The notes under the pieces are model-generated. The model saw only the letters and a list, made by a program, of their open reading frames with translations, was not told the DNA's origin and did not search any database. A stretch of DNA of 40,075 nucleotides from a virus. Where the stretch lies: IMG/VR virus record IMGVR_UViG_3300037076_000127, positions 1 through 40,075 of that record; one strand, 5' to 3'. The position numbers were made by a program, and so were the translations under genes. This document shows positions 1-40,075 of the stretch, one piece after another; positions within the stretch are counted from its first letter, which is position 1, and each line of letters starts with the position of its first letter.

Positions 1-126
1 CGGCTCGGCCACGGTCAGGGCCTACGGCTCGGCCACGGTCAGGGCCTCCGACTCGGCCACGGTCAGGGCCTACGACTCGGCCACGGTCAGGGCCTACGAC
101 TCGGCCACGGTCACGGCCTACGGCTC
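1..126. repeat. Terminal direct repeat, left copy
   Basis: Identical to 39950-40075: five repeat units plus CGGCTC. It preserves frame and marks circular closure of the assembly or terminal redundancy. Because it lies in a tandem array it could also be a chance overlap. Confidence 0.8.
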
Positions 127-505
127 GGCCACGGTCAGGGCCTACGACTCGGCCACGGTCACGGCCTCCGGCTCGGCCACGGTCACGGCCTTCGACTCGG
201 CCACGGTCACGGCCTCCGGCTCGGCCACGGTCACGGCCTACGGCTCGGCCACGGTCAGGGCCTACGACTCGGCCACGGTCAGGGCCTACGACTCGGCCAC
301 GGTCAGGGCCTCCGACTCGGCCACGGTCAGGGCCTACGACTCGGCCACGGTCAGGGCCTACGACTCGGCCACGGTCACGGCCTACGGCTCGGCCACGGTC
401 ACGGCCTCCGGCTCGGCCACGGTCACGGCCTCCGGCTCGGCCACGGTCACGGCCTACGGCTCGGCCACGGTCACGGCCTCCGGCTCGGCCACGGTCGGGG
501 CTACC
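1..505 (+). repeat. 24-bp tandem repeat array, left part
   Basis: About 20 intact copies plus one decayed copy of a 24-bp unit with the core CTCGGCCACGGTCA. Units differ only at a few positions: the middle base of the Tyr/Ser/Phe codon, the middle base of the Gly/Asp codon, and the first two bases of the Thr/Arg codon. No synonymous change is visible among the intact copies. Confidence 0.97.
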
Positions 506-988
506 AAGTTCGTGGCCGTCCATCGCCGCTCGCGCGGCGCGACGATCACGGGTGGCGTGCAGATCGACGCGGGCGACCTCGACACAGCCGAGGCGTGGTG
601 CGAGTACCACGGCGTCCCGGTCGTCGACGGCATCGCCACGCTGCACAAGGCCGTGGACGACGACTGGTCGACCGACAACGCCCGGCGCAAGGGGATCGCC
701 TACGTCCCGGGCACCACCGTCGAGGCCAAGGACTGGAAGCCCACCAAGGCGTGCGGGAACGGCCTCCACGCCTGCGCCCACCCGCATCAGGCGCTCGGAT
801 ACAACAGCGGCGCCACGCGGTTCGTGGCGGTCACCGCGCCCGTCGCGAGCCTCGTGGTCATCGACGACGGCACGGTCAAGGCGCCGCGGTTCACCGTCGC
901 TGGCGAGGTGGACATCAACGGGCAGCCGAAGGCCGGACCGATCCCCGCCCCGAAGGCCAAGCGCACCCGGAAGGCGGCCGGGGCATGA
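1..988 (+). CDS. Octapeptide-repeat protein, 3' part with DUF7666-like domain
   Basis: Continuation of the gene starting at 39444. Twenty intact 24-bp units (from base 2) and one decayed unit at 482 lead in frame into a unique C-terminal domain of about 160 residues. That domain contains the segments [20 protein letters not shown] and [12 protein letters not shown], followed by a CGNGLH motif. These match my memory of the DUF7666 domain that follows SATV arrays in phage proteins. No catalytic motif is apparent. A GTG at 512 would open only the C-terminal domain, but nothing suggests it is used. The TGA overlaps the next gene's ATG. Confidence 0.85.
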
Positions 989-1326
989 CCCGCATCGCCG
1001 TAGACCTCGACTTCCTCGAGGCGAACCAGCTGATCTCCGCGGCCGAGCAGCACGCCGCGGTCCTCGCCTCGCACCTCGAGCGCGTGCCGGGCGTCGATGC
1101 CGTCCTGCTCCTGGCGGCCATCGCCCACACGCAGGGCGCGGTAGAGCGCATCCGGGCAGCGTTCGGGATCACGGATGGTCCGATCCACGGCCCGCACTGC
1201 GACGCCGACCTTCGGCGGAACGGGTGCGTCTGCACCGACGCCAGCGAGCGCGTCGAGCACGTCCGCGTGACCGACCCGGACCTGTACGCATGGGCCGAGC
1301 GGCTGGCTCCGGGACGGTTCGCATGA
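985..1326 (+). CDS. Hypothetical protein, 113 aa
   Basis: Starts with an ATG overlapping the preceding TGA (ATGA), which fixes the start. The N-terminal half is helical and rich in Ala/Leu/Val (residues 9-60). A short His/Cys segment follows ([16 protein letters not shown], about 71-86) that could bind metal. I do not recognise the family. It is coupled to the repeat protein upstream and overlaps the next gene, so all three are probably co-translated. Confidence 0.7.
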
Positions 1327-1523
1327 TCGCCCTGACGCCCGAGCCGGAGGAACCGACCGAGGCCCAGAAGTGGGCCGCGACTGTCGCCGCCTTCGATTGC
1401 CGGATGCTCGAGATGGCCGAGGCGATGGAAGCCGACCTCGACGACAACGGCCTCCCGGACATCCCCCTAGCGCTGGCCGACTGGGCCGAGAACGAGCGCC
1501 GCGCCCTCTACGGAGATCGGTAG
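1323..1523 (+). CDS. Hypothetical acidic small protein, 66 aa
   Basis: Begins with an ATGA overlap with the upstream stop. The product is acidic and mostly helical, with [11 protein letters not shown] near the middle and a conserved-looking [11 protein letters not shown] end. I recognise no domain. Position just before the annealing protein suggests it belongs to the early operon. Confidence 0.6.
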
Positions 1524-1525
1524 TC

Positions 1526-2476
1526 ATGAACGACGACCTCGGCCCACTCGCCGCTGCGCTGGCGAAAGCGCAGATGGACTTTCCCCCGATCAAGCGGGAC
1601 AAGACCGTCACCGTCCAAACCAAGACCGGCGGCTCGTATTCGTTCGCCTACGCCCCGCTCGACACGATCCTCGCCGCGGTGCGGAAGCCGCTCGCGGACA
1701 ACGGGTTGTGCATCGTGCAGATCCTCGACGATGACGGCCAGCCGATCCTCGTGACGCGGCTTCTGCACGACTCCGGGGCATCGCTCACCGGGCGCATGGC
1801 GATCCCGGCGACGCCGGGCATTCAGGAGCTCGGCTCGGCGATCACCTACCTCCGGCGCTACGCCATCCAGGCCGTGCTCGGCATCGCAGCCGAAGAGGAC
1901 GACGACGGCAACCGCGCCGCTGGAAACCGCGCAACCCCCGCGGCGCGCGGACGCGCTCAGACGGCCCCAGCCGCCGCAGGAGCCACGGAGACGACCGAAG
2001 CCGCACCGGCGGTCCATTCAGACGGCAGCCTCATCGGCACCGTCGCCATCGGCTCGGCGTGGCTCGAGGACCTCGAAACCCGCACGACCCCGACCGGCCC
2101 TGTGATCGGGTTCCGGCTCAAGTCCGGGCGCCAGACGCAGAAGGTGCAGGCTTTCGGCCCGATGGCCGTGGCGCTCGGCGGGCTCGGCACGGACCTCATC
2201 GGCCAGACCGTGACGTGCTGGGGAACGATGGTGGGCGCGGAGTTCACGCCGAAGGGGACCGACCGGCCAATCGAGTACCAGGTGCTGCGCTTGAAGAAGA
2301 TCCACGGCGCCACCTTCGACATCCCGGCTACCGAGTCGCGCGCCGTCCCTGACGAGGACGACCCGGAATGCGGCTCCGTAGCTGCGCCGGGGACGCTCAT
2401 GGAAGGCGCCGTCTGCACGCTGCTCCCTCACGCGACCGGACCGCACAAGAGCGCGAACGGATCGTGGCCGGCATGA
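1526..2476 (+). CDS. erf: ERF-family single-strand annealing protein
   Basis: ERF proteins bind single-stranded DNA and anneal complementary strands in phage recombination, and they help circularise terminally redundant genomes. This 316-residue product has the family layout: an N-terminal core (about 1-130) with FAYAPLDTILAAVRKPLADN and the hallmark segment GSAITYLRRYAIQAVLGI. An acidic EEDDDGN patch and an Ala/Thr-rich linker (about 130-175) follow. The C-terminal domain (about 180-300) resembles an OB-fold or accessory region and is less conserved. The ATG at 1526 lies 2 bases after the upstream stop; longer upstream starts would overlap that gene and are less likely. Confidence 0.85.
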   Translation: MNDDLGPLAAALAKAQMDFPPIKRDKTVTVQTKTGGSYSFAYAPLDTILAAVRKPLADNGLCIVQILDDDGQPILVTRLLHDSGASLTGRMAIPATPGIQELGSAITYLRRYAIQAVLGIAAEEDDDGNRAAGNRATPAARGRAQTAPAAAGATETTEAAPAVHSDGSLIGTVAIGSAWLEDLETRTTPTGPVIGFRLKSGRQTQKVQAFGPMAVALGGLGTDLIGQTVTCWGTMVGAEFTPKGTDRPIEYQVLRLKKIHGATFDIPATESRAVPDEDDPECGSVAAPGTLMEGAVCTLLPHATGPHKSANGSWPA

Positions 2477-2736
2477 GCGCCATCGACCGTGACCGGCTGG
2501 CACGGGCATATCACGCCGTCAACTGCCCACGACGGCGACAGGCCGCGATGCATTCCTGCGGCTATGCCAAGCAGCACCACGCAACGGCCGTGGCGCTCGC
2601 CGCCGAGTACCTCCGCCTCGCCGATCAGTGCGGCATCTGCCACCGCCGAGAGGCCGAGTCAACCATCGAATTCGGCGGCCGGTTGGTGAGCGTCTGCGGC
2701 ACCTGCCGTGAGCGCGGAGAGGAGGCTGCTTCGTGA
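2473..2736 (+). CDS. Small zinc-ribbon protein, 87 aa
   Basis: ATGA overlap with erf sets the start. The N-terminus is a basic helix (IDRDRLARAYHAV) and the C-terminal half has two CxxC knuckles, CGICHRRE and CGTCRERG, about 20 residues apart, as in a four-Cys zinc ribbon. Function unknown; nucleic-acid binding is plausible given its neighbours. Its opening AIDRDRLARA resembles the segment that follows the dispersed repeats at 8.6-11.2 kb (AIDRERLARA). Confidence 0.7.
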   Translation: MSAIDRDRLARAYHAVNCPRRRQAAMHSCGYAKQHHATAVALAAEYLRLADQCGICHRREAESTIEFGGRLVSVCGTCRERGEEAAS

Positions 2737-3470
2737 ACGATGAGCCGCTCGTCCTGTTCCCGGAGGACGCCACGCCGTACCTGCCGGTCGGGTCCATCAC
2801 GATCCCGGCTCAGGACCTTCTCCGTGCCCTCGTCGCGGTGATCCACGCGGCGGCAACGGACGACGCCCGGCCGATCCTGGCAGCCGTCGCCATCCAGCCG
2901 CGCGAGACCGCGGACGCGGTGCGCCTGATCGCTTCCGACAACTACCGCATCGCCATGTGCGACGTGGACGCTGAGCTCGAGGAAGCTGGGGACTGGCGCG
3001 GCACCGTCCCGGCCGCGGTCGAGGACGTCAAGCGGCTGGTGGCCGTGCTCAAGTCCGTCCCCGACATTCGGACCGACGAGTGCACGGCGCGAGTGGTCCT
3101 GACCCTCGGGGTGAAGGGCCTCGATGGCGCCAGTCCGCGCCGGCTGGACGCGTTCGTCAACGACGAGACGCCCATTGCCCGCCTACCGCTGCGCGTCATC
3201 GACGGCCTGTACCCGAACACCGCGCTCCTCATCCCGGCGGCCCCTGAGCACATCGCCACCTTCAACCCACAGTACCTCTCCGAGGCCGCGAAGTTCGGCG
3301 GTGCGGCCGATCCGGACGGCGGCGGGCTGATCAGTCAGGCCTGGTCCGGAAAGGGATCGGACGGACCCTTCGTCTTCCTGTCCGGCCGGTTCACCGAGAT
3401 CGTCATGCCGGTCAAGGCCGCCAGACGTGTTGACCCGGAGACGGGCGAGATCCTCGGCGGCGCGTCGTGA
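2733..3470 (+). CDS. Sliding-clamp-like protein (DNA polymerase III beta-type)
   Basis: Beta clamps encircle DNA and tether polymerases. The 245-residue product shows clamp-like landmarks: DARPILAAVAIQ, then VRLIASDNYRIA (the family's usual pattern is RPIL then L-A-T-D-x-Y-R-L), a FNPQYLSEAAKF segment, and a C-terminus ending FTEIVMPVKA, close to the usual MPM/MPV end. A bacterial clamp has about 370 residues in three domains, so this is a shortened or two-domain phage version. GTG start in a GTGA overlap. No phage polymerase is encoded, so it would have to work with a host polymerase or a repair enzyme. Confidence 0.65.
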   Translation: MNDEPLVLFPEDATPYLPVGSITIPAQDLLRALVAVIHAAATDDARPILAAVAIQPRETADAVRLIASDNYRIAMCDVDAELEEAGDWRGTVPAAVEDVKRLVAVLKSVPDIRTDECTARVVLTLGVKGLDGASPRRLDAFVNDETPIARLPLRVIDGLYPNTALLIPAAPEHIATFNPQYLSEAAKFGGAADPDGGGLISQAWSGKGSDGPFVFLSGRFTEIVMPVKAARRVDPETGEILGGAS

Positions 3471-3619
3471 GCGACCTCCTGCTCCTCATCGCCGCCATCG
3501 GCCTGCTCTGCGGCGTCCTCGCCATCGGGGGCGCCATCGCTGATCGCTTCGAGCCCCCCAAGCCCGGCAGCCGGCGTGACGTCCGCCAGCGCAACCCGCA
3601 GGCGAGGCGCGTGCGATGA
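3467..3619 (+). CDS. Small membrane protein, 50 aa
   Basis: GTG start in a GTGA overlap with the clamp-like gene. Residues 3-24 form one hydrophobic helix (LLLLIAAIGLLCGVLAIGGA) followed by a basic tail rich in Arg, predicting an N-out/C-in membrane protein. Function unknown. The tight overlaps on both sides support translation. Confidence 0.6.
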   Translation: MSDLLLLIAAIGLLCGVLAIGGAIADRFEPPKPGSRRDVRQRNPQARRVR

Positions 3620-3870
3620 CCGTCTTCAACATCGACAATGCGCCCATCACAGGTTGTCCCGACTGCGCGACGACGGCCGGACGTGCGGGGTGCACGCTCC
3701 ATAGCCGCCCCGTGCCGACCACCGCTGGGCCGGGCGTCTCAATCGTCCAAGAGGTCATGCACCGGCACCGCTGGGTGTACGACGGCCTCACCCCGTACGA
3801 CCAGCAGGCCGTCTACCACTGCGACGACCATGACCCGCCCGTGGTGCGCATCGTCGGGCTGCGGCCGTGA
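3616..3870 (+). CDS. Hypothetical protein with Cys/His pairs, 84 aa
   Basis: ATGA overlap start. It contains CPDC near residue 14, a further Cys at about 26 and CDDHD near residue 69, which may bind metal. No family recognised. Confidence 0.6.
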   Translation: MTVFNIDNAPITGCPDCATTAGRAGCTLHSRPVPTTAGPGVSIVQEVMHRHRWVYDGLTPYDQQAVYHCDDHDPPVVRIVGLRP

Positions 3871-4049
3871 CGCCCCTCCGTCATCCCGGCGAGTCGGCAG
3901 CCGCTGCCGTGCGACGCCTGGAGCCGCTCCCGGACTATGCGCGCCTCATGGGCTCCGAGGCCGGACAGGAACTGCTGCGCGAGGCGTGGCGCGAGGCCCG
4001 GGAGGCGCGACGGCTGACGGCTGTGCGTGGGCGGGAGGTGACGGCATGA
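3867..4049 (+). CDS. Hypothetical basic helical protein, 60 aa
   Basis: GTG start overlapping the previous TGA. The product is helical and Arg/Glu/Ala-rich (EAWREAREARRLTAV), with no recognised domain. It ends in an ATGA overlap with the helicase gene and may mainly serve translational coupling. Confidence 0.55.
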   Translation: MTPLRHPGESAAAAVRRLEPLPDYARLMGSEAGQELLREAWREAREARRLTAVRGREVTA

Positions 4050-6250
4050 GCGACTACGCGGCGTTCCTCGAGAGCAAGCGCATCGTCGTCGCGGCGCACG
4101 GCCCCCACGTCGAGGCCGAGGCCGTCAATCCGATCCTGTTCCCGTTCCAGCGCGACCTCGTGCGCTGGGCCGTCCGCAAGGGCCGGGCCGCGATCTTCGC
4201 GGACACCGGACTGGGCAAGACGTTCATGCAGATCGAATGGGCGCGGCTCATCGGCGAGCGGACGCTGATCGTGGCGCCGCTGTCCGTGGCGCGCCAGACG
4301 GCCCGCGAGGCGGCGAAGCTCGGCGTGACCGTGACCTACACGCGCGGCGAGCTTCTCGACGGCATCTCGATCACGAACTACGAGATGATCGAGCACTTCG
4401 ACCCGGCCGACTACGGCGCGGTCGTGCTGGACGAGTCCAGCATCCTCAAGGCGCTCGACGGCAAGACGCGGCGACTCCTGACGGAGATGTTCGCGGCCAC
4501 GCCCTACCGGCTGTGCTGCACCGCGACACCCGCCCCGAATGACATCGCGGAGATCGGCAACCATTCCGAGTTCCTGGGCGTGATGCCCCAGCACGAGATG
4601 CTGTCCGCGTTCTTTGTCCATGACTCCAATGGCACGGCCGAGACGGGCGGGGCGCGCGAGGGCTGGCGGCTCAAGGGCCACGCGGCCGAAGCCTTCTTTC
4701 GCTGGCTCGCGTCGTGGGGCATGGCTGTCCGCAAGCCGTCCGACCTCGGCTATGAGGATGACGGGTTCGCGCTCCCGGCCCTGACCATCCGCCCGGAGTT
4801 CGTGGAGGCGACCTACGTCCCCGAGGGCCAGCTGTTCTTCGCGGGGCTCAAGGGCGTGACGGACCGCGCGCAGGTGCGCAAGAACACCATCGACGCGCGG
4901 GTCGCCCGAGCGGCCGAGTTCGTCAACGCGAGCCCGGACCAGTGGATCGTCTGGCACGGCCTGAACGCCGAAGGCGAGGCGCTGATGCGCTCGATCCCGG
5001 GCGCCGTGCTGGTCGAAGGGTCGCAGTCGCCCGAGCACAAGGCCGAGGTGCTGGAGGCCTTCCAGGACGGCGCATATCGCGTGCTCGTCACGAAGCCATC
5101 CATCGCCGGGTTCGGCATGAACTTCCAGAACGCGCACCGGATGGCCTTCGTCGGCCTGTCCGACTCGTGGGAGTCCTACTACCAGAGCATCCGGCGCTGC
5201 TGGCGGTTCGGCCAGGCGCAGGAGGTGGAGGCGGTCGTGGTCCTTTCCGATGCCGAGGCGGCGATCTACGAGAACGTGATGGGCAAGGAGCGCGAGGCGC
5301 TGCGGATGCAGCAACGGCTCATCGATCACGTCTCCGGGTTCGAGCGTGAGGAACTGCTGGAGGAAGAGGAGGCGTTCCCGTACGAGACGACGACCGTCTC
5401 CCGTCCCGAGTGGACGATGATGCTCGGCGACTCGATCGAACGGCTGCGCGAGCTCGACGACTCATCGGTGGATCTCGCCGTGTTCAGCCCGCCGTTTGAG
5501 TCCCTGTTCACCTACAGCCCGAGCGACCGGGACCTCGGCAACAGCGCCAATACCGAGCAGTTCTGGACACACTTCCGCTTCCTCGTGCGCGAGCTCCTGA
5601 GGGTGACGCGCCCGGGCCGGAACATCGCCGTCCACTGCATGGCGATCCCGACGACCGTCGCCCGCGACGGGGTGACCGGCATCCGGGACTTCCGGGGCGA
5701 CATCATCCGCGGGTTCGTGGGTGAGGGCTGGACGTTCCACGGCGAGGTGACGATCGACAAGGACCCCCAGGCGCAGGCAATCCGCACCAAGTCGAAGGGG
5801 CTCCTGTTCGTCCAGAAGGACCGCGACCGCGGCTGGCTCCGGCCGGCGCTGGCCGACTACATCGTCGCCTTCCGCAAGCCGGGCGAGAACGCCGAGCCGA
5901 TCCGGTCCGACGAAGTGTCCAACGACGACTGGATCGAATGGGCCCGGCCGATCTGGTACGGCATCCGCGAGAGCGCCACGCTCAACGCGGCCGAGGCCCG
6001 CGACGACCGGGACGAGCGCCACATCGCCGCGCTCCAGCTGGAGACGGTGCGCCGCTGCGTGCTCCTGTGGAGCAACGCCGGCGACCTGATCCTCGATCCC
6101 TTCGCGGGCATCGGGACCACGGGCTACGTGGCCGTTCAGAACGGGCGCCGGTTCGTCGGCTGCGAGCTCAAGCGGTCGTACTTCGATGCGGCAGTTCGGA
6201 ACATCGGGCGCGCGTCCAACGTGATGACCCTCGGACTCGACGTGGCATGA
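4046..6250 (+). CDS. SF2 helicase - DNA methyltransferase fusion
   Basis: Two enzymes in one 734-residue chain. The N-terminal part is an SF2/SNF2-type helicase: Walker A ADTGLGKT (52-59, K58), DEAH-like LDES (128-131), motif III TATP (159-162) and motif VI QSIRRCWRFGQ (about 380-390). After an acidic linker (about 440-455) comes a DNA methyltransferase with the catalytic SPPF (481-484) and the SAM-binding DPFAGIGTTG (684-693). That order, motif IV before motif I, fits the beta class (N4-cytosine or N6-adenine). ATG at 4046 overlaps the preceding stop; the open frame continues upstream to about 3638 but only as a shadow of other genes. Known relatives occur in phages. Likely roles are replication-coupled unwinding plus self-methylation against restriction; no nuclease domain is visible, so this is not a complete restriction enzyme. 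Confidence 0.85.
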   Translation: MSDYAAFLESKRIVVAAHGPHVEAEAVNPILFPFQRDLVRWAVRKGRAAIFADTGLGKTFMQIEWARLIGERTLIVAPLSVARQTAREAAKLGVTVTYTRGELLDGISITNYEMIEHFDPADYGAVVLDESSILKALDGKTRRLLTEMFAATPYRLCCTATPAPNDIAEIGNHSEFLGVMPQHEMLSAFFVHDSNGTAETGGAREGWRLKGHAAEAFFRWLASWGMAVRKPSDLGYEDDGFALPALTIRPEFVEATYVPEGQLFFAGLKGVTDRAQVRKNTIDARVARAAEFVNASPDQWIVWHGLNAEGEALMRSIPGAVLVEGSQSPEHKAEVLEAFQDGAYRVLVTKPSIAGFGMNFQNAHRMAFVGLSDSWESYYQSIRRCWRFGQAQEVEAVVVLSDAEAAIYENVMGKEREALRMQQRLIDHVSGFEREELLEEEEAFPYETTTVSRPEWTMMLGDSIERLRELDDSSVDLAVFSPPFESLFTYSPSDRDLGNSANTEQFWTHFRFLVRELLRVTRPGRNIAVHCMAIPTTVARDGVTGIRDFRGDIIRGFVGEGWTFHGEVTIDKDPQAQAIRTKSKGLLFVQKDRDRGWLRPALADYIVAFRKPGENAEPIRSDEVSNDDWIEWARPIWYGIRESATLNAAEARDDRDERHIAALQLETVRRCVLLWSNAGDLILDPFAGIGTTGYVAVQNGRRFVGCELKRSYFDAAVRNIGRASNVMTLGLDVA

Positions 6251-6615
6251 GAGACGTGCGCTACCGGGCCGACTCCGGCTTCGAGGGCAAGTGCGAGGCC
6301 TGCCGCGAGTGGTGGCCCATCGACCCCGAGTGCTGGCAGGTGAGCCGCGCAGCCTTCCGCATCTGCCGGGCCTGTGTCGTCGAATACAAGCGCGTCGCTC
6401 AGGCCCGCCGTCGACAGGACCCCGAGAAGCGCGAGCTGGACCGCCAGGGCGTGACCGACATGCGCTCCGTCCTGCGGCAGTACGGCATCCTCGGCGAGTA
6501 CCGGCACCGCTGGTACCTGAACCGGCGCGAGGACATCTGCGCCAAGCGACGGGCGTCCTACGCGGCACAGCGGGCGGCTGAGGGCAAGCCCTACGCGCCC
6601 CGGGTGGCGGCATGA
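6247..6615 (+). CDS. Zinc-finger protein, 122 aa
   Basis: ATGA overlap start. The N-terminal third holds two Cys pairs (CEAC at about 17 and CRAC at about 39) typical of a zinc ribbon. The rest is strongly basic and helical, with WYLNRREDICAKRRASYA. This resembles the ribbon plus basic tail of phage endonuclease VII or HNH-like proteins, but I do not see a convincing DH...N...H set. Probably nucleic-acid binding. Confidence 0.65.
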   Translation: MRDVRYRADSGFEGKCEACREWWPIDPECWQVSRAAFRICRACVVEYKRVAQARRRQDPEKRELDRQGVTDMRSVLRQYGILGEYRHRWYLNRREDICAKRRASYAAQRAAEGKPYAPRVAA

Positions 6616-7136
6616 GAGTCCGCATGATCCGCCCGCCGTACTGGACGGACGCCGACCTGCACACCCGGCTGACCGCCGACGTGCGCGAGTTCTACATCGG
6701 CCTGTGGATGCTCGCGGACGACGCGGGCTACATCTCATGGGACCTCACGCGGGTGGGCGCCGAGCTCTACCCCTTCCGGTCGCAGGCGTGGCGGGTGAAG
6801 CGCCTCCCCGCCTTCCTAGAGACGCTCGGGACCGATCACGCGCGGTTGCTCGACTGCGGGAAGCACGTCCTGGTGCCGTCCCTGCCGCGCCATCAGGCGT
6901 GCCCGAAGCCCAGCTACCAGAACCGGAAAGCACATGAGGCCTGCCTCCGCGACCTCGCACCACGGGGTACCACAGGGGACCACGGGGCGCCCGGTGGTAC
7001 CAGCACGGGAAGGGAAGGGAAGGGAAGGGGTTTGAATGGGGGCGCGCCGCCGCGCGCGGATGAGGACGACGACGGAGAGACGACGGAGTTCCGGAGGCTA
7101 GTGGGTCTGCCGTCCGTCATGGGTGGTGGCTCGTGA
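6612..7136 (+). CDS. Replication-initiator-like protein (winged helix N-terminus)
   Basis: 174 residues. The N-terminal 110 (starting RMIRPPYWTDADLHTRLTAD, then FYIGLWMLADDAGYISWDLTRVGAELYPF) resembles the N-terminal domain of phage replisome organisers and DnaD-like initiators. The remainder is Gly/Pro/Arg-rich and low complexity, and its DNA holds an inverted repeat and a G-run cluster (6966-7030) that could be the origin. Position directly after the helicase supports a replication role. ATG start overlaps the previous TGA. Confidence 0.6.
   Translation: MRVRMIRPPYWTDADLHTRLTADVREFYIGLWMLADDAGYISWDLTRVGAELYPFRSQAWRVKRLPAFLETLGTDHARLLDCGKHVLVPSLPRHQACPKPSYQNRKAHEACLRDLAPRGTTGDHGAPGGTSTGREGKGRGLNGGAPPRADEDDDGETTEFRRLVGLPSVMGGGS
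6966..7001. other. Inverted repeat in initiator-like gene
   Basis: GGTACCAC (6966-6973) and its exact reverse complement GTGGTACC (6994-7001) flank a 20-base spacer. This could form a hairpin or cruciform or bind a protein dimer. It lies directly before a G-tract cluster. Confidence 0.5.
7007..7030 (+). repeat. G-tract cluster, potential G-quadruplex
   Basis: Five runs of GGG separated by AA dinucleotides, the last run being GGGG. This meets the G3N2 pattern for an intramolecular quadruplex on the + strand. It sits inside the low-complexity C-terminal coding part of the initiator-like gene. Confidence 0.7.
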
Positions 7137-7309
7137 AGACCTGTGACCGCTGCGGCGACCGCAACCCCACCGTCCGCATGTCCCTGGTCAACCTCGCCCG
7201 AGAAGCCCGCCACGAGGGACGGACGTACACCGGCCCCGACTACGCCCACGAGCACCGCTGCGCCGACCGTGAGGCGTGCGCCAAGCGATCCAAGGAGCTG
7301 CGGCCGTGA
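7133..7309 (+). CDS. Small Cys-rich protein, 58 aa
   Basis: GTG start in a GTGA overlap. CDRC near the N-terminus and HRCADREAC near the end form a possible four-ligand zinc site. Arg-rich between. No family recognised; it overlaps the HNH gene that follows. Confidence 0.6.
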   Translation: MKTCDRCGDRNPTVRMSLVNLAREARHEGRTYTGPDYAHEHRCADREACAKRSKELRP

Positions 7310-7671
7310 CGCTCCGTCGCTACGCCCCCATCGCCAAGTCCCGAGGCACGGTCTGGCCCCTCGATGTCCGGGAGCACGTCAACGGCCATCAGCACGGGTG
7401 CATCGGCCACCTCGCGGGAATGCTCGGCGCCTGTGCCGGCTCCGCCGAGCTCGACCACGTTCGCGCGAGTCACGGCGTGGGCATGAAGAGCGACAGCATC
7501 GCGACCAACGCCGCGCAGCTCTGCTCCTGGCACCACCAGCTCAAGACGAACGCCGGCAAGACGTGGCGCCCGCGCCTGCTCACCGTCATCGCCTCCCTGG
7601 CCTCGGAGTGCGCCGTGTGCCAGCGGGAGTCCATCGAAACCTACGGCCAGCCATTGGAGGGGACCCGATGA
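7306..7671 (+). CDS. HNH-type endonuclease
   Basis: 121 residues, GTG start overlapping the previous stop. The HNH core is visible: C32, C43, ELDH at 48-51 (D50-H51), N68, C73 and the SWHHQ pair at H76/H77, then C102-x2-C105. The C-terminal Cys pair and the short length fit phage HNH nucleases used in recombination or as free-standing nicking enzymes. The order DH - N - HH is consistent with metal-dependent cleavage. The target is not predictable from sequence. Confidence 0.75.
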   Translation: MTLRRYAPIAKSRGTVWPLDVREHVNGHQHGCIGHLAGMLGACAGSAELDHVRASHGVGMKSDSIATNAAQLCSWHHQLKTNAGKTWRPRLLTVIASLASECAVCQRESIETYGQPLEGTR

Positions 7672-8012
7672 GAAGCGACAACCTCACCGAAGTCGCGGTG
7701 TCCTGCGACCACGGCGTGCCGCTGGACCGCTACTGCGTCACCTGTGACGAAGGGTTGGGTAACGGTTGGCACGAAGACGGCGCGGAGCGCGTTCGCCTGG
7801 CGCTCGCCTCCGAGGGGCCGCGGGCATGGTGCCTCGAATGCCGCTCTGAGCTGCTCGGCGCCGGCATCCTCCGTCACCTGCCCGATGGCGGTCATGAGTT
7901 CATCCCCGACCGCGCCGAACCCGCCCACGTCACCCCCGTCGGCGCCTGGCTGCTGGCTGCGGCCCTCGTGCTGGTGGCGATCGTCCTGCTGATCACGAGG
8001 TGGCCCCGATGA
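7668..8012 (+). CDS. Tail-anchored membrane protein with Cys pairs, 114 aa
   Basis: ATGA overlap start. Residues about 12-27 contain CDHG and CVTCD, and CLEC follows at about 56, suggesting a cytoplasmic zinc-binding head. Residues about 90-111 form one hydrophobic helix (GAWLLAAALVLVAIVLLI) ending in TRWPR. This predicts a C-terminal membrane anchor with a soluble metal-binding domain inside the cell. Function unknown. Confidence 0.65.
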   Translation: MRSDNLTEVAVSCDHGVPLDRYCVTCDEGLGNGWHEDGAERVRLALASEGPRAWCLECRSELLGAGILRHLPDGGHEFIPDRAEPAHVTPVGAWLLAAALVLVAIVLLITRWPR

Positions 8013-8353
8013 CCGAACCCACGTCCCTGACGTGTGCCCGTTGCGGCAAGCATGTGCGCCTGCCGAAGCCCCACGGTGGCCTCTGCTGTGCTTGCGCCGA
8101 GACGCTTCTGGATCGCGCCACCCTCGACGCCGCCCGAGCGCCCCTCCCCGACAGCGACCTCGCGGGGCTGCGGGAGGCGGTCATCCACGCGGCCCGGGAC
8201 GTGGACGGGATGTGGTTCCCGCAGGATGACAACTGGACTGGGACGGACCTGACCTTCTGGGGGCCGGAAGCGGGCGAGGCGCTACGTGATCTTCGGACAG
8301 CCACGACCGCGCTCGACGACTTCGAGAGTGCCAAGGCGAAGGAGCCCGGGTAA
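8009..8353 (+). CDS. Zinc-ribbon protein, 114 aa
   Basis: ATG at 8009 is preferred because it overlaps the upstream TGA; a GTG three codons upstream would also be in frame. CARCGK and CCAC near residues 9-30 form a zinc ribbon. The rest is acidic and helical. No recognised family. Its TAA overlaps the next ATG (TAATG). Confidence 0.6.
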   Translation: MTEPTSLTCARCGKHVRLPKPHGGLCCACAETLLDRATLDAARAPLPDSDLAGLREAVIHAARDVDGMWFPQDDNWTGTDLTFWGPEAGEALRDLRTATTALDDFESAKAKEPG

Positions 8354-9195
8354 TGCCGTACGAACCCAACCCGCCCTGCATGGCCGACCTCGCCTGCTTT
8401 CGCAACGACGGCCACGCCGGGGATCACGCCTACCCGACGCCCGAGACGAAGCCGCAGCCATTCACGGAAGATCCACACGCGACCGCGCCGCTCGGGTCAC
8501 CCGAACGGCTGGCCTATGACTTCGCGCTCGATGTCGGGAGCGCCTATCCCAAGACCTACCCCGACGTGCTGGCGCTCGAAGCGGACCTCTTGCGCTTTCT
8601 CCGTGCCGCCCTCGCGGCTGCGCCCACCCCAGCCATCGACCGGGAGCGGCTGGCACGGGCGGTGTTCGAGTCGGAGCGGCCCGGCGACTGGCCGACGTGG
8701 GAGGACTACATCGGCGCGTTCGGAACTCCCGGCATCGCCCCTTGGACGCGGAAGGCTGATCGCATCCTCGCCGCGCTCTCCCCGGCTCCCCGAGAGGAGA
8801 CGACCTACATCCGCACCTGTCTCCCCACGCCACCACGCACACAGAGGAGGACACGGGCAATGGGTAAGAAGGCCACGGACCAGCAGGAGTACACGATCGA
8901 CTGGGCCGGCCACTACTCGATGGAGACCATCGACAGGGCTTGGGGTGCGTACCACCGCGTGATCCGCGAGTCGCCCGAGAGGGCGGGCATCGAGGCTCGT
9001 GCAGGAGTCCGACCCATGCCGAGCGTCGAGGTGGGCGACCGCATCATCGTCGAGGGGACGGTCTACGTCGTCACCCGCGATCCCGACGCCAACCGCCTGT
9101 ACTCCATCCCCTTCCTCTCGCCTGTCGGCGAGGTCTTCGACATGGCTCCTGACGAGGCGGAGCCGACCTCGGACATGGAGGGCGACGATGACTGA
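8353..9195 (+). CDS. Composite hypothetical protein, apparent gene fusion
   Basis: A 280-residue open frame that looks like two genes run together. Part one (about 1-155) has a Cys/His N-terminus (CMADLACFRNDGHAGDH), then the boundary peptide AAAPTPAIDR (about 89-98) and the end peptide SPAPREETT. Neighbouring genes with SPAPREE(T)T end within a codon or two of it, but here the frame continues. Part two begins at ATG 8860 behind a strong AGAGGAGG (8843-8850, 9-base spacing) and could be made separately as a 111-residue protein (MGKKATDQQEY start, acidic end). Neither half is recognised. Confidence 0.6.
   Translation: MPYEPNPPCMADLACFRNDGHAGDHAYPTPETKPQPFTEDPHATAPLGSPERLAYDFALDVGSAYPKTYPDVLALEADLLRFLRAALAAAPTPAIDRERLARAVFESERPGDWPTWEDYIGAFGTPGIAPWTRKADRILAALSPAPREETTYIRTCLPTPPRTQRRTRAMGKKATDQQEYTIDWAGHYSMETIDRAWGAYHRVIRESPERAGIEARAGVRPMPSVEVGDRIIVEGTVYVVTRDPDANRLYSIPFLSPVGEVFDMAPDEAEPTSDMEGDDD
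8608..8643 (+). repeat. Dispersed boundary repeat R1, copy 1
   Basis: Core GCTGCGCCCACCCCAGCCAT, encoding AAPTPAI. Conserved at nucleotide level with four other copies between 9.5 and 11.2 kb. Confidence 0.85.
8778..8804 (+). repeat. Start-associated repeat R2, copy a, not at a start
   Basis: Carries the full GGCTCCCCGAGAGGAG core but no start codon follows, so the frame reads through it. It may mark a lost gene boundary within the 8353-9195 frame. Confidence 0.75.
8860..9195 (+). CDS. Possible separate product from internal start, 111 aa
   Basis: Alternative in-frame translation of the C-terminal part of the preceding entry. ATG 8860 follows AGAGGAGG at 8843-8850, one of the best ribosome-binding sites in the region. 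The product starts MGKKATDQQEYTIDWAGHY, has a beta-rich centre (SVEVGDRIIVEGTVYVVTRD) and an acidic tail. No known domain. Confidence 0.5.
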   Translation: MGKKATDQQEYTIDWAGHYSMETIDRAWGAYHRVIRESPERAGIEARAGVRPMPSVEVGDRIIVEGTVYVVTRDPDANRLYSIPFLSPVGEVFDMAPDEAEPTSDMEGDDD

Positions 9196-9367
9196 CCGCC
9201 GCGACCTCGCCGACGGCATGTGCCCCCATTGCGACGGGTACGGCTTCCGACCCGTCGACCCCCACCCGTGGCGCCTGTGGTTCGCCCGGATCGTCGCGGC
9301 CGTGGGCATCGTCCTCTACCCCATCGTCATCGTGGCCCTGTGGGCGCGGCTCGTGTGGGGCTTGTGA
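9188..9367 (+). CDS. Small membrane protein with CxxC, 59 aa
   Basis: ATG overlaps the upstream gene end by 8 bases. CPHCDG at residues 12-17 is followed by a Trp-rich stretch and one hydrophobic helix (about 32-52, IVAAVGIVLYPIVIVALWA). A membrane-anchored zinc-knuckle protein of unknown role. TGATG overlap with the HD gene. Confidence 0.6.
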   Translation: MTDRRDLADGMCPHCDGYGFRPVDPHPWRLWFARIVAAVGIVLYPIVIVALWARLVWGL

Positions 9368-10620
9368 TGGACCTTCGCCGAGCACCCCTGCGCGAGCGGG
9401 CCAACCGGCTCTCCCGAGGCTCCGTCCGGTCGTCGGGCGACTCGTGGCCCGATCTGGCCGCGGACGCCCTCGCGGCTCTGGATTTCGTGGCCCAGAACGA
9501 AGCCGTCGCCCTCGCGGCTGCACCCACCCCAGCCATCGACCGGCGGTGGATCGACGCGGCGGATCGAGCCCTGACCAACGGGTCGGCATTCACCGGCTAT
9601 AGCGCACCGGACCCGATTGCCGCGCACATCGCCCTCGACAACGCGCTTCGCGGCGAGCCGTTCATCACCACGCCCACCGTGCCGCAACTCGATCCCGCCG
9701 ACACCTGCACTTGCGGCCACCGACGCGACCACCACACCAACCGGGACGTGGACGATGTGGTGGGCTGGCCGTGCCTCGACTGTCAGTCGAAGCGGTGCCG
9801 AGGGTTCGCCGCGCTGGACGCCCCGATGACCGCTCCGGACACCACGCCCCTGACGCCGGAGGAGGTTCGCCTCGCCGCGCGGTTCCATGACGTCTCCAGT
9901 GGCGAACTCGGCGTCTGCATCCACAGCCCCGAGAACGAGTGGCAGCCGGACTGCGAGGAGTGGGCGCATTCGTATTGGCTCGGCGTCTCCGTCACCGCCA
10001 CCCTCGACGCCGAGCGCTCCGCCATCGCGGCTGCGCCCACCCCAGCCATCGACCGGGAGCGCGGCGACTGGATGGCGACGTTCCGCGGCGGTCGGTTCTA
10101 CCCGCTCGACCCGCGCCCCGAGGACATCGATCCGCGGGACATCGCGCACGCCCTGTCCCTGCTCTGCCGGTATGGCGGACACGTCGAGCGGTTCTATAGC
10201 GTCGCCGAGCACTGCGTCCTGATGTCCCTCTGGGTCCCGCCCGAGGATGCCTTGGCGGCTCTGCTGCACGACGCGACAGAGGCGTACGTCGTGGACGTGC
10301 CCCGGCCCCTGAAACGGTCACTCGCGGGCTATCGGGCCATCGAGACATGGGTGGCCGTCGCCATCGCGGCGCGGTTCGGCACGAGCCCCGACCTGCCCGC
10401 CTCCGTCCGCGAGGCCGATGACCGCATCCTCCTGACCGAGCGAAACGCCCTGATGCCGTACGCCACTCGGGACTGGTATCAGGACGGCCGCATGGACCCG
10501 CTGCCCGTGACCATCGAAGGCTGGCCGCCCGAGGAGGCCGAACGTCGCTACGCCGACCGACTCGCTGAACTCCTCGCCGCGCTGGACGCCTCCCCGGCTC
10601 CCCGAGAGGAGAACGCATGA
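9367..10620 (+). CDS. HD-domain hydrolase (YfbR-like) with mosaic N-terminus
   Basis: 417 residues. The C-terminal half (about 230-410) is an HD phosphohydrolase of the YfbR/5'-deoxynucleotidase type: GGH (H272), AEH (H282), LLHDATEAY (H301, D302), then EADD (D351/D352). Such enzymes act on nucleotides; phage forms may tune the dNTP pool. The N-terminal part (1-230) looks stitched together: AAAPTPAIDR recurs at about 50-60 and 222-231, a Cys/His ribbon (CTCGHRRDHH...CLDC) sits at about 113-140, and FAALDAP-MTAPDTTPLTPEE at about 148 resembles an old gene start. A DNA repeat lies at each AAAPTPAIDR joint. The gene ends with SPAPREENA and the R2 element. Confidence 0.75.
   Translation: MDLRRAPLRERANRLSRGSVRSSGDSWPDLAADALAALDFVAQNEAVALAAAPTPAIDRRWIDAADRALTNGSAFTGYSAPDPIAAHIALDNALRGEPFITTPTVPQLDPADTCTCGHRRDHHTNRDVDDVVGWPCLDCQSKRCRGFAALDAPMTAPDTTPLTPEEVRLAARFHDVSSGELGVCIHSPENEWQPDCEEWAHSYWLGVSVTATLDAERSAIAAAPTPAIDRERGDWMATFRGGRFYPLDPRPEDIDPRDIAHALSLLCRYGGHVERFYSVAEHCVLMSLWVPPEDALAALLHDATEAYVVDVPRPLKRSLAGYRAIETWVAVAIAARFGTSPDLPASVREADDRILLTERNALMPYATRDWYQDGRMDPLPVTIEGWPPEEAERRYADRLAELLAALDASPAPREENA
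9508..9543 (+). repeat. Dispersed boundary repeat R1, copy 2
   Basis: Same sequence as copy 1 with one base change (GCACCC for GCGCCC). Encodes AAAPTPAIDR at an apparent module joint in the HD-domain gene. Confidence 0.85.
10021..10056 (+). repeat. Dispersed boundary repeat R1, copy 3
   Basis: Near-identical to copy 1. It sits immediately before the HD domain and encodes AAAPTPAIDRE. Confidence 0.85.
10590..10616 (+). promoter_or_regulatory. Start-associated repeat R2, copy b, with RBS hairpin
   Basis: Contains GGCTCCCCGAGAGGAG five bases before the ATG at 10617. CTCC and GGAG are complementary, so the ribosome-binding site could fold into a small hairpin (loop CCGAGA). Confidence 0.7.
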
Positions 10621-10904
10621 ACCCCGGCGATACGCTGATGGCCCCGACCGAGGTTCGCCCGTGGCAGTCGGACGTCCTGCGGCACCGCGTGTTCTCCATC
10701 CGCCGCGGCGCTCGGATGGAAGTGATCCGACGCCCGTTCCCGACCAACCGGGGCGAGATGGTCCGCGTTCGGGTTCCGTTCGCCGAAATGGTCTGGCGAC
10801 CGGGATGGCGCGTGCCCGAGGAGCATGACCGCCGCGACTTCTACGACCTCCTCGTCAAGACAAGCGAGGTCTCCCCGGCTCCCCGAGAGGAGACGACCGA
10901 ATGA
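10617..10904 (+). CDS. Hypothetical protein, 95 aa
   Basis: ATG start 5 bases after the GGAG of repeat R2 and overlapping the upstream TGA. Compact, basic, beta-rich, with WRPGWRVPEEHDRRDFYDLL towards the end, and closing with the shared SPAPREETTE tail. No family recognised. Confidence 0.6.
   Translation: MNPGDTLMAPTEVRPWQSDVLRHRVFSIRRGARMEVIRRPFPTNRGEMVRVRVPFAEMVWRPGWRVPEEHDRRDFYDLLVKTSEVSPAPREETTE
10871..10900 (+). promoter_or_regulatory. Start-associated repeat R2, copy c
   Basis: Same element as at 10590, directly ahead of the ATG at 10901 (GGAG about 10 bases upstream). It also encodes the SPAPREETT tail of the upstream gene. Confidence 0.7.
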
Positions 10905-11434
10905 GTGACCAACTGCGCGAGGCGCTGGACCACATCGCCCATCTCGGGTCGTCGGTTCCGCCGGGGATGATGCCCGAGTCGTTCTTTCACCTCCAGATGA
11001 ACGAGGCCATCCGCACGGCCGCAGTCGCCCTCGCGGCTGCGCCCACCCCAGTCATCGTGGACGACGAGCCGTGCTCCCGCTGCGGCGTCTGGCGTCGCTT
11101 CCACGTCCAAGGCCCGGAGTATTCGCGGGATCACGGCTGGCTCGCGGCTGCACCCACCCCAGCCATCGACCGGGCAACGTTGCGGGCGCAGATCATCGAG
11201 AGCGCCAACAAGCCGAGTTACGCGGCGTCGAACGAACTGCACTCGTTCAGCCTGTGCCTCGGCTGCGTCCTCGACATCATCGACCGCGCCGCGCTGGACG
11301 CCTCCCCGGCTCCCCGACCCGCCGCGCAGCAGACGACCACGGCCGACGACGACGCATGGCTGACCGGCAAGACGCAGACGCGGCAGACGCCCGCTTGGGA
11401 CTCCCCGGCTCCCCGAGAGGAGACGACGCCGTGA
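10901..11434 (+). CDS. Mosaic hypothetical protein with boundary peptides, 177 aa
   Basis: ATG follows R2 copy c. The protein holds AAAPTPVIV (about 45-53) and AAAPTPAIDR (about 82-91) with a Cys pair (CSRCG) between them, then a CLGC knuckle, ASPAPRPAA, and the terminal SPAPREETTP. It therefore reads as three short modules joined by repeats R1 and R2. No enzyme motif seen. Function unknown. Confidence 0.6.
   Translation: MSDQLREALDHIAHLGSSVPPGMMPESFFHLQMNEAIRTAAVALAAAPTPVIVDDEPCSRCGVWRRFHVQGPEYSRDHGWLAAAPTPAIDRATLRAQIIESANKPSYAASNELHSFSLCLGCVLDIIDRAALDASPAPRPAAQQTTTADDDAWLTGKTQTRQTPAWDSPAPREETTP
11027..11057 (+). repeat. Dispersed boundary repeat R1, copy 4 (diverged end)
   Basis: Matches the core of copy 1, then diverges after CCCAGTCATCG. 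Confidence 0.75.
11141..11173 (+). repeat. Dispersed boundary repeat R1, copy 5
   Basis: Near-identical to copy 2, 114 bases after copy 4 in the same gene. Confidence 0.85.
11302..11317 (+). repeat. Partial R2 repeat, copy d
   Basis: CTCCCCGGCTCCCCGA without the GAGGAG half. Internal to the 10901-11434 gene. The preceding GCCGCGCTGGACGC also matches the sequence ahead of copy b. Confidence 0.75.
11401..11430 (+). promoter_or_regulatory. Start-associated repeat R2, copy e
   Basis: Full element directly ahead of the GTG at 11431, with the same 30-base spacing as copy c. Confidence 0.7.
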
Positions 11435-11775
11435 GCGGCTACGTCGGGAAGCATCTCGACGGTTGCGCCGTTGAGACGTGCTGGGGTGGGCGGGGGGGCA
11501 TTGACAACCATCGGCACGAGCCCATCCCCTGCCCGAACGGCCACGACGATGCCCATCACGAGTACCGCAGCGTCCAGTCGGTCATCGAAGCCGAAGCCCG
11601 AGCGACGGCCCTCGCAGACGTGCGGCGCGAGGTGGAACGCCTCGACACATGGCCCCGTGTTCAGTGGTTCGCCTCAAGGGTGGGAGCCAATGGTGACTTC
11701 GGACCGGGCGAGGACCGCGTGGCCGTGGACCGTTCGGCCGTCCTCGCCGCCCTCGATCGGCTGGCCGCGTCGTGA
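11431..11775 (+). CDS. Hypothetical protein, 114 aa
   Basis: GTG start 30 bases from the beginning of R2 copy e. The N-terminus is Cys/His-rich (CAVETCWGG, HRHEPIPCPNGHDDAHHEY), a probable metal-binding region. A helical C-terminus ends in AVLAALDRLAAS. No family recognised. Confidence 0.6.
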   Translation: MSGYVGKHLDGCAVETCWGGRGGIDNHRHEPIPCPNGHDDAHHEYRSVQSVIEAEARATALADVRREVERLDTWPRVQWFASRVGANGDFGPGEDRVAVDRSAVLAALDRLAAS

Positions 11776-11852
11776 TCGCCCTCCTCCGGTTCATCTGGCG
11801 CTCGCGCCGGGAAGCGCACCGCCGCGGCATCGCCTTCCGGGTGCGGCTGTGA
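11772..11852 (+). CDS. Very small basic protein, 26 aa
   Basis: GTG start and TGA both in 4-base overlaps with neighbours. Product is basic with a short hydrophobic N-terminus (VIALLRFIW). It may be a leader that couples translation rather than a functional protein. Confidence 0.4.
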   Translation: MIALLRFIWRSRREAHRRGIAFRVRL

Positions 11853-12208
11853 AGCGCATCCAGCGCCAGCGGACCAAGGGCTGGCGGATGCCCGAGGGTG
11901 CGATCTACGTCGGCCGGCCATCTCAGTTCGGCAACTTCTATCGCGTCGGTGACGTGGCCTACACCGGCTCAATGCCCTTCCCCCTTCGGACGGTATCGGA
12001 GCCCCGGAACGAGCCGCCCGTCGTCGCCGAGCGCTGCGAGTCTGCCGCGCAGGCCGTGGCGTGGTTCCGACAGTGGGCCGAGAAGATGGTCGAGCGATAT
12101 CCCGACTGGCTCGAACCCCTCCGCGGCCACGACCTCGCCTGCTGGTGCCCGCTGGATGGCCAGCCGTGCCACGCGGACGTGCTGATCGAACTGCTCGGGG
12201 AGTCGTGA
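11849..12208 (+). CDS. DUF4326-family protein
   Basis: 119 residues with the family's two signatures: an N-terminal IYVGRPSQFGNFY (about 17-29) and a C-terminal LRGHDLACWCPLDGQPCHADVLIEL (about 90-114). DUF4326 proteins are small and common in phages and bacteria; their biochemical role is not established, and the CxCxxxxxxCHxD arrangement suggests a metal site. GTG start in a GTGA overlap. Confidence 0.8.
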   Translation: MKRIQRQRTKGWRMPEGAIYVGRPSQFGNFYRVGDVAYTGSMPFPLRTVSEPRNEPPVVAERCESAAQAVAWFRQWAEKMVERYPDWLEPLRGHDLACWCPLDGQPCHADVLIELLGES

Positions 12209-12438
12209 TGGCCCCCCGCAACCGCGACGAGCACGGCCTGACGCCCCGCGAGGCCGAGGCCCTGGAATGGCTCGGCAGGGGTCTCGAGGCCAAGGAGATC
12301 GCCGTGAAGATGGGGATCAGCGAGAACACCGTCAAGAACCACCTGTACCTCGCCTACCGTGCGCTCGGCGTCGAGACCGCGGCGGAGGCGTTCATCGTCA
12401 AGGGCTGGCTTGTCGTGCCTGGCGAGGTGGCGCCGTGA
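12208..12438 (+). CDS. Stand-alone LuxR-type HTH protein, 76 aa
   Basis: Residues 9-65 match a LuxR/GerE DNA-binding domain: LTPREAEALEWLGRGLEAKE, then IAVKMGISENTVKNHLYLAY. No receiver or sensor domain is attached. It probably binds DNA as a dimer and may regulate phage or host promoters. TGATG start overlap. A second such gene lies at 13550. Confidence 0.8.
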   Translation: MAPRNRDEHGLTPREAEALEWLGRGLEAKEIAVKMGISENTVKNHLYLAYRALGVETAAEAFIVKGWLVVPGEVAP

Positions 12439-12638
12439 GCATGTGGCTCGTCGATCCCGTCACCCGTGAGCCGTTGCCCGCGCTTCCCTCACGCGAGGGG
12501 GAACTGGCCTACCGCAAGGCACACTGGCGTCCCGGCTGGCGGACGGGCATCGAACGGGACGAGAGGGGCATCCCGGTCAGGATCTGGTTCGCTGAGTGCC
12601 GCGACGCCTGCTGTGCGTCGATCCGGGTGGCGTCGTGA
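12435..12638 (+). CDS. Hypothetical protein, 67 aa
   Basis: GTG start in a GTGA overlap. Beta-rich with WLVDPVTREPLPALPSREGE and a Cys-rich end (CRDACCAS). No family recognised. Confidence 0.55.
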   Translation: MSMWLVDPVTREPLPALPSREGELAYRKAHWRPGWRTGIERDERGIPVRIWFAECRDACCASIRVAS

Positions 12639-12739
12639 CCCGCCACGACGACCTCTGGCAGGCCCTCGGCGTGCTCATCGTCGCCGCGCTCGCCATCGCG
12701 GCCATCTGCATCGCGGGCCACCTCTGGGGCTGGCCGTGA
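12635..12739 (+). CDS. Small membrane protein, 34 aa
   Basis: GTG start and stop both overlap neighbours. A single hydrophobic helix (LGVLIVAALAIAAICIAG) covers most of the chain. Confidence 0.5.
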   Translation: MTRHDDLWQALGVLIVAALAIAAICIAGHLWGWP

Positions 12740-13005
12740 CGCGCACGACGACCCGGCTTCCGGTCCCCGACTGGACCCGTGAGGGCGAGACGTGGCGCGT
12801 GGAGCCGGAGGCGGGAGGATGGATCGTTTCATCCGTCGCCTATGGCGGCGTGTGCTCGGCGTCGAAGTGCAACCGTCCGTCCGTCGCGATGCGACCCGCC
12901 AAGACCTATCGAGGCGATGATCTCCTGCTCTGCATGGAACACGTCCACCGTGCCCGGATGTGGATCGAGGATGGCCGCCTCGTGTCTTGGTGCCTTCGAC
13001 CATGA
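12736..13005 (+). CDS. Hypothetical protein, 89 aa
   Basis: GTG start in a GTGA overlap. It contains CSASKC, a CMEH motif and Trp-rich strands (EGETWRVEPEAGGWIVSS). It may bind metal. No family recognised. Confidence 0.55.
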   Translation: MTRTTTRLPVPDWTREGETWRVEPEAGGWIVSSVAYGGVCSASKCNRPSVAMRPAKTYRGDDLLLCMEHVHRARMWIEDGRLVSWCLRP

Positions 13006-13553
13006 CCCGCCGTGCCGCCGCCGTCGCGATCGTCCTCGCCCTCATCGCAGGGTTCGTCGCAGGCGCTAGCGTCCGCTCTGCTGCGACCTCCCGGCCCGCT
13101 CCGCTGTCGTTCGTGCCGTTCCCGGCGGTACCTGCGGCAGAGGGGCGGACCGGGGCGCCGACTCATGCGCCGAAGGGTGCCCTCCAGGCGCAGCCTCGGC
13201 GTCCCGCGGCGGATGGGCATGGCACCCCAGCTCCGTCCGTCCAGCCGGCGGTCACGACGTCACCGACGCCTGTGGCCCGCATTGCGTCGTCCACGCCGGC
13301 ACCTACCCCGCGAGGAACGGCCCTACACGGCACGGCGAGCTGGGGCTACGGCTGGTCGGGCGTCGTCTCCCGGCTCCCGCGGGGGACGTGGATCTGCGTC
13401 ACCGGCCCCGTTGGCAAAGCCTGCGGCCGTTCGGTTGGATATGGCCCGGCCGTCTGGACCCATAGGCTCGTGGACTTGGATAGGGCGACGTTCCGCGCGG
13501 TGTGCGGGCCGCTGTCGATCGGACTCTGCCGCGTGTCGGTGGCCGGCGCGTGA
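13002..13553 (+). CDS. Secreted RlpA-like (double-psi beta-barrel) protein
   Basis: 183 residues. A Sec-type signal peptide (about 1-25, MTRR then a hydrophobic run ending AGA) is followed by a Pro/Ala/Thr-rich linker (about 30-105). The C-terminal domain of about 75 residues has LHGTASWGYGWSGVVSRLPRG, GYGPAVWTHRLVDLD and GPLSIGLCRVSV, the pattern of RlpA-type double-psi barrels. RlpA proteins bind or cleave peptidoglycan glycan strands. There is no lipobox Cys. It may help cell-wall breakdown at lysis or alter the host envelope. Confidence 0.65.
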   Translation: MTRRAAAVAIVLALIAGFVAGASVRSAATSRPAPLSFVPFPAVPAAEGRTGAPTHAPKGALQAQPRRPAADGHGTPAPSVQPAVTTSPTPVARIASSTPAPTPRGTALHGTASWGYGWSGVVSRLPRGTWICVTGPVGKACGRSVGYGPAVWTHRLVDLDRATFRAVCGPLSIGLCRVSVAGA

Positions 13554-13765
13554 CGCCGCTCTGCGACCGCCTGAGCCCCCGCGAGGAGGAGGTCATCGTC
13601 CTCCTCGCCGACGACCTCGGGCAGCGCGAGATCGCGCTCCGGCTCGGGATCGCCGAGGCGACCGTGCGCAGCTATCGCGCCAGCGCCCGGACCAAGCTCG
13701 GTGTGCAGACGACCGCGGCCGCTGTGGCGATCGTCGTCCGGGCGCGCCTGGTCGCGGTGCGCTGA
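13550..13765 (+). CDS. Second stand-alone LuxR-type HTH protein, 71 aa
   Basis: GTG start overlapping the previous stop. LSPREEEVIVLLADDLGQRE followed by IALRLGIAEATVRSYRASAR matches the LuxR/GerE HTH. Clearly related in layout to the protein at 12208 but not a recent duplicate at sequence level. The two may heterodimerise or control different operons; that is inference. Confidence 0.8.
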   Translation: MTPLCDRLSPREEEVIVLLADDLGQREIALRLGIAEATVRSYRASARTKLGVQTTAAAVAIVVRARLVAVR

Positions 13766-13977
13766 TGGAGCGGCTGGCGTACCGCGTCGCCGAGGCGGCC
13801 GGGGGGCCGAACGGCACCCGGTCATATTGCAGGGTCGCCAGCGATCGCCGCAGCCGCGAGCATTGCGACGTGGCACACGCGTCGTCGTCCGCCGGGTTGA
13901 CCATGGGCGGACTGTCGGACGCACCTGAGCCCCGCCTGACCCTCCCGGCGGGGCTCGTGCCTCCCAGGGCGCGATGA
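13765..13977 (+). CDS. Doubtful small protein, 70 aa
   Basis: TGATG overlap start and MERLAYRVAEAAGG, which resembles the opening of small HTH proteins. From about residue 18 codon use changes, and the frame runs through an inverted repeat (13927-13956). The C-terminal two-thirds may be a non-coding stretch between the accessory and lysis operons. Confidence 0.35.
   Translation: MERLAYRVAEAAGGPNGTRSYCRVASDRRSREHCDVAHASSSAGLTMGGLSDAPEPRLTLPAGLVPPRAR
13927..13956 (+). terminator. Strong hairpin before lysis genes
   Basis: Perfect 10-bp inverted repeat: GAGCCCCGCC (13927-13936), a 10-base loop, then GGCGGGGCTC (13947-13956). There is no T-run after it, so it may be a GC-rich terminator, a pause site or an mRNA-stabilising stem. 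It lies where the early/accessory block gives way to lysis genes. Confidence 0.5.
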
Positions 13978-13980
13978 CGA

Positions 13981-14529
13981 TTGGGACGCAAGCAGCTCGT
14001 CACCCCATCCGGCGTCCGCCGCGGCCTTACCCGGGTGGCGCGGTCGAACGCCGAAGCGACGGAGGCGAGTGCGGCCGTGGTGGATCAACGGCTGCTCGGG
14101 CAAGTGGAGCTCGACGCCCAGCGCTGGGAAGCGCACAAGACGACCCATGCTGACCTCGCTGCCGCGCTTCGTGAGTACAAGGCCGACGCGAACGAGTGGC
14201 GCAAGACGCTCGCCGACCTCCGCGAGACGTTCCTCACCCGTGCGACCTTCGACGCCGAGCACCGCGCACTGGCGAGTGACCTCACAGGCGATCTCAAGGT
14301 TCTCTCCGGCCTGCTCGACGCGATCACGGGCCGCGTCAATGTCATCGACCAGGCTCGCATCACCCGCGAGGCCGCGGACAATGCGCTGGCTCTCGCCCAC
14401 GCCGAGCAGCAGCGCCGCGACGACGCGTCACGGGCCCGCCAGCAATGGACGATCGGGATCGCCGTCGCGCTCACCTCGATCCTCATCTCGGCAGCCGTGG
14501 CGATCGTGATAAAGGTGCTCGTGCCATGA
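13981..14529 (+). CDS. Coiled-coil tail-anchored membrane protein (possible lysis component)
   Basis: 182 residues from a TTG at 13981; a GTG at 14035 is an alternative start and the true one is uncertain. Long helical, charged segments (about 20-155) suggest a coiled coil. One hydrophobic helix ends the protein (about 158-180, WTIGIAVALTSILISAAVAIVI). It overlaps the endolysin gene by ATGA. Position and topology fit a lysis-cassette membrane protein or spanin-like factor, but no family is recognised. Confidence 0.6.
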   Translation: MGRKQLVTPSGVRRGLTRVARSNAEATEASAAVVDQRLLGQVELDAQRWEAHKTTHADLAAALREYKADANEWRKTLADLRETFLTRATFDAEHRALASDLTGDLKVLSGLLDAITGRVNVIDQARITREAADNALALAHAEQQRRDDASRARQQWTIGIAVALTSILISAAVAIVIKVLVP

Positions 14530-15338
14530 CCATCACTCCCAGTCCCCTGACCAACGGCGCGTGCTGGCCGCGCGAGCTCAAGCCGACCGTCCTGCTCTGC
14601 GCCCACATCACGGCCAACATGGCGAGCGCCGCCAACCAGGTGCACTACGCCAACCGCCCGGGATCCGGCGGTCCCTCCGCCCACGACTACCTCGACGTCG
14701 ACGGCTCAGGCCTCGAGGCGCTGGACCCGGCCAAGTTCGCCGCGTGGTCCAACGGCGACGTGCAGGCGCCCAACCTGACGATCCCCACCGTCAAGGCCGC
14801 CGTCGTGGCCCACGTCAACCCCAACAAGATCGTCTGGCGCGAGGTCGAGTGCGTCGGGGATGGCGCCCACCCGCTGACCGGCGCGCAGCTCGAGCAGCTC
14901 GCGCAGTTCGTCGCGGCCGATGCCAAGGCCACAGGCCTGCCGATCAACCGCAGCACGGTCACGACGCACGCCGACTGGAACAGCGTCACCCGCAACAACT
15001 GCGCCTTCCCGCCGTCCGTCCGCGAGCAGCGCCTGGCGTCGATCATCGCCCGGGCGATCGCGATCCTGCACCCGGCGGCGCCGGCGCCCAAGCCCGCGTC
15101 GTGGCGCATCCACATCCCCGCCGGCTCGACGGTGCAGCAGGCGACGCTCACGCCCACCGGGCAGATCGCTGCGTGGTCGCCGCGCAAGGTCGCCGTGGCG
15201 TTCGACGGCCCGTGCTCCGCCCCCGTCAAGAAGGCGGGCAAGGATCACGGCTCGGCGATGGTCGTCCGGATCCTGATCCGCCCGCTGTCCGGCATCTGGG
15301 TGGCCGATGCGCCGCCCGCCGTCGTCACGGAGTCCTGA
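14526..15338 (+). CDS. Endolysin, N-acetylmuramoyl-L-alanine amidase type
   Basis: 270 residues. The N-terminal about 175 match an Amidase_2-like fold: CAHITAN (H27), GSGGPSAHDYLDVDGSG, AAWSNGD, WREVECVGDG, and the second metal/catalytic region TTHADWN (H148). These would hydrolyse the bond between muramic acid and the stem peptide. The C-terminal 95 residues (from about 182) are a separate, probably wall-binding domain. The ATG overlaps the previous TGA. There is no signal peptide, so release would need a holin. Confidence 0.85.
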   Translation: MTITPSPLTNGACWPRELKPTVLLCAHITANMASAANQVHYANRPGSGGPSAHDYLDVDGSGLEALDPAKFAAWSNGDVQAPNLTIPTVKAAVVAHVNPNKIVWREVECVGDGAHPLTGAQLEQLAQFVAADAKATGLPINRSTVTTHADWNSVTRNNCAFPPSVREQRLASIIARAIAILHPAAPAPKPASWRIHIPAGSTVQQATLTPTGQIAAWSPRKVAVAFDGPCSAPVKKAGKDHGSAMVVRILIRPLSGIWVADAPPAVVTES

Positions 15339-15350
15339 GGAGGAACGTCC

Positions 15351-15623
15351 ATGGCTGCCCTGCTCGACCTCTGGTCCAAGTCGCCAGCCCGCATCGTCGC
15401 CTTCGTGGCGGCTGTCCTCGTGCTGCTTGTCGCCTTCGGGGTGCAGATCACGACCGGCCAGTCCGAGGCGATCCTCGGCGCGGTCGGTGCGCTGATCACC
15501 CTGCTCGGTGGCGAGATCACTCGCTCGCAGGTGACGAGCCCCAACACCGTGGCCGCGCTCAAGACCGGGAACGCACTGTCGGGCCCGGTGACGCCGGTTC
15601 CCACCGGGAGCCAGCCCTCGTGA
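15351..15623 (+). CDS. Holin-like protein, 90 aa
   Basis: Good ribosome-binding site (GAGGAGG) before the ATG, 12 bases after the endolysin stop. Two hydrophobic helices (about 13-34 and 39-54, the second including ILGAVGALITLLGG) and a hydrophilic C-terminus match two-helix phage holins. It would form membrane lesions that let the amidase out. Confidence 0.7.
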   Translation: MAALLDLWSKSPARIVAFVAAVLVLLVAFGVQITTGQSEAILGAVGALITLLGGEITRSQVTSPNTVAALKTGNALSGPVTPVPTGSQPS

Positions 15624-15691
15624 CCGGCCCCCAGCCGTCCCCTTCCGCTCCGGCACCCGTGCCGACGGTCGCTCCACCTTCGGAGGTCACT

Positions 15692-15859
15692 GTGACCACC
15701 AGCAACGCCATCTCGCTCCGGGCAGGCGGCCTGAGCCTCCTGTTCCTCATCGTCTCGCTCGTCCTGTTTCTGGTCAGCGCCTTCGGCGTCGGTGACAAGC
15801 TCGGGTTCAACCTCGTTGACCTCGGGCTGGCGTGCTTCGTCGCCTCGTTCATCTTCTGA
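15692..15859 (+). CDS. Second small membrane protein (holin/antiholin candidate)
   Basis: I prefer the GTG at 15692, which has GGAGG five bases upstream (15682-15686), over the longer frame from GTG 15620 whose extra 24 residues are Pro/Ser-rich. The 55-residue product has two hydrophobic helices (LSLLFLIVSLVLFLVSAF and LVDLGLACFVASFIF). It could be an antiholin, a second holin or a spanin-like partner. Confidence 0.55.
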   Translation: MTTSNAISLRAGGLSLLFLIVSLVLFLVSAFGVGDKLGFNLVDLGLACFVASFIF

Positions 15860-15869
15860 GGGGCCGCGC

Positions 15870-16085
15870 ATGATCGGCCTGCTCCGCGCCATCTTCGAAG
15901 CCCTCCACGAGGTCCTCACGGGTCAGGACAACGCGGCCGAGCTCGCCGTGTCCAACCAGGCCAGCACGGACCTCCAGCTGAAGGCCCTGTCAGCCGCGAT
16001 CGAGCACCTGCGGACGCTCGTCGAAGACGACTCCATCCCCACCTCGGTCGGCGTCCCGACCTTCACCGAAGGAGCACCCCAGTGA
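15870..16085 (+). CDS. Hypothetical amphipathic protein, 71 aa
   Basis: ATG 15870 follows GAGGGG closely after the upstream stop. An amphipathic N-terminal helix (LLRAIFEALHEVLTG) precedes a helical, acidic middle. It ends VGVPTFTEGAPQ, sharing VGVPTFT with the next protein; the two share an exact 19-bp DNA repeat. Confidence 0.6.
   Translation: MIGLLRAIFEALHEVLTGQDNAAELAVSNQASTDLQLKALSAAIEHLRTLVEDDSIPTSVGVPTFTEGAPQ
16050..16068 (+). repeat. 19-bp direct repeat, copy 1
   Basis: GGCGTCCCGACCTTCACCG, identical to 16331-16349. Encodes the GVPTFT end of the 15870 protein. Confidence 0.9.
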
Positions 16086-16357
16086 CCTCGATCCCGCTGT
16101 CCGTCCCCGCCGGCACGTTCGCCGACACCAGCACCAACGCCGAGGGCCTCGCGGTCCCCGACACGTACACGTTCACCTCGACGATCGACCCGTCGGTCGG
16201 CACGATCAACGCGGACGGCACGGCGACGTTCACGAGCACGCCCGGCACGTTCGACGTGACCGCCACGGACCCGGCCGGCCTGTCCGGCACCGACACGTTC
16301 GAGCGCGCCGACCTCGTGCCGGTCGCCGTGGGCGTCCCGACCTTCACCGCGGCCTGA
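16082..16357 (+). CDS. Ig-like beta-sandwich protein, 91 aa
   Basis: GTG start behind GAAGGAG. Thr/Ser-rich strands (TYTFTSTIDPSVGTINADGT, then FTSTPGTFDVTATDPAG) fit a bacterial Ig-like domain such as those on phage surfaces. It ends VGVPTFTAA. Likely a small virion or decoration protein; the exact location is unknown. Confidence 0.65.
   Translation: MTSIPLSVPAGTFADTSTNAEGLAVPDTYTFTSTIDPSVGTINADGTATFTSTPGTFDVTATDPAGLSGTDTFERADLVPVAVGVPTFTAA
16331..16349 (+). repeat. 19-bp direct repeat, copy 2
   Basis: Identical to 16050-16068. Encodes the GVPTFT end of the Ig-like protein. Confidence 0.9.
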
Positions 16358-16367
16358 GCGAAGCGAC

Positions 16368-16697
16368 ATGGGCCGCCAGCATCACCCGTCCAAGGCCGAC
16401 CGAGCGCCGGTGACGCGCCGCTACGTCGCCCGCACGGTCCAGCGTGCCCGAGACGAGATCCTGGCGGCCATCGTCGTCTCCGACCGGCTGCGGGGGTATG
16501 ACGAGCCGAACGTGGACCCGTTGCATCGGTGCGTCTACCCGTGGGACCAGATCGTGGCGTCAAAGAAGGGCGGTCCGTCCCCACGCTGTCGCCTCTGCGG
16601 CGTAGATGCGGACACGTCCGTGATGCGCGTCCTAACCGGCGTCCACGACTTCGATGGCTCGTGGCGCTCGCAGAACACAGCCACGAAGGAGTCCTGA
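16368..16697 (+). CDS. Hypothetical zinc-binding protein, 109 aa
   Basis: ATG start 11 bases after the previous stop. Basic N-terminus with repeated Arg, then CVYPWD and CRLCGVD, giving a possible three-Cys metal site. No family recognised. It precedes the structural genes. Confidence 0.55.
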   Translation: MGRQHHPSKADRAPVTRRYVARTVQRARDEILAAIVVSDRLRGYDEPNVDPLHRCVYPWDQIVASKKGGPSPRCRLCGVDADTSVMRVLTGVHDFDGSWRSQNTATKES

Positions 16698-16700
16698 GCG

Positions 16701-17420
16701 ATGGCCATCACCCTGACCGCCGACGTCGGCACGTCCGATCCGACGATCTTCGTCTCCGAGCCGCTGGCGCTCGGCTCCGGCCAGCCGCCGCAACTCATCA
16801 TGGTCGGCGCCGAGGCGATGTACGTCGCCAACCCCGGCGGCCTCGCGTGGTCGGTGCTGCGCGGCGCCAACCTCACGTCCCCGGCGTCCCACAGCGCAGG
16901 GGACACGGTGACGCCCACGAGCACCGCCGGGCAGCCATCCGACGTCGGCGTCATCGGCGGCGTGCCGTTCTTCGTGAGCGACACCGACCCGACGACCGTC
17001 CCGGCGCTCGCGGCGCTCGTCGTGCCGGGGGCCGTCTGGATCGACACGTCGTTCGGGCCACCGTTCGCGCAGAACGTCCGCGGCGTGAGCACATGGCAGT
17101 CCGCCCCGATCGTCGTCTACTCGGATACCGGGCAACTGCTCGCGAAGATCGTCGCCGAGCGGATGTCCATGACCACGGCGAACGTCCAGATGGAGACATG
17201 GGACGGGGACGGGAACATTCAGGGCTCGGTCTCGGCAAACCCGACAGGCGTCTACCTCGATTGGCAGGACGGAACGACGACGCTCGGTCTTACCACCGCG
17301 GGGATCTCATCCTTCGGCCTGCTGATCCCACACGCCCCGACCGCCGACCCCGCCGTCGCAGGCGCACTCTGGTCGGACCCCGCCGCGGGCCACGTCCTCA
17401 AGGTCAGCCAGGGCGCGTGA
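16701..17420 (+). CDS. Putative minor structural protein, 239 aa
   Basis: Rich in Thr, Val, Gly and Pro, with strand-turn patterns throughout and no predicted membrane helix. The N-terminus (MAITLTADVGTSDPTIFVSE) and the C-terminal TADPAVAGALWSDPAAGHVLKVSQG resemble repeats in phage tail and fibre proteins. A short spacer precedes its ATG. Function not recognised; virion protein likely by composition and context. Confidence 0.55.
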   Translation: MAITLTADVGTSDPTIFVSEPLALGSGQPPQLIMVGAEAMYVANPGGLAWSVLRGANLTSPASHSAGDTVTPTSTAGQPSDVGVIGGVPFFVSDTDPTTVPALAALVVPGAVWIDTSFGPPFAQNVRGVSTWQSAPIVVYSDTGQLLAKIVAERMSMTTANVQMETWDGDGNIQGSVSANPTGVYLDWQDGTTTLGLTTAGISSFGLLIPHAPTADPAVAGALWSDPAAGHVLKVSQGA

Positions 17421-17845
17421 TGCCCATCCGTCCTCGTCCCGCCTGCCTCGCCTGCGGCCGCCTGACCGGCTGCCGTTGCGTGCGCCGGGACAGGAGCGGG
17501 GACCTGCCCCAGCCGGGCTACGGCGCAGGCTGGCGGGCGCTGCGTGCCGAGCACCTGGCGATGGAGCCGTGGTGCAGGGACTGCCTGACGCACGGGCGCT
17601 ACGTGGCAGCCACGGACGTGGACCACATCGTCGCCAGGCGCAAGGGCGGGAGCGAGGAGCACGACAACCTGCGCTCGCTGTGCCATGCCTGCCATGCCCG
17701 CAAGACAGCGAGCGAGGATGGCGGGTTCGGCAACCGGCGGACGGGCGACGCCTCCTCGCGGAATGCCTTTTCGCGTCCTGCGCAAGAGGCCGCCTGTCGA
17801 ACTTCGCACGCACCCGCAGTCGGGAACATCGGGGGTGCCCGGTGA
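17420..17845 (+). CDS. HNH endonuclease of packaging module
   Basis: 141 residues with C52-x2-C55, DVDH (D68-H69), N83 and CHACH (C88/C91/H92), a full HNH core with zinc knuckles. Free-standing HNH nucleases directly before TerS-TerL are typical of HK97-like phages, where they aid terminase cutting of concatemers. TGATG start overlap and GTGA overlap with terS. Confidence 0.85.
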   Translation: MPIRPRPACLACGRLTGCRCVRRDRSGDLPQPGYGAGWRALRAEHLAMEPWCRDCLTHGRYVAATDVDHIVARRKGGSEEHDNLRSLCHACHARKTASEDGGFGNRRTGDASSRNAFSRPAQEAACRTSHAPAVGNIGGAR

Positions 17846-18264
17846 CCGCCCGCACGCCGACCGCCCTGAAGGTCCTGAACGGCTCGGCGGCTCATGACCC
17901 GCAGCGGCTCAACCCGAACGAGCCCAAGGTCGCGCCGTTGACCGTCCTGCCCGAGCCCCCGTTCCCCGTGACCAACCCGTGGGCGAAGGAGGCATGGGAG
18001 CGCATCGGTCAGCAAGCCATCTCGCTCGGCGTCCTGACCGCGGCCGACCTCGACACCCTCGCCCTGGCCGTGTCGGCGCTCGGCGAGTACCTCGACGCGA
18101 CCGATGGCTGGCGCGAGCGGGACGCCGCGTGGAAGCGCTACCTGCTGGCCCTCGGCAAGTTCGGCATGAACCCGTCCGACCGGTCGCGCGTCGCCGCCGC
18201 CCCCGTCGCCAAGGCTGACCCGATGGCCGCCCTGCTCGAACCGAAGCGGAGGCGGACCGGATGA
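17842..18264 (+). CDS. terS: Terminase small subunit (P27-type)
   Basis: 140 residues. VTARTPTALKVLNGSAAHDPQRLN and NEPKVAPLTVLPEPPF match the N-terminus of P27-family small terminases, and the helical middle with LGVLTAADLDTLALAVSALGEY fits their DNA-binding and oligomer regions. It lies between the HNH nuclease and TerL, as expected. GTG start in an overlap. Confidence 0.8.
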   Translation: MTARTPTALKVLNGSAAHDPQRLNPNEPKVAPLTVLPEPPFPVTNPWAKEAWERIGQQAISLGVLTAADLDTLALAVSALGEYLDATDGWRERDAAWKRYLLALGKFGMNPSDRSRVAAAPVAKADPMAALLEPKRRRTG

Positions 18265-20042
18265 GCCTGAGCACCCTGCCGCCCACGAGTGCGAGTGAGC
18301 GGACGGCAGGACGAGGTACTCGCCCTCAGCGGACGAAGGGATCGGGGACGCTCGATCCCGTCCGCGCCTATGCCCGCGCCGTGGTGGCCGGGAAGATCGT
18401 CGCGGGCCGGCTGGTGCGCCTCGCCTGCGCCCGCCACCTCGACGACCTCAAGACGGCCGCCGAGCGCGGGCTCGTGTGGGACCAGGACGAGGCCGATCGC
18501 GTCATCGCGTTCATCGGCCAGCTGACGCTCCCGTCCGGCCAGCCCTTCCGGCTCGAGCCGGCGCAGGCCTTCATCGTGGGCAGCCTGTTCGGCTGGCACC
18601 TCTCGGACGGGGCGCGGCGGTTCCGCACCGCGTACGTCGAGATGGGCAAGGGCAACGGGAAGACGCCGATGGCCGCGGCGCTCGGGCTCGTCGGGCTCGT
18701 GGCGGACGGCAAGCGGTCGGCCGAGGTCTACACCGCCGGCGTCACGCGGGACCAGGCGCACTACCTCTGGAACGACGCGCTGCGGATGGTCGAGGCGAGC
18801 CCCACGCTCCGCGGCCGGATCGACATCGGCGCCCACAACCTCGCGGTCCCGGCGACGGACAGCTACATGCGCCCGGTGTCCAGCGAGGCGCGGTCGCTCG
18901 ACCAGAAGCGCGTCCACATGGCGCTCGTCGACGAGATCCACGAGCACGAGACGCCGCTGGTCGTGGAGAAGATGCGCGCCGGCACCAAGGGCGACGACTC
19001 GGCCCTCATCGTCGAGATCACCAACTCCGGGTACGACCGCAACTCGATCTGCTGGCAGCACCACACCTACTCGATCGCGGTCCTCGAGGGCACGGTCCGC
19101 AACGACTCGTGGTTCGGGTACATCGCGGCGCTGGACGAGGGCGACGACTGGCTGACCGACGAGCGCGTGTGGCCGAAGGCGAACCCGCTGCTCGACACCA
19201 CGGTGACCCGGCGGTACCTCCGCGAGCAAGTCCAGGAGGCGCGCGACATGCCGGCCAAGGCCGCGCTCGTCGCCCGGCTCAACTTCTGCGTCTGGACCGA
19301 GGCGAGCTCCGCCGCGATGGAGATGGACCGCTGGGACGCCGGCGAGCCCGCCCCCGCGATCCCGGCCGGCGCCACGGTCTACGGCGGGATCGACGTCAGC
19401 TCGACGACGGACATGACCTCGCTCGTGCTGCTCCGCGAGCAGGACGGCGTGGTGGACGCGCTCGCGCGGTTCTGGTGCCCGCAGGCGACCATCGAGCTCC
19501 GCTCCCGGCGGGATCACCTGCCGTACGACGTCTGGGTGCGCGAGGGCTGGCTCACCGCCACCCCGGGCGACGTCACCGACTACGACGCCGTCCTGGCGGA
19601 CCTCACCAAGCTCTCCGAGCGGTACCGGATCGCCGAGTGCGCGTTCGTCCGGCTCAACGCCACGCAGTTCGTCACCGCGGCGGGCTCGCTCACGACGATG
19701 GTCCCCGTCAGCCAGACGTTCACCGGGCTCGGCGCCGCAACGAAGGACTGGCTGGCGCGCATCGGCGGCAGCACGAAGGACGCGCCGCGGATCCGCCACG
19801 GCGGCAACCCCATCCTGCGCTGGATGGCGGCCAACCTGGTCGTGGACACGAACGGCGCCGGCGACCTCAAGCCGTCGAACGAGCGGAGCACCGAGCGGAT
19901 CACCGGCCAGACCGCGGCGATCATCGCCCTGGGCCGTCTCGTGGCACCGCACGAGCCGGAGCAGGCTGCCACGCCCGGCATCCTCGCGTACTACCAGCGG
20001 CTCGCGGCCGAAGCCACCGCGCGCCAGGGGGTGCCGTCGTGA
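18261..20042 (+). CDS. terL: Terminase large subunit
   Basis: 593 residues. ATPase domain with Walker A MGKGNGKT (128-135, K134) and Walker B ALVDEIHEHE (D224-E225). The C-terminal nuclease-like part (from about 370) opens with GGIDVSSTTDM, typical of the RNase-H-fold acidic centre. It pumps DNA into the prohead and cuts the concatemer. The length and order match HK97-type terminases. ATGA overlap with terS. Confidence 0.92.
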   Translation: MSLSTLPPTSASERTAGRGTRPQRTKGSGTLDPVRAYARAVVAGKIVAGRLVRLACARHLDDLKTAAERGLVWDQDEADRVIAFIGQLTLPSGQPFRLEPAQAFIVGSLFGWHLSDGARRFRTAYVEMGKGNGKTPMAAALGLVGLVADGKRSAEVYTAGVTRDQAHYLWNDALRMVEASPTLRGRIDIGAHNLAVPATDSYMRPVSSEARSLDQKRVHMALVDEIHEHETPLVVEKMRAGTKGDDSALIVEITNSGYDRNSICWQHHTYSIAVLEGTVRNDSWFGYIAALDEGDDWLTDERVWPKANPLLDTTVTRRYLREQVQEARDMPAKAALVARLNFCVWTEASSAAMEMDRWDAGEPAPAIPAGATVYGGIDVSSTTDMTSLVLLREQDGVVDALARFWCPQATIELRSRRDHLPYDVWVREGWLTATPGDVTDYDAVLADLTKLSERYRIAECAFVRLNATQFVTAAGSLTTMVPVSQTFTGLGAATKDWLARIGGSTKDAPRIRHGGNPILRWMAANLVVDTNGAGDLKPSNERSTERITGQTAAIIALGRLVAPHEPEQAATPGILAYYQRLAAEATARQGVPS

Positions 20043-22663
20043 AGTTCGGCCCGCTCACCGTGACGCTCGGCAAGGCGGCCACGTCCGCCGTGGTGACGAC
20101 CGTCCCCGGCGCTGCACCCGCTCCCGTGCCGTCGCCGTCCTACGGGACCGCGTACCAGGCCGTGAGAACGACGGACCTCGCCGAGCTCGCCCGGCGGACC
20201 GTGGGGGAGGACCTCGGCCCGGGCGTGCCGATGATCCCGACGCACCCGGAGAAGATCGAACCGCGGATGTTCGACTACGTCCCGGGGTTCAACATCACGT
20301 TCACCCCGCGGACATACGAGGACATCCAGTTCGGCGCTCTCCGCGGGCTGGCGCGCTCGTGGGACGTCGCCGCGCTGTGCATCCAGCGCAACATCGACGA
20401 CCTGCGCCAGCTCCGGTGGGAGATCCGCCCCAAGGCCGTGCCGGGCATGGACCGCTCGGCCGTCAAGGAGCGCAAGAAGCGCCTCGAGGCGACCCGCGCC
20501 GAGGTCGAGGGCTTCTGGATGACCCCGGACCAGCGCCGCTCGTGGTCCTCGTGGGTCCACAGCTACTTCCAGGAGATGTACGAGACGGACGCCGCGTGCC
20601 TCTACCTCGAGCGGGCCCGCGACGGCACCCTCCGGCGCGTCCGGGTCATCGACGGGACGACGATCGCGCCGCTCGTGGACGACCTCGGCGAGCCGCCCGA
20701 GCCCCCGCAGCCAGCCTATCGCCAGATCATCCGCGGGCTGCCGTGGACGTACTACATGGCGGACCTTGAGCTGCCGGCGGACCAGCGGAACGTCTGGTTC
20801 GACCAGGCGCACATGATCTACGAGCCCTTCTGGGGCCGTCCCGACTCGCCCTACGGCCACCCGCCGATGGAGTGGGTCATGCTCACGACCCAGCGGGCCC
20901 TCGCGCGGCAGGTGCTCGACTACCGGCTGTTCGCGGACGGCACGACGGCCTTCGACTTCTGGAAGATGCCCCCGGATTGGTCCGCGACGCAGATCGCGGA
21001 GCTCCAGGAGGCCCACGACACCCTGCTCAAGATGCCCAAGGAGCGCGCCCGGCTGCGCTTCATGCCCGGCGGCGCCAACTCCGGCCTTGAGCACGGGTTC
21101 CTCGAGCCCAAGACCGAGGGCGAGGAGTTCCTGCTCCACGTCGGGTGCGCGGCGTTCAACCGCAGCCCGATGGAGATGGGCTTCATCCGGTCGTCCGGTG
21201 GCGCAGGGCTCGGCGGGAAGGGCGTCGCCAAGGAGCAGGGCGCCGCGGCCAACAAGGGCGTCCGTGCCGCCGCGTTCCACCTCAAGGCGATCATCGACCG
21301 GATCACCGGGCTCCACTTCAGCCCCGAGCTCGAGATCATCTTCCCCGAGCTCGAGGACACCGAGGCCGCGAAGGAGCGGGCCGAGGCCGAGGACATCCGC
21401 ATCCGCAACGGATCGCTCGGGCTCGACGAGGCGCGCCTCGACCGCGACCTCGACCCGATCGGCCCGTCCGGCAAGCCGTCGAACCTCATCTACCTCGGCA
21501 CGAACCCGCCGATGCAGGCCGTCCTGGCGCTGTCGCAGGAGGCCCCCGAGCCCCCGCCCGGTGGCGACAACCCGCCCATCCCGTCCGCGGTGCCCGGCAA
21601 GGCCACCGACACGGCCTCCGGCGTCGCCAAGGCGCTCGGCGGCAAGCACCTGGAGTTCCGGGGCGACCTCTCTCGCGTCGTCTCCCGCTACCTCCTGCGG
21701 TCCTACCCCGGCAAGGACGTCTCGTGGGTCACCGACCCGGACATCGACTGGGAGTACGACCCCGGCGTGCCGCTCGACGAGATCAACATGGCCCGCCGGC
21801 CGGGCGGCCGGAACGAGACGAAGGTCGCCGAGATCGCCGGCATCGTGGATGCGGGCGCGTCCGTGGATCCGATCGTCCTCGCCGACTTCGGGGAGCCCAA
21901 GTACCGCATCGCCGACGGCTTCCATCGCACGCTCGGGGCTGAGAAGGCAGGCAAGGACGCCATCCCGGCGTTCATCGGCCACCACGTCCCGGCCGAGTAC
22001 CGGGCGCTCGTCATGGGCCCGATGCAGGACGACTCCGCGAGCGTCGCGAAGGGCGATGCCCGCGTCGATCTGGACCGCTGGATGCGCAAGAGCCTCGGTG
22101 CCGCCAAGCGCGGCCAGTCGCCGCTCGTGCGCTTCGAGTCCGACGCGATCCCGGCTTCTCTCCGCGAGCAGGTCACCGCGGCGCTGCCCTTCGCCGCCTC
22201 GCCGGCCGCCATCCGGGCCATCTTCGACGTCCTGGGCGCGGACCTCGCCAAGTCCTCCGCGCTGGTCGTCCACGAGCCCGCGCCGGTGTCCACTCGCGCC
22301 GATCGGGCGCAGCAGGCGCTCGACGCCGTGGAGCGGATCACCAAGGCCGACGCGAACGAGGCCGAGGGCGTCATGGTCCTCGCTGGGGCCGTCGCGCGGA
22401 TGGCCGACGCGATGGCGATCCCGCAGCCGGCGCCCATCGTCAATGTCGCCGCGCCGGTCGTGAACGTCCCGGCCCCGCTGGTCAAGATCGCGGCCCAGCC
22501 GGCGCCCATCGTCAATGTCCCGGCTCCGATCGTGCGCGTCACAACGGACAACGCCCCGGTCGCCAAGGCGTTCGACGCGCTCCGCGAGGAGATGCATCGC
22601 CCGCGGGTCAAGACCGTCGAGCGCGACGCCGCCGGCCGCCCCACCCGAGTCACTGAGGAGTAA
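20039..22663 (+). CDS. Portal protein with C-terminal ParB-like domain
   Basis: 874 residues from a GTG overlapping the terL stop; the frame is open upstream only as a terL shadow. Residues 1 to about 500 are an HK97/SPP1-like portal (WDVAALCIQRNIDDLRQLRWEI; the GFIRSSGGAGLGGK region; FSPELEIIFPELED). Residues about 535-665 resemble a ParB/sulfiredoxin nuclease-like domain: VPLDEINMARRPGG (about 577), DPIVL, YRIADGFHRTLGAEKAGKD (DGFHR at about 626-630). The last 75 residues contain PAPIVNV-type repeats and a basic end. A portal normally has 400-550 residues, so the extra 350 form a real fusion. Confidence 0.85.
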   Translation: MKFGPLTVTLGKAATSAVVTTVPGAAPAPVPSPSYGTAYQAVRTTDLAELARRTVGEDLGPGVPMIPTHPEKIEPRMFDYVPGFNITFTPRTYEDIQFGALRGLARSWDVAALCIQRNIDDLRQLRWEIRPKAVPGMDRSAVKERKKRLEATRAEVEGFWMTPDQRRSWSSWVHSYFQEMYETDAACLYLERARDGTLRRVRVIDGTTIAPLVDDLGEPPEPPQPAYRQIIRGLPWTYYMADLELPADQRNVWFDQAHMIYEPFWGRPDSPYGHPPMEWVMLTTQRALARQVLDYRLFADGTTAFDFWKMPPDWSATQIAELQEAHDTLLKMPKERARLRFMPGGANSGLEHGFLEPKTEGEEFLLHVGCAAFNRSPMEMGFIRSSGGAGLGGKGVAKEQGAAANKGVRAAAFHLKAIIDRITGLHFSPELEIIFPELEDTEAAKERAEAEDIRIRNGSLGLDEARLDRDLDPIGPSGKPSNLIYLGTNPPMQAVLALSQEAPEPPPGGDNPPIPSAVPGKATDTASGVAKALGGKHLEFRGDLSRVVSRYLLRSYPGKDVSWVTDPDIDWEYDPGVPLDEINMARRPGGRNETKVAEIAGIVDAGASVDPIVLADFGEPKYRIADGFHRTLGAEKAGKDAIPAFIGHHVPAEYRALVMGPMQDDSASVAKGDARVDLDRWMRKSLGAAKRGQSPLVRFESDAIPASLREQVTAALPFAASPAAIRAIFDVLGADLAKSSALVVHEPAPVSTRADRAQQALDAVERITKADANEAEGVMVLAGAVARMADAMAIPQPAPIVNVAAPVVNVPAPLVKIAAQPAPIVNVPAPIVRVTTDNAPVAKAFDALREEMHRPRVKTVERDAAGRPTRVTEE
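22429..22541 (+). repeat. PAP-I/V-V-N-V repeats in portal C-terminus
   Basis: About five degenerate copies of PAP(I/V/L)V(N/K/R)V. One 20-base stretch around CCGGCGCCCATCGTCAAT is duplicated at about 22432 and 22499. This probably forms an extended, exposed tail. Confidence 0.6.
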
Positions 22664-22666
22664 TCG

Positions 22667-23029
22667 ATGGCCGGTCTGAACAACGCAGGGCACAACGCGC
22701 AGCTGGCGGGGCTCGTGGCCGTGGCCCTCTACGCCTCCCTGCACACCGCCGACCCCGGCACGACCGGCACGAGCGAGGTGACCGGCGGCACGCCTGCCTA
22801 CGCCCGCAAGGCGATCACCTGGGGCACGCCCGCCACGTCCTCGGTGGCGATGGCGGCCACGCTGCCGGTGTTCGACGTCCCGGCCGGGACCACCATCGGC
22901 TGGCTCGGGTACTGGTCGCTGGCGACCGGCGGGACGTTCTACGGCTCCCGCGCGCTGTCCGCGTCCGAGACCTTCGGCGGCCAGGGCACCTACAGCATCA
23001 CCTCCGCCACCGAGAGCGTGTCGGGATGA
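22667..23029 (+). CDS. Small fibre/structural protein, 120 aa
   Basis: Starts MAGLNNAGHNAQLAG and contains ALYASLHTADPGTTGTSEVTGG and YARKAITWGTP, a pattern I recognise from small tail-fibre or decoration-like phage proteins. Beta-rich C-terminus (GGTFYGSRALSASETFGGQGT). ATG is 3 bases after the portal stop. Confidence 0.65.
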   Translation: MAGLNNAGHNAQLAGLVAVALYASLHTADPGTTGTSEVTGGTPAYARKAITWGTPATSSVAMAATLPVFDVPAGTTIGWLGYWSLATGGTFYGSRALSASETFGGQGTYSITSATESVSG

Positions 23030-23118
23030 TCACAGGCACGAGCACCTCCACCGGTAGCGCCGCGGGCCGGAAGGGCGCGGCTGGAACCGTGACCGGTACC
23101 GCCCGGCGGGTGGGCTGA
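23026..23118 (+). CDS. Tiny Gly/Thr/Ser repeat-like protein, 30 aa
   Basis: ATGA overlap start. Sequence begins MITGTSTSTGSAAGRKG and repeats the G-T-x-T-G-T-A pattern of the 24545 protein. It may be a truncated relic of that repeat protein. Confidence 0.45.
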   Translation: MITGTSTSTGSAAGRKGAAGTVTGTARRVG

Positions 23119-23121
23119 CCG

Positions 23122-23508
23122 ATGGCAGCAGCCCCGGCCTTCGCGGCCACTCCCAACAACGGCAGCGCGGCGATCTCCGCGACCGCCGACACGTCCTACA
23201 CGTCGCCGGCCAACACGGTGACGATCTTCACCGCGGGCTCGTCGGGCTCGGTCGTCAACAGCATCGAGATGGTGGGCAACGGCACGACCGTGGCGGGCGT
23301 CATCAACGTCTTCCGCAAGAACGGCTCGAACTACTACATGATCGACGCCTTCGTGGTGCCGGTCGTCACGCCGTCCACGACCGTCTCGGTCTACTCGTCC
23401 CGCCACACCTACCCGAACCTGATCCTGAAGTCCGGCGACAGCATCGTCGCGTCCTCGTGGGCCTCGTCGCAGCTCATGACGGCCTCGGCCTACGGTGGCG
23501 ACTTCTGA
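23122..23508 (+). CDS. Putative virion beta-rich protein, 128 aa
   Basis: Ser/Thr/Val-rich with strand-like segments (TVTIFTAGSSGSVVNSIEMVG, VSVYSSRHTYPNLILKSGDS) typical of a jelly-roll or Ig-like fold. No membrane helix. Its TGATG overlap joins it to the glycine-rich protein. Likely a capsid-surface or fibre component. Confidence 0.6.
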   Translation: MAAAPAFAATPNNGSAAISATADTSYTSPANTVTIFTAGSSGSVVNSIEMVGNGTTVAGVINVFRKNGSNYYMIDAFVVPVVTPSTTVSVYSSRHTYPNLILKSGDSIVASSWASSQLMTASAYGGDF

Positions 23509-24545
23509 TGTCCTTCCCGCCCGGTGTGCTCCCCGGCGTCGCCAACCTGCCGCTCGTTGACGTGCAGGAGTTCCGCCCATGGGGTGAGCAGACGCTGTCC
23601 GCGATCTGGTCCAAGCCGTCATGGGCGAAGCTCGTCTACGTCTACGCGGTGGGGGCTGGCGGCTCGGGCGGCTCGGGCGGCAGCACGACCGGCGCCGTGA
23701 TCCGCATGGGCGGCTCCGGCGGCGGCGGCGGGGCGTGCAACTCGCGGCTCATCCCCGCGTCGGCGCTCCCGGGCACCGTGCCGATCTCCGTAGGCATCGG
23801 TGGCGCATCTCCGGCCACAGGCGGCTCGGGCGCGGTCGGCATCGTCGGCAACGTCGGCGGCAACACGTTCTTCGGCGGTCCGCAGGTCGCCGGGACATCG
23901 CCCTATGTCGCGGCCTATGGCGGCGGCGGCGGGGCGCTTGGCGCCATCACAGCCGCCGCCGGTTCGGGCGGTGGCGGCGGCGGGACGGGCTCGGCAGGGG
24001 CAACCGGTACCACCACGGCGGCGTTCGGTGGGCTCCCTGGAGCACAGAACTCCGCGACAGCCGTGGGCGGTTCGGGGTCGGTTGGTTCGATCGCCAATAC
24101 CGTGTCGACCGCCGAGTGGGGCGGTACGGGCGGCAACGGGCACAACACGACACCGTCCGCGACGGGCGGTGCGTCGGGCTCCCTCTATGGCGGCTCGGGC
24201 GGCGGTTGCGGTAGCGGATCGACTGCGACACCGGGCCTCGTCAACGGCGGCAGCGGCGGACTGTCCGGAACGAACGTCCAGAACACGGGCGGCGCGCTCG
24301 GCACCAACGGCGCATCCCCGACCGCCGGCGGCAACGGGCCTGACGGCGTCCTCGGCGTCACCTGCGGCGCGGGCGGCGGCGGCGGCGGCGGCACGATCAC
24401 CTCGAACACCGCGGGCGCGGCCGGCGGTAACGGCGGCTTCCCCGGTGGTGGTGGCGGCGGCGGCGGCTGCGGGACGAACACGGGTGGCGGCGGCGTGGGC
24501 GGGCAGGGTGGCGACGGCTACCTGATCGTCGTGAGCATGGGCTGA
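23508..24545 (+). CDS. Glycine-rich fibre/adhesin-like protein, 345 aa
   Basis: After a head of about 45 residues (MSFPPGVLPGVANLPLVDVQ, then WSKPSWAKLVYVYAVGAG), most of the chain is runs of Gly broken by Ser, Thr and Asn, up to eight Gly in a row. Such polyglycine-rich regions form sandwich-like lattices in some phage adhesins. The end, GGQGGDGYLIVVSMG, is typical of glycine-rich-domain phage proteins. A receptor-binding or head-fibre role is likely but not shown by sequence. Confidence 0.65.
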   Translation: MSFPPGVLPGVANLPLVDVQEFRPWGEQTLSAIWSKPSWAKLVYVYAVGAGGSGGSGGSTTGAVIRMGGSGGGGGACNSRLIPASALPGTVPISVGIGGASPATGGSGAVGIVGNVGGNTFFGGPQVAGTSPYVAAYGGGGGALGAITAAAGSGGGGGGTGSAGATGTTTAAFGGLPGAQNSATAVGGSGSVGSIANTVSTAEWGGTGGNGHNTTPSATGGASGSLYGGSGGGCGSGSTATPGLVNGGSGGLSGTNVQNTGGALGTNGASPTAGGNGPDGVLGVTCGAGGGGGGGTITSNTAGAAGGNGGFPGGGGGGGGCGTNTGGGGVGGQGGDGYLIVVSMG

Positions 24546-25507
24546 TGCCGAACAACCGCACGCTCCTCGAGCGCTACCCGCTGACCCTCCAGACGGACGG
24601 GTTCGCCAAGTGGCACGACCGCCGGCTGCTGGCGCTGGCGAACGCGCCCTCATCGGCCAGGACTGGCACGGTCACGGGGACGGCCACCGCCTCGGGCACC
24701 GAAGCGGGAACCAGCGCACGCAGCGGCAGCGAGACTGGAACGGCAACCGCCACTGGCGCTCCGGTCGGCAAGAGCATCCGCAGCGGCAGTGAGACGGGCG
24801 CGGCGACGGCGGGCGGCATCGAAGTCGGGAAGATGGGCGCCAGGGGCACAGCGTCCGGCACCGTCACCGCCTCTGGCGTCGAGGCCGGGACGCGGACCTC
24901 GAAGGGCACCACAGCCGGCACCGCGACGGCATCGGGCGCGGAGGCTGGGGCGTCCGCTCGTCTCGGCACGGTGGCCGGCTCAGCCAGCGCGAGCGGCACG
25001 GATGCCGGCACGCGGACGGGGCAGGGCACGACGACCGGCGCCAGCGTCGCGGCCGGCGTCGAGGCCGGACAGACCGTCCGCAGCGGCACCAGCATCGGCG
25101 TCGCGATCGCCGCCGGCATCGAGACCGGCCAGAGCGGACGCGTCGGGTCCACGACGGGATCCGCCACCGCTGCGGGGGCCGACGCCGGGGAGTCCGGGCG
25201 GTACGGGACGCTGGTCGGCACCGCGACGACGGCAGGCACGGCCGCCGGGGCGCAGGGCGAGGCGTTCAGCGGCACGGTCGCCGGTGCATCCGTCGCAGCG
25301 GGGACGGTCGCCGGGGCCCGGTCAGTCGCACCGACGTCCGCCGCGGGCGGCATGACCTACGGGCCGACCGTCACGCGAGCGGCGCTGTACGGCCCGGACT
25401 TCGACGAGATCGAGCGCATCGTGGCCGCCGCCCGCGTCCAGGCGATCGATGACGACTGGATCCTCGGCCTGATCGATGACGACGAGTACCTGGAGAAGGC
25501 CGCATGA
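24545..25507 (+). CDS. 20-residue repeat protein (fibre-like), 320 aa
   Basis: A unique head of about 39 residues precedes 11 tandem 20-residue repeats with the approximate pattern xGTxTGTATAxGxEAGxxxR. The C-terminal about 55 residues are a normal acidic domain (GPDFDEIERIVAAARVQAID, then DDEYLEKAA) that could attach the repeat to the virion or to the protease. A beta-solenoid or collagen-like stalk is plausible. TGATG start overlap and ATGA overlap with the protease gene. Confidence 0.7.
   Translation: MPNNRTLLERYPLTLQTDGFAKWHDRRLLALANAPSSARTGTVTGTATASGTEAGTSARSGSETGTATATGAPVGKSIRSGSETGAATAGGIEVGKMGARGTASGTVTASGVEAGTRTSKGTTAGTATASGAEAGASARLGTVAGSASASGTDAGTRTGQGTTTGASVAAGVEAGQTVRSGTSIGVAIAAGIETGQSGRVGSTTGSATAAGADAGESGRYGTLVGTATTAGTAAGAQGEAFSGTVAGASVAAGTVAGARSVAPTSAAGGMTYGPTVTRAALYGPDFDEIERIVAAARVQAIDDDWILGLIDDDEYLEKAA
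24662..25321 (+). repeat. 60-bp tandem repeats (11 copies, diverged)
   Basis: Eleven 60-base units encode the 20-residue repeats. Unlike the 24-bp array the copies differ at many sites, so they are older or under different constraint. Confidence 0.8.
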
Positions 25508-26910
25508 CGACCATCGACGCACCCGACGCCCCGTTCCGCCTCACCGCGCCGATCGAGCGCATCACCAAGCTCGACGACGGCACGCTGCTCGTCCACTGCC
25601 TCGTGACGGACGAGACGCCCGACAGCCAGGGAGAGATCGTCGACTACGACGCGGCCAAGGCAGCGGCGCCCGCGATGATGAAGTGGGCGACCCTCGGCGA
25701 GATGCACGACGAGGAACGGATGGACGCGGGAACCGTCCTCCGGCTCCACTTCGATGACGTCGCGCGCCGGATCGAGGCGGACCTCCACGTCGTCGATCCG
25801 GTGGCCGTTCGGAAGGTCCTCTCCCGGACCTACAAGGCCGTCTCTGTCGGGGGCGTGAAGCTCGCGACCTCGCCCGTCTCGATCGCCGGACGCGTGTTCC
25901 GCAAGATCACGCGGCTCGTCTGGGACGAGCTCTCCCTCGTCAACCGGGGCGCGAACCCGAACGCCCTGATCGCCAAGCAGTACGTCCTCGCCAAGCGAGC
26001 ACAGGAGACAGACATGCCCGACATGGACGCTGGTACGACCAGCCCGCTCGGCGAGCCGACCCCGGCCACCGACGAGTCCCGCAGCGACCGCCAGGTGGCG
26101 ATCGACGCCGCCCGCGAGCTGCTCGCCAAGGCGGAGGCCGCGCCGGAGGCCCCGTTCCCGGGCGCCAAGGCTCCGTTCGGCGCCAAGAAGGTCAAGAAGG
26201 CCAAGGCGGAGAAGCACGCCACGGTCGTCATCGAGGCCCCGGAGGGCGAGCCCGACGGCGATGAGGCCGACGAGACCGCGCCGAAGGAGGCCAAGAAGAA
26301 GCTGACCAAGGCGCAGCGCCTCGCGAAGAAGGTCAAGGCGCTCCGCAAGGCGAACCGGCGGCTCGCCAAGGCCAAGAAGAAGATGGCGAAGCGCGCCACC
26401 CCGCGCTCGATGCTCAGCGCCCTCGCCAAGGCCGGGGCCCGCAACAGCAAGTCCGACGCGAAGCTGATCGACCAGGGGCACGACGTGTTCCTCAAGCTCG
26501 GCTACGCGAAGTGCATGACCAAGGCCGAGGCCCCGGTGTCCGACGCGGCGACGATCGCCGCCGAGGCGCCGATGGCGAAGGCGGACACCGATCCCGTCGG
26601 CATCATGCGTGAGGCGCTCACCGGCACCGTTCCCGTCGAGAAGCTCGACGCGATCATCGGAAGGCTCGCCGCCATCGACGAGAGGTCGAAGGCACAGGAC
26701 GAGACCCTGGCGAAGATCGCCAAGAGCCCGAGCGGCGGCGGACCGGCCACGCCCTTCGCAGCGATCATGCGCGGCCAGTCCTCGGAGGACGCCATGTCCA
26801 AGGGCGACGTCCTCGCGAAGGCGGCGGAGCTCATCGACGACCCGCGCCTCCGGGAGCAGGTCGGCGACCGTGCCGCGTTCGAGCAGATCCGTCAGGCGCG
26901 CAGCGGCTGA
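25504..26910 (+). CDS. Prohead protease fused to scaffold-like domain
   Basis: 468 residues. The N-terminal about 165 fit an XkdF/S78-type prohead protease: DETPDSQGEIVDYDAA, GEMHDEERMDAGTV (candidate catalytic His), KAVSVGGVKLA (candidate Ser) and ELSLVNRGANPNA. The rest (about 175-468) is Lys/Ala/Glu-rich, helical, with KKVKALRKANRRLAKAKKKM and IDQGHDVFLKLGYAKC, typical of a scaffold region that is later cleaved. It would shape and mature the capsid and sits directly before the major capsid gene. Confidence 0.8.
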   Translation: MTTIDAPDAPFRLTAPIERITKLDDGTLLVHCLVTDETPDSQGEIVDYDAAKAAAPAMMKWATLGEMHDEERMDAGTVLRLHFDDVARRIEADLHVVDPVAVRKVLSRTYKAVSVGGVKLATSPVSIAGRVFRKITRLVWDELSLVNRGANPNALIAKQYVLAKRAQETDMPDMDAGTTSPLGEPTPATDESRSDRQVAIDAARELLAKAEAAPEAPFPGAKAPFGAKKVKKAKAEKHATVVIEAPEGEPDGDEADETAPKEAKKKLTKAQRLAKKVKALRKANRRLAKAKKKMAKRATPRSMLSALAKAGARNSKSDAKLIDQGHDVFLKLGYAKCMTKAEAPVSDAATIAAEAPMAKADTDPVGIMREALTGTVPVEKLDAIIGRLAAIDERSKAQDETLAKIAKSPSGGGPATPFAAIMRGQSSEDAMSKGDVLAKAAELIDDPRLREQVGDRAAFEQIRQARSG

Positions 26911-26985
26911 CACCTCCACCTCCCATGCACCGGCCTGAGTGCGAGTGATGGCCGGACGGCAGATCCCCTACTCGCGGGAGATCAC
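26911..26985 (+). other. Intergenic stretch before capsid gene
   Basis: 75 bases. It holds CCGGCC (26930-26935) and GGCCGG (26950-26955) as a 6-bp inverted repeat with a 14-base loop, and GGGAG ahead of the capsid GTG. No clear promoter seen. Confidence 0.4.
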
Positions 26986-28464
26986 GTGAACCAGAACGAT
27001 GGGTTCAGCCCCGACTCGGAGCTGAAGGCCCTCGCTGAGATCGCCAACATCCGCGGCGAGGTCAACGAGCGCTTCGGCAAGACCGGGAACACCACCACCA
27101 CCGGCATCACGACCACCACCGGCCTCGTCTCGATCCCGCTCGAGAAGCCGGCCAAGAGCCTGTATTCCGTCTACACGCGGCTCCGCCAGCGGCTGACCCG
27201 CGAGGAGAGCGGCGGCGGCGGCACGGGCATCACCTGGCGCGCCATCACCGACATCTTCGGCGGCGGCTACGACGCCGGCATCGCGGAGGCCGCGACCGGC
27301 TCCGAGGTCCAGTTCACCGAGCAGGACGTCACCGCGGCGTACAAGACGCTCGGCAAGCTCGCCTCGGCCACGTTCGAGGCCCAGAGCGCGTCCGAGACGT
27401 TTGACGACGCCAAGGCCAAGGCCACCCTCGGCGGCCTCCAGAACCTCCAGGTCTCGGAGGAGCTCAGCCTTCTCGGCGGCTGCACCACGGGCGTCTCGAT
27501 CCCCGGCACGCTCGTCTTCGCCGACACGTCCACCGCTGGCTCCGGCGCCCTGACCGCCTCCACCGCGTACTACTTCGCCGTCAGCGCCGTGACCCTGATG
27601 GGCACGGACTGGGTGGCCGGCACCGGGTCCCGCGGCCACGCGACCGCCGACTCGCCGAACGAGACGGATGCCGTCACCGGCACCCACACCACCACGGCGT
27701 CGGGCGCCGGCAACAAGTCGGTCACCCTCTCCTGGCCGGCCGTCAAGGGCGCGTTCGCGTACAACGTGTACTCGGGCACGACCAGCACCGTCCACTTCAT
27801 GGCGCAGGTCACGACGAACGCCTACGTGCAGTCGGCCCTGACCCCGAGCTCGGGCAACGTGCCCAACTCCGCCAACCAGACGGCCAACGCGCTCCAGTTC
27901 GACGGCATCGCCGTCCAGGCGGCCCTCGCCCCGTCCGCCCTGTTCTACGACCAGGCGAACGGCAAGCTGACCGCCGGCACGGGCTCGATCGTCGAGATCG
28001 ACACCGCGTGCGAGGACATGTTCAAGAAGCGGCTCGCCCCGACGCTCCTCCTGACGTCGGGTCACGAGGCCAAGTCCATCCGCGATGGCGTGCTCTCGGC
28101 CGGCACCGCGGTCAGCACGCAGCGGTTCAACACCGACGTCGGTCCCGAGGGCCAGATCCGGGCGGGCTCCATCTTCATGGAGTACACCAACCCGTTCTTC
28201 CCCGGGATGCCGATCGAGGTCATGGCGCACCCCTACATGCCGCAGGGGACCATGCTCCTGATCACGGAGAAGCTCCCGCCCTGGTTCCCGAACGCCAACA
28301 TCGGGACCACCTGGGCGGTCAAGCCTCGGCGCGAGTACTACTCCGTCGAGTACGCCCTCGCGACGAGCTCCGGCCGCAAGTGGCCGATCGGCGTCTACGT
28401 CGAGGAGGTCCTGAAGGGCTACATGCCGACCGCCACCGCGGTCATCTCCGGCATCGGCGCCTGA
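26986..28464 (+). CDS. Major capsid protein with Ig/FN3-like insertion
   Basis: 492 residues from a GTG with GGAG nearby. N- and C-terminal parts read as a large phage capsid protein (ALAEIANIRGEVNERFGKTG start; DVGPEGQIRAGSIFMEYTNP, AHPYMPQGTMLLITEKLPP, AVKPRREYYSVEYALATSS near the end). Residues about 169-303 are a Thr/Ser/Val-rich segment (STAYYFAVSAVTLMGTD, VTLSWPAVKGAFAYNVYSG, VTTNAYVQSAL) that resembles an FN3 domain inserted in the capsid fold. Position after the protease and large size support major capsid protein. Confidence 0.8.
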   Translation: MNQNDGFSPDSELKALAEIANIRGEVNERFGKTGNTTTTGITTTTGLVSIPLEKPAKSLYSVYTRLRQRLTREESGGGGTGITWRAITDIFGGGYDAGIAEAATGSEVQFTEQDVTAAYKTLGKLASATFEAQSASETFDDAKAKATLGGLQNLQVSEELSLLGGCTTGVSIPGTLVFADTSTAGSGALTASTAYYFAVSAVTLMGTDWVAGTGSRGHATADSPNETDAVTGTHTTTASGAGNKSVTLSWPAVKGAFAYNVYSGTTSTVHFMAQVTTNAYVQSALTPSSGNVPNSANQTANALQFDGIAVQAALAPSALFYDQANGKLTAGTGSIVEIDTACEDMFKKRLAPTLLLTSGHEAKSIRDGVLSAGTAVSTQRFNTDVGPEGQIRAGSIFMEYTNPFFPGMPIEVMAHPYMPQGTMLLITEKLPPWFPNANIGTTWAVKPRREYYSVEYALATSSGRKWPIGVYVEEVLKGYMPTATAVISGIGA

Positions 28465-28479
28465 TCACGCATCTCTCCA

Positions 28480-28511
28480 CGGGGGCCCGGTTCCACCGGG
28501 CCGGGCCCCCG
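28480..28511 (+). terminator. GC-rich hairpin after capsid gene
   Basis: Perfect 11-bp inverted repeat: CGGGGGCCCGG (28480-28490), a 10-base loop, then CCGGGCCCCCG (28501-28511). No T-run. It may terminate or attenuate transcription, or protect the capsid mRNA. Confidence 0.6.
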
Positions 28512-28531
28512 CTCCACACCAGGAGCAGCCG

Positions 28532-29458
28532 ATGACCGCGTTCTGCACCTTCGCGGAGTTCCGCCAGCGGATGTCCGGCGACCAGCCGGTGCTGTCGGGC
28601 GCCTATGACGAGACGATCGTCGGGATCATCGCCGACGTGTCCGCCATGCTCGACGAAGAGGTGCGCAACGTCCGCGGCCAGCAGCACGGCTGGTCCTTCC
28701 TGCCGCCGTCGCTGTACGGCAGCTCGCTCGTCGCCGTCTCCGGCTTCCCGGTCTCCGGCACGTTCACCCTCACCTTCGGCGCCTCCACCACGAGCGCCCT
28801 GCTCCCGACAGCCTCGGCTGCCGATGTCCAGGCCGCGCTCGACACGATCCTCGGCGCGGGCCAGAGCGTCGTCACCGGCGCCCCCGGCGGCCCGTGGACC
28901 GTCGCCTACGCCGGCGCGCTCTCCGGGCCGCAGCCGGTCCTCGACCCCGCGGACACCTTCGCGCCGGCCGGCGCGCACGTCGTGGTGCAGGAGCTCGTCA
29001 CGGGCTCCGCGGCCACCGTCACGCGCCGCTACACCGGGCGCGGCATCTCGCTCCTGCTCATCGATGACGCGCTCGCCGTCTCGACGGTGGCGCTGCTCGA
29101 CGCGCAGGGCAACCTCGCGCAGACCCTCACCGCCGGGACGGACTGGCTGCCGTACCCGCTCAACGGGCGCCCGATCATCGGCCTCCAGCGCATCAACGGG
29201 TGCTGGCCGACGGTCATCGGCGGCGTCCAGGTCGGAGGACTCGTCCCGGGATACGCGCTGACCCTTCCGGGCGACGTCCACACCGCGGCGCTCCAGGAGT
29301 CCATCCGCGTCTGGCGCGGCGCGCAGGCGGGGGAGGACGACCGGCTCGGCACCACGCCGTTCGGCTCGGTCATTGTGTCCAAGGCCCTGCTCCAGAGCAC
29401 GCAGCGCATGATCGCCCGCTACCGTCTCGGCGCCGGTCTCCTGCGGCGGGCCGGCTGA
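28532..29458 (+). CDS. Head-tail connector-like protein with inserted beta domain
   Basis: 308 residues. The N-terminal 60 (MTAFCTFAEFRQRMSGDQ, SAMLDEEVRNVRG) and the C-terminal about 60 (LQESIRVWRGAQAGEDD, SKALLQSTQRMIARYR) are helical like head-tail adaptors. Residues about 64-165 are a Thr-rich beta segment (GTFTLTFGASTTSALLPTAS, ADVQAALDTILGAGQ, GPWTVAYAGALSG) that resembles a repeat domain found in other virion proteins. GGAG precedes the ATG. Confidence 0.65.
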   Translation: MTAFCTFAEFRQRMSGDQPVLSGAYDETIVGIIADVSAMLDEEVRNVRGQQHGWSFLPPSLYGSSLVAVSGFPVSGTFTLTFGASTTSALLPTASAADVQAALDTILGAGQSVVTGAPGGPWTVAYAGALSGPQPVLDPADTFAPAGAHVVVQELVTGSAATVTRRYTGRGISLLLIDDALAVSTVALLDAQGNLAQTLTAGTDWLPYPLNGRPIIGLQRINGCWPTVIGGVQVGGLVPGYALTLPGDVHTAALQESIRVWRGAQAGEDDRLGTTPFGSVIVSKALLQSTQRMIARYRLGAGLLRRAG

Positions 29459-30063
29459 TGGCACCCCAGCCCGCCCTCACCATGACCGTCTCCGGGCAGC
29501 AGGCCGTCCTGAAGGCGCTCGCCCGCGAGCTCGGGCCGCAGATGTCCAAGCGTGCCGCGATCGGGCTTGTGCAGGCGGCGCCGCTGGTGGCTGTCGACGC
29601 CCGCCGTCGCGTGGCGAAGCACGGCTGGCACGGCGGCCTCGAGGGGTCGATCAAGCCCCGGGGCCTGCGCGTGACGCCCGTGATGGCCTCCATCGTGGTC
29701 GTCGCCGATGCCCCGCAGGCGGCCTCGTTCTCGGAGGGCTGGTTCAGCAAGAGCGGCAAGCAGCCGCCGTCCGACATGCTCGAGGCGTGGGTCACGGAGA
29801 AGGGGCTCGCGAGCTCGCCGCGCGAGGCGCAGGGGGTCGCGTTCGCCATCGCCCGCAAGATGGGCGGCGGCCGTCAGGTCGCCCGGACGGCGCGGGCCAT
29901 GAAGTTCGCCGCGCTCAAGGGCGACACCCGGTCGAGCACGACCAGGTTCGGCTACTCGTTCGCGCCGACGCACTTCCTCAAGAACGCGCTGCGCTACACC
30001 AAGATCCCGGTCCTGAACGTGCTGATCGCGCGCATGAAGGCCGCCGGCCGGAGCACGTTCTGA
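29458..30063 (+). CDS. Neck protein (HK97 gp10-like)
   Basis: 201 residues, TGATG start overlap. Basic and helical with VDARRRVAKHGWHGGLEGSI, a common neck-protein pattern, and PTHFLKNALRYTKIPVLN, where FL-ALR near the end is typical of HK97-gp10 relatives. These connect the head adaptor to the tail. Assignment also rests on position. Confidence 0.6.
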   Translation: MAPQPALTMTVSGQQAVLKALARELGPQMSKRAAIGLVQAAPLVAVDARRRVAKHGWHGGLEGSIKPRGLRVTPVMASIVVVADAPQAASFSEGWFSKSGKQPPSDMLEAWVTEKGLASSPREAQGVAFAIARKMGGGRQVARTARAMKFAALKGDTRSSTTRFGYSFAPTHFLKNALRYTKIPVLNVLIARMKAAGRSTF

Positions 30064-30551
30064 TGAGCGGCTCGGACATCGCGAAGATCGTGGACTACTG
30101 CTGCCTCGTCGCCGCCCGCGTGCAGGGCGTCAAGCTGCCCAACGGCCAGGTCGTCGGCGTGGCGGCCGTCTACGGCGCCGGTCAGGGCTTCTACCCCGAC
30201 CCGCTGCGCCCGGGGCAGATGGTCCAACCCATCGGCGAGACCATCAAGGAGACGTTCGAGTTCCACGCCGAGGTCCCGGACGCCCCGTCGGTCATGCCCG
30301 AGACGCAGAACGGGACGATCCGCGTCGAGTGGGACGTGCCGATGCGCCTGGTCCTGCTCCGAGGCGACCTCGCCACCACGCGCCAGATCGCGCTGCCGTT
30401 CTACGACGCCTTCCTGCGCGAGTTCTGGACGGACCGCCGGCTCGGCAACCTCTGCCAGCTCGCCTACATCACGACGTTCCAGCGCGGCGGGGACGGCACG
30501 TGGGCGTGGCTCGACATGAGCCTGCGCGTCATCGAGTACGTCGCCTACTGA
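30063..30551 (+). CDS. Tail terminator/completion-like protein
   Basis: 162 residues, TGATG overlap. A mixed alpha/beta protein (VDYCCLVAARVQGVKLPNGQ, EWDVPMRLVLLRGDLATTRQ, PFYDAFLREFWTDRRLG). Its size and place before the tail tube gene fit a tail-completion protein; no motif is decisive. Confidence 0.5.
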   Translation: MSGSDIAKIVDYCCLVAARVQGVKLPNGQVVGVAAVYGAGQGFYPDPLRPGQMVQPIGETIKETFEFHAEVPDAPSVMPETQNGTIRVEWDVPMRLVLLRGDLATTRQIALPFYDAFLREFWTDRRLGNLCQLAYITTFQRGGDGTWAWLDMSLRVIEYVAY

Positions 30552-30611
30552 GGGCCGCCCATGCGATCCGACCCCACCCACCCTGTCCCCGCATCGAAGG
30601 AGACCTAGATC

Positions 30612-30974
30612 ATGGCCCGAGTCCTCGTCGCAGCCCAGACCACGCCCGGAGCGTACCCGGCCCTCCAGCCGGCCCCGGGCTCGCTCGCCCTCGCCATGCA
30701 GGCGGCTGACGCCTCCCTGCTCAACTACACGCCGCTGACCAACGGCAAGACGTACCTGCTCGCGCAGAACACGGACAGCGGCGCCCACACGGTGACGGTC
30801 ACGTCCGTGGCCGACAACCTGAACCGGGTCGGGGACATCACGGCCTACAGCCTCGCGGCCGGCGTCATCGCCCAGTTCGGCCCGTTCCAGAACGTCGGCT
30901 GGTCCAACGGCGGGCAGCTCTGGTTCCAGGCGGACAACGCGCTCGTCAAGTTCGCGGTCGTCACGCTCCCCTGA
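30612..30974 (+). CDS. Decoration/head-fibre-like protein, 120 aa
   Basis: ATG behind AAGGAG. Thr/Gly/Ala-rich, beta-type sequence (YTPLTNGKTYLLAQNTDSGA, HTVTVTSVADNLNRVGDITA, LWFQADNALVKFAV). Looks like a small jelly-roll decoration or tail-associated protein. Separate ribosome-binding site implies good expression. Confidence 0.55.
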   Translation: MARVLVAAQTTPGAYPALQPAPGSLALAMQAADASLLNYTPLTNGKTYLLAQNTDSGAHTVTVTSVADNLNRVGDITAYSLAAGVIAQFGPFQNVGWSNGGQLWFQADNALVKFAVVTLP

Positions 30975-31004
30975 CCCCCAGCCCACCACCATAGGAGAAC
31001 GGGA

Positions 31005-31445
31005 ATGGCCTACACAGGCAGCGTCGCAATCGCGGGTCCGGGGTTCATCCTCGGCGTCGCGTCCTCGGCCGGGGGTCCGTACACGGTCCTCGACGAGGTC
31101 AAGGAGATCAAGGGGCCGGAGCAGATCGTCGCCACGGTCGACGTCACGAACCAGTCCAGCCTCAACCACTTCCGGGAGTGGACGCCGACCCTGATCGACG
31201 GCGGCAACGTCACGTTCCCGGTGCAGTACAACCCGGCGAACACCGAGCAGAACGCAGCCCTGACGCTCCTCCAGGCGCGGACGCTGACGTACTTCCAGCT
31301 CGTCATTGGCACGACGGCGATGGCCTTCCGGTGGGCCGGGTACTTCACCAAGTTCGGCGGCACCTGGCCCGTCGAGAACGTGGCGACCGTGGACGTCGAG
31401 ATCAAGATCACCGGTCCGGTCGACGGCCCCGTCGCGTCGATCTAG
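31005..31445 (+). CDS. Major tail (tube) protein
   Basis: 146 residues with its own GGAG site. MAYTGSVAIAGPGFILGVA, DEVKEIKGPEQIVATVDVTN, WTPTLIDGGNVTFPVQYNP and TWPVENVATVDVEIKITGPV match phage tail tube proteins of siphoviruses. It should polymerise into the tail tube around the tape measure. Confidence 0.8.
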   Translation: MAYTGSVAIAGPGFILGVASSAGGPYTVLDEVKEIKGPEQIVATVDVTNQSSLNHFREWTPTLIDGGNVTFPVQYNPANTEQNAALTLLQARTLTYFQLVIGTTAMAFRWAGYFTKFGGTWPVENVATVDVEIKITGPVDGPVASI

Positions 31446-31464
31446 GCCCTGCGCGAAGCGGGGC
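31446..31464 (+). terminator. Hairpin after tail tube gene
   Basis: GCCCTGC (31446-31452), loop GCGAA, then GCGGGGC (31458-31464): a 7-bp stem with one G-U pair immediately after the TAG. Probable attenuator, terminator or mRNA 3'-end protector. Confidence 0.45.
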
Positions 31465-31490
31465 AGGACGCCCCGGGAAGGAAGGGCAGC

Positions 31491-31766
31491 ATGCCCATCA
31501 TCGGCGGTGTCGGCGTACCGACCGGCGACGGCCGGCTCGTCGTCTACACCGAGCACGGCTCGACGATCAACTGGCAGGACCGCCCGCGCGGCGAGACCGG
31601 CGGGCAGCTCATCGGGGAGATCCCCGAGACGCTGCTCCCGGTCCTCATCGCGCGCCTGCGCCAGCTGAACCACGAGCCGCACAACAGCCGCGCGACTAGC
31701 CTGGCGATCACGCACTGCGAGGAAGCCCTGCACTGGCTCCAGCAGCCACGAGACATCAGGCCATGA
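31491..31766 (+). CDS. Small protein resembling the Acb2/Tad1 hairpin family
   Basis: 91 residues. The C-terminal half reads PETLLPVLIARLRQLN then PHNSRATSLAITHCEEALHW: two helices where the second (about 66-83) follows the family pattern S-x-x-x-SLA-T-x-x-EEA-x-W that I recall from Acb2/Tad1-type phage proteins. Those sequester cyclic nucleotide signals of CBASS or Thoeris defence. The N-terminal 44 residues are beta-rich and unlike that family. Its location among tail genes also allows a structural or chaperone role. Similarity is by eye only. Confidence 0.5.
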   Translation: MPIIGGVGVPTGDGRLVVYTEHGSTINWQDRPRGETGGQLIGEIPETLLPVLIARLRQLNHEPHNSRATSLAITHCEEALHWLQQPRDIRP

Positions 31767-31786
31767 CCACCAAGAAGGAGGGCAAC

Positions 31787-32200
31787 ATGCCCGCACCGAC
31801 CCTGCGCGTGCTCACGCGCGACGACATCCTCGCAGCCCGCGACGCCAAGACCGAGGTCGTCGAGGTCCCCGAGTGGGGCGGCTCCGTCATCGTGCGGAGC
31901 CTGTCCGGCACCGACCGGGACCGCCTCGAGGGCGCGGGGCTCCAGTGGGAGAAGCGGCCGAACGGGACGCTGGCGATCGCCGGCTACCAGACGGCCGGCA
32001 CCCGGGCCCGCCTCGTCGCGGCGTCCGTTGTTGATGAGGACGGCAAGCTCCTGTTCACCCTCGCGGACATCGAAGCCCTGGGCGCGATGGACAGCATCCC
32101 GCTCGACCGCATCGCCGACGTGGCGACGCGCCTCTCGGGCATGGGCCCGGCAGCGATCGAGGAAGCGAAGGTCGCCCTAAAAGCCGAGGGGAACGGCTGA
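31787..32200 (+). CDS. Tail assembly chaperone (upstream frame)
   Basis: 137 residues from ATG 31787, which has AAGGAGG just upstream; the longer frame from ATG 31763 is possible and overlaps the previous gene. TRDDILAARDAKTEVVEVPE, VIVRSLSGTDRDRLE and the helical C-terminus match the first of two tail chaperone frames located before the tape measure. It should coat the tape measure during tail assembly. Confidence 0.75.
   Translation: MPAPTLRVLTRDDILAARDAKTEVVEVPEWGGSVIVRSLSGTDRDRLEGAGLQWEKRPNGTLAIAGYQTAGTRARLVAASVVDEDGKLLFTLADIEALGAMDSIPLDRIADVATRLSGMGPAAIEEAKVALKAEGNG
32188..32194 (+). promoter_or_regulatory. Candidate -1 frameshift site
   Basis: GGGGAAC, read G-GGG-AAC, lies ten codon-bases before the stop. 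P-site tRNA can re-pair after a -1 slip, and the -1 frame is open into the next reading frame. An alternative slip site is the AAAA at 32179-32182. Confidence 0.4.
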
Positions 32201-32229
32201 GATGGTTCGAGCTCGCGGAGCGGCTCGGC

Positions 32230-32517
32230 ATGTCGGTGGCCCGCGCGCAGCGGGAGATCGACAGCGCGGAGTTCGTCGAGTGGATGGCCCGGGACCAGCT
32301 GCCGGGGATGCACTCGGAGACGCAGCGCATGGCCGGGCTGCTCGCGTCCGTGCTGGCGAACGTGAACCGTGACCCGAAGCGCCGACCGCAGCCGTTCCAG
32401 CCGGCGGACTTCTTTACGCCCGAGCCGCCCGTCGAGATCGGCCCCCGGACGAACGAGGAGCTGATGGCGATGGCGACAGCCTGGGCCGCGGCCATGAACG
32501 CGAGGGTGAAGGCCTGA
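32230..32517 (+). CDS. Tail assembly chaperone, downstream (-1) frame
   Basis: 95 residues from the only ATG in this frame, but the frame is open upstream with RWFELAERLGMSVARAQREI and EFVEWMARDQLPGMHSETQR, typical of the second tail chaperone. No good ribosome-binding site precedes ATG 32230, so expression is more likely as a C-terminal extension of the 31787 gene by -1 frameshift. Confidence 0.7.
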   Translation: MSVARAQREIDSAEFVEWMARDQLPGMHSETQRMAGLLASVLANVNRDPKRRPQPFQPADFFTPEPPVEIGPRTNEELMAMATAWAAAMNARVKA

Positions 32518-35264
32518 TGGCGACGACGCTCGAGGAGTTGCTGGTCCGGCTTGGCGTTTCGTCGGCTGGCCTGACGGCCGGCCTGGCGAAGGCCGAGGCC
32601 GAGATCAAGGGGTTCGGCGACTCGACGTCCAAGTCCGGCGCGAAGGCGGCTGGCGGCTTCAACGTGGTCGGCATGGCGTCGCTGGCGATCGCCGGCGGCG
32701 TCGCCGCCATCGGTGTCGAGTCCGTCAAGTCCGCCTCGCAGTTCCAGTCGAGCATGGAGCTCATCCAGACGCAGGCGGGCGCGAGCTCGGCCGAGGTCGC
32801 GTCCATGACGCAGGGCATCCTCGCGCTCGCCCCGACGGTCGGGATCGGTCCCGATGCCCTCGCGCAGGGCCTCTACCACGTCGAGTCGGCCGGCCTCCGC
32901 GGGGCCAAGGCGCTCGAGAACCTCAAGGTCGCGGCCGAGGGCGCCAAGGTCGGCCATGCGGACCTGGAGTCCGTCACCAACGCGCTGATCGCCGCCAACC
33001 AGTCGGGCGTGGCCGGCATCACCTCGATGGCCGGCGCGATGGGCACCCTGAACGCGATCGTCGGCGCCGGGAACATGCGGATGCAGGACCTGACCGACGC
33101 GATGGGGACCGGCGTCCTGTCCACGGCCAAGAACTACGGCGTCACGATCCAGTCGGTCGGTGCGGCCCTCGCGTCGATGACGGACCAGGGCATCCCCGCG
33201 ATCGACGCGGCGACCCGCCTCAACTCAGCGATGCGGCTCATGGCCGCGCCGACGTCCAAGGCCGTCAAGGAACTCAAGTCCATCGGCCTCTCGTCCACGC
33301 AGCTCGCCACGGACATGCGCTCCCCGGGCGGCATGCTCACCGCGATCACCGACCTCAAGACGCACCTCGACAAGTCGGGGCTCTCGCTCACGCAGCAGGC
33401 GGCGCTGATCGCTGGGGCGTTCGGTGGCAAGCAGTCGGGCGCGATCCTGACGCTCATCGGGAACGTCGGCCTGCTCAAGCAGAAGACCGACGCTGTGGCG
33501 GCCGGCGCCGGTGCCTTCGGGGCTGCCTGGACGGCGACCGAGGCCACCACAGCGGAGGAGGGCGCCAAGCTCTCCGCGTCGATCGACACCATCTCGACCT
33601 CGATCGGGGTGGGCCTGCTCCCCGCCGCGAACCAGATGCTCGGCACCGTCACGCCGATCATCGCGGGGATGGCCCAGTGGGCCGCGGCGAACCCCGGCCT
33701 CGCCTCGACGATCCTCGCGGTGGTCGGTGGGGTCGCGGCGCTCGGCGCGGGCGTGGCGTTCGCGGGGCCGATCCTCGCCGGCATCGGCACCGTGCTCGGG
33801 GTCATCGCCAGCCCGCTGACGCTGGTGGCCGCGGCGGTCGGCGGCCTGGCCGCGCATTTCGGCCTCTTCGGCAAGGATGCCAAGGGCGCGGTGGACGGCG
33901 TCGTGTCGAAGATCACGACCGCCTTCCCGCCGCTGGGGAAGATCCTCGACACCATCTCAACCGCCGTGTCCGGGGTGGTCGGGTGGCTCACTAGCCTGGT
34001 CGAAGGGTTCACCGGCACCACGACCCTCGGCGACGCGGCCGGCGTTGTGCTGGCCAGCCTCTCGACGTCGGCGCAGCAGTTGGCGGGCATCCTTGGGGGC
34101 GCTCTCAACACCGCGTTCACGGCCGTCTCCGGTGCCGTGTCCGGGCTGGTCTCGTGGTTCACCACGTGGGACACGAGCCTCACCGGGACCACGACGCTCG
34201 GGGATGCCCTGTCGGCCAACCTGACGACGATCTCCGCCGGCCTCGGGGTGGTCAGCACTGCTGTGTCCTCCGCTGTCACCACGGTTGCCACGTTCGCCAC
34301 CGGGCTCGTGGACGCGGCGGCCAAGGCGGGCATCTTCAAGACGGCGGGCGAGGCGCTCAAGAACACCGTGGGATTCCTCGGCGACGCGATCGGCGTCGTG
34401 TCCAAGGCCGTGGGCGTCGTGGCGAACTGGTTCACGACATTCGTCACGCACCTGACCGGCACGACGTCGGCAACCGGCACCACGACGACCAGCCTCAGTG
34501 GGCTGGGCGACACGCTGACGACCGTCGCCAACGCCATCGGGTCGGTCGTGAGTGTCGGCGTGACGCTGGTGGCCGGGATCATCGACTGGGGCGACAAGAG
34601 CGGCGCGTTCAAGCTCATCGGCGACGCGCTCACCATTGCCTTCGGGCTGATGGGCGACACCATCCGGATCGTCGTCACGGCGATGAGCGACCTCGCCGGC
34701 GTCGTGTCCGGCGCGCTCTCCGCGGCGTTCAAGGCCATCGGCCCGATGTGGGATCAGATGAAGAGCTCGATCAAGGCCGTCTCGGACGCGATCGGCATCC
34801 TGATCGCCAACGCTCAGAAGGCCGTCTCTGCGATCGGGGCCATCCCCGGCGTCAAGCTCGGCGCGGATGCCGTCGGCGCGGGGGCGGGGATCGCGGGAGC
34901 TCTTACCCCGCAGGGCGCCGCCAACGGGGTCCTCAAGTTCCTCGGCTTCGCCTCCGGCGGCATCGTCCCGGGGACGGGCCCACAGCTGATCGTGGCGCAC
35001 GGCGGGGAGACCGTCCTGCCGCCGGACTACCTCACCAACACGACGACGCCCGAGCAGCTGTCCGTGGGCATGGCGGGCATCTCCGGTGACGGTGGGCTGC
35101 GCGCGGCGCTGGTGGACTTCACCGCCGCGCTCCGGCAGGCGGCATCCTCGGGTGTCCCGCTGCACATCGACGGCCAGGCCGTGGGCGACATGCTCGACAA
35201 GCGGCTGTCCACGTCGCAGCGCGTCTACACGACGCTCGCGCCGTCCACGGGCTCCAGCCGGTGA
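32517..35264 (+). CDS. Tape measure protein
   Basis: 915 residues. The N-terminus (TTLEELLVRLGVSSAGLTAG, then KAEAEIKGFGDSTSKSGAKA) and MELIQTQAGASSAEVASMTQ match TP901-like tape measure proteins. Long hydrophobic helical stretches and internal repeats (TGTTTLGDA twice, then a TGTTSATGTTTTS variant, about 500-670) fill the middle. Its length should set a tail of about 135-140 nm by the usual 1.5 Angstrom per residue rule. TGATG start overlap. Confidence 0.92.
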   Translation: MATTLEELLVRLGVSSAGLTAGLAKAEAEIKGFGDSTSKSGAKAAGGFNVVGMASLAIAGGVAAIGVESVKSASQFQSSMELIQTQAGASSAEVASMTQGILALAPTVGIGPDALAQGLYHVESAGLRGAKALENLKVAAEGAKVGHADLESVTNALIAANQSGVAGITSMAGAMGTLNAIVGAGNMRMQDLTDAMGTGVLSTAKNYGVTIQSVGAALASMTDQGIPAIDAATRLNSAMRLMAAPTSKAVKELKSIGLSSTQLATDMRSPGGMLTAITDLKTHLDKSGLSLTQQAALIAGAFGGKQSGAILTLIGNVGLLKQKTDAVAAGAGAFGAAWTATEATTAEEGAKLSASIDTISTSIGVGLLPAANQMLGTVTPIIAGMAQWAAANPGLASTILAVVGGVAALGAGVAFAGPILAGIGTVLGVIASPLTLVAAAVGGLAAHFGLFGKDAKGAVDGVVSKITTAFPPLGKILDTISTAVSGVVGWLTSLVEGFTGTTTLGDAAGVVLASLSTSAQQLAGILGGALNTAFTAVSGAVSGLVSWFTTWDTSLTGTTTLGDALSANLTTISAGLGVVSTAVSSAVTTVATFATGLVDAAAKAGIFKTAGEALKNTVGFLGDAIGVVSKAVGVVANWFTTFVTHLTGTTSATGTTTTSLSGLGDTLTTVANAIGSVVSVGVTLVAGIIDWGDKSGAFKLIGDALTIAFGLMGDTIRIVVTAMSDLAGVVSGALSAAFKAIGPMWDQMKSSIKAVSDAIGILIANAQKAVSAIGAIPGVKLGADAVGAGAGIAGALTPQGAANGVLKFLGFASGGIVPGTGPQLIVAHGGETVLPPDYLTNTTTPEQLSVGMAGISGDGGLRAALVDFTAALRQAASSGVPLHIDGQAVGDMLDKRLSTSQRVYTTLAPSTGSSR

Positions 35265-37150
35265 GCGGACCGTACCTGTTCTACCTCGATGGCGTCGAGG
35301 TGGGCGGCAACGTCGAATGGGACAACGTGAGCTTCGAGGAGATCCTCGGGAACACGAGCCGGACCACCTTCTACCTCCAGGACCCGGGCTACACGATCAA
35401 CCCGCAGGCGCACGCCGACGTGAAGGTGGTCCGCGCCTCGACGGGCTGGGTCCTGTGGCGGGGCGAGGTGCTGCTGCCCTCGATCACCCTGCCGCCGGGC
35501 AAGGACCTCCCGGTCTGGAAGCTCGACTGCCGCGACTACAACGGCCAGCTCGCCGAGCGGCTCGTGGGGGCGGTCGACGGGACGGTCGTGCAGGACAACG
35601 GCTTCGGCAACTTCGTGTTCATCGACCCGTTCGCCTCGACGTCCTCGACGGACCGGGTGACGATCCAGCAGCTCTTCGACCACTACTTCCGCATCGGCAC
35701 CGACGCGGCCGAGACCTCGACCTACGTCGGCGAGTACCTGCCGGCCGGGTCGTTCGTGCCGATCTTCTGGACCAACTCCACGCTCGCCCGGGTGATCGCG
35801 GACCTCGCGTCCTACGTGGCGATCAACGTGCAGGACTGGCTCGACCCGGACTTCTTCTTCCACCACGTGAGCATCCCGGCGTGGGCGGACCTCGCGGCCA
35901 TCCTCTCGGGGTCCGGGCCCGGGCTGCCGCTCATGTTCCCCACGGCGGATGCCGCGCTGCTCCCGCCGGCCCCGCGGTGGATCAGCGACGTCGTGTCGGA
36001 CCCCAGCCTCCAGACCGGCTGCCGGGGCCTGACGTTCACGATGGACGGCACGGTGATGCCGCAGCAGGCGTACGTCAAGGGCGCGACGGGCTACACGTAC
36101 GACACCGGGACGCCGCCCGTGGGCGTGCCCGCCCTCCCGGTCCCGGGGACGACCTGGCTGCGCTCGGGGACGTACACCCTGACGGTCAACGCCACGACGA
36201 ACATCTACCACCTCGACTCGACGGGCCACGTCGCGCCGACGCACTCGACCACCCCGCCCGGTGGGCCGTACTACGTCACCACGCAGTTCGTCCCCCACAA
36301 CACCCACGGCGGCGGATCGTTCTGGCTGCTCACGAGCGGTCCCGCGGCCGGGTTCCTGATGAGCCAGGGCACCAACCTCTACGGGTACGGGAACATCACC
36401 GTCACCACGATCCCGATCCCGCCCGGGCCGCCCCCGACCCCGGTCATCGGCGTCGGCGGCACCGGCTGGGTGGGCGGGGTGCAGGACCCGACGATGCGCC
36501 AGGCGTACGTCGAGGCGCCGAGCTCGACGACCGCGGGCGACCGCGACGCCATCGGCAACCAGGTGCTCTACCGCGGCGCCACCCCGACGCTCCGCGGGTC
36601 GCTCGTCATCGGTGGCGACCACCTGCTCGCGGACGGCACGTCGTACCCCACGCCCGACGGCTGGCGCGCGGGGCAGGTCGTGCAGATCACGGACGCCCGC
36701 CTGCCGCCGTGGCTCAACGGGCTGTGGTTCGTCATCCAGCGCGTCGCGACGAAGCTCTACCCGGGCACGGACCAGCAGGAGTACGCGATCGACTGGGGCG
36801 ACGGCCCGGTGCAGCGGCTCACGACGCGCCCGGATCCGAAGGTGCCGACGCCCGACCCCGCCGTGCAGCTGTACGTCGTCCTCCAGGACGCCAGCCCGGC
36901 ACCCTCCACGTCGCAGGTCGTGACGGCGCAGCTCGTCAGCCAGGCGGGCACCGCGTGGGCCATCCCCGACCGCGTCGTCAACTGGGTCGTGCAGGCCGTG
37001 GACGCGAGCTACACGCCCGTCCCGGGGCAGGGATCGGTGGATCCGCCCGTGTCGTCGACGGACCAGACCGGCAAGGCGCGGACGACGTTCACCGCCGGCA
37101 GCACCGCGGGGCTCCAGTACTTCATCTACGTCGACAGCCCGGCGATCTAG
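35261..37150 (+). CDS. Tail tip/minor tail protein with Ig-like C-terminus
   Basis: 629 residues. The N-terminus (GPYLFYLDGVEVGGNVEWDN, LQDPGYTINPQAHADVKVVR, WRGEVLLPSITLPPGKD) resembles distal tail/baseplate-type proteins that follow the tape measure. A Thr/Pro/Gly-rich region (about 330-410) and a C-terminal Ig-like domain (about 545-625, TAQLVSQAGTAWAIPDRVVN, SSTDQTGKARTTFTAGSTAG, like bacterial Ig group 1) follow. Probably host-recognition or tail-tip structure. GTGA overlap start. Confidence 0.7.
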   Translation: MSGPYLFYLDGVEVGGNVEWDNVSFEEILGNTSRTTFYLQDPGYTINPQAHADVKVVRASTGWVLWRGEVLLPSITLPPGKDLPVWKLDCRDYNGQLAERLVGAVDGTVVQDNGFGNFVFIDPFASTSSTDRVTIQQLFDHYFRIGTDAAETSTYVGEYLPAGSFVPIFWTNSTLARVIADLASYVAINVQDWLDPDFFFHHVSIPAWADLAAILSGSGPGLPLMFPTADAALLPPAPRWISDVVSDPSLQTGCRGLTFTMDGTVMPQQAYVKGATGYTYDTGTPPVGVPALPVPGTTWLRSGTYTLTVNATTNIYHLDSTGHVAPTHSTTPPGGPYYVTTQFVPHNTHGGGSFWLLTSGPAAGFLMSQGTNLYGYGNITVTTIPIPPGPPPTPVIGVGGTGWVGGVQDPTMRQAYVEAPSSTTAGDRDAIGNQVLYRGATPTLRGSLVIGGDHLLADGTSYPTPDGWRAGQVVQITDARLPPWLNGLWFVIQRVATKLYPGTDQQEYAIDWGDGPVQRLTTRPDPKVPTPDPAVQLYVVLQDASPAPSTSQVVTAQLVSQAGTAWAIPDRVVNWVVQAVDASYTPVPGQGSVDPPVSSTDQTGKARTTFTAGSTAGLQYFIYVDSPAI

Positions 37151-37159
37151 GGGACCACG

Positions 37160-37450
37160 ATGACGGCGTCGTATCGAGGGGTCAGCGCCAAGGCCGGAGC
37201 GGCAGCCGGTGGCGGGAGCGAGGGGACGTGGTTGATCGGCGACCCGATCAACTTCACGATCGAGCCAGGGGTCTACTGGATCGTCTTCGGGACGGTCACG
37301 GACTGGATCACCTTCTCGGGCCTCTTCATCTTCGAACGGCTGTCCGTCGCCTCCGAGATCGGCTGGGTGCTCGGCATCGAGGCGGGGTCAGGGCGGATGG
37401 TCGGCGCCGGGGATGAGCACGTCCTGATCATGCACCGCTTCACCCTCTAG
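37160..37450 (+). CDS. Small late protein, 96 aa
   Basis: Starts MTASYRGVSAKAGAAAGGGS, then a hydrophobic, aromatic-rich region (NFTIEPGVYWIVFGTVTDWI, TFSGLFIFERLS) that looks beta-type rather than transmembrane. Probably a virion component. No family recognised. Confidence 0.55.
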   Translation: MTASYRGVSAKAGAAAGGGSEGTWLIGDPINFTIEPGVYWIVFGTVTDWITFSGLFIFERLSVASEIGWVLGIEAGSGRMVGAGDEHVLIMHRFTL

Positions 37451-37464
37451 GAAGGTAGGTCCCC

Positions 37465-38154
37465 ATGGCCGCACCCGTCAGCCTCACCAACGCCGCCGCC
37501 CAGTCGCTCGACACGATCTACAGCCCCGCGGGCACGCCCGGGCTCAAGATGGGCCTCGGCTCCGTAGCGCTCGCCGGCATCACCCCACCCGGTGAGTGGC
37601 AGGCTGCGGCAACCCACGTCGACGGGACGACGTTCGGCACGGGCTCCGACGGCATCGCCGTGGCCGGGGTCGTCGATGGTGCCGGTGCCGCCGTGGCGCT
37701 CAAGGTCGGCACCGCCGGAACGCCCGCCACGACCGTGCTTACGATGCAGGGCGACGCCAGCGGGCAACCGGTGCCGGTGTCGGTCATCGGCACGGTCACG
37801 CTGGCGGGTGCGCCCACGCCGGTCAACGACAGCGCGACCGGCGGCAACGCCATCCAGGCGGCCACGCTCGCCGCGGCCGTGGGCAAGACGACGCGCTGCT
37901 ACGGCTTCCAGGTGACGGGCTCAGGAGCGACCGTGGGCGCCGTGGTCACGGTCACCGTCACCGGGCCGGCCACGACGCAGAACTACGTGGTCGCCGTCCC
38001 GGCCGGCATCCTCCTCGGAATCGCGCCGCTGGTCGTCTCGTTCGTCCCGCCTCTCGAGGCGTCAGCGACGAACACGGCGATCGTGGTCAGCGTGCCGGCG
38101 TTCGGAGCCGGGAACACCGCGGCGGCCGTGGCGGCGCAGGGCGATCAGATTTAG
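37465..38154 (+). CDS. Late structural protein, 229 aa
   Basis: ATG behind GGAAGG. Ala/Val/Thr/Gly-rich, strongly beta-type (GKTTRCYGFQVTGSGATVGA, VVTVTVTGPATTQNYVVAVP), without membrane helices. It is the last gene of the tail block and could be a fibre-tip or receptor-binding protein. Not recognised further. Confidence 0.55.
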   Translation: MAAPVSLTNAAAQSLDTIYSPAGTPGLKMGLGSVALAGITPPGEWQAAATHVDGTTFGTGSDGIAVAGVVDGAGAAVALKVGTAGTPATTVLTMQGDASGQPVPVSVIGTVTLAGAPTPVNDSATGGNAIQAATLAAAVGKTTRCYGFQVTGSGATVGAVVTVTVTGPATTQNYVVAVPAGILLGIAPLVVSFVPPLEASATNTAIVVSVPAFGAGNTAAAVAAQGDQI

Positions 38155-38172
38155 CCCCTGACGATTACCTCG

Positions 38173-38186
38173 ACGGCGTGCGCCGT
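38173..38186. promoter_or_regulatory. Candidate operator 1
   Basis: ACGGCG-TG-CGCCGT, a perfect 6-bp-arm inverted repeat with 2-base centre, ending 6 bases before the -35 box at 38193. Confidence 0.55.
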
Positions 38187-38192
38187 GAGCGC

Positions 38193-38221
38193 TTGACATC
38201 TGTCACGACATGGCGGACAAT
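38193..38221 (+). promoter_or_regulatory. Sigma70-like promoter
   Basis: Perfect TTGACA at 38193-38198, 17-base spacer, then GACAAT at 38216-38221 (four of six matches to TATAAT). Expected transcription start near 38228, the A of the regulator's ATG. Confidence 0.7.
38194..38210. promoter_or_regulatory. Candidate operators 2 and 3 within promoter
   Basis: TGACA-TC-TGTCA (38194-38205) overlaps the -35 box and the spacer. TGTC-AC-GACA (38201-38210) overlaps it. Both are inverted repeats with 2-base centres, suited to a dimeric repressor. Confidence 0.55.
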
Positions 38222-38227
38222 CCGGCC

Positions 38228-38443
38228 ATGCCGACGACATCAGGGATCGACCTCAAGCTGGAACGGGTCCGCGCGAACGTCACGGTGACGGCACTCGCGC
38301 TCGCAATGGGCCTCTCGCGCCAGTCCGTCCATGGTCTGGAGCGTGCCGGCCAGGTCACCTCTGAACGCGCCGCCCAGTACCGCTCCGCGCTCGCACGCTT
38401 CCGTGACGGTGCGATGACGGTTAGCCCCGGCGGTCCCGCATGA
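38228..38443 (+). CDS. XRE-type regulator, probably leaderless
   Basis: 71 residues from ATG 38228. The HTH is at about 17-42 (TVTALALAMGLSRQSVHGLE), followed by RAGQVTSERAAQYRSALARF. An upstream ATG at 38210 is in frame but lies within the promoter and operator, so it is unlikely to be transcribed. The promoter places the mRNA start at or next to ATG 38228. It probably controls this promoter and may be the early/late switch regulator. Confidence 0.75.
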   Translation: MPTTSGIDLKLERVRANVTVTALALAMGLSRQSVHGLERAGQVTSERAAQYRSALARFRDGAMTVSPGGPA

Positions 38444-38553
38444 CTCGCGCCCAGCGTCGCCACATCGACACCCTGCGCCGCCTCCTGAAGCGCGCCCGGG
38501 CCATCGGAGACCGCGTGGCCGTTATCGGGCTCGAGCGGCGGATGGACGCATGA
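38440..38553 (+). CDS. Small basic protein, 37 aa
   Basis: ATGA overlaps at both ends. Arg-rich helix (TRAQRRHIDTLRRLLKRARA). Possibly DNA-binding. No family recognised. Confidence 0.5.
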   Translation: MTRAQRRHIDTLRRLLKRARAIGDRVAVIGLERRMDA

Positions 38554-38792
38554 AGCAGTCCGCCGCGCTCGCGCTGGCCGCCTTCCGAGACCACCCCGAG
38601 GGGCTGACCGCGCTCGAGGCCGAGACGGCGGTCGGCTACTCCCTCGCCCAGCGCGTGTTCGACCTCAAGGCCGAGGGCTACCGCTTCGCCGAGACGTGGG
38701 TGACGACGGCCACCGCCAAGCGGGTCAAGCGCTGGCGCCTCGTCGAGCGGCCCGAGCCGATCCGTGGACGGCAGACCGAGGCGTTCGCGTGA
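38550..38792 (+). CDS. Winged-helix-like protein, 80 aa
   Basis: The core (DHPEGLTALEAETAVGYSLA, QRVFDLKAEGYRFAETW, KRVKRWRLVE) has a helix-turn-helix followed by a strand pair, as in small winged-helix phage regulators. ATGA overlap start. Possibly a second regulator in this early operon. Confidence 0.6.
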   Translation: MKQSAALALAAFRDHPEGLTALEAETAVGYSLAQRVFDLKAEGYRFAETWVTTATAKRVKRWRLVERPEPIRGRQTEAFA

Positions 38793-39022
38793 CCGTCCAG
38801 TACCTCCCCGTCCTCTGCCGGACCGCCGGCTGCAACCGCGCCCGGGCCGAGCGCGGTGACGGCGCGCTGCTCAGCCGATGCGATGCGCATACCGCCGAAC
38901 TGCTCACCCAAGCCTTCGCCTCGCGGGACCTCCCGCTCAGCGTCCGGTCACGGCCGGATGGAAGTCCCCCCGACCTGCGGTCGGCTCCGGGCGCTGAGCA
39001 GGCGGCCTCACTGGCCTCCTAG
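38789..39022 (+). CDS. Hypothetical Cys-containing protein, 77 aa
   Basis: GTG start in overlap. LCRTAGCNRAR and SRCDAH give a three-Cys/His metal-binding appearance. Disordered, Arg/Ser/Pro-rich C-terminus. Not recognised. Confidence 0.5.
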   Translation: MTVQYLPVLCRTAGCNRARAERGDGALLSRCDAHTAELLTQAFASRDLPLSVRSRPDGSPPDLRSAPGAEQAASLAS

Positions 39023-39033
39023 CAACCCCTGGC

Positions 39034-39084
39034 CCCGGCGGGTCACGAGACGGATTGGGCGTCTCGGCAGCACGGCCCGCCGGG
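39034..39084 (+). other. Nested hairpin in 5' leader of 39115 gene
   Basis: Outer stem CCCGGCGGG (39034-39042) with CCCGCCGGG (39076-39084), 9 bp. Inner stem CGAGACG (39046-39052) with CGTCTCG (39060-39066), 7 bp, loop GATTGGG. It lies in the largest gene-free gap of the window (39023-39114). It may be a structured leader, terminator or small RNA. Confidence 0.65.
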
Positions 39085-39114
39085 TGTTCAGGGCCACAGG
39101 AAAGGGGACGACAA

Positions 39115-39447
39115 ATGGCAGCACCGACGCAGTACATCGTCATCAGTGCGGGGCTCGATGACGCCGATATCACGGTCGACGACTGGGAGTACGAGGACGC
39201 GGGCGGAAGGAAGCAGCGCGTCTGCAACGTCAACGTCGGCCGGGTCGCCCTCATGTGCGGCTCAACGGACGCGGAGCGCGTCGCCTCCCTTGACCGGCTG
39301 ATCGCCGCCGCGACGAAGCTGCGCGAGTCCGCGGTGGACCGCATCGGGTTCGCTGAGCAGACCGCCATGCGGTGCGAGCCGTGCGACGAGGGGACGCCCC
39401 GCCCGCTGGAGACGCACCGGCACACCTGCGAGGCGGTGCCGGCATGA
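39115..39447 (+). CDS. Hypothetical protein, 110 aa
   Basis: ATG behind AGGAAAGGGG. Beta-rich N-terminus (TQYIVISAGLDDADITVDDW), a helical middle (RVASLDRLIAAATKLRESAV) and a C-terminal Cys motif (CEPC...H-T-C). No family recognised. It overlaps the octapeptide-repeat gene by ATGA. Confidence 0.6.
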   Translation: MAAPTQYIVISAGLDDADITVDDWEYEDAGGRKQRVCNVNVGRVALMCGSTDAERVASLDRLIAAATKLRESAVDRIGFAEQTAMRCEPCDEGTPRPLETHRHTCEAVPA

Positions 39448-40075
39448 CCACGATCGAAGTCCGCACGCAGAGCGAGCTCGACGCCGCGCTCGACACTGCC
39501 AAGGCGTACGACATCATCGCCATGGTCGGCGGCTCGTGGCTGGAAGTCAGCCGGCTGCCGAAGTCCGACTCGGCCACGGTCAGGGCCTACGACTCGGCCA
39601 CGGTCACGGCCTACGGCTCGGCCACGGTCTGGGCCTTCGGCTCGGCCACGGTCACGGCCTCCGGCTCGGCCACGGTCTGGGCCTACGACTCGGCCACGGT
39701 CACGGCCTCCGGCTCGGCCACGGTCACGGCCTTCGACTCGGCCACGGTCACGGCCTTCGGCTCGGCCACGGTCACGGCCTTCGACTCGGCCACGGTCACG
39801 GCCTCCGGCTCGGCCACGGTCACGGCCTACGACTCGGCCACGGTCACGGCCTCCGACTCGGCCACGGTCACGGCCTACGACTCGGCCACGGTCACGGCCT
39901 ACGACTCGGCCACGGTCACGGCCTCCGGCTCGGCCACGGTCACGGCCTCCGGCTCGGCCACGGTCAGGGCCTACGGCTCGGCCACGGTCAGGGCCTCCGA
40001 CTCGGCCACGGTCAGGGCCTACGACTCGGCCACGGTCAGGGCCTACGACTCGGCCACGGTCACGGCCTACGGCTC
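39444..40075 (+). CDS. Octapeptide-repeat protein with DUF7666-like C-terminus, 5' part
   Basis: This is the N-terminal part of a gene that runs off the window end and resumes at base 1 in the same frame. Joined across the 126-bp terminal overlap it would encode about 497 residues. Its ATG overlaps the stop of the upstream gene (ATGA). A non-repetitive head of about 41 residues is followed at 39567 by 24-bp units, each encoding (Y/S/F)(G/D)SATV(T/R/W)A. From 39567 up to the terminal overlap there are 16 units. The regular T-V-T/R spacing suggests a stacked beta-solenoid. Proteins with this SATV array and a DUF7666-type end are known from actinobacterial phages, but their role is unknown to me. 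The protein could be a virion fibre or an intracellular scaffold. Confidence 0.85.
   Translation, partial: MTTIEVRTQSELDAALDTAKAYDIIAMVGGSWLEVSRLPKSDSATVRAYDSATVTAYGSATVWAFGSATVTASGSATVWAYDSATVTASGSATVTAFDSATVTAFGSATVTAFDSATVTASGSATVTAYDSATVTASDSATVTAYDSATVTAYDSATVTASGSATVTASGSATVRAYGSATVRASDSATVRAYDSATVRAYDSATVTAYG
39567..40075 (+). repeat. 24-bp tandem repeat array, right part
   Basis: The same 24-bp unit, 21 copies to the window end, of which the last five plus 6 bases repeat the start of the window. TGG (Trp) variants at the Thr/Arg codon occur only here, at about 39615 and 39663. Phe variants are also more frequent than in the left part. Confidence 0.97.
39950..40075. repeat. Terminal direct repeat, right copy
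   Basis: Identical to bases 1-126. Removing one copy leaves about 39,949 unique bases. Confidence 0.8.

Follow-up and report, generated by a model that had tools for sequence, protein, structure and literature searches.

Repeated joint and end sequences in a cluster of small modular phage genes

The gene cluster and its two repeats

The window analyzed here is the whole of a 40,075-base viral record with 71% GC, in which early genes lie to the left, structural genes to the right, and nearly all genes are on the plus strand. Its left part contains a cluster of genes, here called A to D, that carry copies of two short repeats, R1 and R2 (Table 1). The R1 DNA reads GCCCTCGCGGCTGC[G/A]CCCACCCCAGCCATCGACCGG and encodes the peptide ALAAAPTPAIDR. 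It is found five times on the plus strand (at 8608, 9508, 10021, 11027, and 11141), once in gene A and twice each in genes B and D, with all copies direct in orientation and in one shared frame. The original prediction of five near-identical copies in the same frame of three genes was thus right on positions, frame, and genes, but near-identity over the whole repeat applies to four of them (at most one mismatch over 32 nt; 0 expected in shuffled sequence), as the copy at 11027 matches in its 5' 26 nt only and then diverges (PVIVD). Identical blocks between copies reach 37 nt (copies 1 and 3), 33 nt (copies 2 and 5), and 26 nt, with 11–22 nt in the remaining pairs, and the outer ends differ among the copies. 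A single base divides the copies into a GCG variant (copies 1, 3, and 4) and a GCA variant (copies 2 and 5), and both variants occur together within gene B as well as within gene D.

The first codons of another gene (2473–2736, start GCCATCGACCGTGACCGGCTGGCACGGGCA), which adjoins the gene of an ERF-family annealing protein, had been said to resemble the segment that follows R1. This resemblance was recovered at the DNA level, since 27 of 30 nt agree with the 3' part of the first joint, compared with 21 of 30 at the next best place in the window.

R2 (TCCCCGGCTCCCCGAGAGGAGA), which did not form part of the original prediction, is present in four copies without a mismatch over 22 nt, and pairs of copies have 23–29 nt in common. 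Three copies (10590, 10871, and 11401) end a gene and hold an AGGAG motif 5–8 nt 5' of the next start codon, while the repeat itself reaches upstream of this Shine-Dalgarno sequence into coding sequence. The R2 copy inside gene A (8777) and the partial one inside gene D (11291) are probably former gene ends. The second half of gene A has a strong Shine-Dalgarno sequence and an ATG of its own near 8861 (AGAGGAGGACACGGGCAATGGGTAAG) and may be a separate gene that either shares the frame of the module gene upstream or has been fused to it; gene A is possibly a fusion with this downstream gene.

Table 1. Modular genes, repeat copies, and related features of the window
Feature	Position	Strand	Description
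ERF-family single-strand annealing protein	1526..2476	+	PF04404, E 5e-17; possible catalyst of exchange by short homology
Start of gene 2473-2736 (AIDRDRLARA)	2479..2508	+	27/30 nt as in the 3' half of the R1 copy 1 joint
Modular gene A	8353..9195	+	one R1, internal R2
R1 copy 1	8608..8661	+	gene A; longest joint (ALAAAPTPAIDRERLARA)
R2 copy 1 (SPAPREETT)	8777..8805	+	inside gene A; probable former gene end
Modular gene B	9367..10620	+	N-module, R1, Cys-rich module, R1, HD 5'-deoxynucleotidase domain, R2
R1 copy 2	9508..9543	+	gene B; ALAAAPTPAIDR, GCA variant
R1 copy 3	10021..10061	+	gene B; AIAAAPTPAIDRE, directly 5' of the HD phosphatase domain
R2 copy 2	10590..10612	+	end of gene B and Shine-Dalgarno of gene C
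Gene C	10617..10904	+	no R1, R2 at end
R2 copy 3	10871..10899	+	end of gene C and Shine-Dalgarno of gene D
Modular gene D	10901..11434	+	N-module, R1, CxxC..H..H module, R1, helical module, partial R2, tail, R2
R1 copy 4	11027..11052	+	gene D; 5' part only (ALAAAPTP, then VIVD)
R1 copy 5	11138..11173	+	gene D; WLAAAPTPAIDR, GCA variant
Partial R2	11291..11317	+	inside gene D; GCGCTGGACGCCTCCCCGGCTCCCCGA, common with 10579-10605; probable earlier gene end
R2 copy 4	11401..11427	+	end of gene D and Shine-Dalgarno of gene 11431

Copying of the repeats at the DNA level

To what extent the conservation of R1 concerns the DNA can be read from its codons. Where two copies have the same amino acid, they also use the same codon in 94 of 100 pairs, compared with a mean of 45 and a maximum of 74 in 5,000 trials in which codons were drawn from the phage's own usage. 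One gene in the set from which this usage was taken was misframed and the start of another perhaps misplaced as well, which blurs the null slightly and cannot explain the gap. Furthermore, the rare codons CCA and GCT are found in every R1 copy. R1 was thus copied as DNA, and selection on the peptide alone, which this codon test rejects, is insufficient as the cause of its identity. This bears out the earlier proposal that the DNA and not only the peptide is conserved, and R1 does not show the ordinary codon-level divergence that had been named as evidence to the contrary.

The repeats end abruptly. In the 57–60 nt flanking R1, identity between copies is 21–43%, which is chance for this composition, and on both sides of R1 and R2 pairs it drops to 15–47%, which is about chance as well; the segments joined by R1 are thus unrelated, as had been claimed. 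Outside of a tandem array at the window ends, the window contains 15 non-tandem repeat pairs of at least 20 nt, while codon shuffles yielded 0. The mixture of GCG and GCA variants within genes B and D points to separate copying events and argues against duplication of whole genes. An assembly artefact was considered and rejected, as usual sequencing reads are far longer than the repeats and the genes are in frame throughout.

At the same time, R1 is an ordinary-looking Ala/Pro inter-domain linker followed by the start of the next module, so that some of its conservation can be explained by the protein. Predicted secondary structure places R1 at helix ends or between helices in genes B and D, with low confidence. 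Taken together, R1 is most plausibly an inter-domain joint, composed of a helix end, an APTP linker, and the start of the next module, that has been copied at the DNA level within this genome.

The phosphatase fusion in gene B

One module border lies in gene B, where an HD-type deoxynucleotide 5'-phosphatase part (phrog_318, E 3e-65) starts directly after R1 copy 3. In 39 related viral loci, the homology to gene B starts at or close to this R1 joint. In many of these loci, the HD domain begins a few residues from what looks like the start of a stand-alone gene (MSDTWL-RGDWMQTF), whereas here the domain follows R1 (AIDRE-RGDWMATF; for example, MSDTWLRGDWMQTFTG in relatives versus AIDRERGDWMATFRGG in gene B); some relatives have other upstream extensions of the reading frame, whose status is uncertain. 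The phosphatase is a separate gene in most related phages, and no fusion to R1 was found among them. With stand-alone starts in the relatives and the domain following R1 here, gene B is a fusion with R1 at its joint. A structure model of gene B gives the HD domain with confidence and the part preceding it with low confidence, and a model of gene D made from one sequence shows the same picture, with low confidence. Judged from their sequence, the CxxC..H type segments in genes B and D look like small zinc-binding units.

Similar designs in other phages

R1 was searched for in viral contigs and genome contigs, both exactly and in degenerate form, with no matches or mostly chance ones. The R1 peptide had no match in phages by tblastn, where low-complexity filtering may mask the peptide, and gene A, the N-terminal part of gene B, gene D, and gene 2473 had none in named phages. 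The window also encodes, at 4046–6250, an SNF2-type helicase fused to an N6/N4 DNA methylase, which has relatives of about 38–79% identity in at least 80 viral loci. The relatives found through this gene lack homologs of the R1 genes. These sequence searches returned no close relative and hence none with swapped modules, nor did they return homologs of gene A or D that lack R1 and run uninterrupted across its site.

The pattern P[AT]P-x-[IL]-D-x-[DE]-RLA returned ten loci in viral contigs, several of which are chance matches. One of them, L134 (a record of 69.5 kb and 70% GC), has three consecutive genes with common boundary repeats around unlike insides, namely a 26-nt start (in two genes), joints of 39, 24, and 20 nt, and ends of 25, 22, and 19 nt. 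Its joint ALAATPAPALDVERLARA parallels ALAAAPTPAIDRERLARA of the phage studied here, and its joint LRAALAATPAPALDVERLARA is close to LRAALAAAPTPAIDRERLARA. At the shared residues of the 12-codon joint, 35 of 87 codons agree between the two phages, which is the level set by codon usage, compared with 23 of 23 within L134. Together with the 94 of 100 within the window, this means that the two phages have the peptide in common but that its DNA is uniform only inside each of the two genomes. The presence of the same design with its own DNA version in L134 supports copying within a genome. One stretch deviates from this rule, as GAGCGGCTGGCACGGGCG (window 8632–8661; L134 3591–3620) is identical in both phages, including a rare GCA codon. 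The neighboring joint codons agree at chance level only, and this identity may reflect a recent transfer between phages or a signal at the DNA level. A search for relatives of the L134 genes returned L134 alone.

Two further records have similar joints. L131 contains four PAPAL joints within a single reading frame; in L006, two genes have their middle and end in common. L006 is the only clear case among about 124 loci that had been fetched for other reasons, and the design is therefore not common. In L091, a 71-nt repeat (2125–2195 and 3616–3686) covers a gene end and the following intergenic stretch, with unrelated flanks.

A possible mechanism and its alternatives

We consider it likely that R1 and R2 are DNA-copied joint and end pieces of small modular proteins, with exchange by short homology through the ERF protein as the probable process. 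In this scheme, R1 encodes the close of a helix (ALAA), then a flexible linker (APTP), and finally the opening residues of the module that follows (AIDR-ERLARA). R2 is the matching end piece, encoding a SPAPREE tail and also supplying the Shine-Dalgarno sequence and overlapping start of the next gene. Copying of R1 and R2 as DNA within the genome would place different modules between the same joints, and short-homology recombination at the repeats, by strand annealing or unequal exchange, would add new segments, in frame, on either side of a joint. The likeliest catalyst would be the phage's own ERF annealase. That R1 is a recombination boundary, as originally predicted, is partly supported by its conservation at the DNA level, its position at joints, the R1/HD junction, and the independent design in L134, whereas we infer that exchange takes place at the repeats, that ERF is its agent, and that the joints are still active or preferred boundaries. 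These observations suggest that recombination at short repeated joints is how phages of this kind assemble new small proteins.

The annealase varies across the parallel cases, with ERF in this phage and RecT in the L006 record, while the L134 record has neither ERF nor RecT and instead an AAA_24 protein. AAA_24 is a broad family that may include Sak4-like recombinases. Minimum pairing lengths of 31–34 bp for RecA and 23–27 bp for Redbeta have been reported, and the ERF protein of phage D3 was as efficient as Redbeta (PMC3945230). The published annealase minimum is reached by some repeat pairs only (37, 33, and 26 nt for R1; 23–29 nt for R2).

If the cluster arose from old gene or segment duplications, the genes would be diverged paralogs in which R1 and R2 survive only through selection on the peptides of linker and tail. 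Other phages do have the peptide ALAAxPxPA-[IL]D, so that the protein sequence itself is favored, and the L134 genes also have starts and ends in common. This origin is nevertheless unlikely, as synonymous sites are near-identical within the genome and random between genomes, flank identity is at chance at once, and the copy variants are mixed within genes. Somewhat more improbable is a conservation of R1 and R2 as nucleic acid, such as binding sites or translation signals comparable to the Start-Associated Sequences (SAS) of cluster K mycobacteriophages. SAS are repeats containing a Shine-Dalgarno sequence upstream of the starts of unrelated genes of different families (PMC3203893), and R2 resembles them in the placement of AGGAG before three start codons, though not at 8777. 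However, SAS have a 13-bp consensus (GGGATAGGAGCCC) that R2 does not match, and R2 is longer, extends upstream beyond the Shine-Dalgarno sequence to encode the end of the preceding protein, and occurs together with a joint inside genes. R1, moreover, lies inside genes and always in one frame, and its copies have no common fold.

The absence of such a fold also speaks against palindromic in-frame elements and attC-like sites. R1 could in principle be a small selfish element inserting in frame, as the Rickettsia palindromic elements do, since it is repeated, in frame, and abruptly bounded on both sides. We regard this as very unlikely because R1 is not palindromic, no hairpin is common to the copies, their outer ends differ, and copy 3 lies at the fusion point before a complete HD domain and not within a domain. 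Programmed shuffling by a site-specific recombinase, in the manner of a shufflon or integron, would explain why several identical short sites flank exchangeable segments, but it is hardly credible here, given that all copies are direct, that no hairpin is conserved, and that profile searches confined to the window found neither a tyrosine recombinase (PF00589) nor a resolvase-type serine recombinase (PF00239).

Relation to known phage mosaicism

Phage mosaicism has been explained by two models, one in which recombination is targeted to short shared boundary sequences and one in which segments join at random before selection acts (PMC3233612). Like the boundary sequences reviewed there in the Phamerator paper, R1 is short conserved DNA that borders exchangeable units with unrelated flanks, and its conservation exceeds what codon usage would give. 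However, known boundary sequences lie between genes and were seen by genome comparison, whereas R1 lies inside genes of one genome, with several copies per cluster. The new element here is thus the known idea of a boundary sequence located inside genes. For the endolysins of mycobacteriophages, one study reported no evidence that boundary sequences lie between the domains (PMC3314691). Domain mosaicism of phage proteins (PMC10684548) likewise describes proteins assembled from fragments with separate histories, but it concerns fragments common to different phages, and the searchable text of that study does not mention paralogs, linkers, or within-genome boundary repeats. The relaxed, annealase-driven recombination of temperate phages (PMC3945230) is a candidate mechanism whose pairing length and ERF activity fit, although it was described between phages and prophages over longer regions, in contrast to the in-gene joints of one genome considered here.

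The two models are competing answers to how mosaicism comes to coincide with the borders of genes and domains, and repeated in-gene joints of about annealase length provide a concrete and testable case for the targeted model inside genes. They also suggest where the many small, unique phage proteins could come from. A broader reading, to which we give only a small chance, is that certain phages maintain genome-specific cassettes for joints (linker DNA) and for ends (tail and Shine-Dalgarno DNA) as standing substrates of their own annealase, with zinc-finger-like and enzyme modules continually recombined in frame and concerted copying maintaining the in-gene boundary mosaicism.

Further features of the window

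Near the ERF gene, the protein encoded at 2733–3470 has the central domain of the beta clamp of DNA polymerase III (PF02767, E 9e-7, a match slightly above the cut-off). Downstream of the modular genes, two small proteins (12208–12438 and 13550–13765) resemble, by eye, LuxR/GerE-type helix-turn-helix regulators. A 24-bp tandem array encoding 8-residue repeats of the SATVRAYD type occupies both window ends (1–510 and 39560–40075), and the first 126 nt of the window equal the last 126 nt. The array at both ends and the equal 126 nt make it probable that the genome is closed through this array, even though its record is listed as linear.

Follow-up and report, generated by a model that had tools for sequence, protein, structure and literature searches.

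The window analysed here, a stretch of 40,075 nucleotides of viral DNA (IMG/VR record IMGVR_UViG_3300037076_000127), encodes across its joined ends a phage protein in which a hypervariable array of octapeptides is followed by a homologue of the T4 RIIB C-terminal domain. The sequence pattern strongly supports a history in which the repeat units would have been shuffled and homogenised, with selection for diversity at the protein surface. As to function, we lean, by a modest degree, towards an early intracellular protein made of an N-terminal cap, a solenoid of 37 octapeptides that is shuffled by recombination and kept diverse, and a RIIB-like C-terminal domain with a putative role in counter-defence.

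The window begins and ends with the same 126 bases, i.e., positions 39950-40075 and 1-126 are one and the same DNA, and joining the two ends yields a single open reading frame, from the ATG at 39444 to the stop at 988, that encodes 497 amino acids: a 40-residue N-cap, 37 octapeptides and a C-terminal DUF7666 domain of ~160 residues (Table 1). With the overlap counted once, the 37 units, of consensus (Y/S/F)(G/D)SATV(T/R/W)A, follow each other at a 24-bp period without interruption; the consensus codons are complete in 36 of them, and unit 37 (SGSATVGA) is an edge unit. This agrees with the preliminary description of this DNA, which had counted about 36 intact 24-bp SATV units across the joined ends. 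It is to be noted that 37 is a best estimate, since the contig was closed within the array, many relatives break there too, and short-read assembly can collapse repeats. ATGA overlaps couple the array gene to the open reading frames on both of its flanks.

Table 1. The array gene and its neighbours in the window, in the order in which they follow each other across the joined ends.
Feature	Position	Strand	Basis or remark
Upstream ORF, same operon, 110 aa; no family match; its stop overlaps the array-gene ATG	39115..39447	+	ORF, family search
5' part of array gene: N-terminal cap (39444-39563), units 1-21 and start of unit 22	39444..40075	+	ATG 39444 overlaps stop of upstream ORF (ATGA)
Octapeptide array, right part; final 126 bp are window 1-126	39564..40075	+	sequence
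Octapeptide array, left part (past the common 126 bp), edge unit SGSATVGA at its end	1..502	+	sequence
C-terminal domain DUF7666 (PF24703), homologous to T4 RIIB C-terminal domain; stop 986-988	503..988	+	Pfam, hhalign, PHROGs, Foldseek
Downstream ORF, 113 aa; no family match; its ATG overlaps the array-gene stop	985..1326	+	ORF, family search
Erf-like single-strand annealing protein	1370..2476	+	PHROGs, E 3e-34
RusA-like resolvase or processivity-factor-like protein; early/replication context	2733..3470	+	PHROGs
Helicase fused to DNA methyltransferase (both matches in one ORF); early/replication context	3638..6250	+	PHROGs

Within the window array, codons 3 to 6 read TCG GCC ACG GTC in all 37 units and codon 8 reads GCC in 36 of them, and the variation that remains (TAC/TCC/TTC, GAC/GGC and ACG/AGG/TGG, with GGG in the edge unit) changes an amino acid in every case. 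There is indeed no synonymous change among the 36 intact units, as had been noted earlier. Taken alone, this array says little, as the independent alleles that segregate in it number only about five; that none of them is synonymous is only mildly unusual, the chance from opportunity counts being ~0.18 if any nonsynonymous change is permitted and ~0.03 if change is restricted to codons 1, 2 and 7. The significance of the missing synonymous change comes instead from family-wide counts, made on 563 interior units of 46 arrays; the phages concerned range from 35 to 74% in GC content. In these arrays, codons 1, 2 and 7 account for 175 nonsynonymous alleles, the other codons for 18, and synonymous alleles number 27 over all eight codons, at a mutational opportunity of ~1:1 between variable-codon nonsynonymous and silent sites; when a single array was kept per codon skeleton, the numbers were 94 at codons 1, 2 and 7, 2 in the core and 17 synonymous. 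The core codons are frozen inside each array, yet differ from array to array: identity of silent core codons is 92-99% within arrays versus 30-47% between them (Fst-like value 0.85-0.98), whereas for the amino acids at the variable positions the two identities lie far closer to each other (Fst-like value 0.18-0.34). The same amino-acid choices, namely S with Y or W, G with D, and R with E or T, recur regardless of the codons used, two-base changes included; the R/E pair, for instance, is spelled CGG/GAG, AGG/GAG, CGA/GAA or AGA/GAA in different arrays, which argues for selection at the level of the amino acid. In a few arrays (L006, L053), the R and E alternatives each come with silent differences of their own, indicating that units are inherited by copying. 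No lag was prominent when the arrays were searched for the higher-order periodicity expected for stacked faces.

These counts bear directly on the explanation by neutral concerted evolution only, in which unequal crossing-over homogenises the units, and residues at exposed sites vary simply because variation there is tolerated. Such a process accounts for the frozen silent codons and for changes in copy number, the core residues are clearly constrained, and the lack of synonymous alleles in the window array alone is not strongly significant against it. However, neutral homogenisation should remove tolerated amino-acid variants like silent ones, and it is only the amino-acid variants that persist (175 versus 27); the same residue pairs, moreover, return with different codons and through two-base changes. 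We consider it unlikely that neutral processes are the whole account, and prefer shuffling and homogenisation combined with selection for amino-acid diversity.

The structure of the array was predicted by AlphaFold2, as the preliminary description had proposed, and the result was a confident, repetitive beta-solenoid: in a single-chain model of the N-terminal part and 21 units of the window protein, a strand was placed in every octapeptide with a pLDDT of 96-97 over the array, and the full-length model of a relative (L003; mean pLDDT 85.6) comprised a cap, a solenoid and a C-terminal domain. The predicted array thus forms the regular, strand-per-repeat coil by which beta-helices and beta-solenoids are recognised. 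A fold search of the PDB with the models returned no significant match. Judging from the pattern of the repeat, the variable positions should be exposed, as the strand has S, T and x7 in alternation with A, V and A, and x1-x2 lie at the turn.

The genomic neighbourhood is that of an early gene. On its 3' side, the array gene is followed by genes for the Erf-type annealing protein, the RusA-like protein and the helicase-methyltransferase, and tail and head genes are located elsewhere; in the named phages as well, it lies within early or replication operons, distant from tail genes. From this position we infer that it is an early gene and not a virion gene, and the Erf-like protein may be a source of recombination in the array. 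PADLOC matched no defence family. The location is relevant to the proposal that the protein is part of a spike or fibre, forming a trimeric needle like the C-terminal beta-helix of T4 gp5, and not a monomeric intracellular solenoid. The gp5 helix is likewise built of octapeptide beta-helical repeats, and PF22178, the gp5 trimerisation family, which is an octapeptide family too, reached 33.2 bits on one half of the window array gene (cut-off 30.9) and 29.7 on the other, a single and marginal match above cut-off; weaker PHROG matches to hub or baseplate proteins were obtained with relatives. Repeat-driven profile matches are, however, low in specificity, and AlphaFold2 folded the single chain with high confidence, in a run that covered one chain and not trimers. 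gp5 is a trimeric structural spike, whereas the array gene resides in early operons away from the tail genes; we consider a needle improbable.

Closely related isolates reveal how the array changes. Mycobacteriophages that are identical over at least 567 flanking nucleotides of the gene carry different arrays. The array gene is the same in five isolates (Redi, PhancyPhin, Hanako, Purgamenstris and Nenae); BabeRuth differs from Redi at 2 of 3456 nucleotides, both inside the 96-nucleotide array, and Rebel differs at 3 of 3456, two of which are inside it. By our reading, BabeRuth and Rebel would each be Redi with its middle cassette overwritten by a copy of the cassette on its left or right. In Raymond7 the array is shorter by one unit, and together Redi, BabeRuth, Rebel and Raymond7 constitute a natural near-isogenic set that differs mainly in the array over the compared stretch. 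Frankie and SkinnyPete, phages of different genera, show 0 differences over 570 nucleotides of the gene flanks, and their arrays, of 14 and 12 units, are rearranged. Metagenomic pairs that differ only within the array (L022, L030, L049) were left out of this count, being mostly near contig ends. Linkage between variable residues falls from 0.29 at 3 nucleotides to 0.17, 0.10, 0.05 and 0.02 at 6, 9, 15 and 18 nucleotides, and is about zero from 24 nucleotides onward. Such a smooth decay with distance is predicted by exchange between misaligned units, although joint selection on neighbouring residues could contribute a part that is not separable from exchange.

The same data weigh against a dedicated mutator, i.e., a diversity-generating retroelement or another form of targeted mutagenesis that alters the variable bases. 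The changes do fall at fixed codons and arise faster than changes in the flanks, as such a system would have it. Nonetheless, no single base type is affected, since A/C/T, A/G, C/G and A/T alternatives are all seen while the adenines of the core ACG stay constant; the distance-dependent decay of linkage is what recombination predicts, and not independent toggling; and no reverse transcriptase was found among the gene products scanned, which were a part of the ORFs. On the base-change pattern and the linkage decay, targeted mutagenesis of the retroelement type was rejected, and a mutator of any kind is disfavoured as very unlikely. Thus, where the preliminary description had offered recent expansion or homogenisation together with selection or targeted change at surface positions, expansion or homogenisation and selection have strong support from the 46 arrays and from the isolates with identical flanks, and targeted change is not needed: amino-acid choices that are independent of codons and reached even by two-base changes, with linkage that decays with distance, fit recombination plus amino-acid selection. 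The gene would then exemplify a phage protein that is diversified by the shuffling of short repeats, with no need for a mutator enzyme.

A search with the repeat as query retrieved 51 viral loci, 16 named phage records and nine loci in bacterial genomes, the latter belonging to Bacteroidota, Actinomycetota and Bacillota. The viral loci range from 35% to 74% in GC content, and the SATV core is nearly invariant across the relatives. When the C-terminal domain by itself served as query, no phage record (tblastn) and no viral contig was retrieved, and the relatives were found instead by querying with the repeat and with a homologue from a mycobacteriophage. The analogy to ice-nucleation and TxT solenoid proteins that had been drawn at the outset can practically be dismissed, as the likeness consists of short octapeptide repeats with threonines and tyrosines and a predicted beta-solenoid, whereas the continuity of the ladder, on which ice nucleation proteins critically depend (PMC9418140), is lacking in its TxT and Tyr form, the TVT unit is missing from 24 of 39 arrays, no ice-nucleation Pfam family matched at E up to 1, ice-binding proteins appeared only as non-significant fold matches, and the gene is an intracellular phage gene in an early operon.

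In most relatives the partner domain is DUF7666, placed C-terminal to the array. Other partners are DUF5758 in L019 and different domains in L005 and L022 and in the Bacteroidetes type (L031, L053), these four carrying the octapeptides with no DUF7666 hit on the partner domain. In L038 (3596-4354) a DUF7666-like domain precedes the array, with an E of 2e-4 that is under the Pfam cut-off, and a similar sequence, with no DUF7666 hit, lies ahead of the array in L042 (3647-4153), which indicates that the domain order can be swapped. Che8 gp59 and its mycobacteriophage relatives share the architecture (a recognisable N-cap, the array and DUF7666) and the early location, but differ from the window protein in having an SA(H/R)V core in place of SATV and arrays of 3-20 units. 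Furthermore, frame changes or truncation have disrupted the gene in three of these phages, Nitzel, EleanorGeorge and Soul22 (L070 1340-1956, L071 1321-1956, L072 1339-1818), in which it must be dispensable. Matches to DUF7666 (PF24703) and phrog_15773, the latter spanning the repeat and the C-terminal domain, were obtained for the window protein and 23 relatives; both entries are annotated as of unknown function, and neither notes the variability of the array or the kinship to RIIB. Among the papers covered by a literature search, none dealt with DUF7666, DUF5758 or the SATV octapeptide repeat, and under the terms searched the Girr screen contained no mention of such an array gene.

A single 92-kb viral contig carries two array genes (L005 2579-3631 and L035 3434-4522) with nearly identical N-terminal domains and different arrays. 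In a Porphyromonas phage (L053 3674-4447), the array is built from two cassettes only, RAWG and EACD, arranged like a binary string and each carrying silent codons of its own; the array of the companion record, L054, is N-masked.

The C-terminal domain of the array protein and that of T4 RIIB are homologous. DUF7666 scored 44.6 bits on window positions 2-988 against a curated cut-off of 27, and matched all 24 of the C-terminal domains. When a profile of these 24 was compared by hhalign, E was 8e-7 with T4 RIIB alone, 4.7e-10 with seven diverse RIIBs, and still 6e-7 when the CGxGLH motif was masked, whereas the reversed, permuted and N-terminal controls gave 0.14-0.83, the N-terminal part of RIIB scoring 0.14 against the C-domain profile. 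PHROG models of RIIB directly matched three of the 24 domains (best E 1.2e-8), and Foldseek against viral models returned many RIIB matches, with E from 2e-5 and the best at ~2.3-3 A over ~115 residues. Pfam misses this relationship, as DUF7666 was detected in just one of the seven RIIBs, with an E of 0.08, and a sequence search of the PDB left the C-terminal domain unmatched. The two proteins have in common the homologous domain, with its conserved lysine, C-x2-GLH and K..K region (phrog_609, 36818 and 3803 on the RIIB side), and their status as early phage genes. They differ at the N-terminus, where RIIB has a helix-turn-helix (HTH) and the array proteins have a cap, of 40 residues in the window protein, and the hypervariable solenoid; the HTH/middle region is absent from the array proteins, and HTH families match the RIIBs only. 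In T4, moreover, RIIB acts together with RIIA; the window and the array phages tested yielded no RIIA-like gene, and phrog_609, which also covers T4 RIIA, left the window unmatched.

The rII locus founded fine-structure genetics, and T4 RIIB is the classic protein by which a phage overcomes the defence of a resident prophage. RIIA and RIIB of five divergent phages (T4, MM02, EdH4, SUSP1 and N4) suppress lambda RexAB, and the specificity of the interaction was described in 2025 as still unclear after nearly seven decades (PMC11879866). Here a RIIB-type domain is joined to a half on which diversifying selection is strong, and this suggests the variable surface as the seat of specificity.

A mechanism can be proposed as follows. 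There are strong grounds to believe that the conserved SATV-coding DNA would let units misalign and exchange, by slippage, unequal crossing-over or single-strand annealing, and that this exchange would homogenise silent sites, alter the copy number and shuffle the residues of x7-A-x1-x2. Selection, on equally strong grounds, would hold the SATV core constant and, at each of the three positions that are exposed, maintain a choice of several amino acids. The solenoid would serve for binding or recognition, with a surface that changes fast; the RIIB-like domain would putatively do the work of RIIB, suppressing a prophage- or host-encoded system of abortive infection or superinfection exclusion. 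Differences in the solenoid from one phage lineage to the next would follow from continual change in the opposing target, or in a sensor by which the solenoid is recognised. Several facts speak against parts of this scheme. RIIA is missing, and the homology is limited to the C-terminal part of RIIB, with the HTH excluded, which both count against a RIIB-like role; the same octapeptides occur on partners with no DUF7666 hit, so that the role of the solenoid need not be tied to RIIB; and the dispensability of the gene in the three mycobacteriophages with broken copies argues against counter-defence. In addition, arrays from metagenomes may have been wrongly assembled. Considering phages of several bacterial phyla together, we suggest only tentatively, at somewhat less than even confidence, that a recombination-driven solenoid with an SATV core is mounted on interchangeable effector domains, the RIIB type among them, as a rapidly reprogrammable recognition surface directed against the exclusion systems of prophages or hosts.

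Some minor observations may be added. In the DUF7666/RIIB domain (L003 model; window 503-988), K, C-x2-GLH and E are invariant, and GxGLHFS..A..Y recalls the cores of ADP-ribosyltransferases; full-model fold matches in the PDB to PARP10 and rifampin ADP-ribosyltransferase were weak (E ~3-4), and together with the motif they suggest, but do not establish, a possible ADP-ribosyltransferase-like fold. Elsewhere in the window, the ORF at 18476-22663 has a portal protein match followed in the same frame by a ParB-like domain, which suggests a fusion of a portal with a ParB-like enzyme, and an ORF of the structural region contains a 60-bp tandem repeat in two copies (25021-25133).
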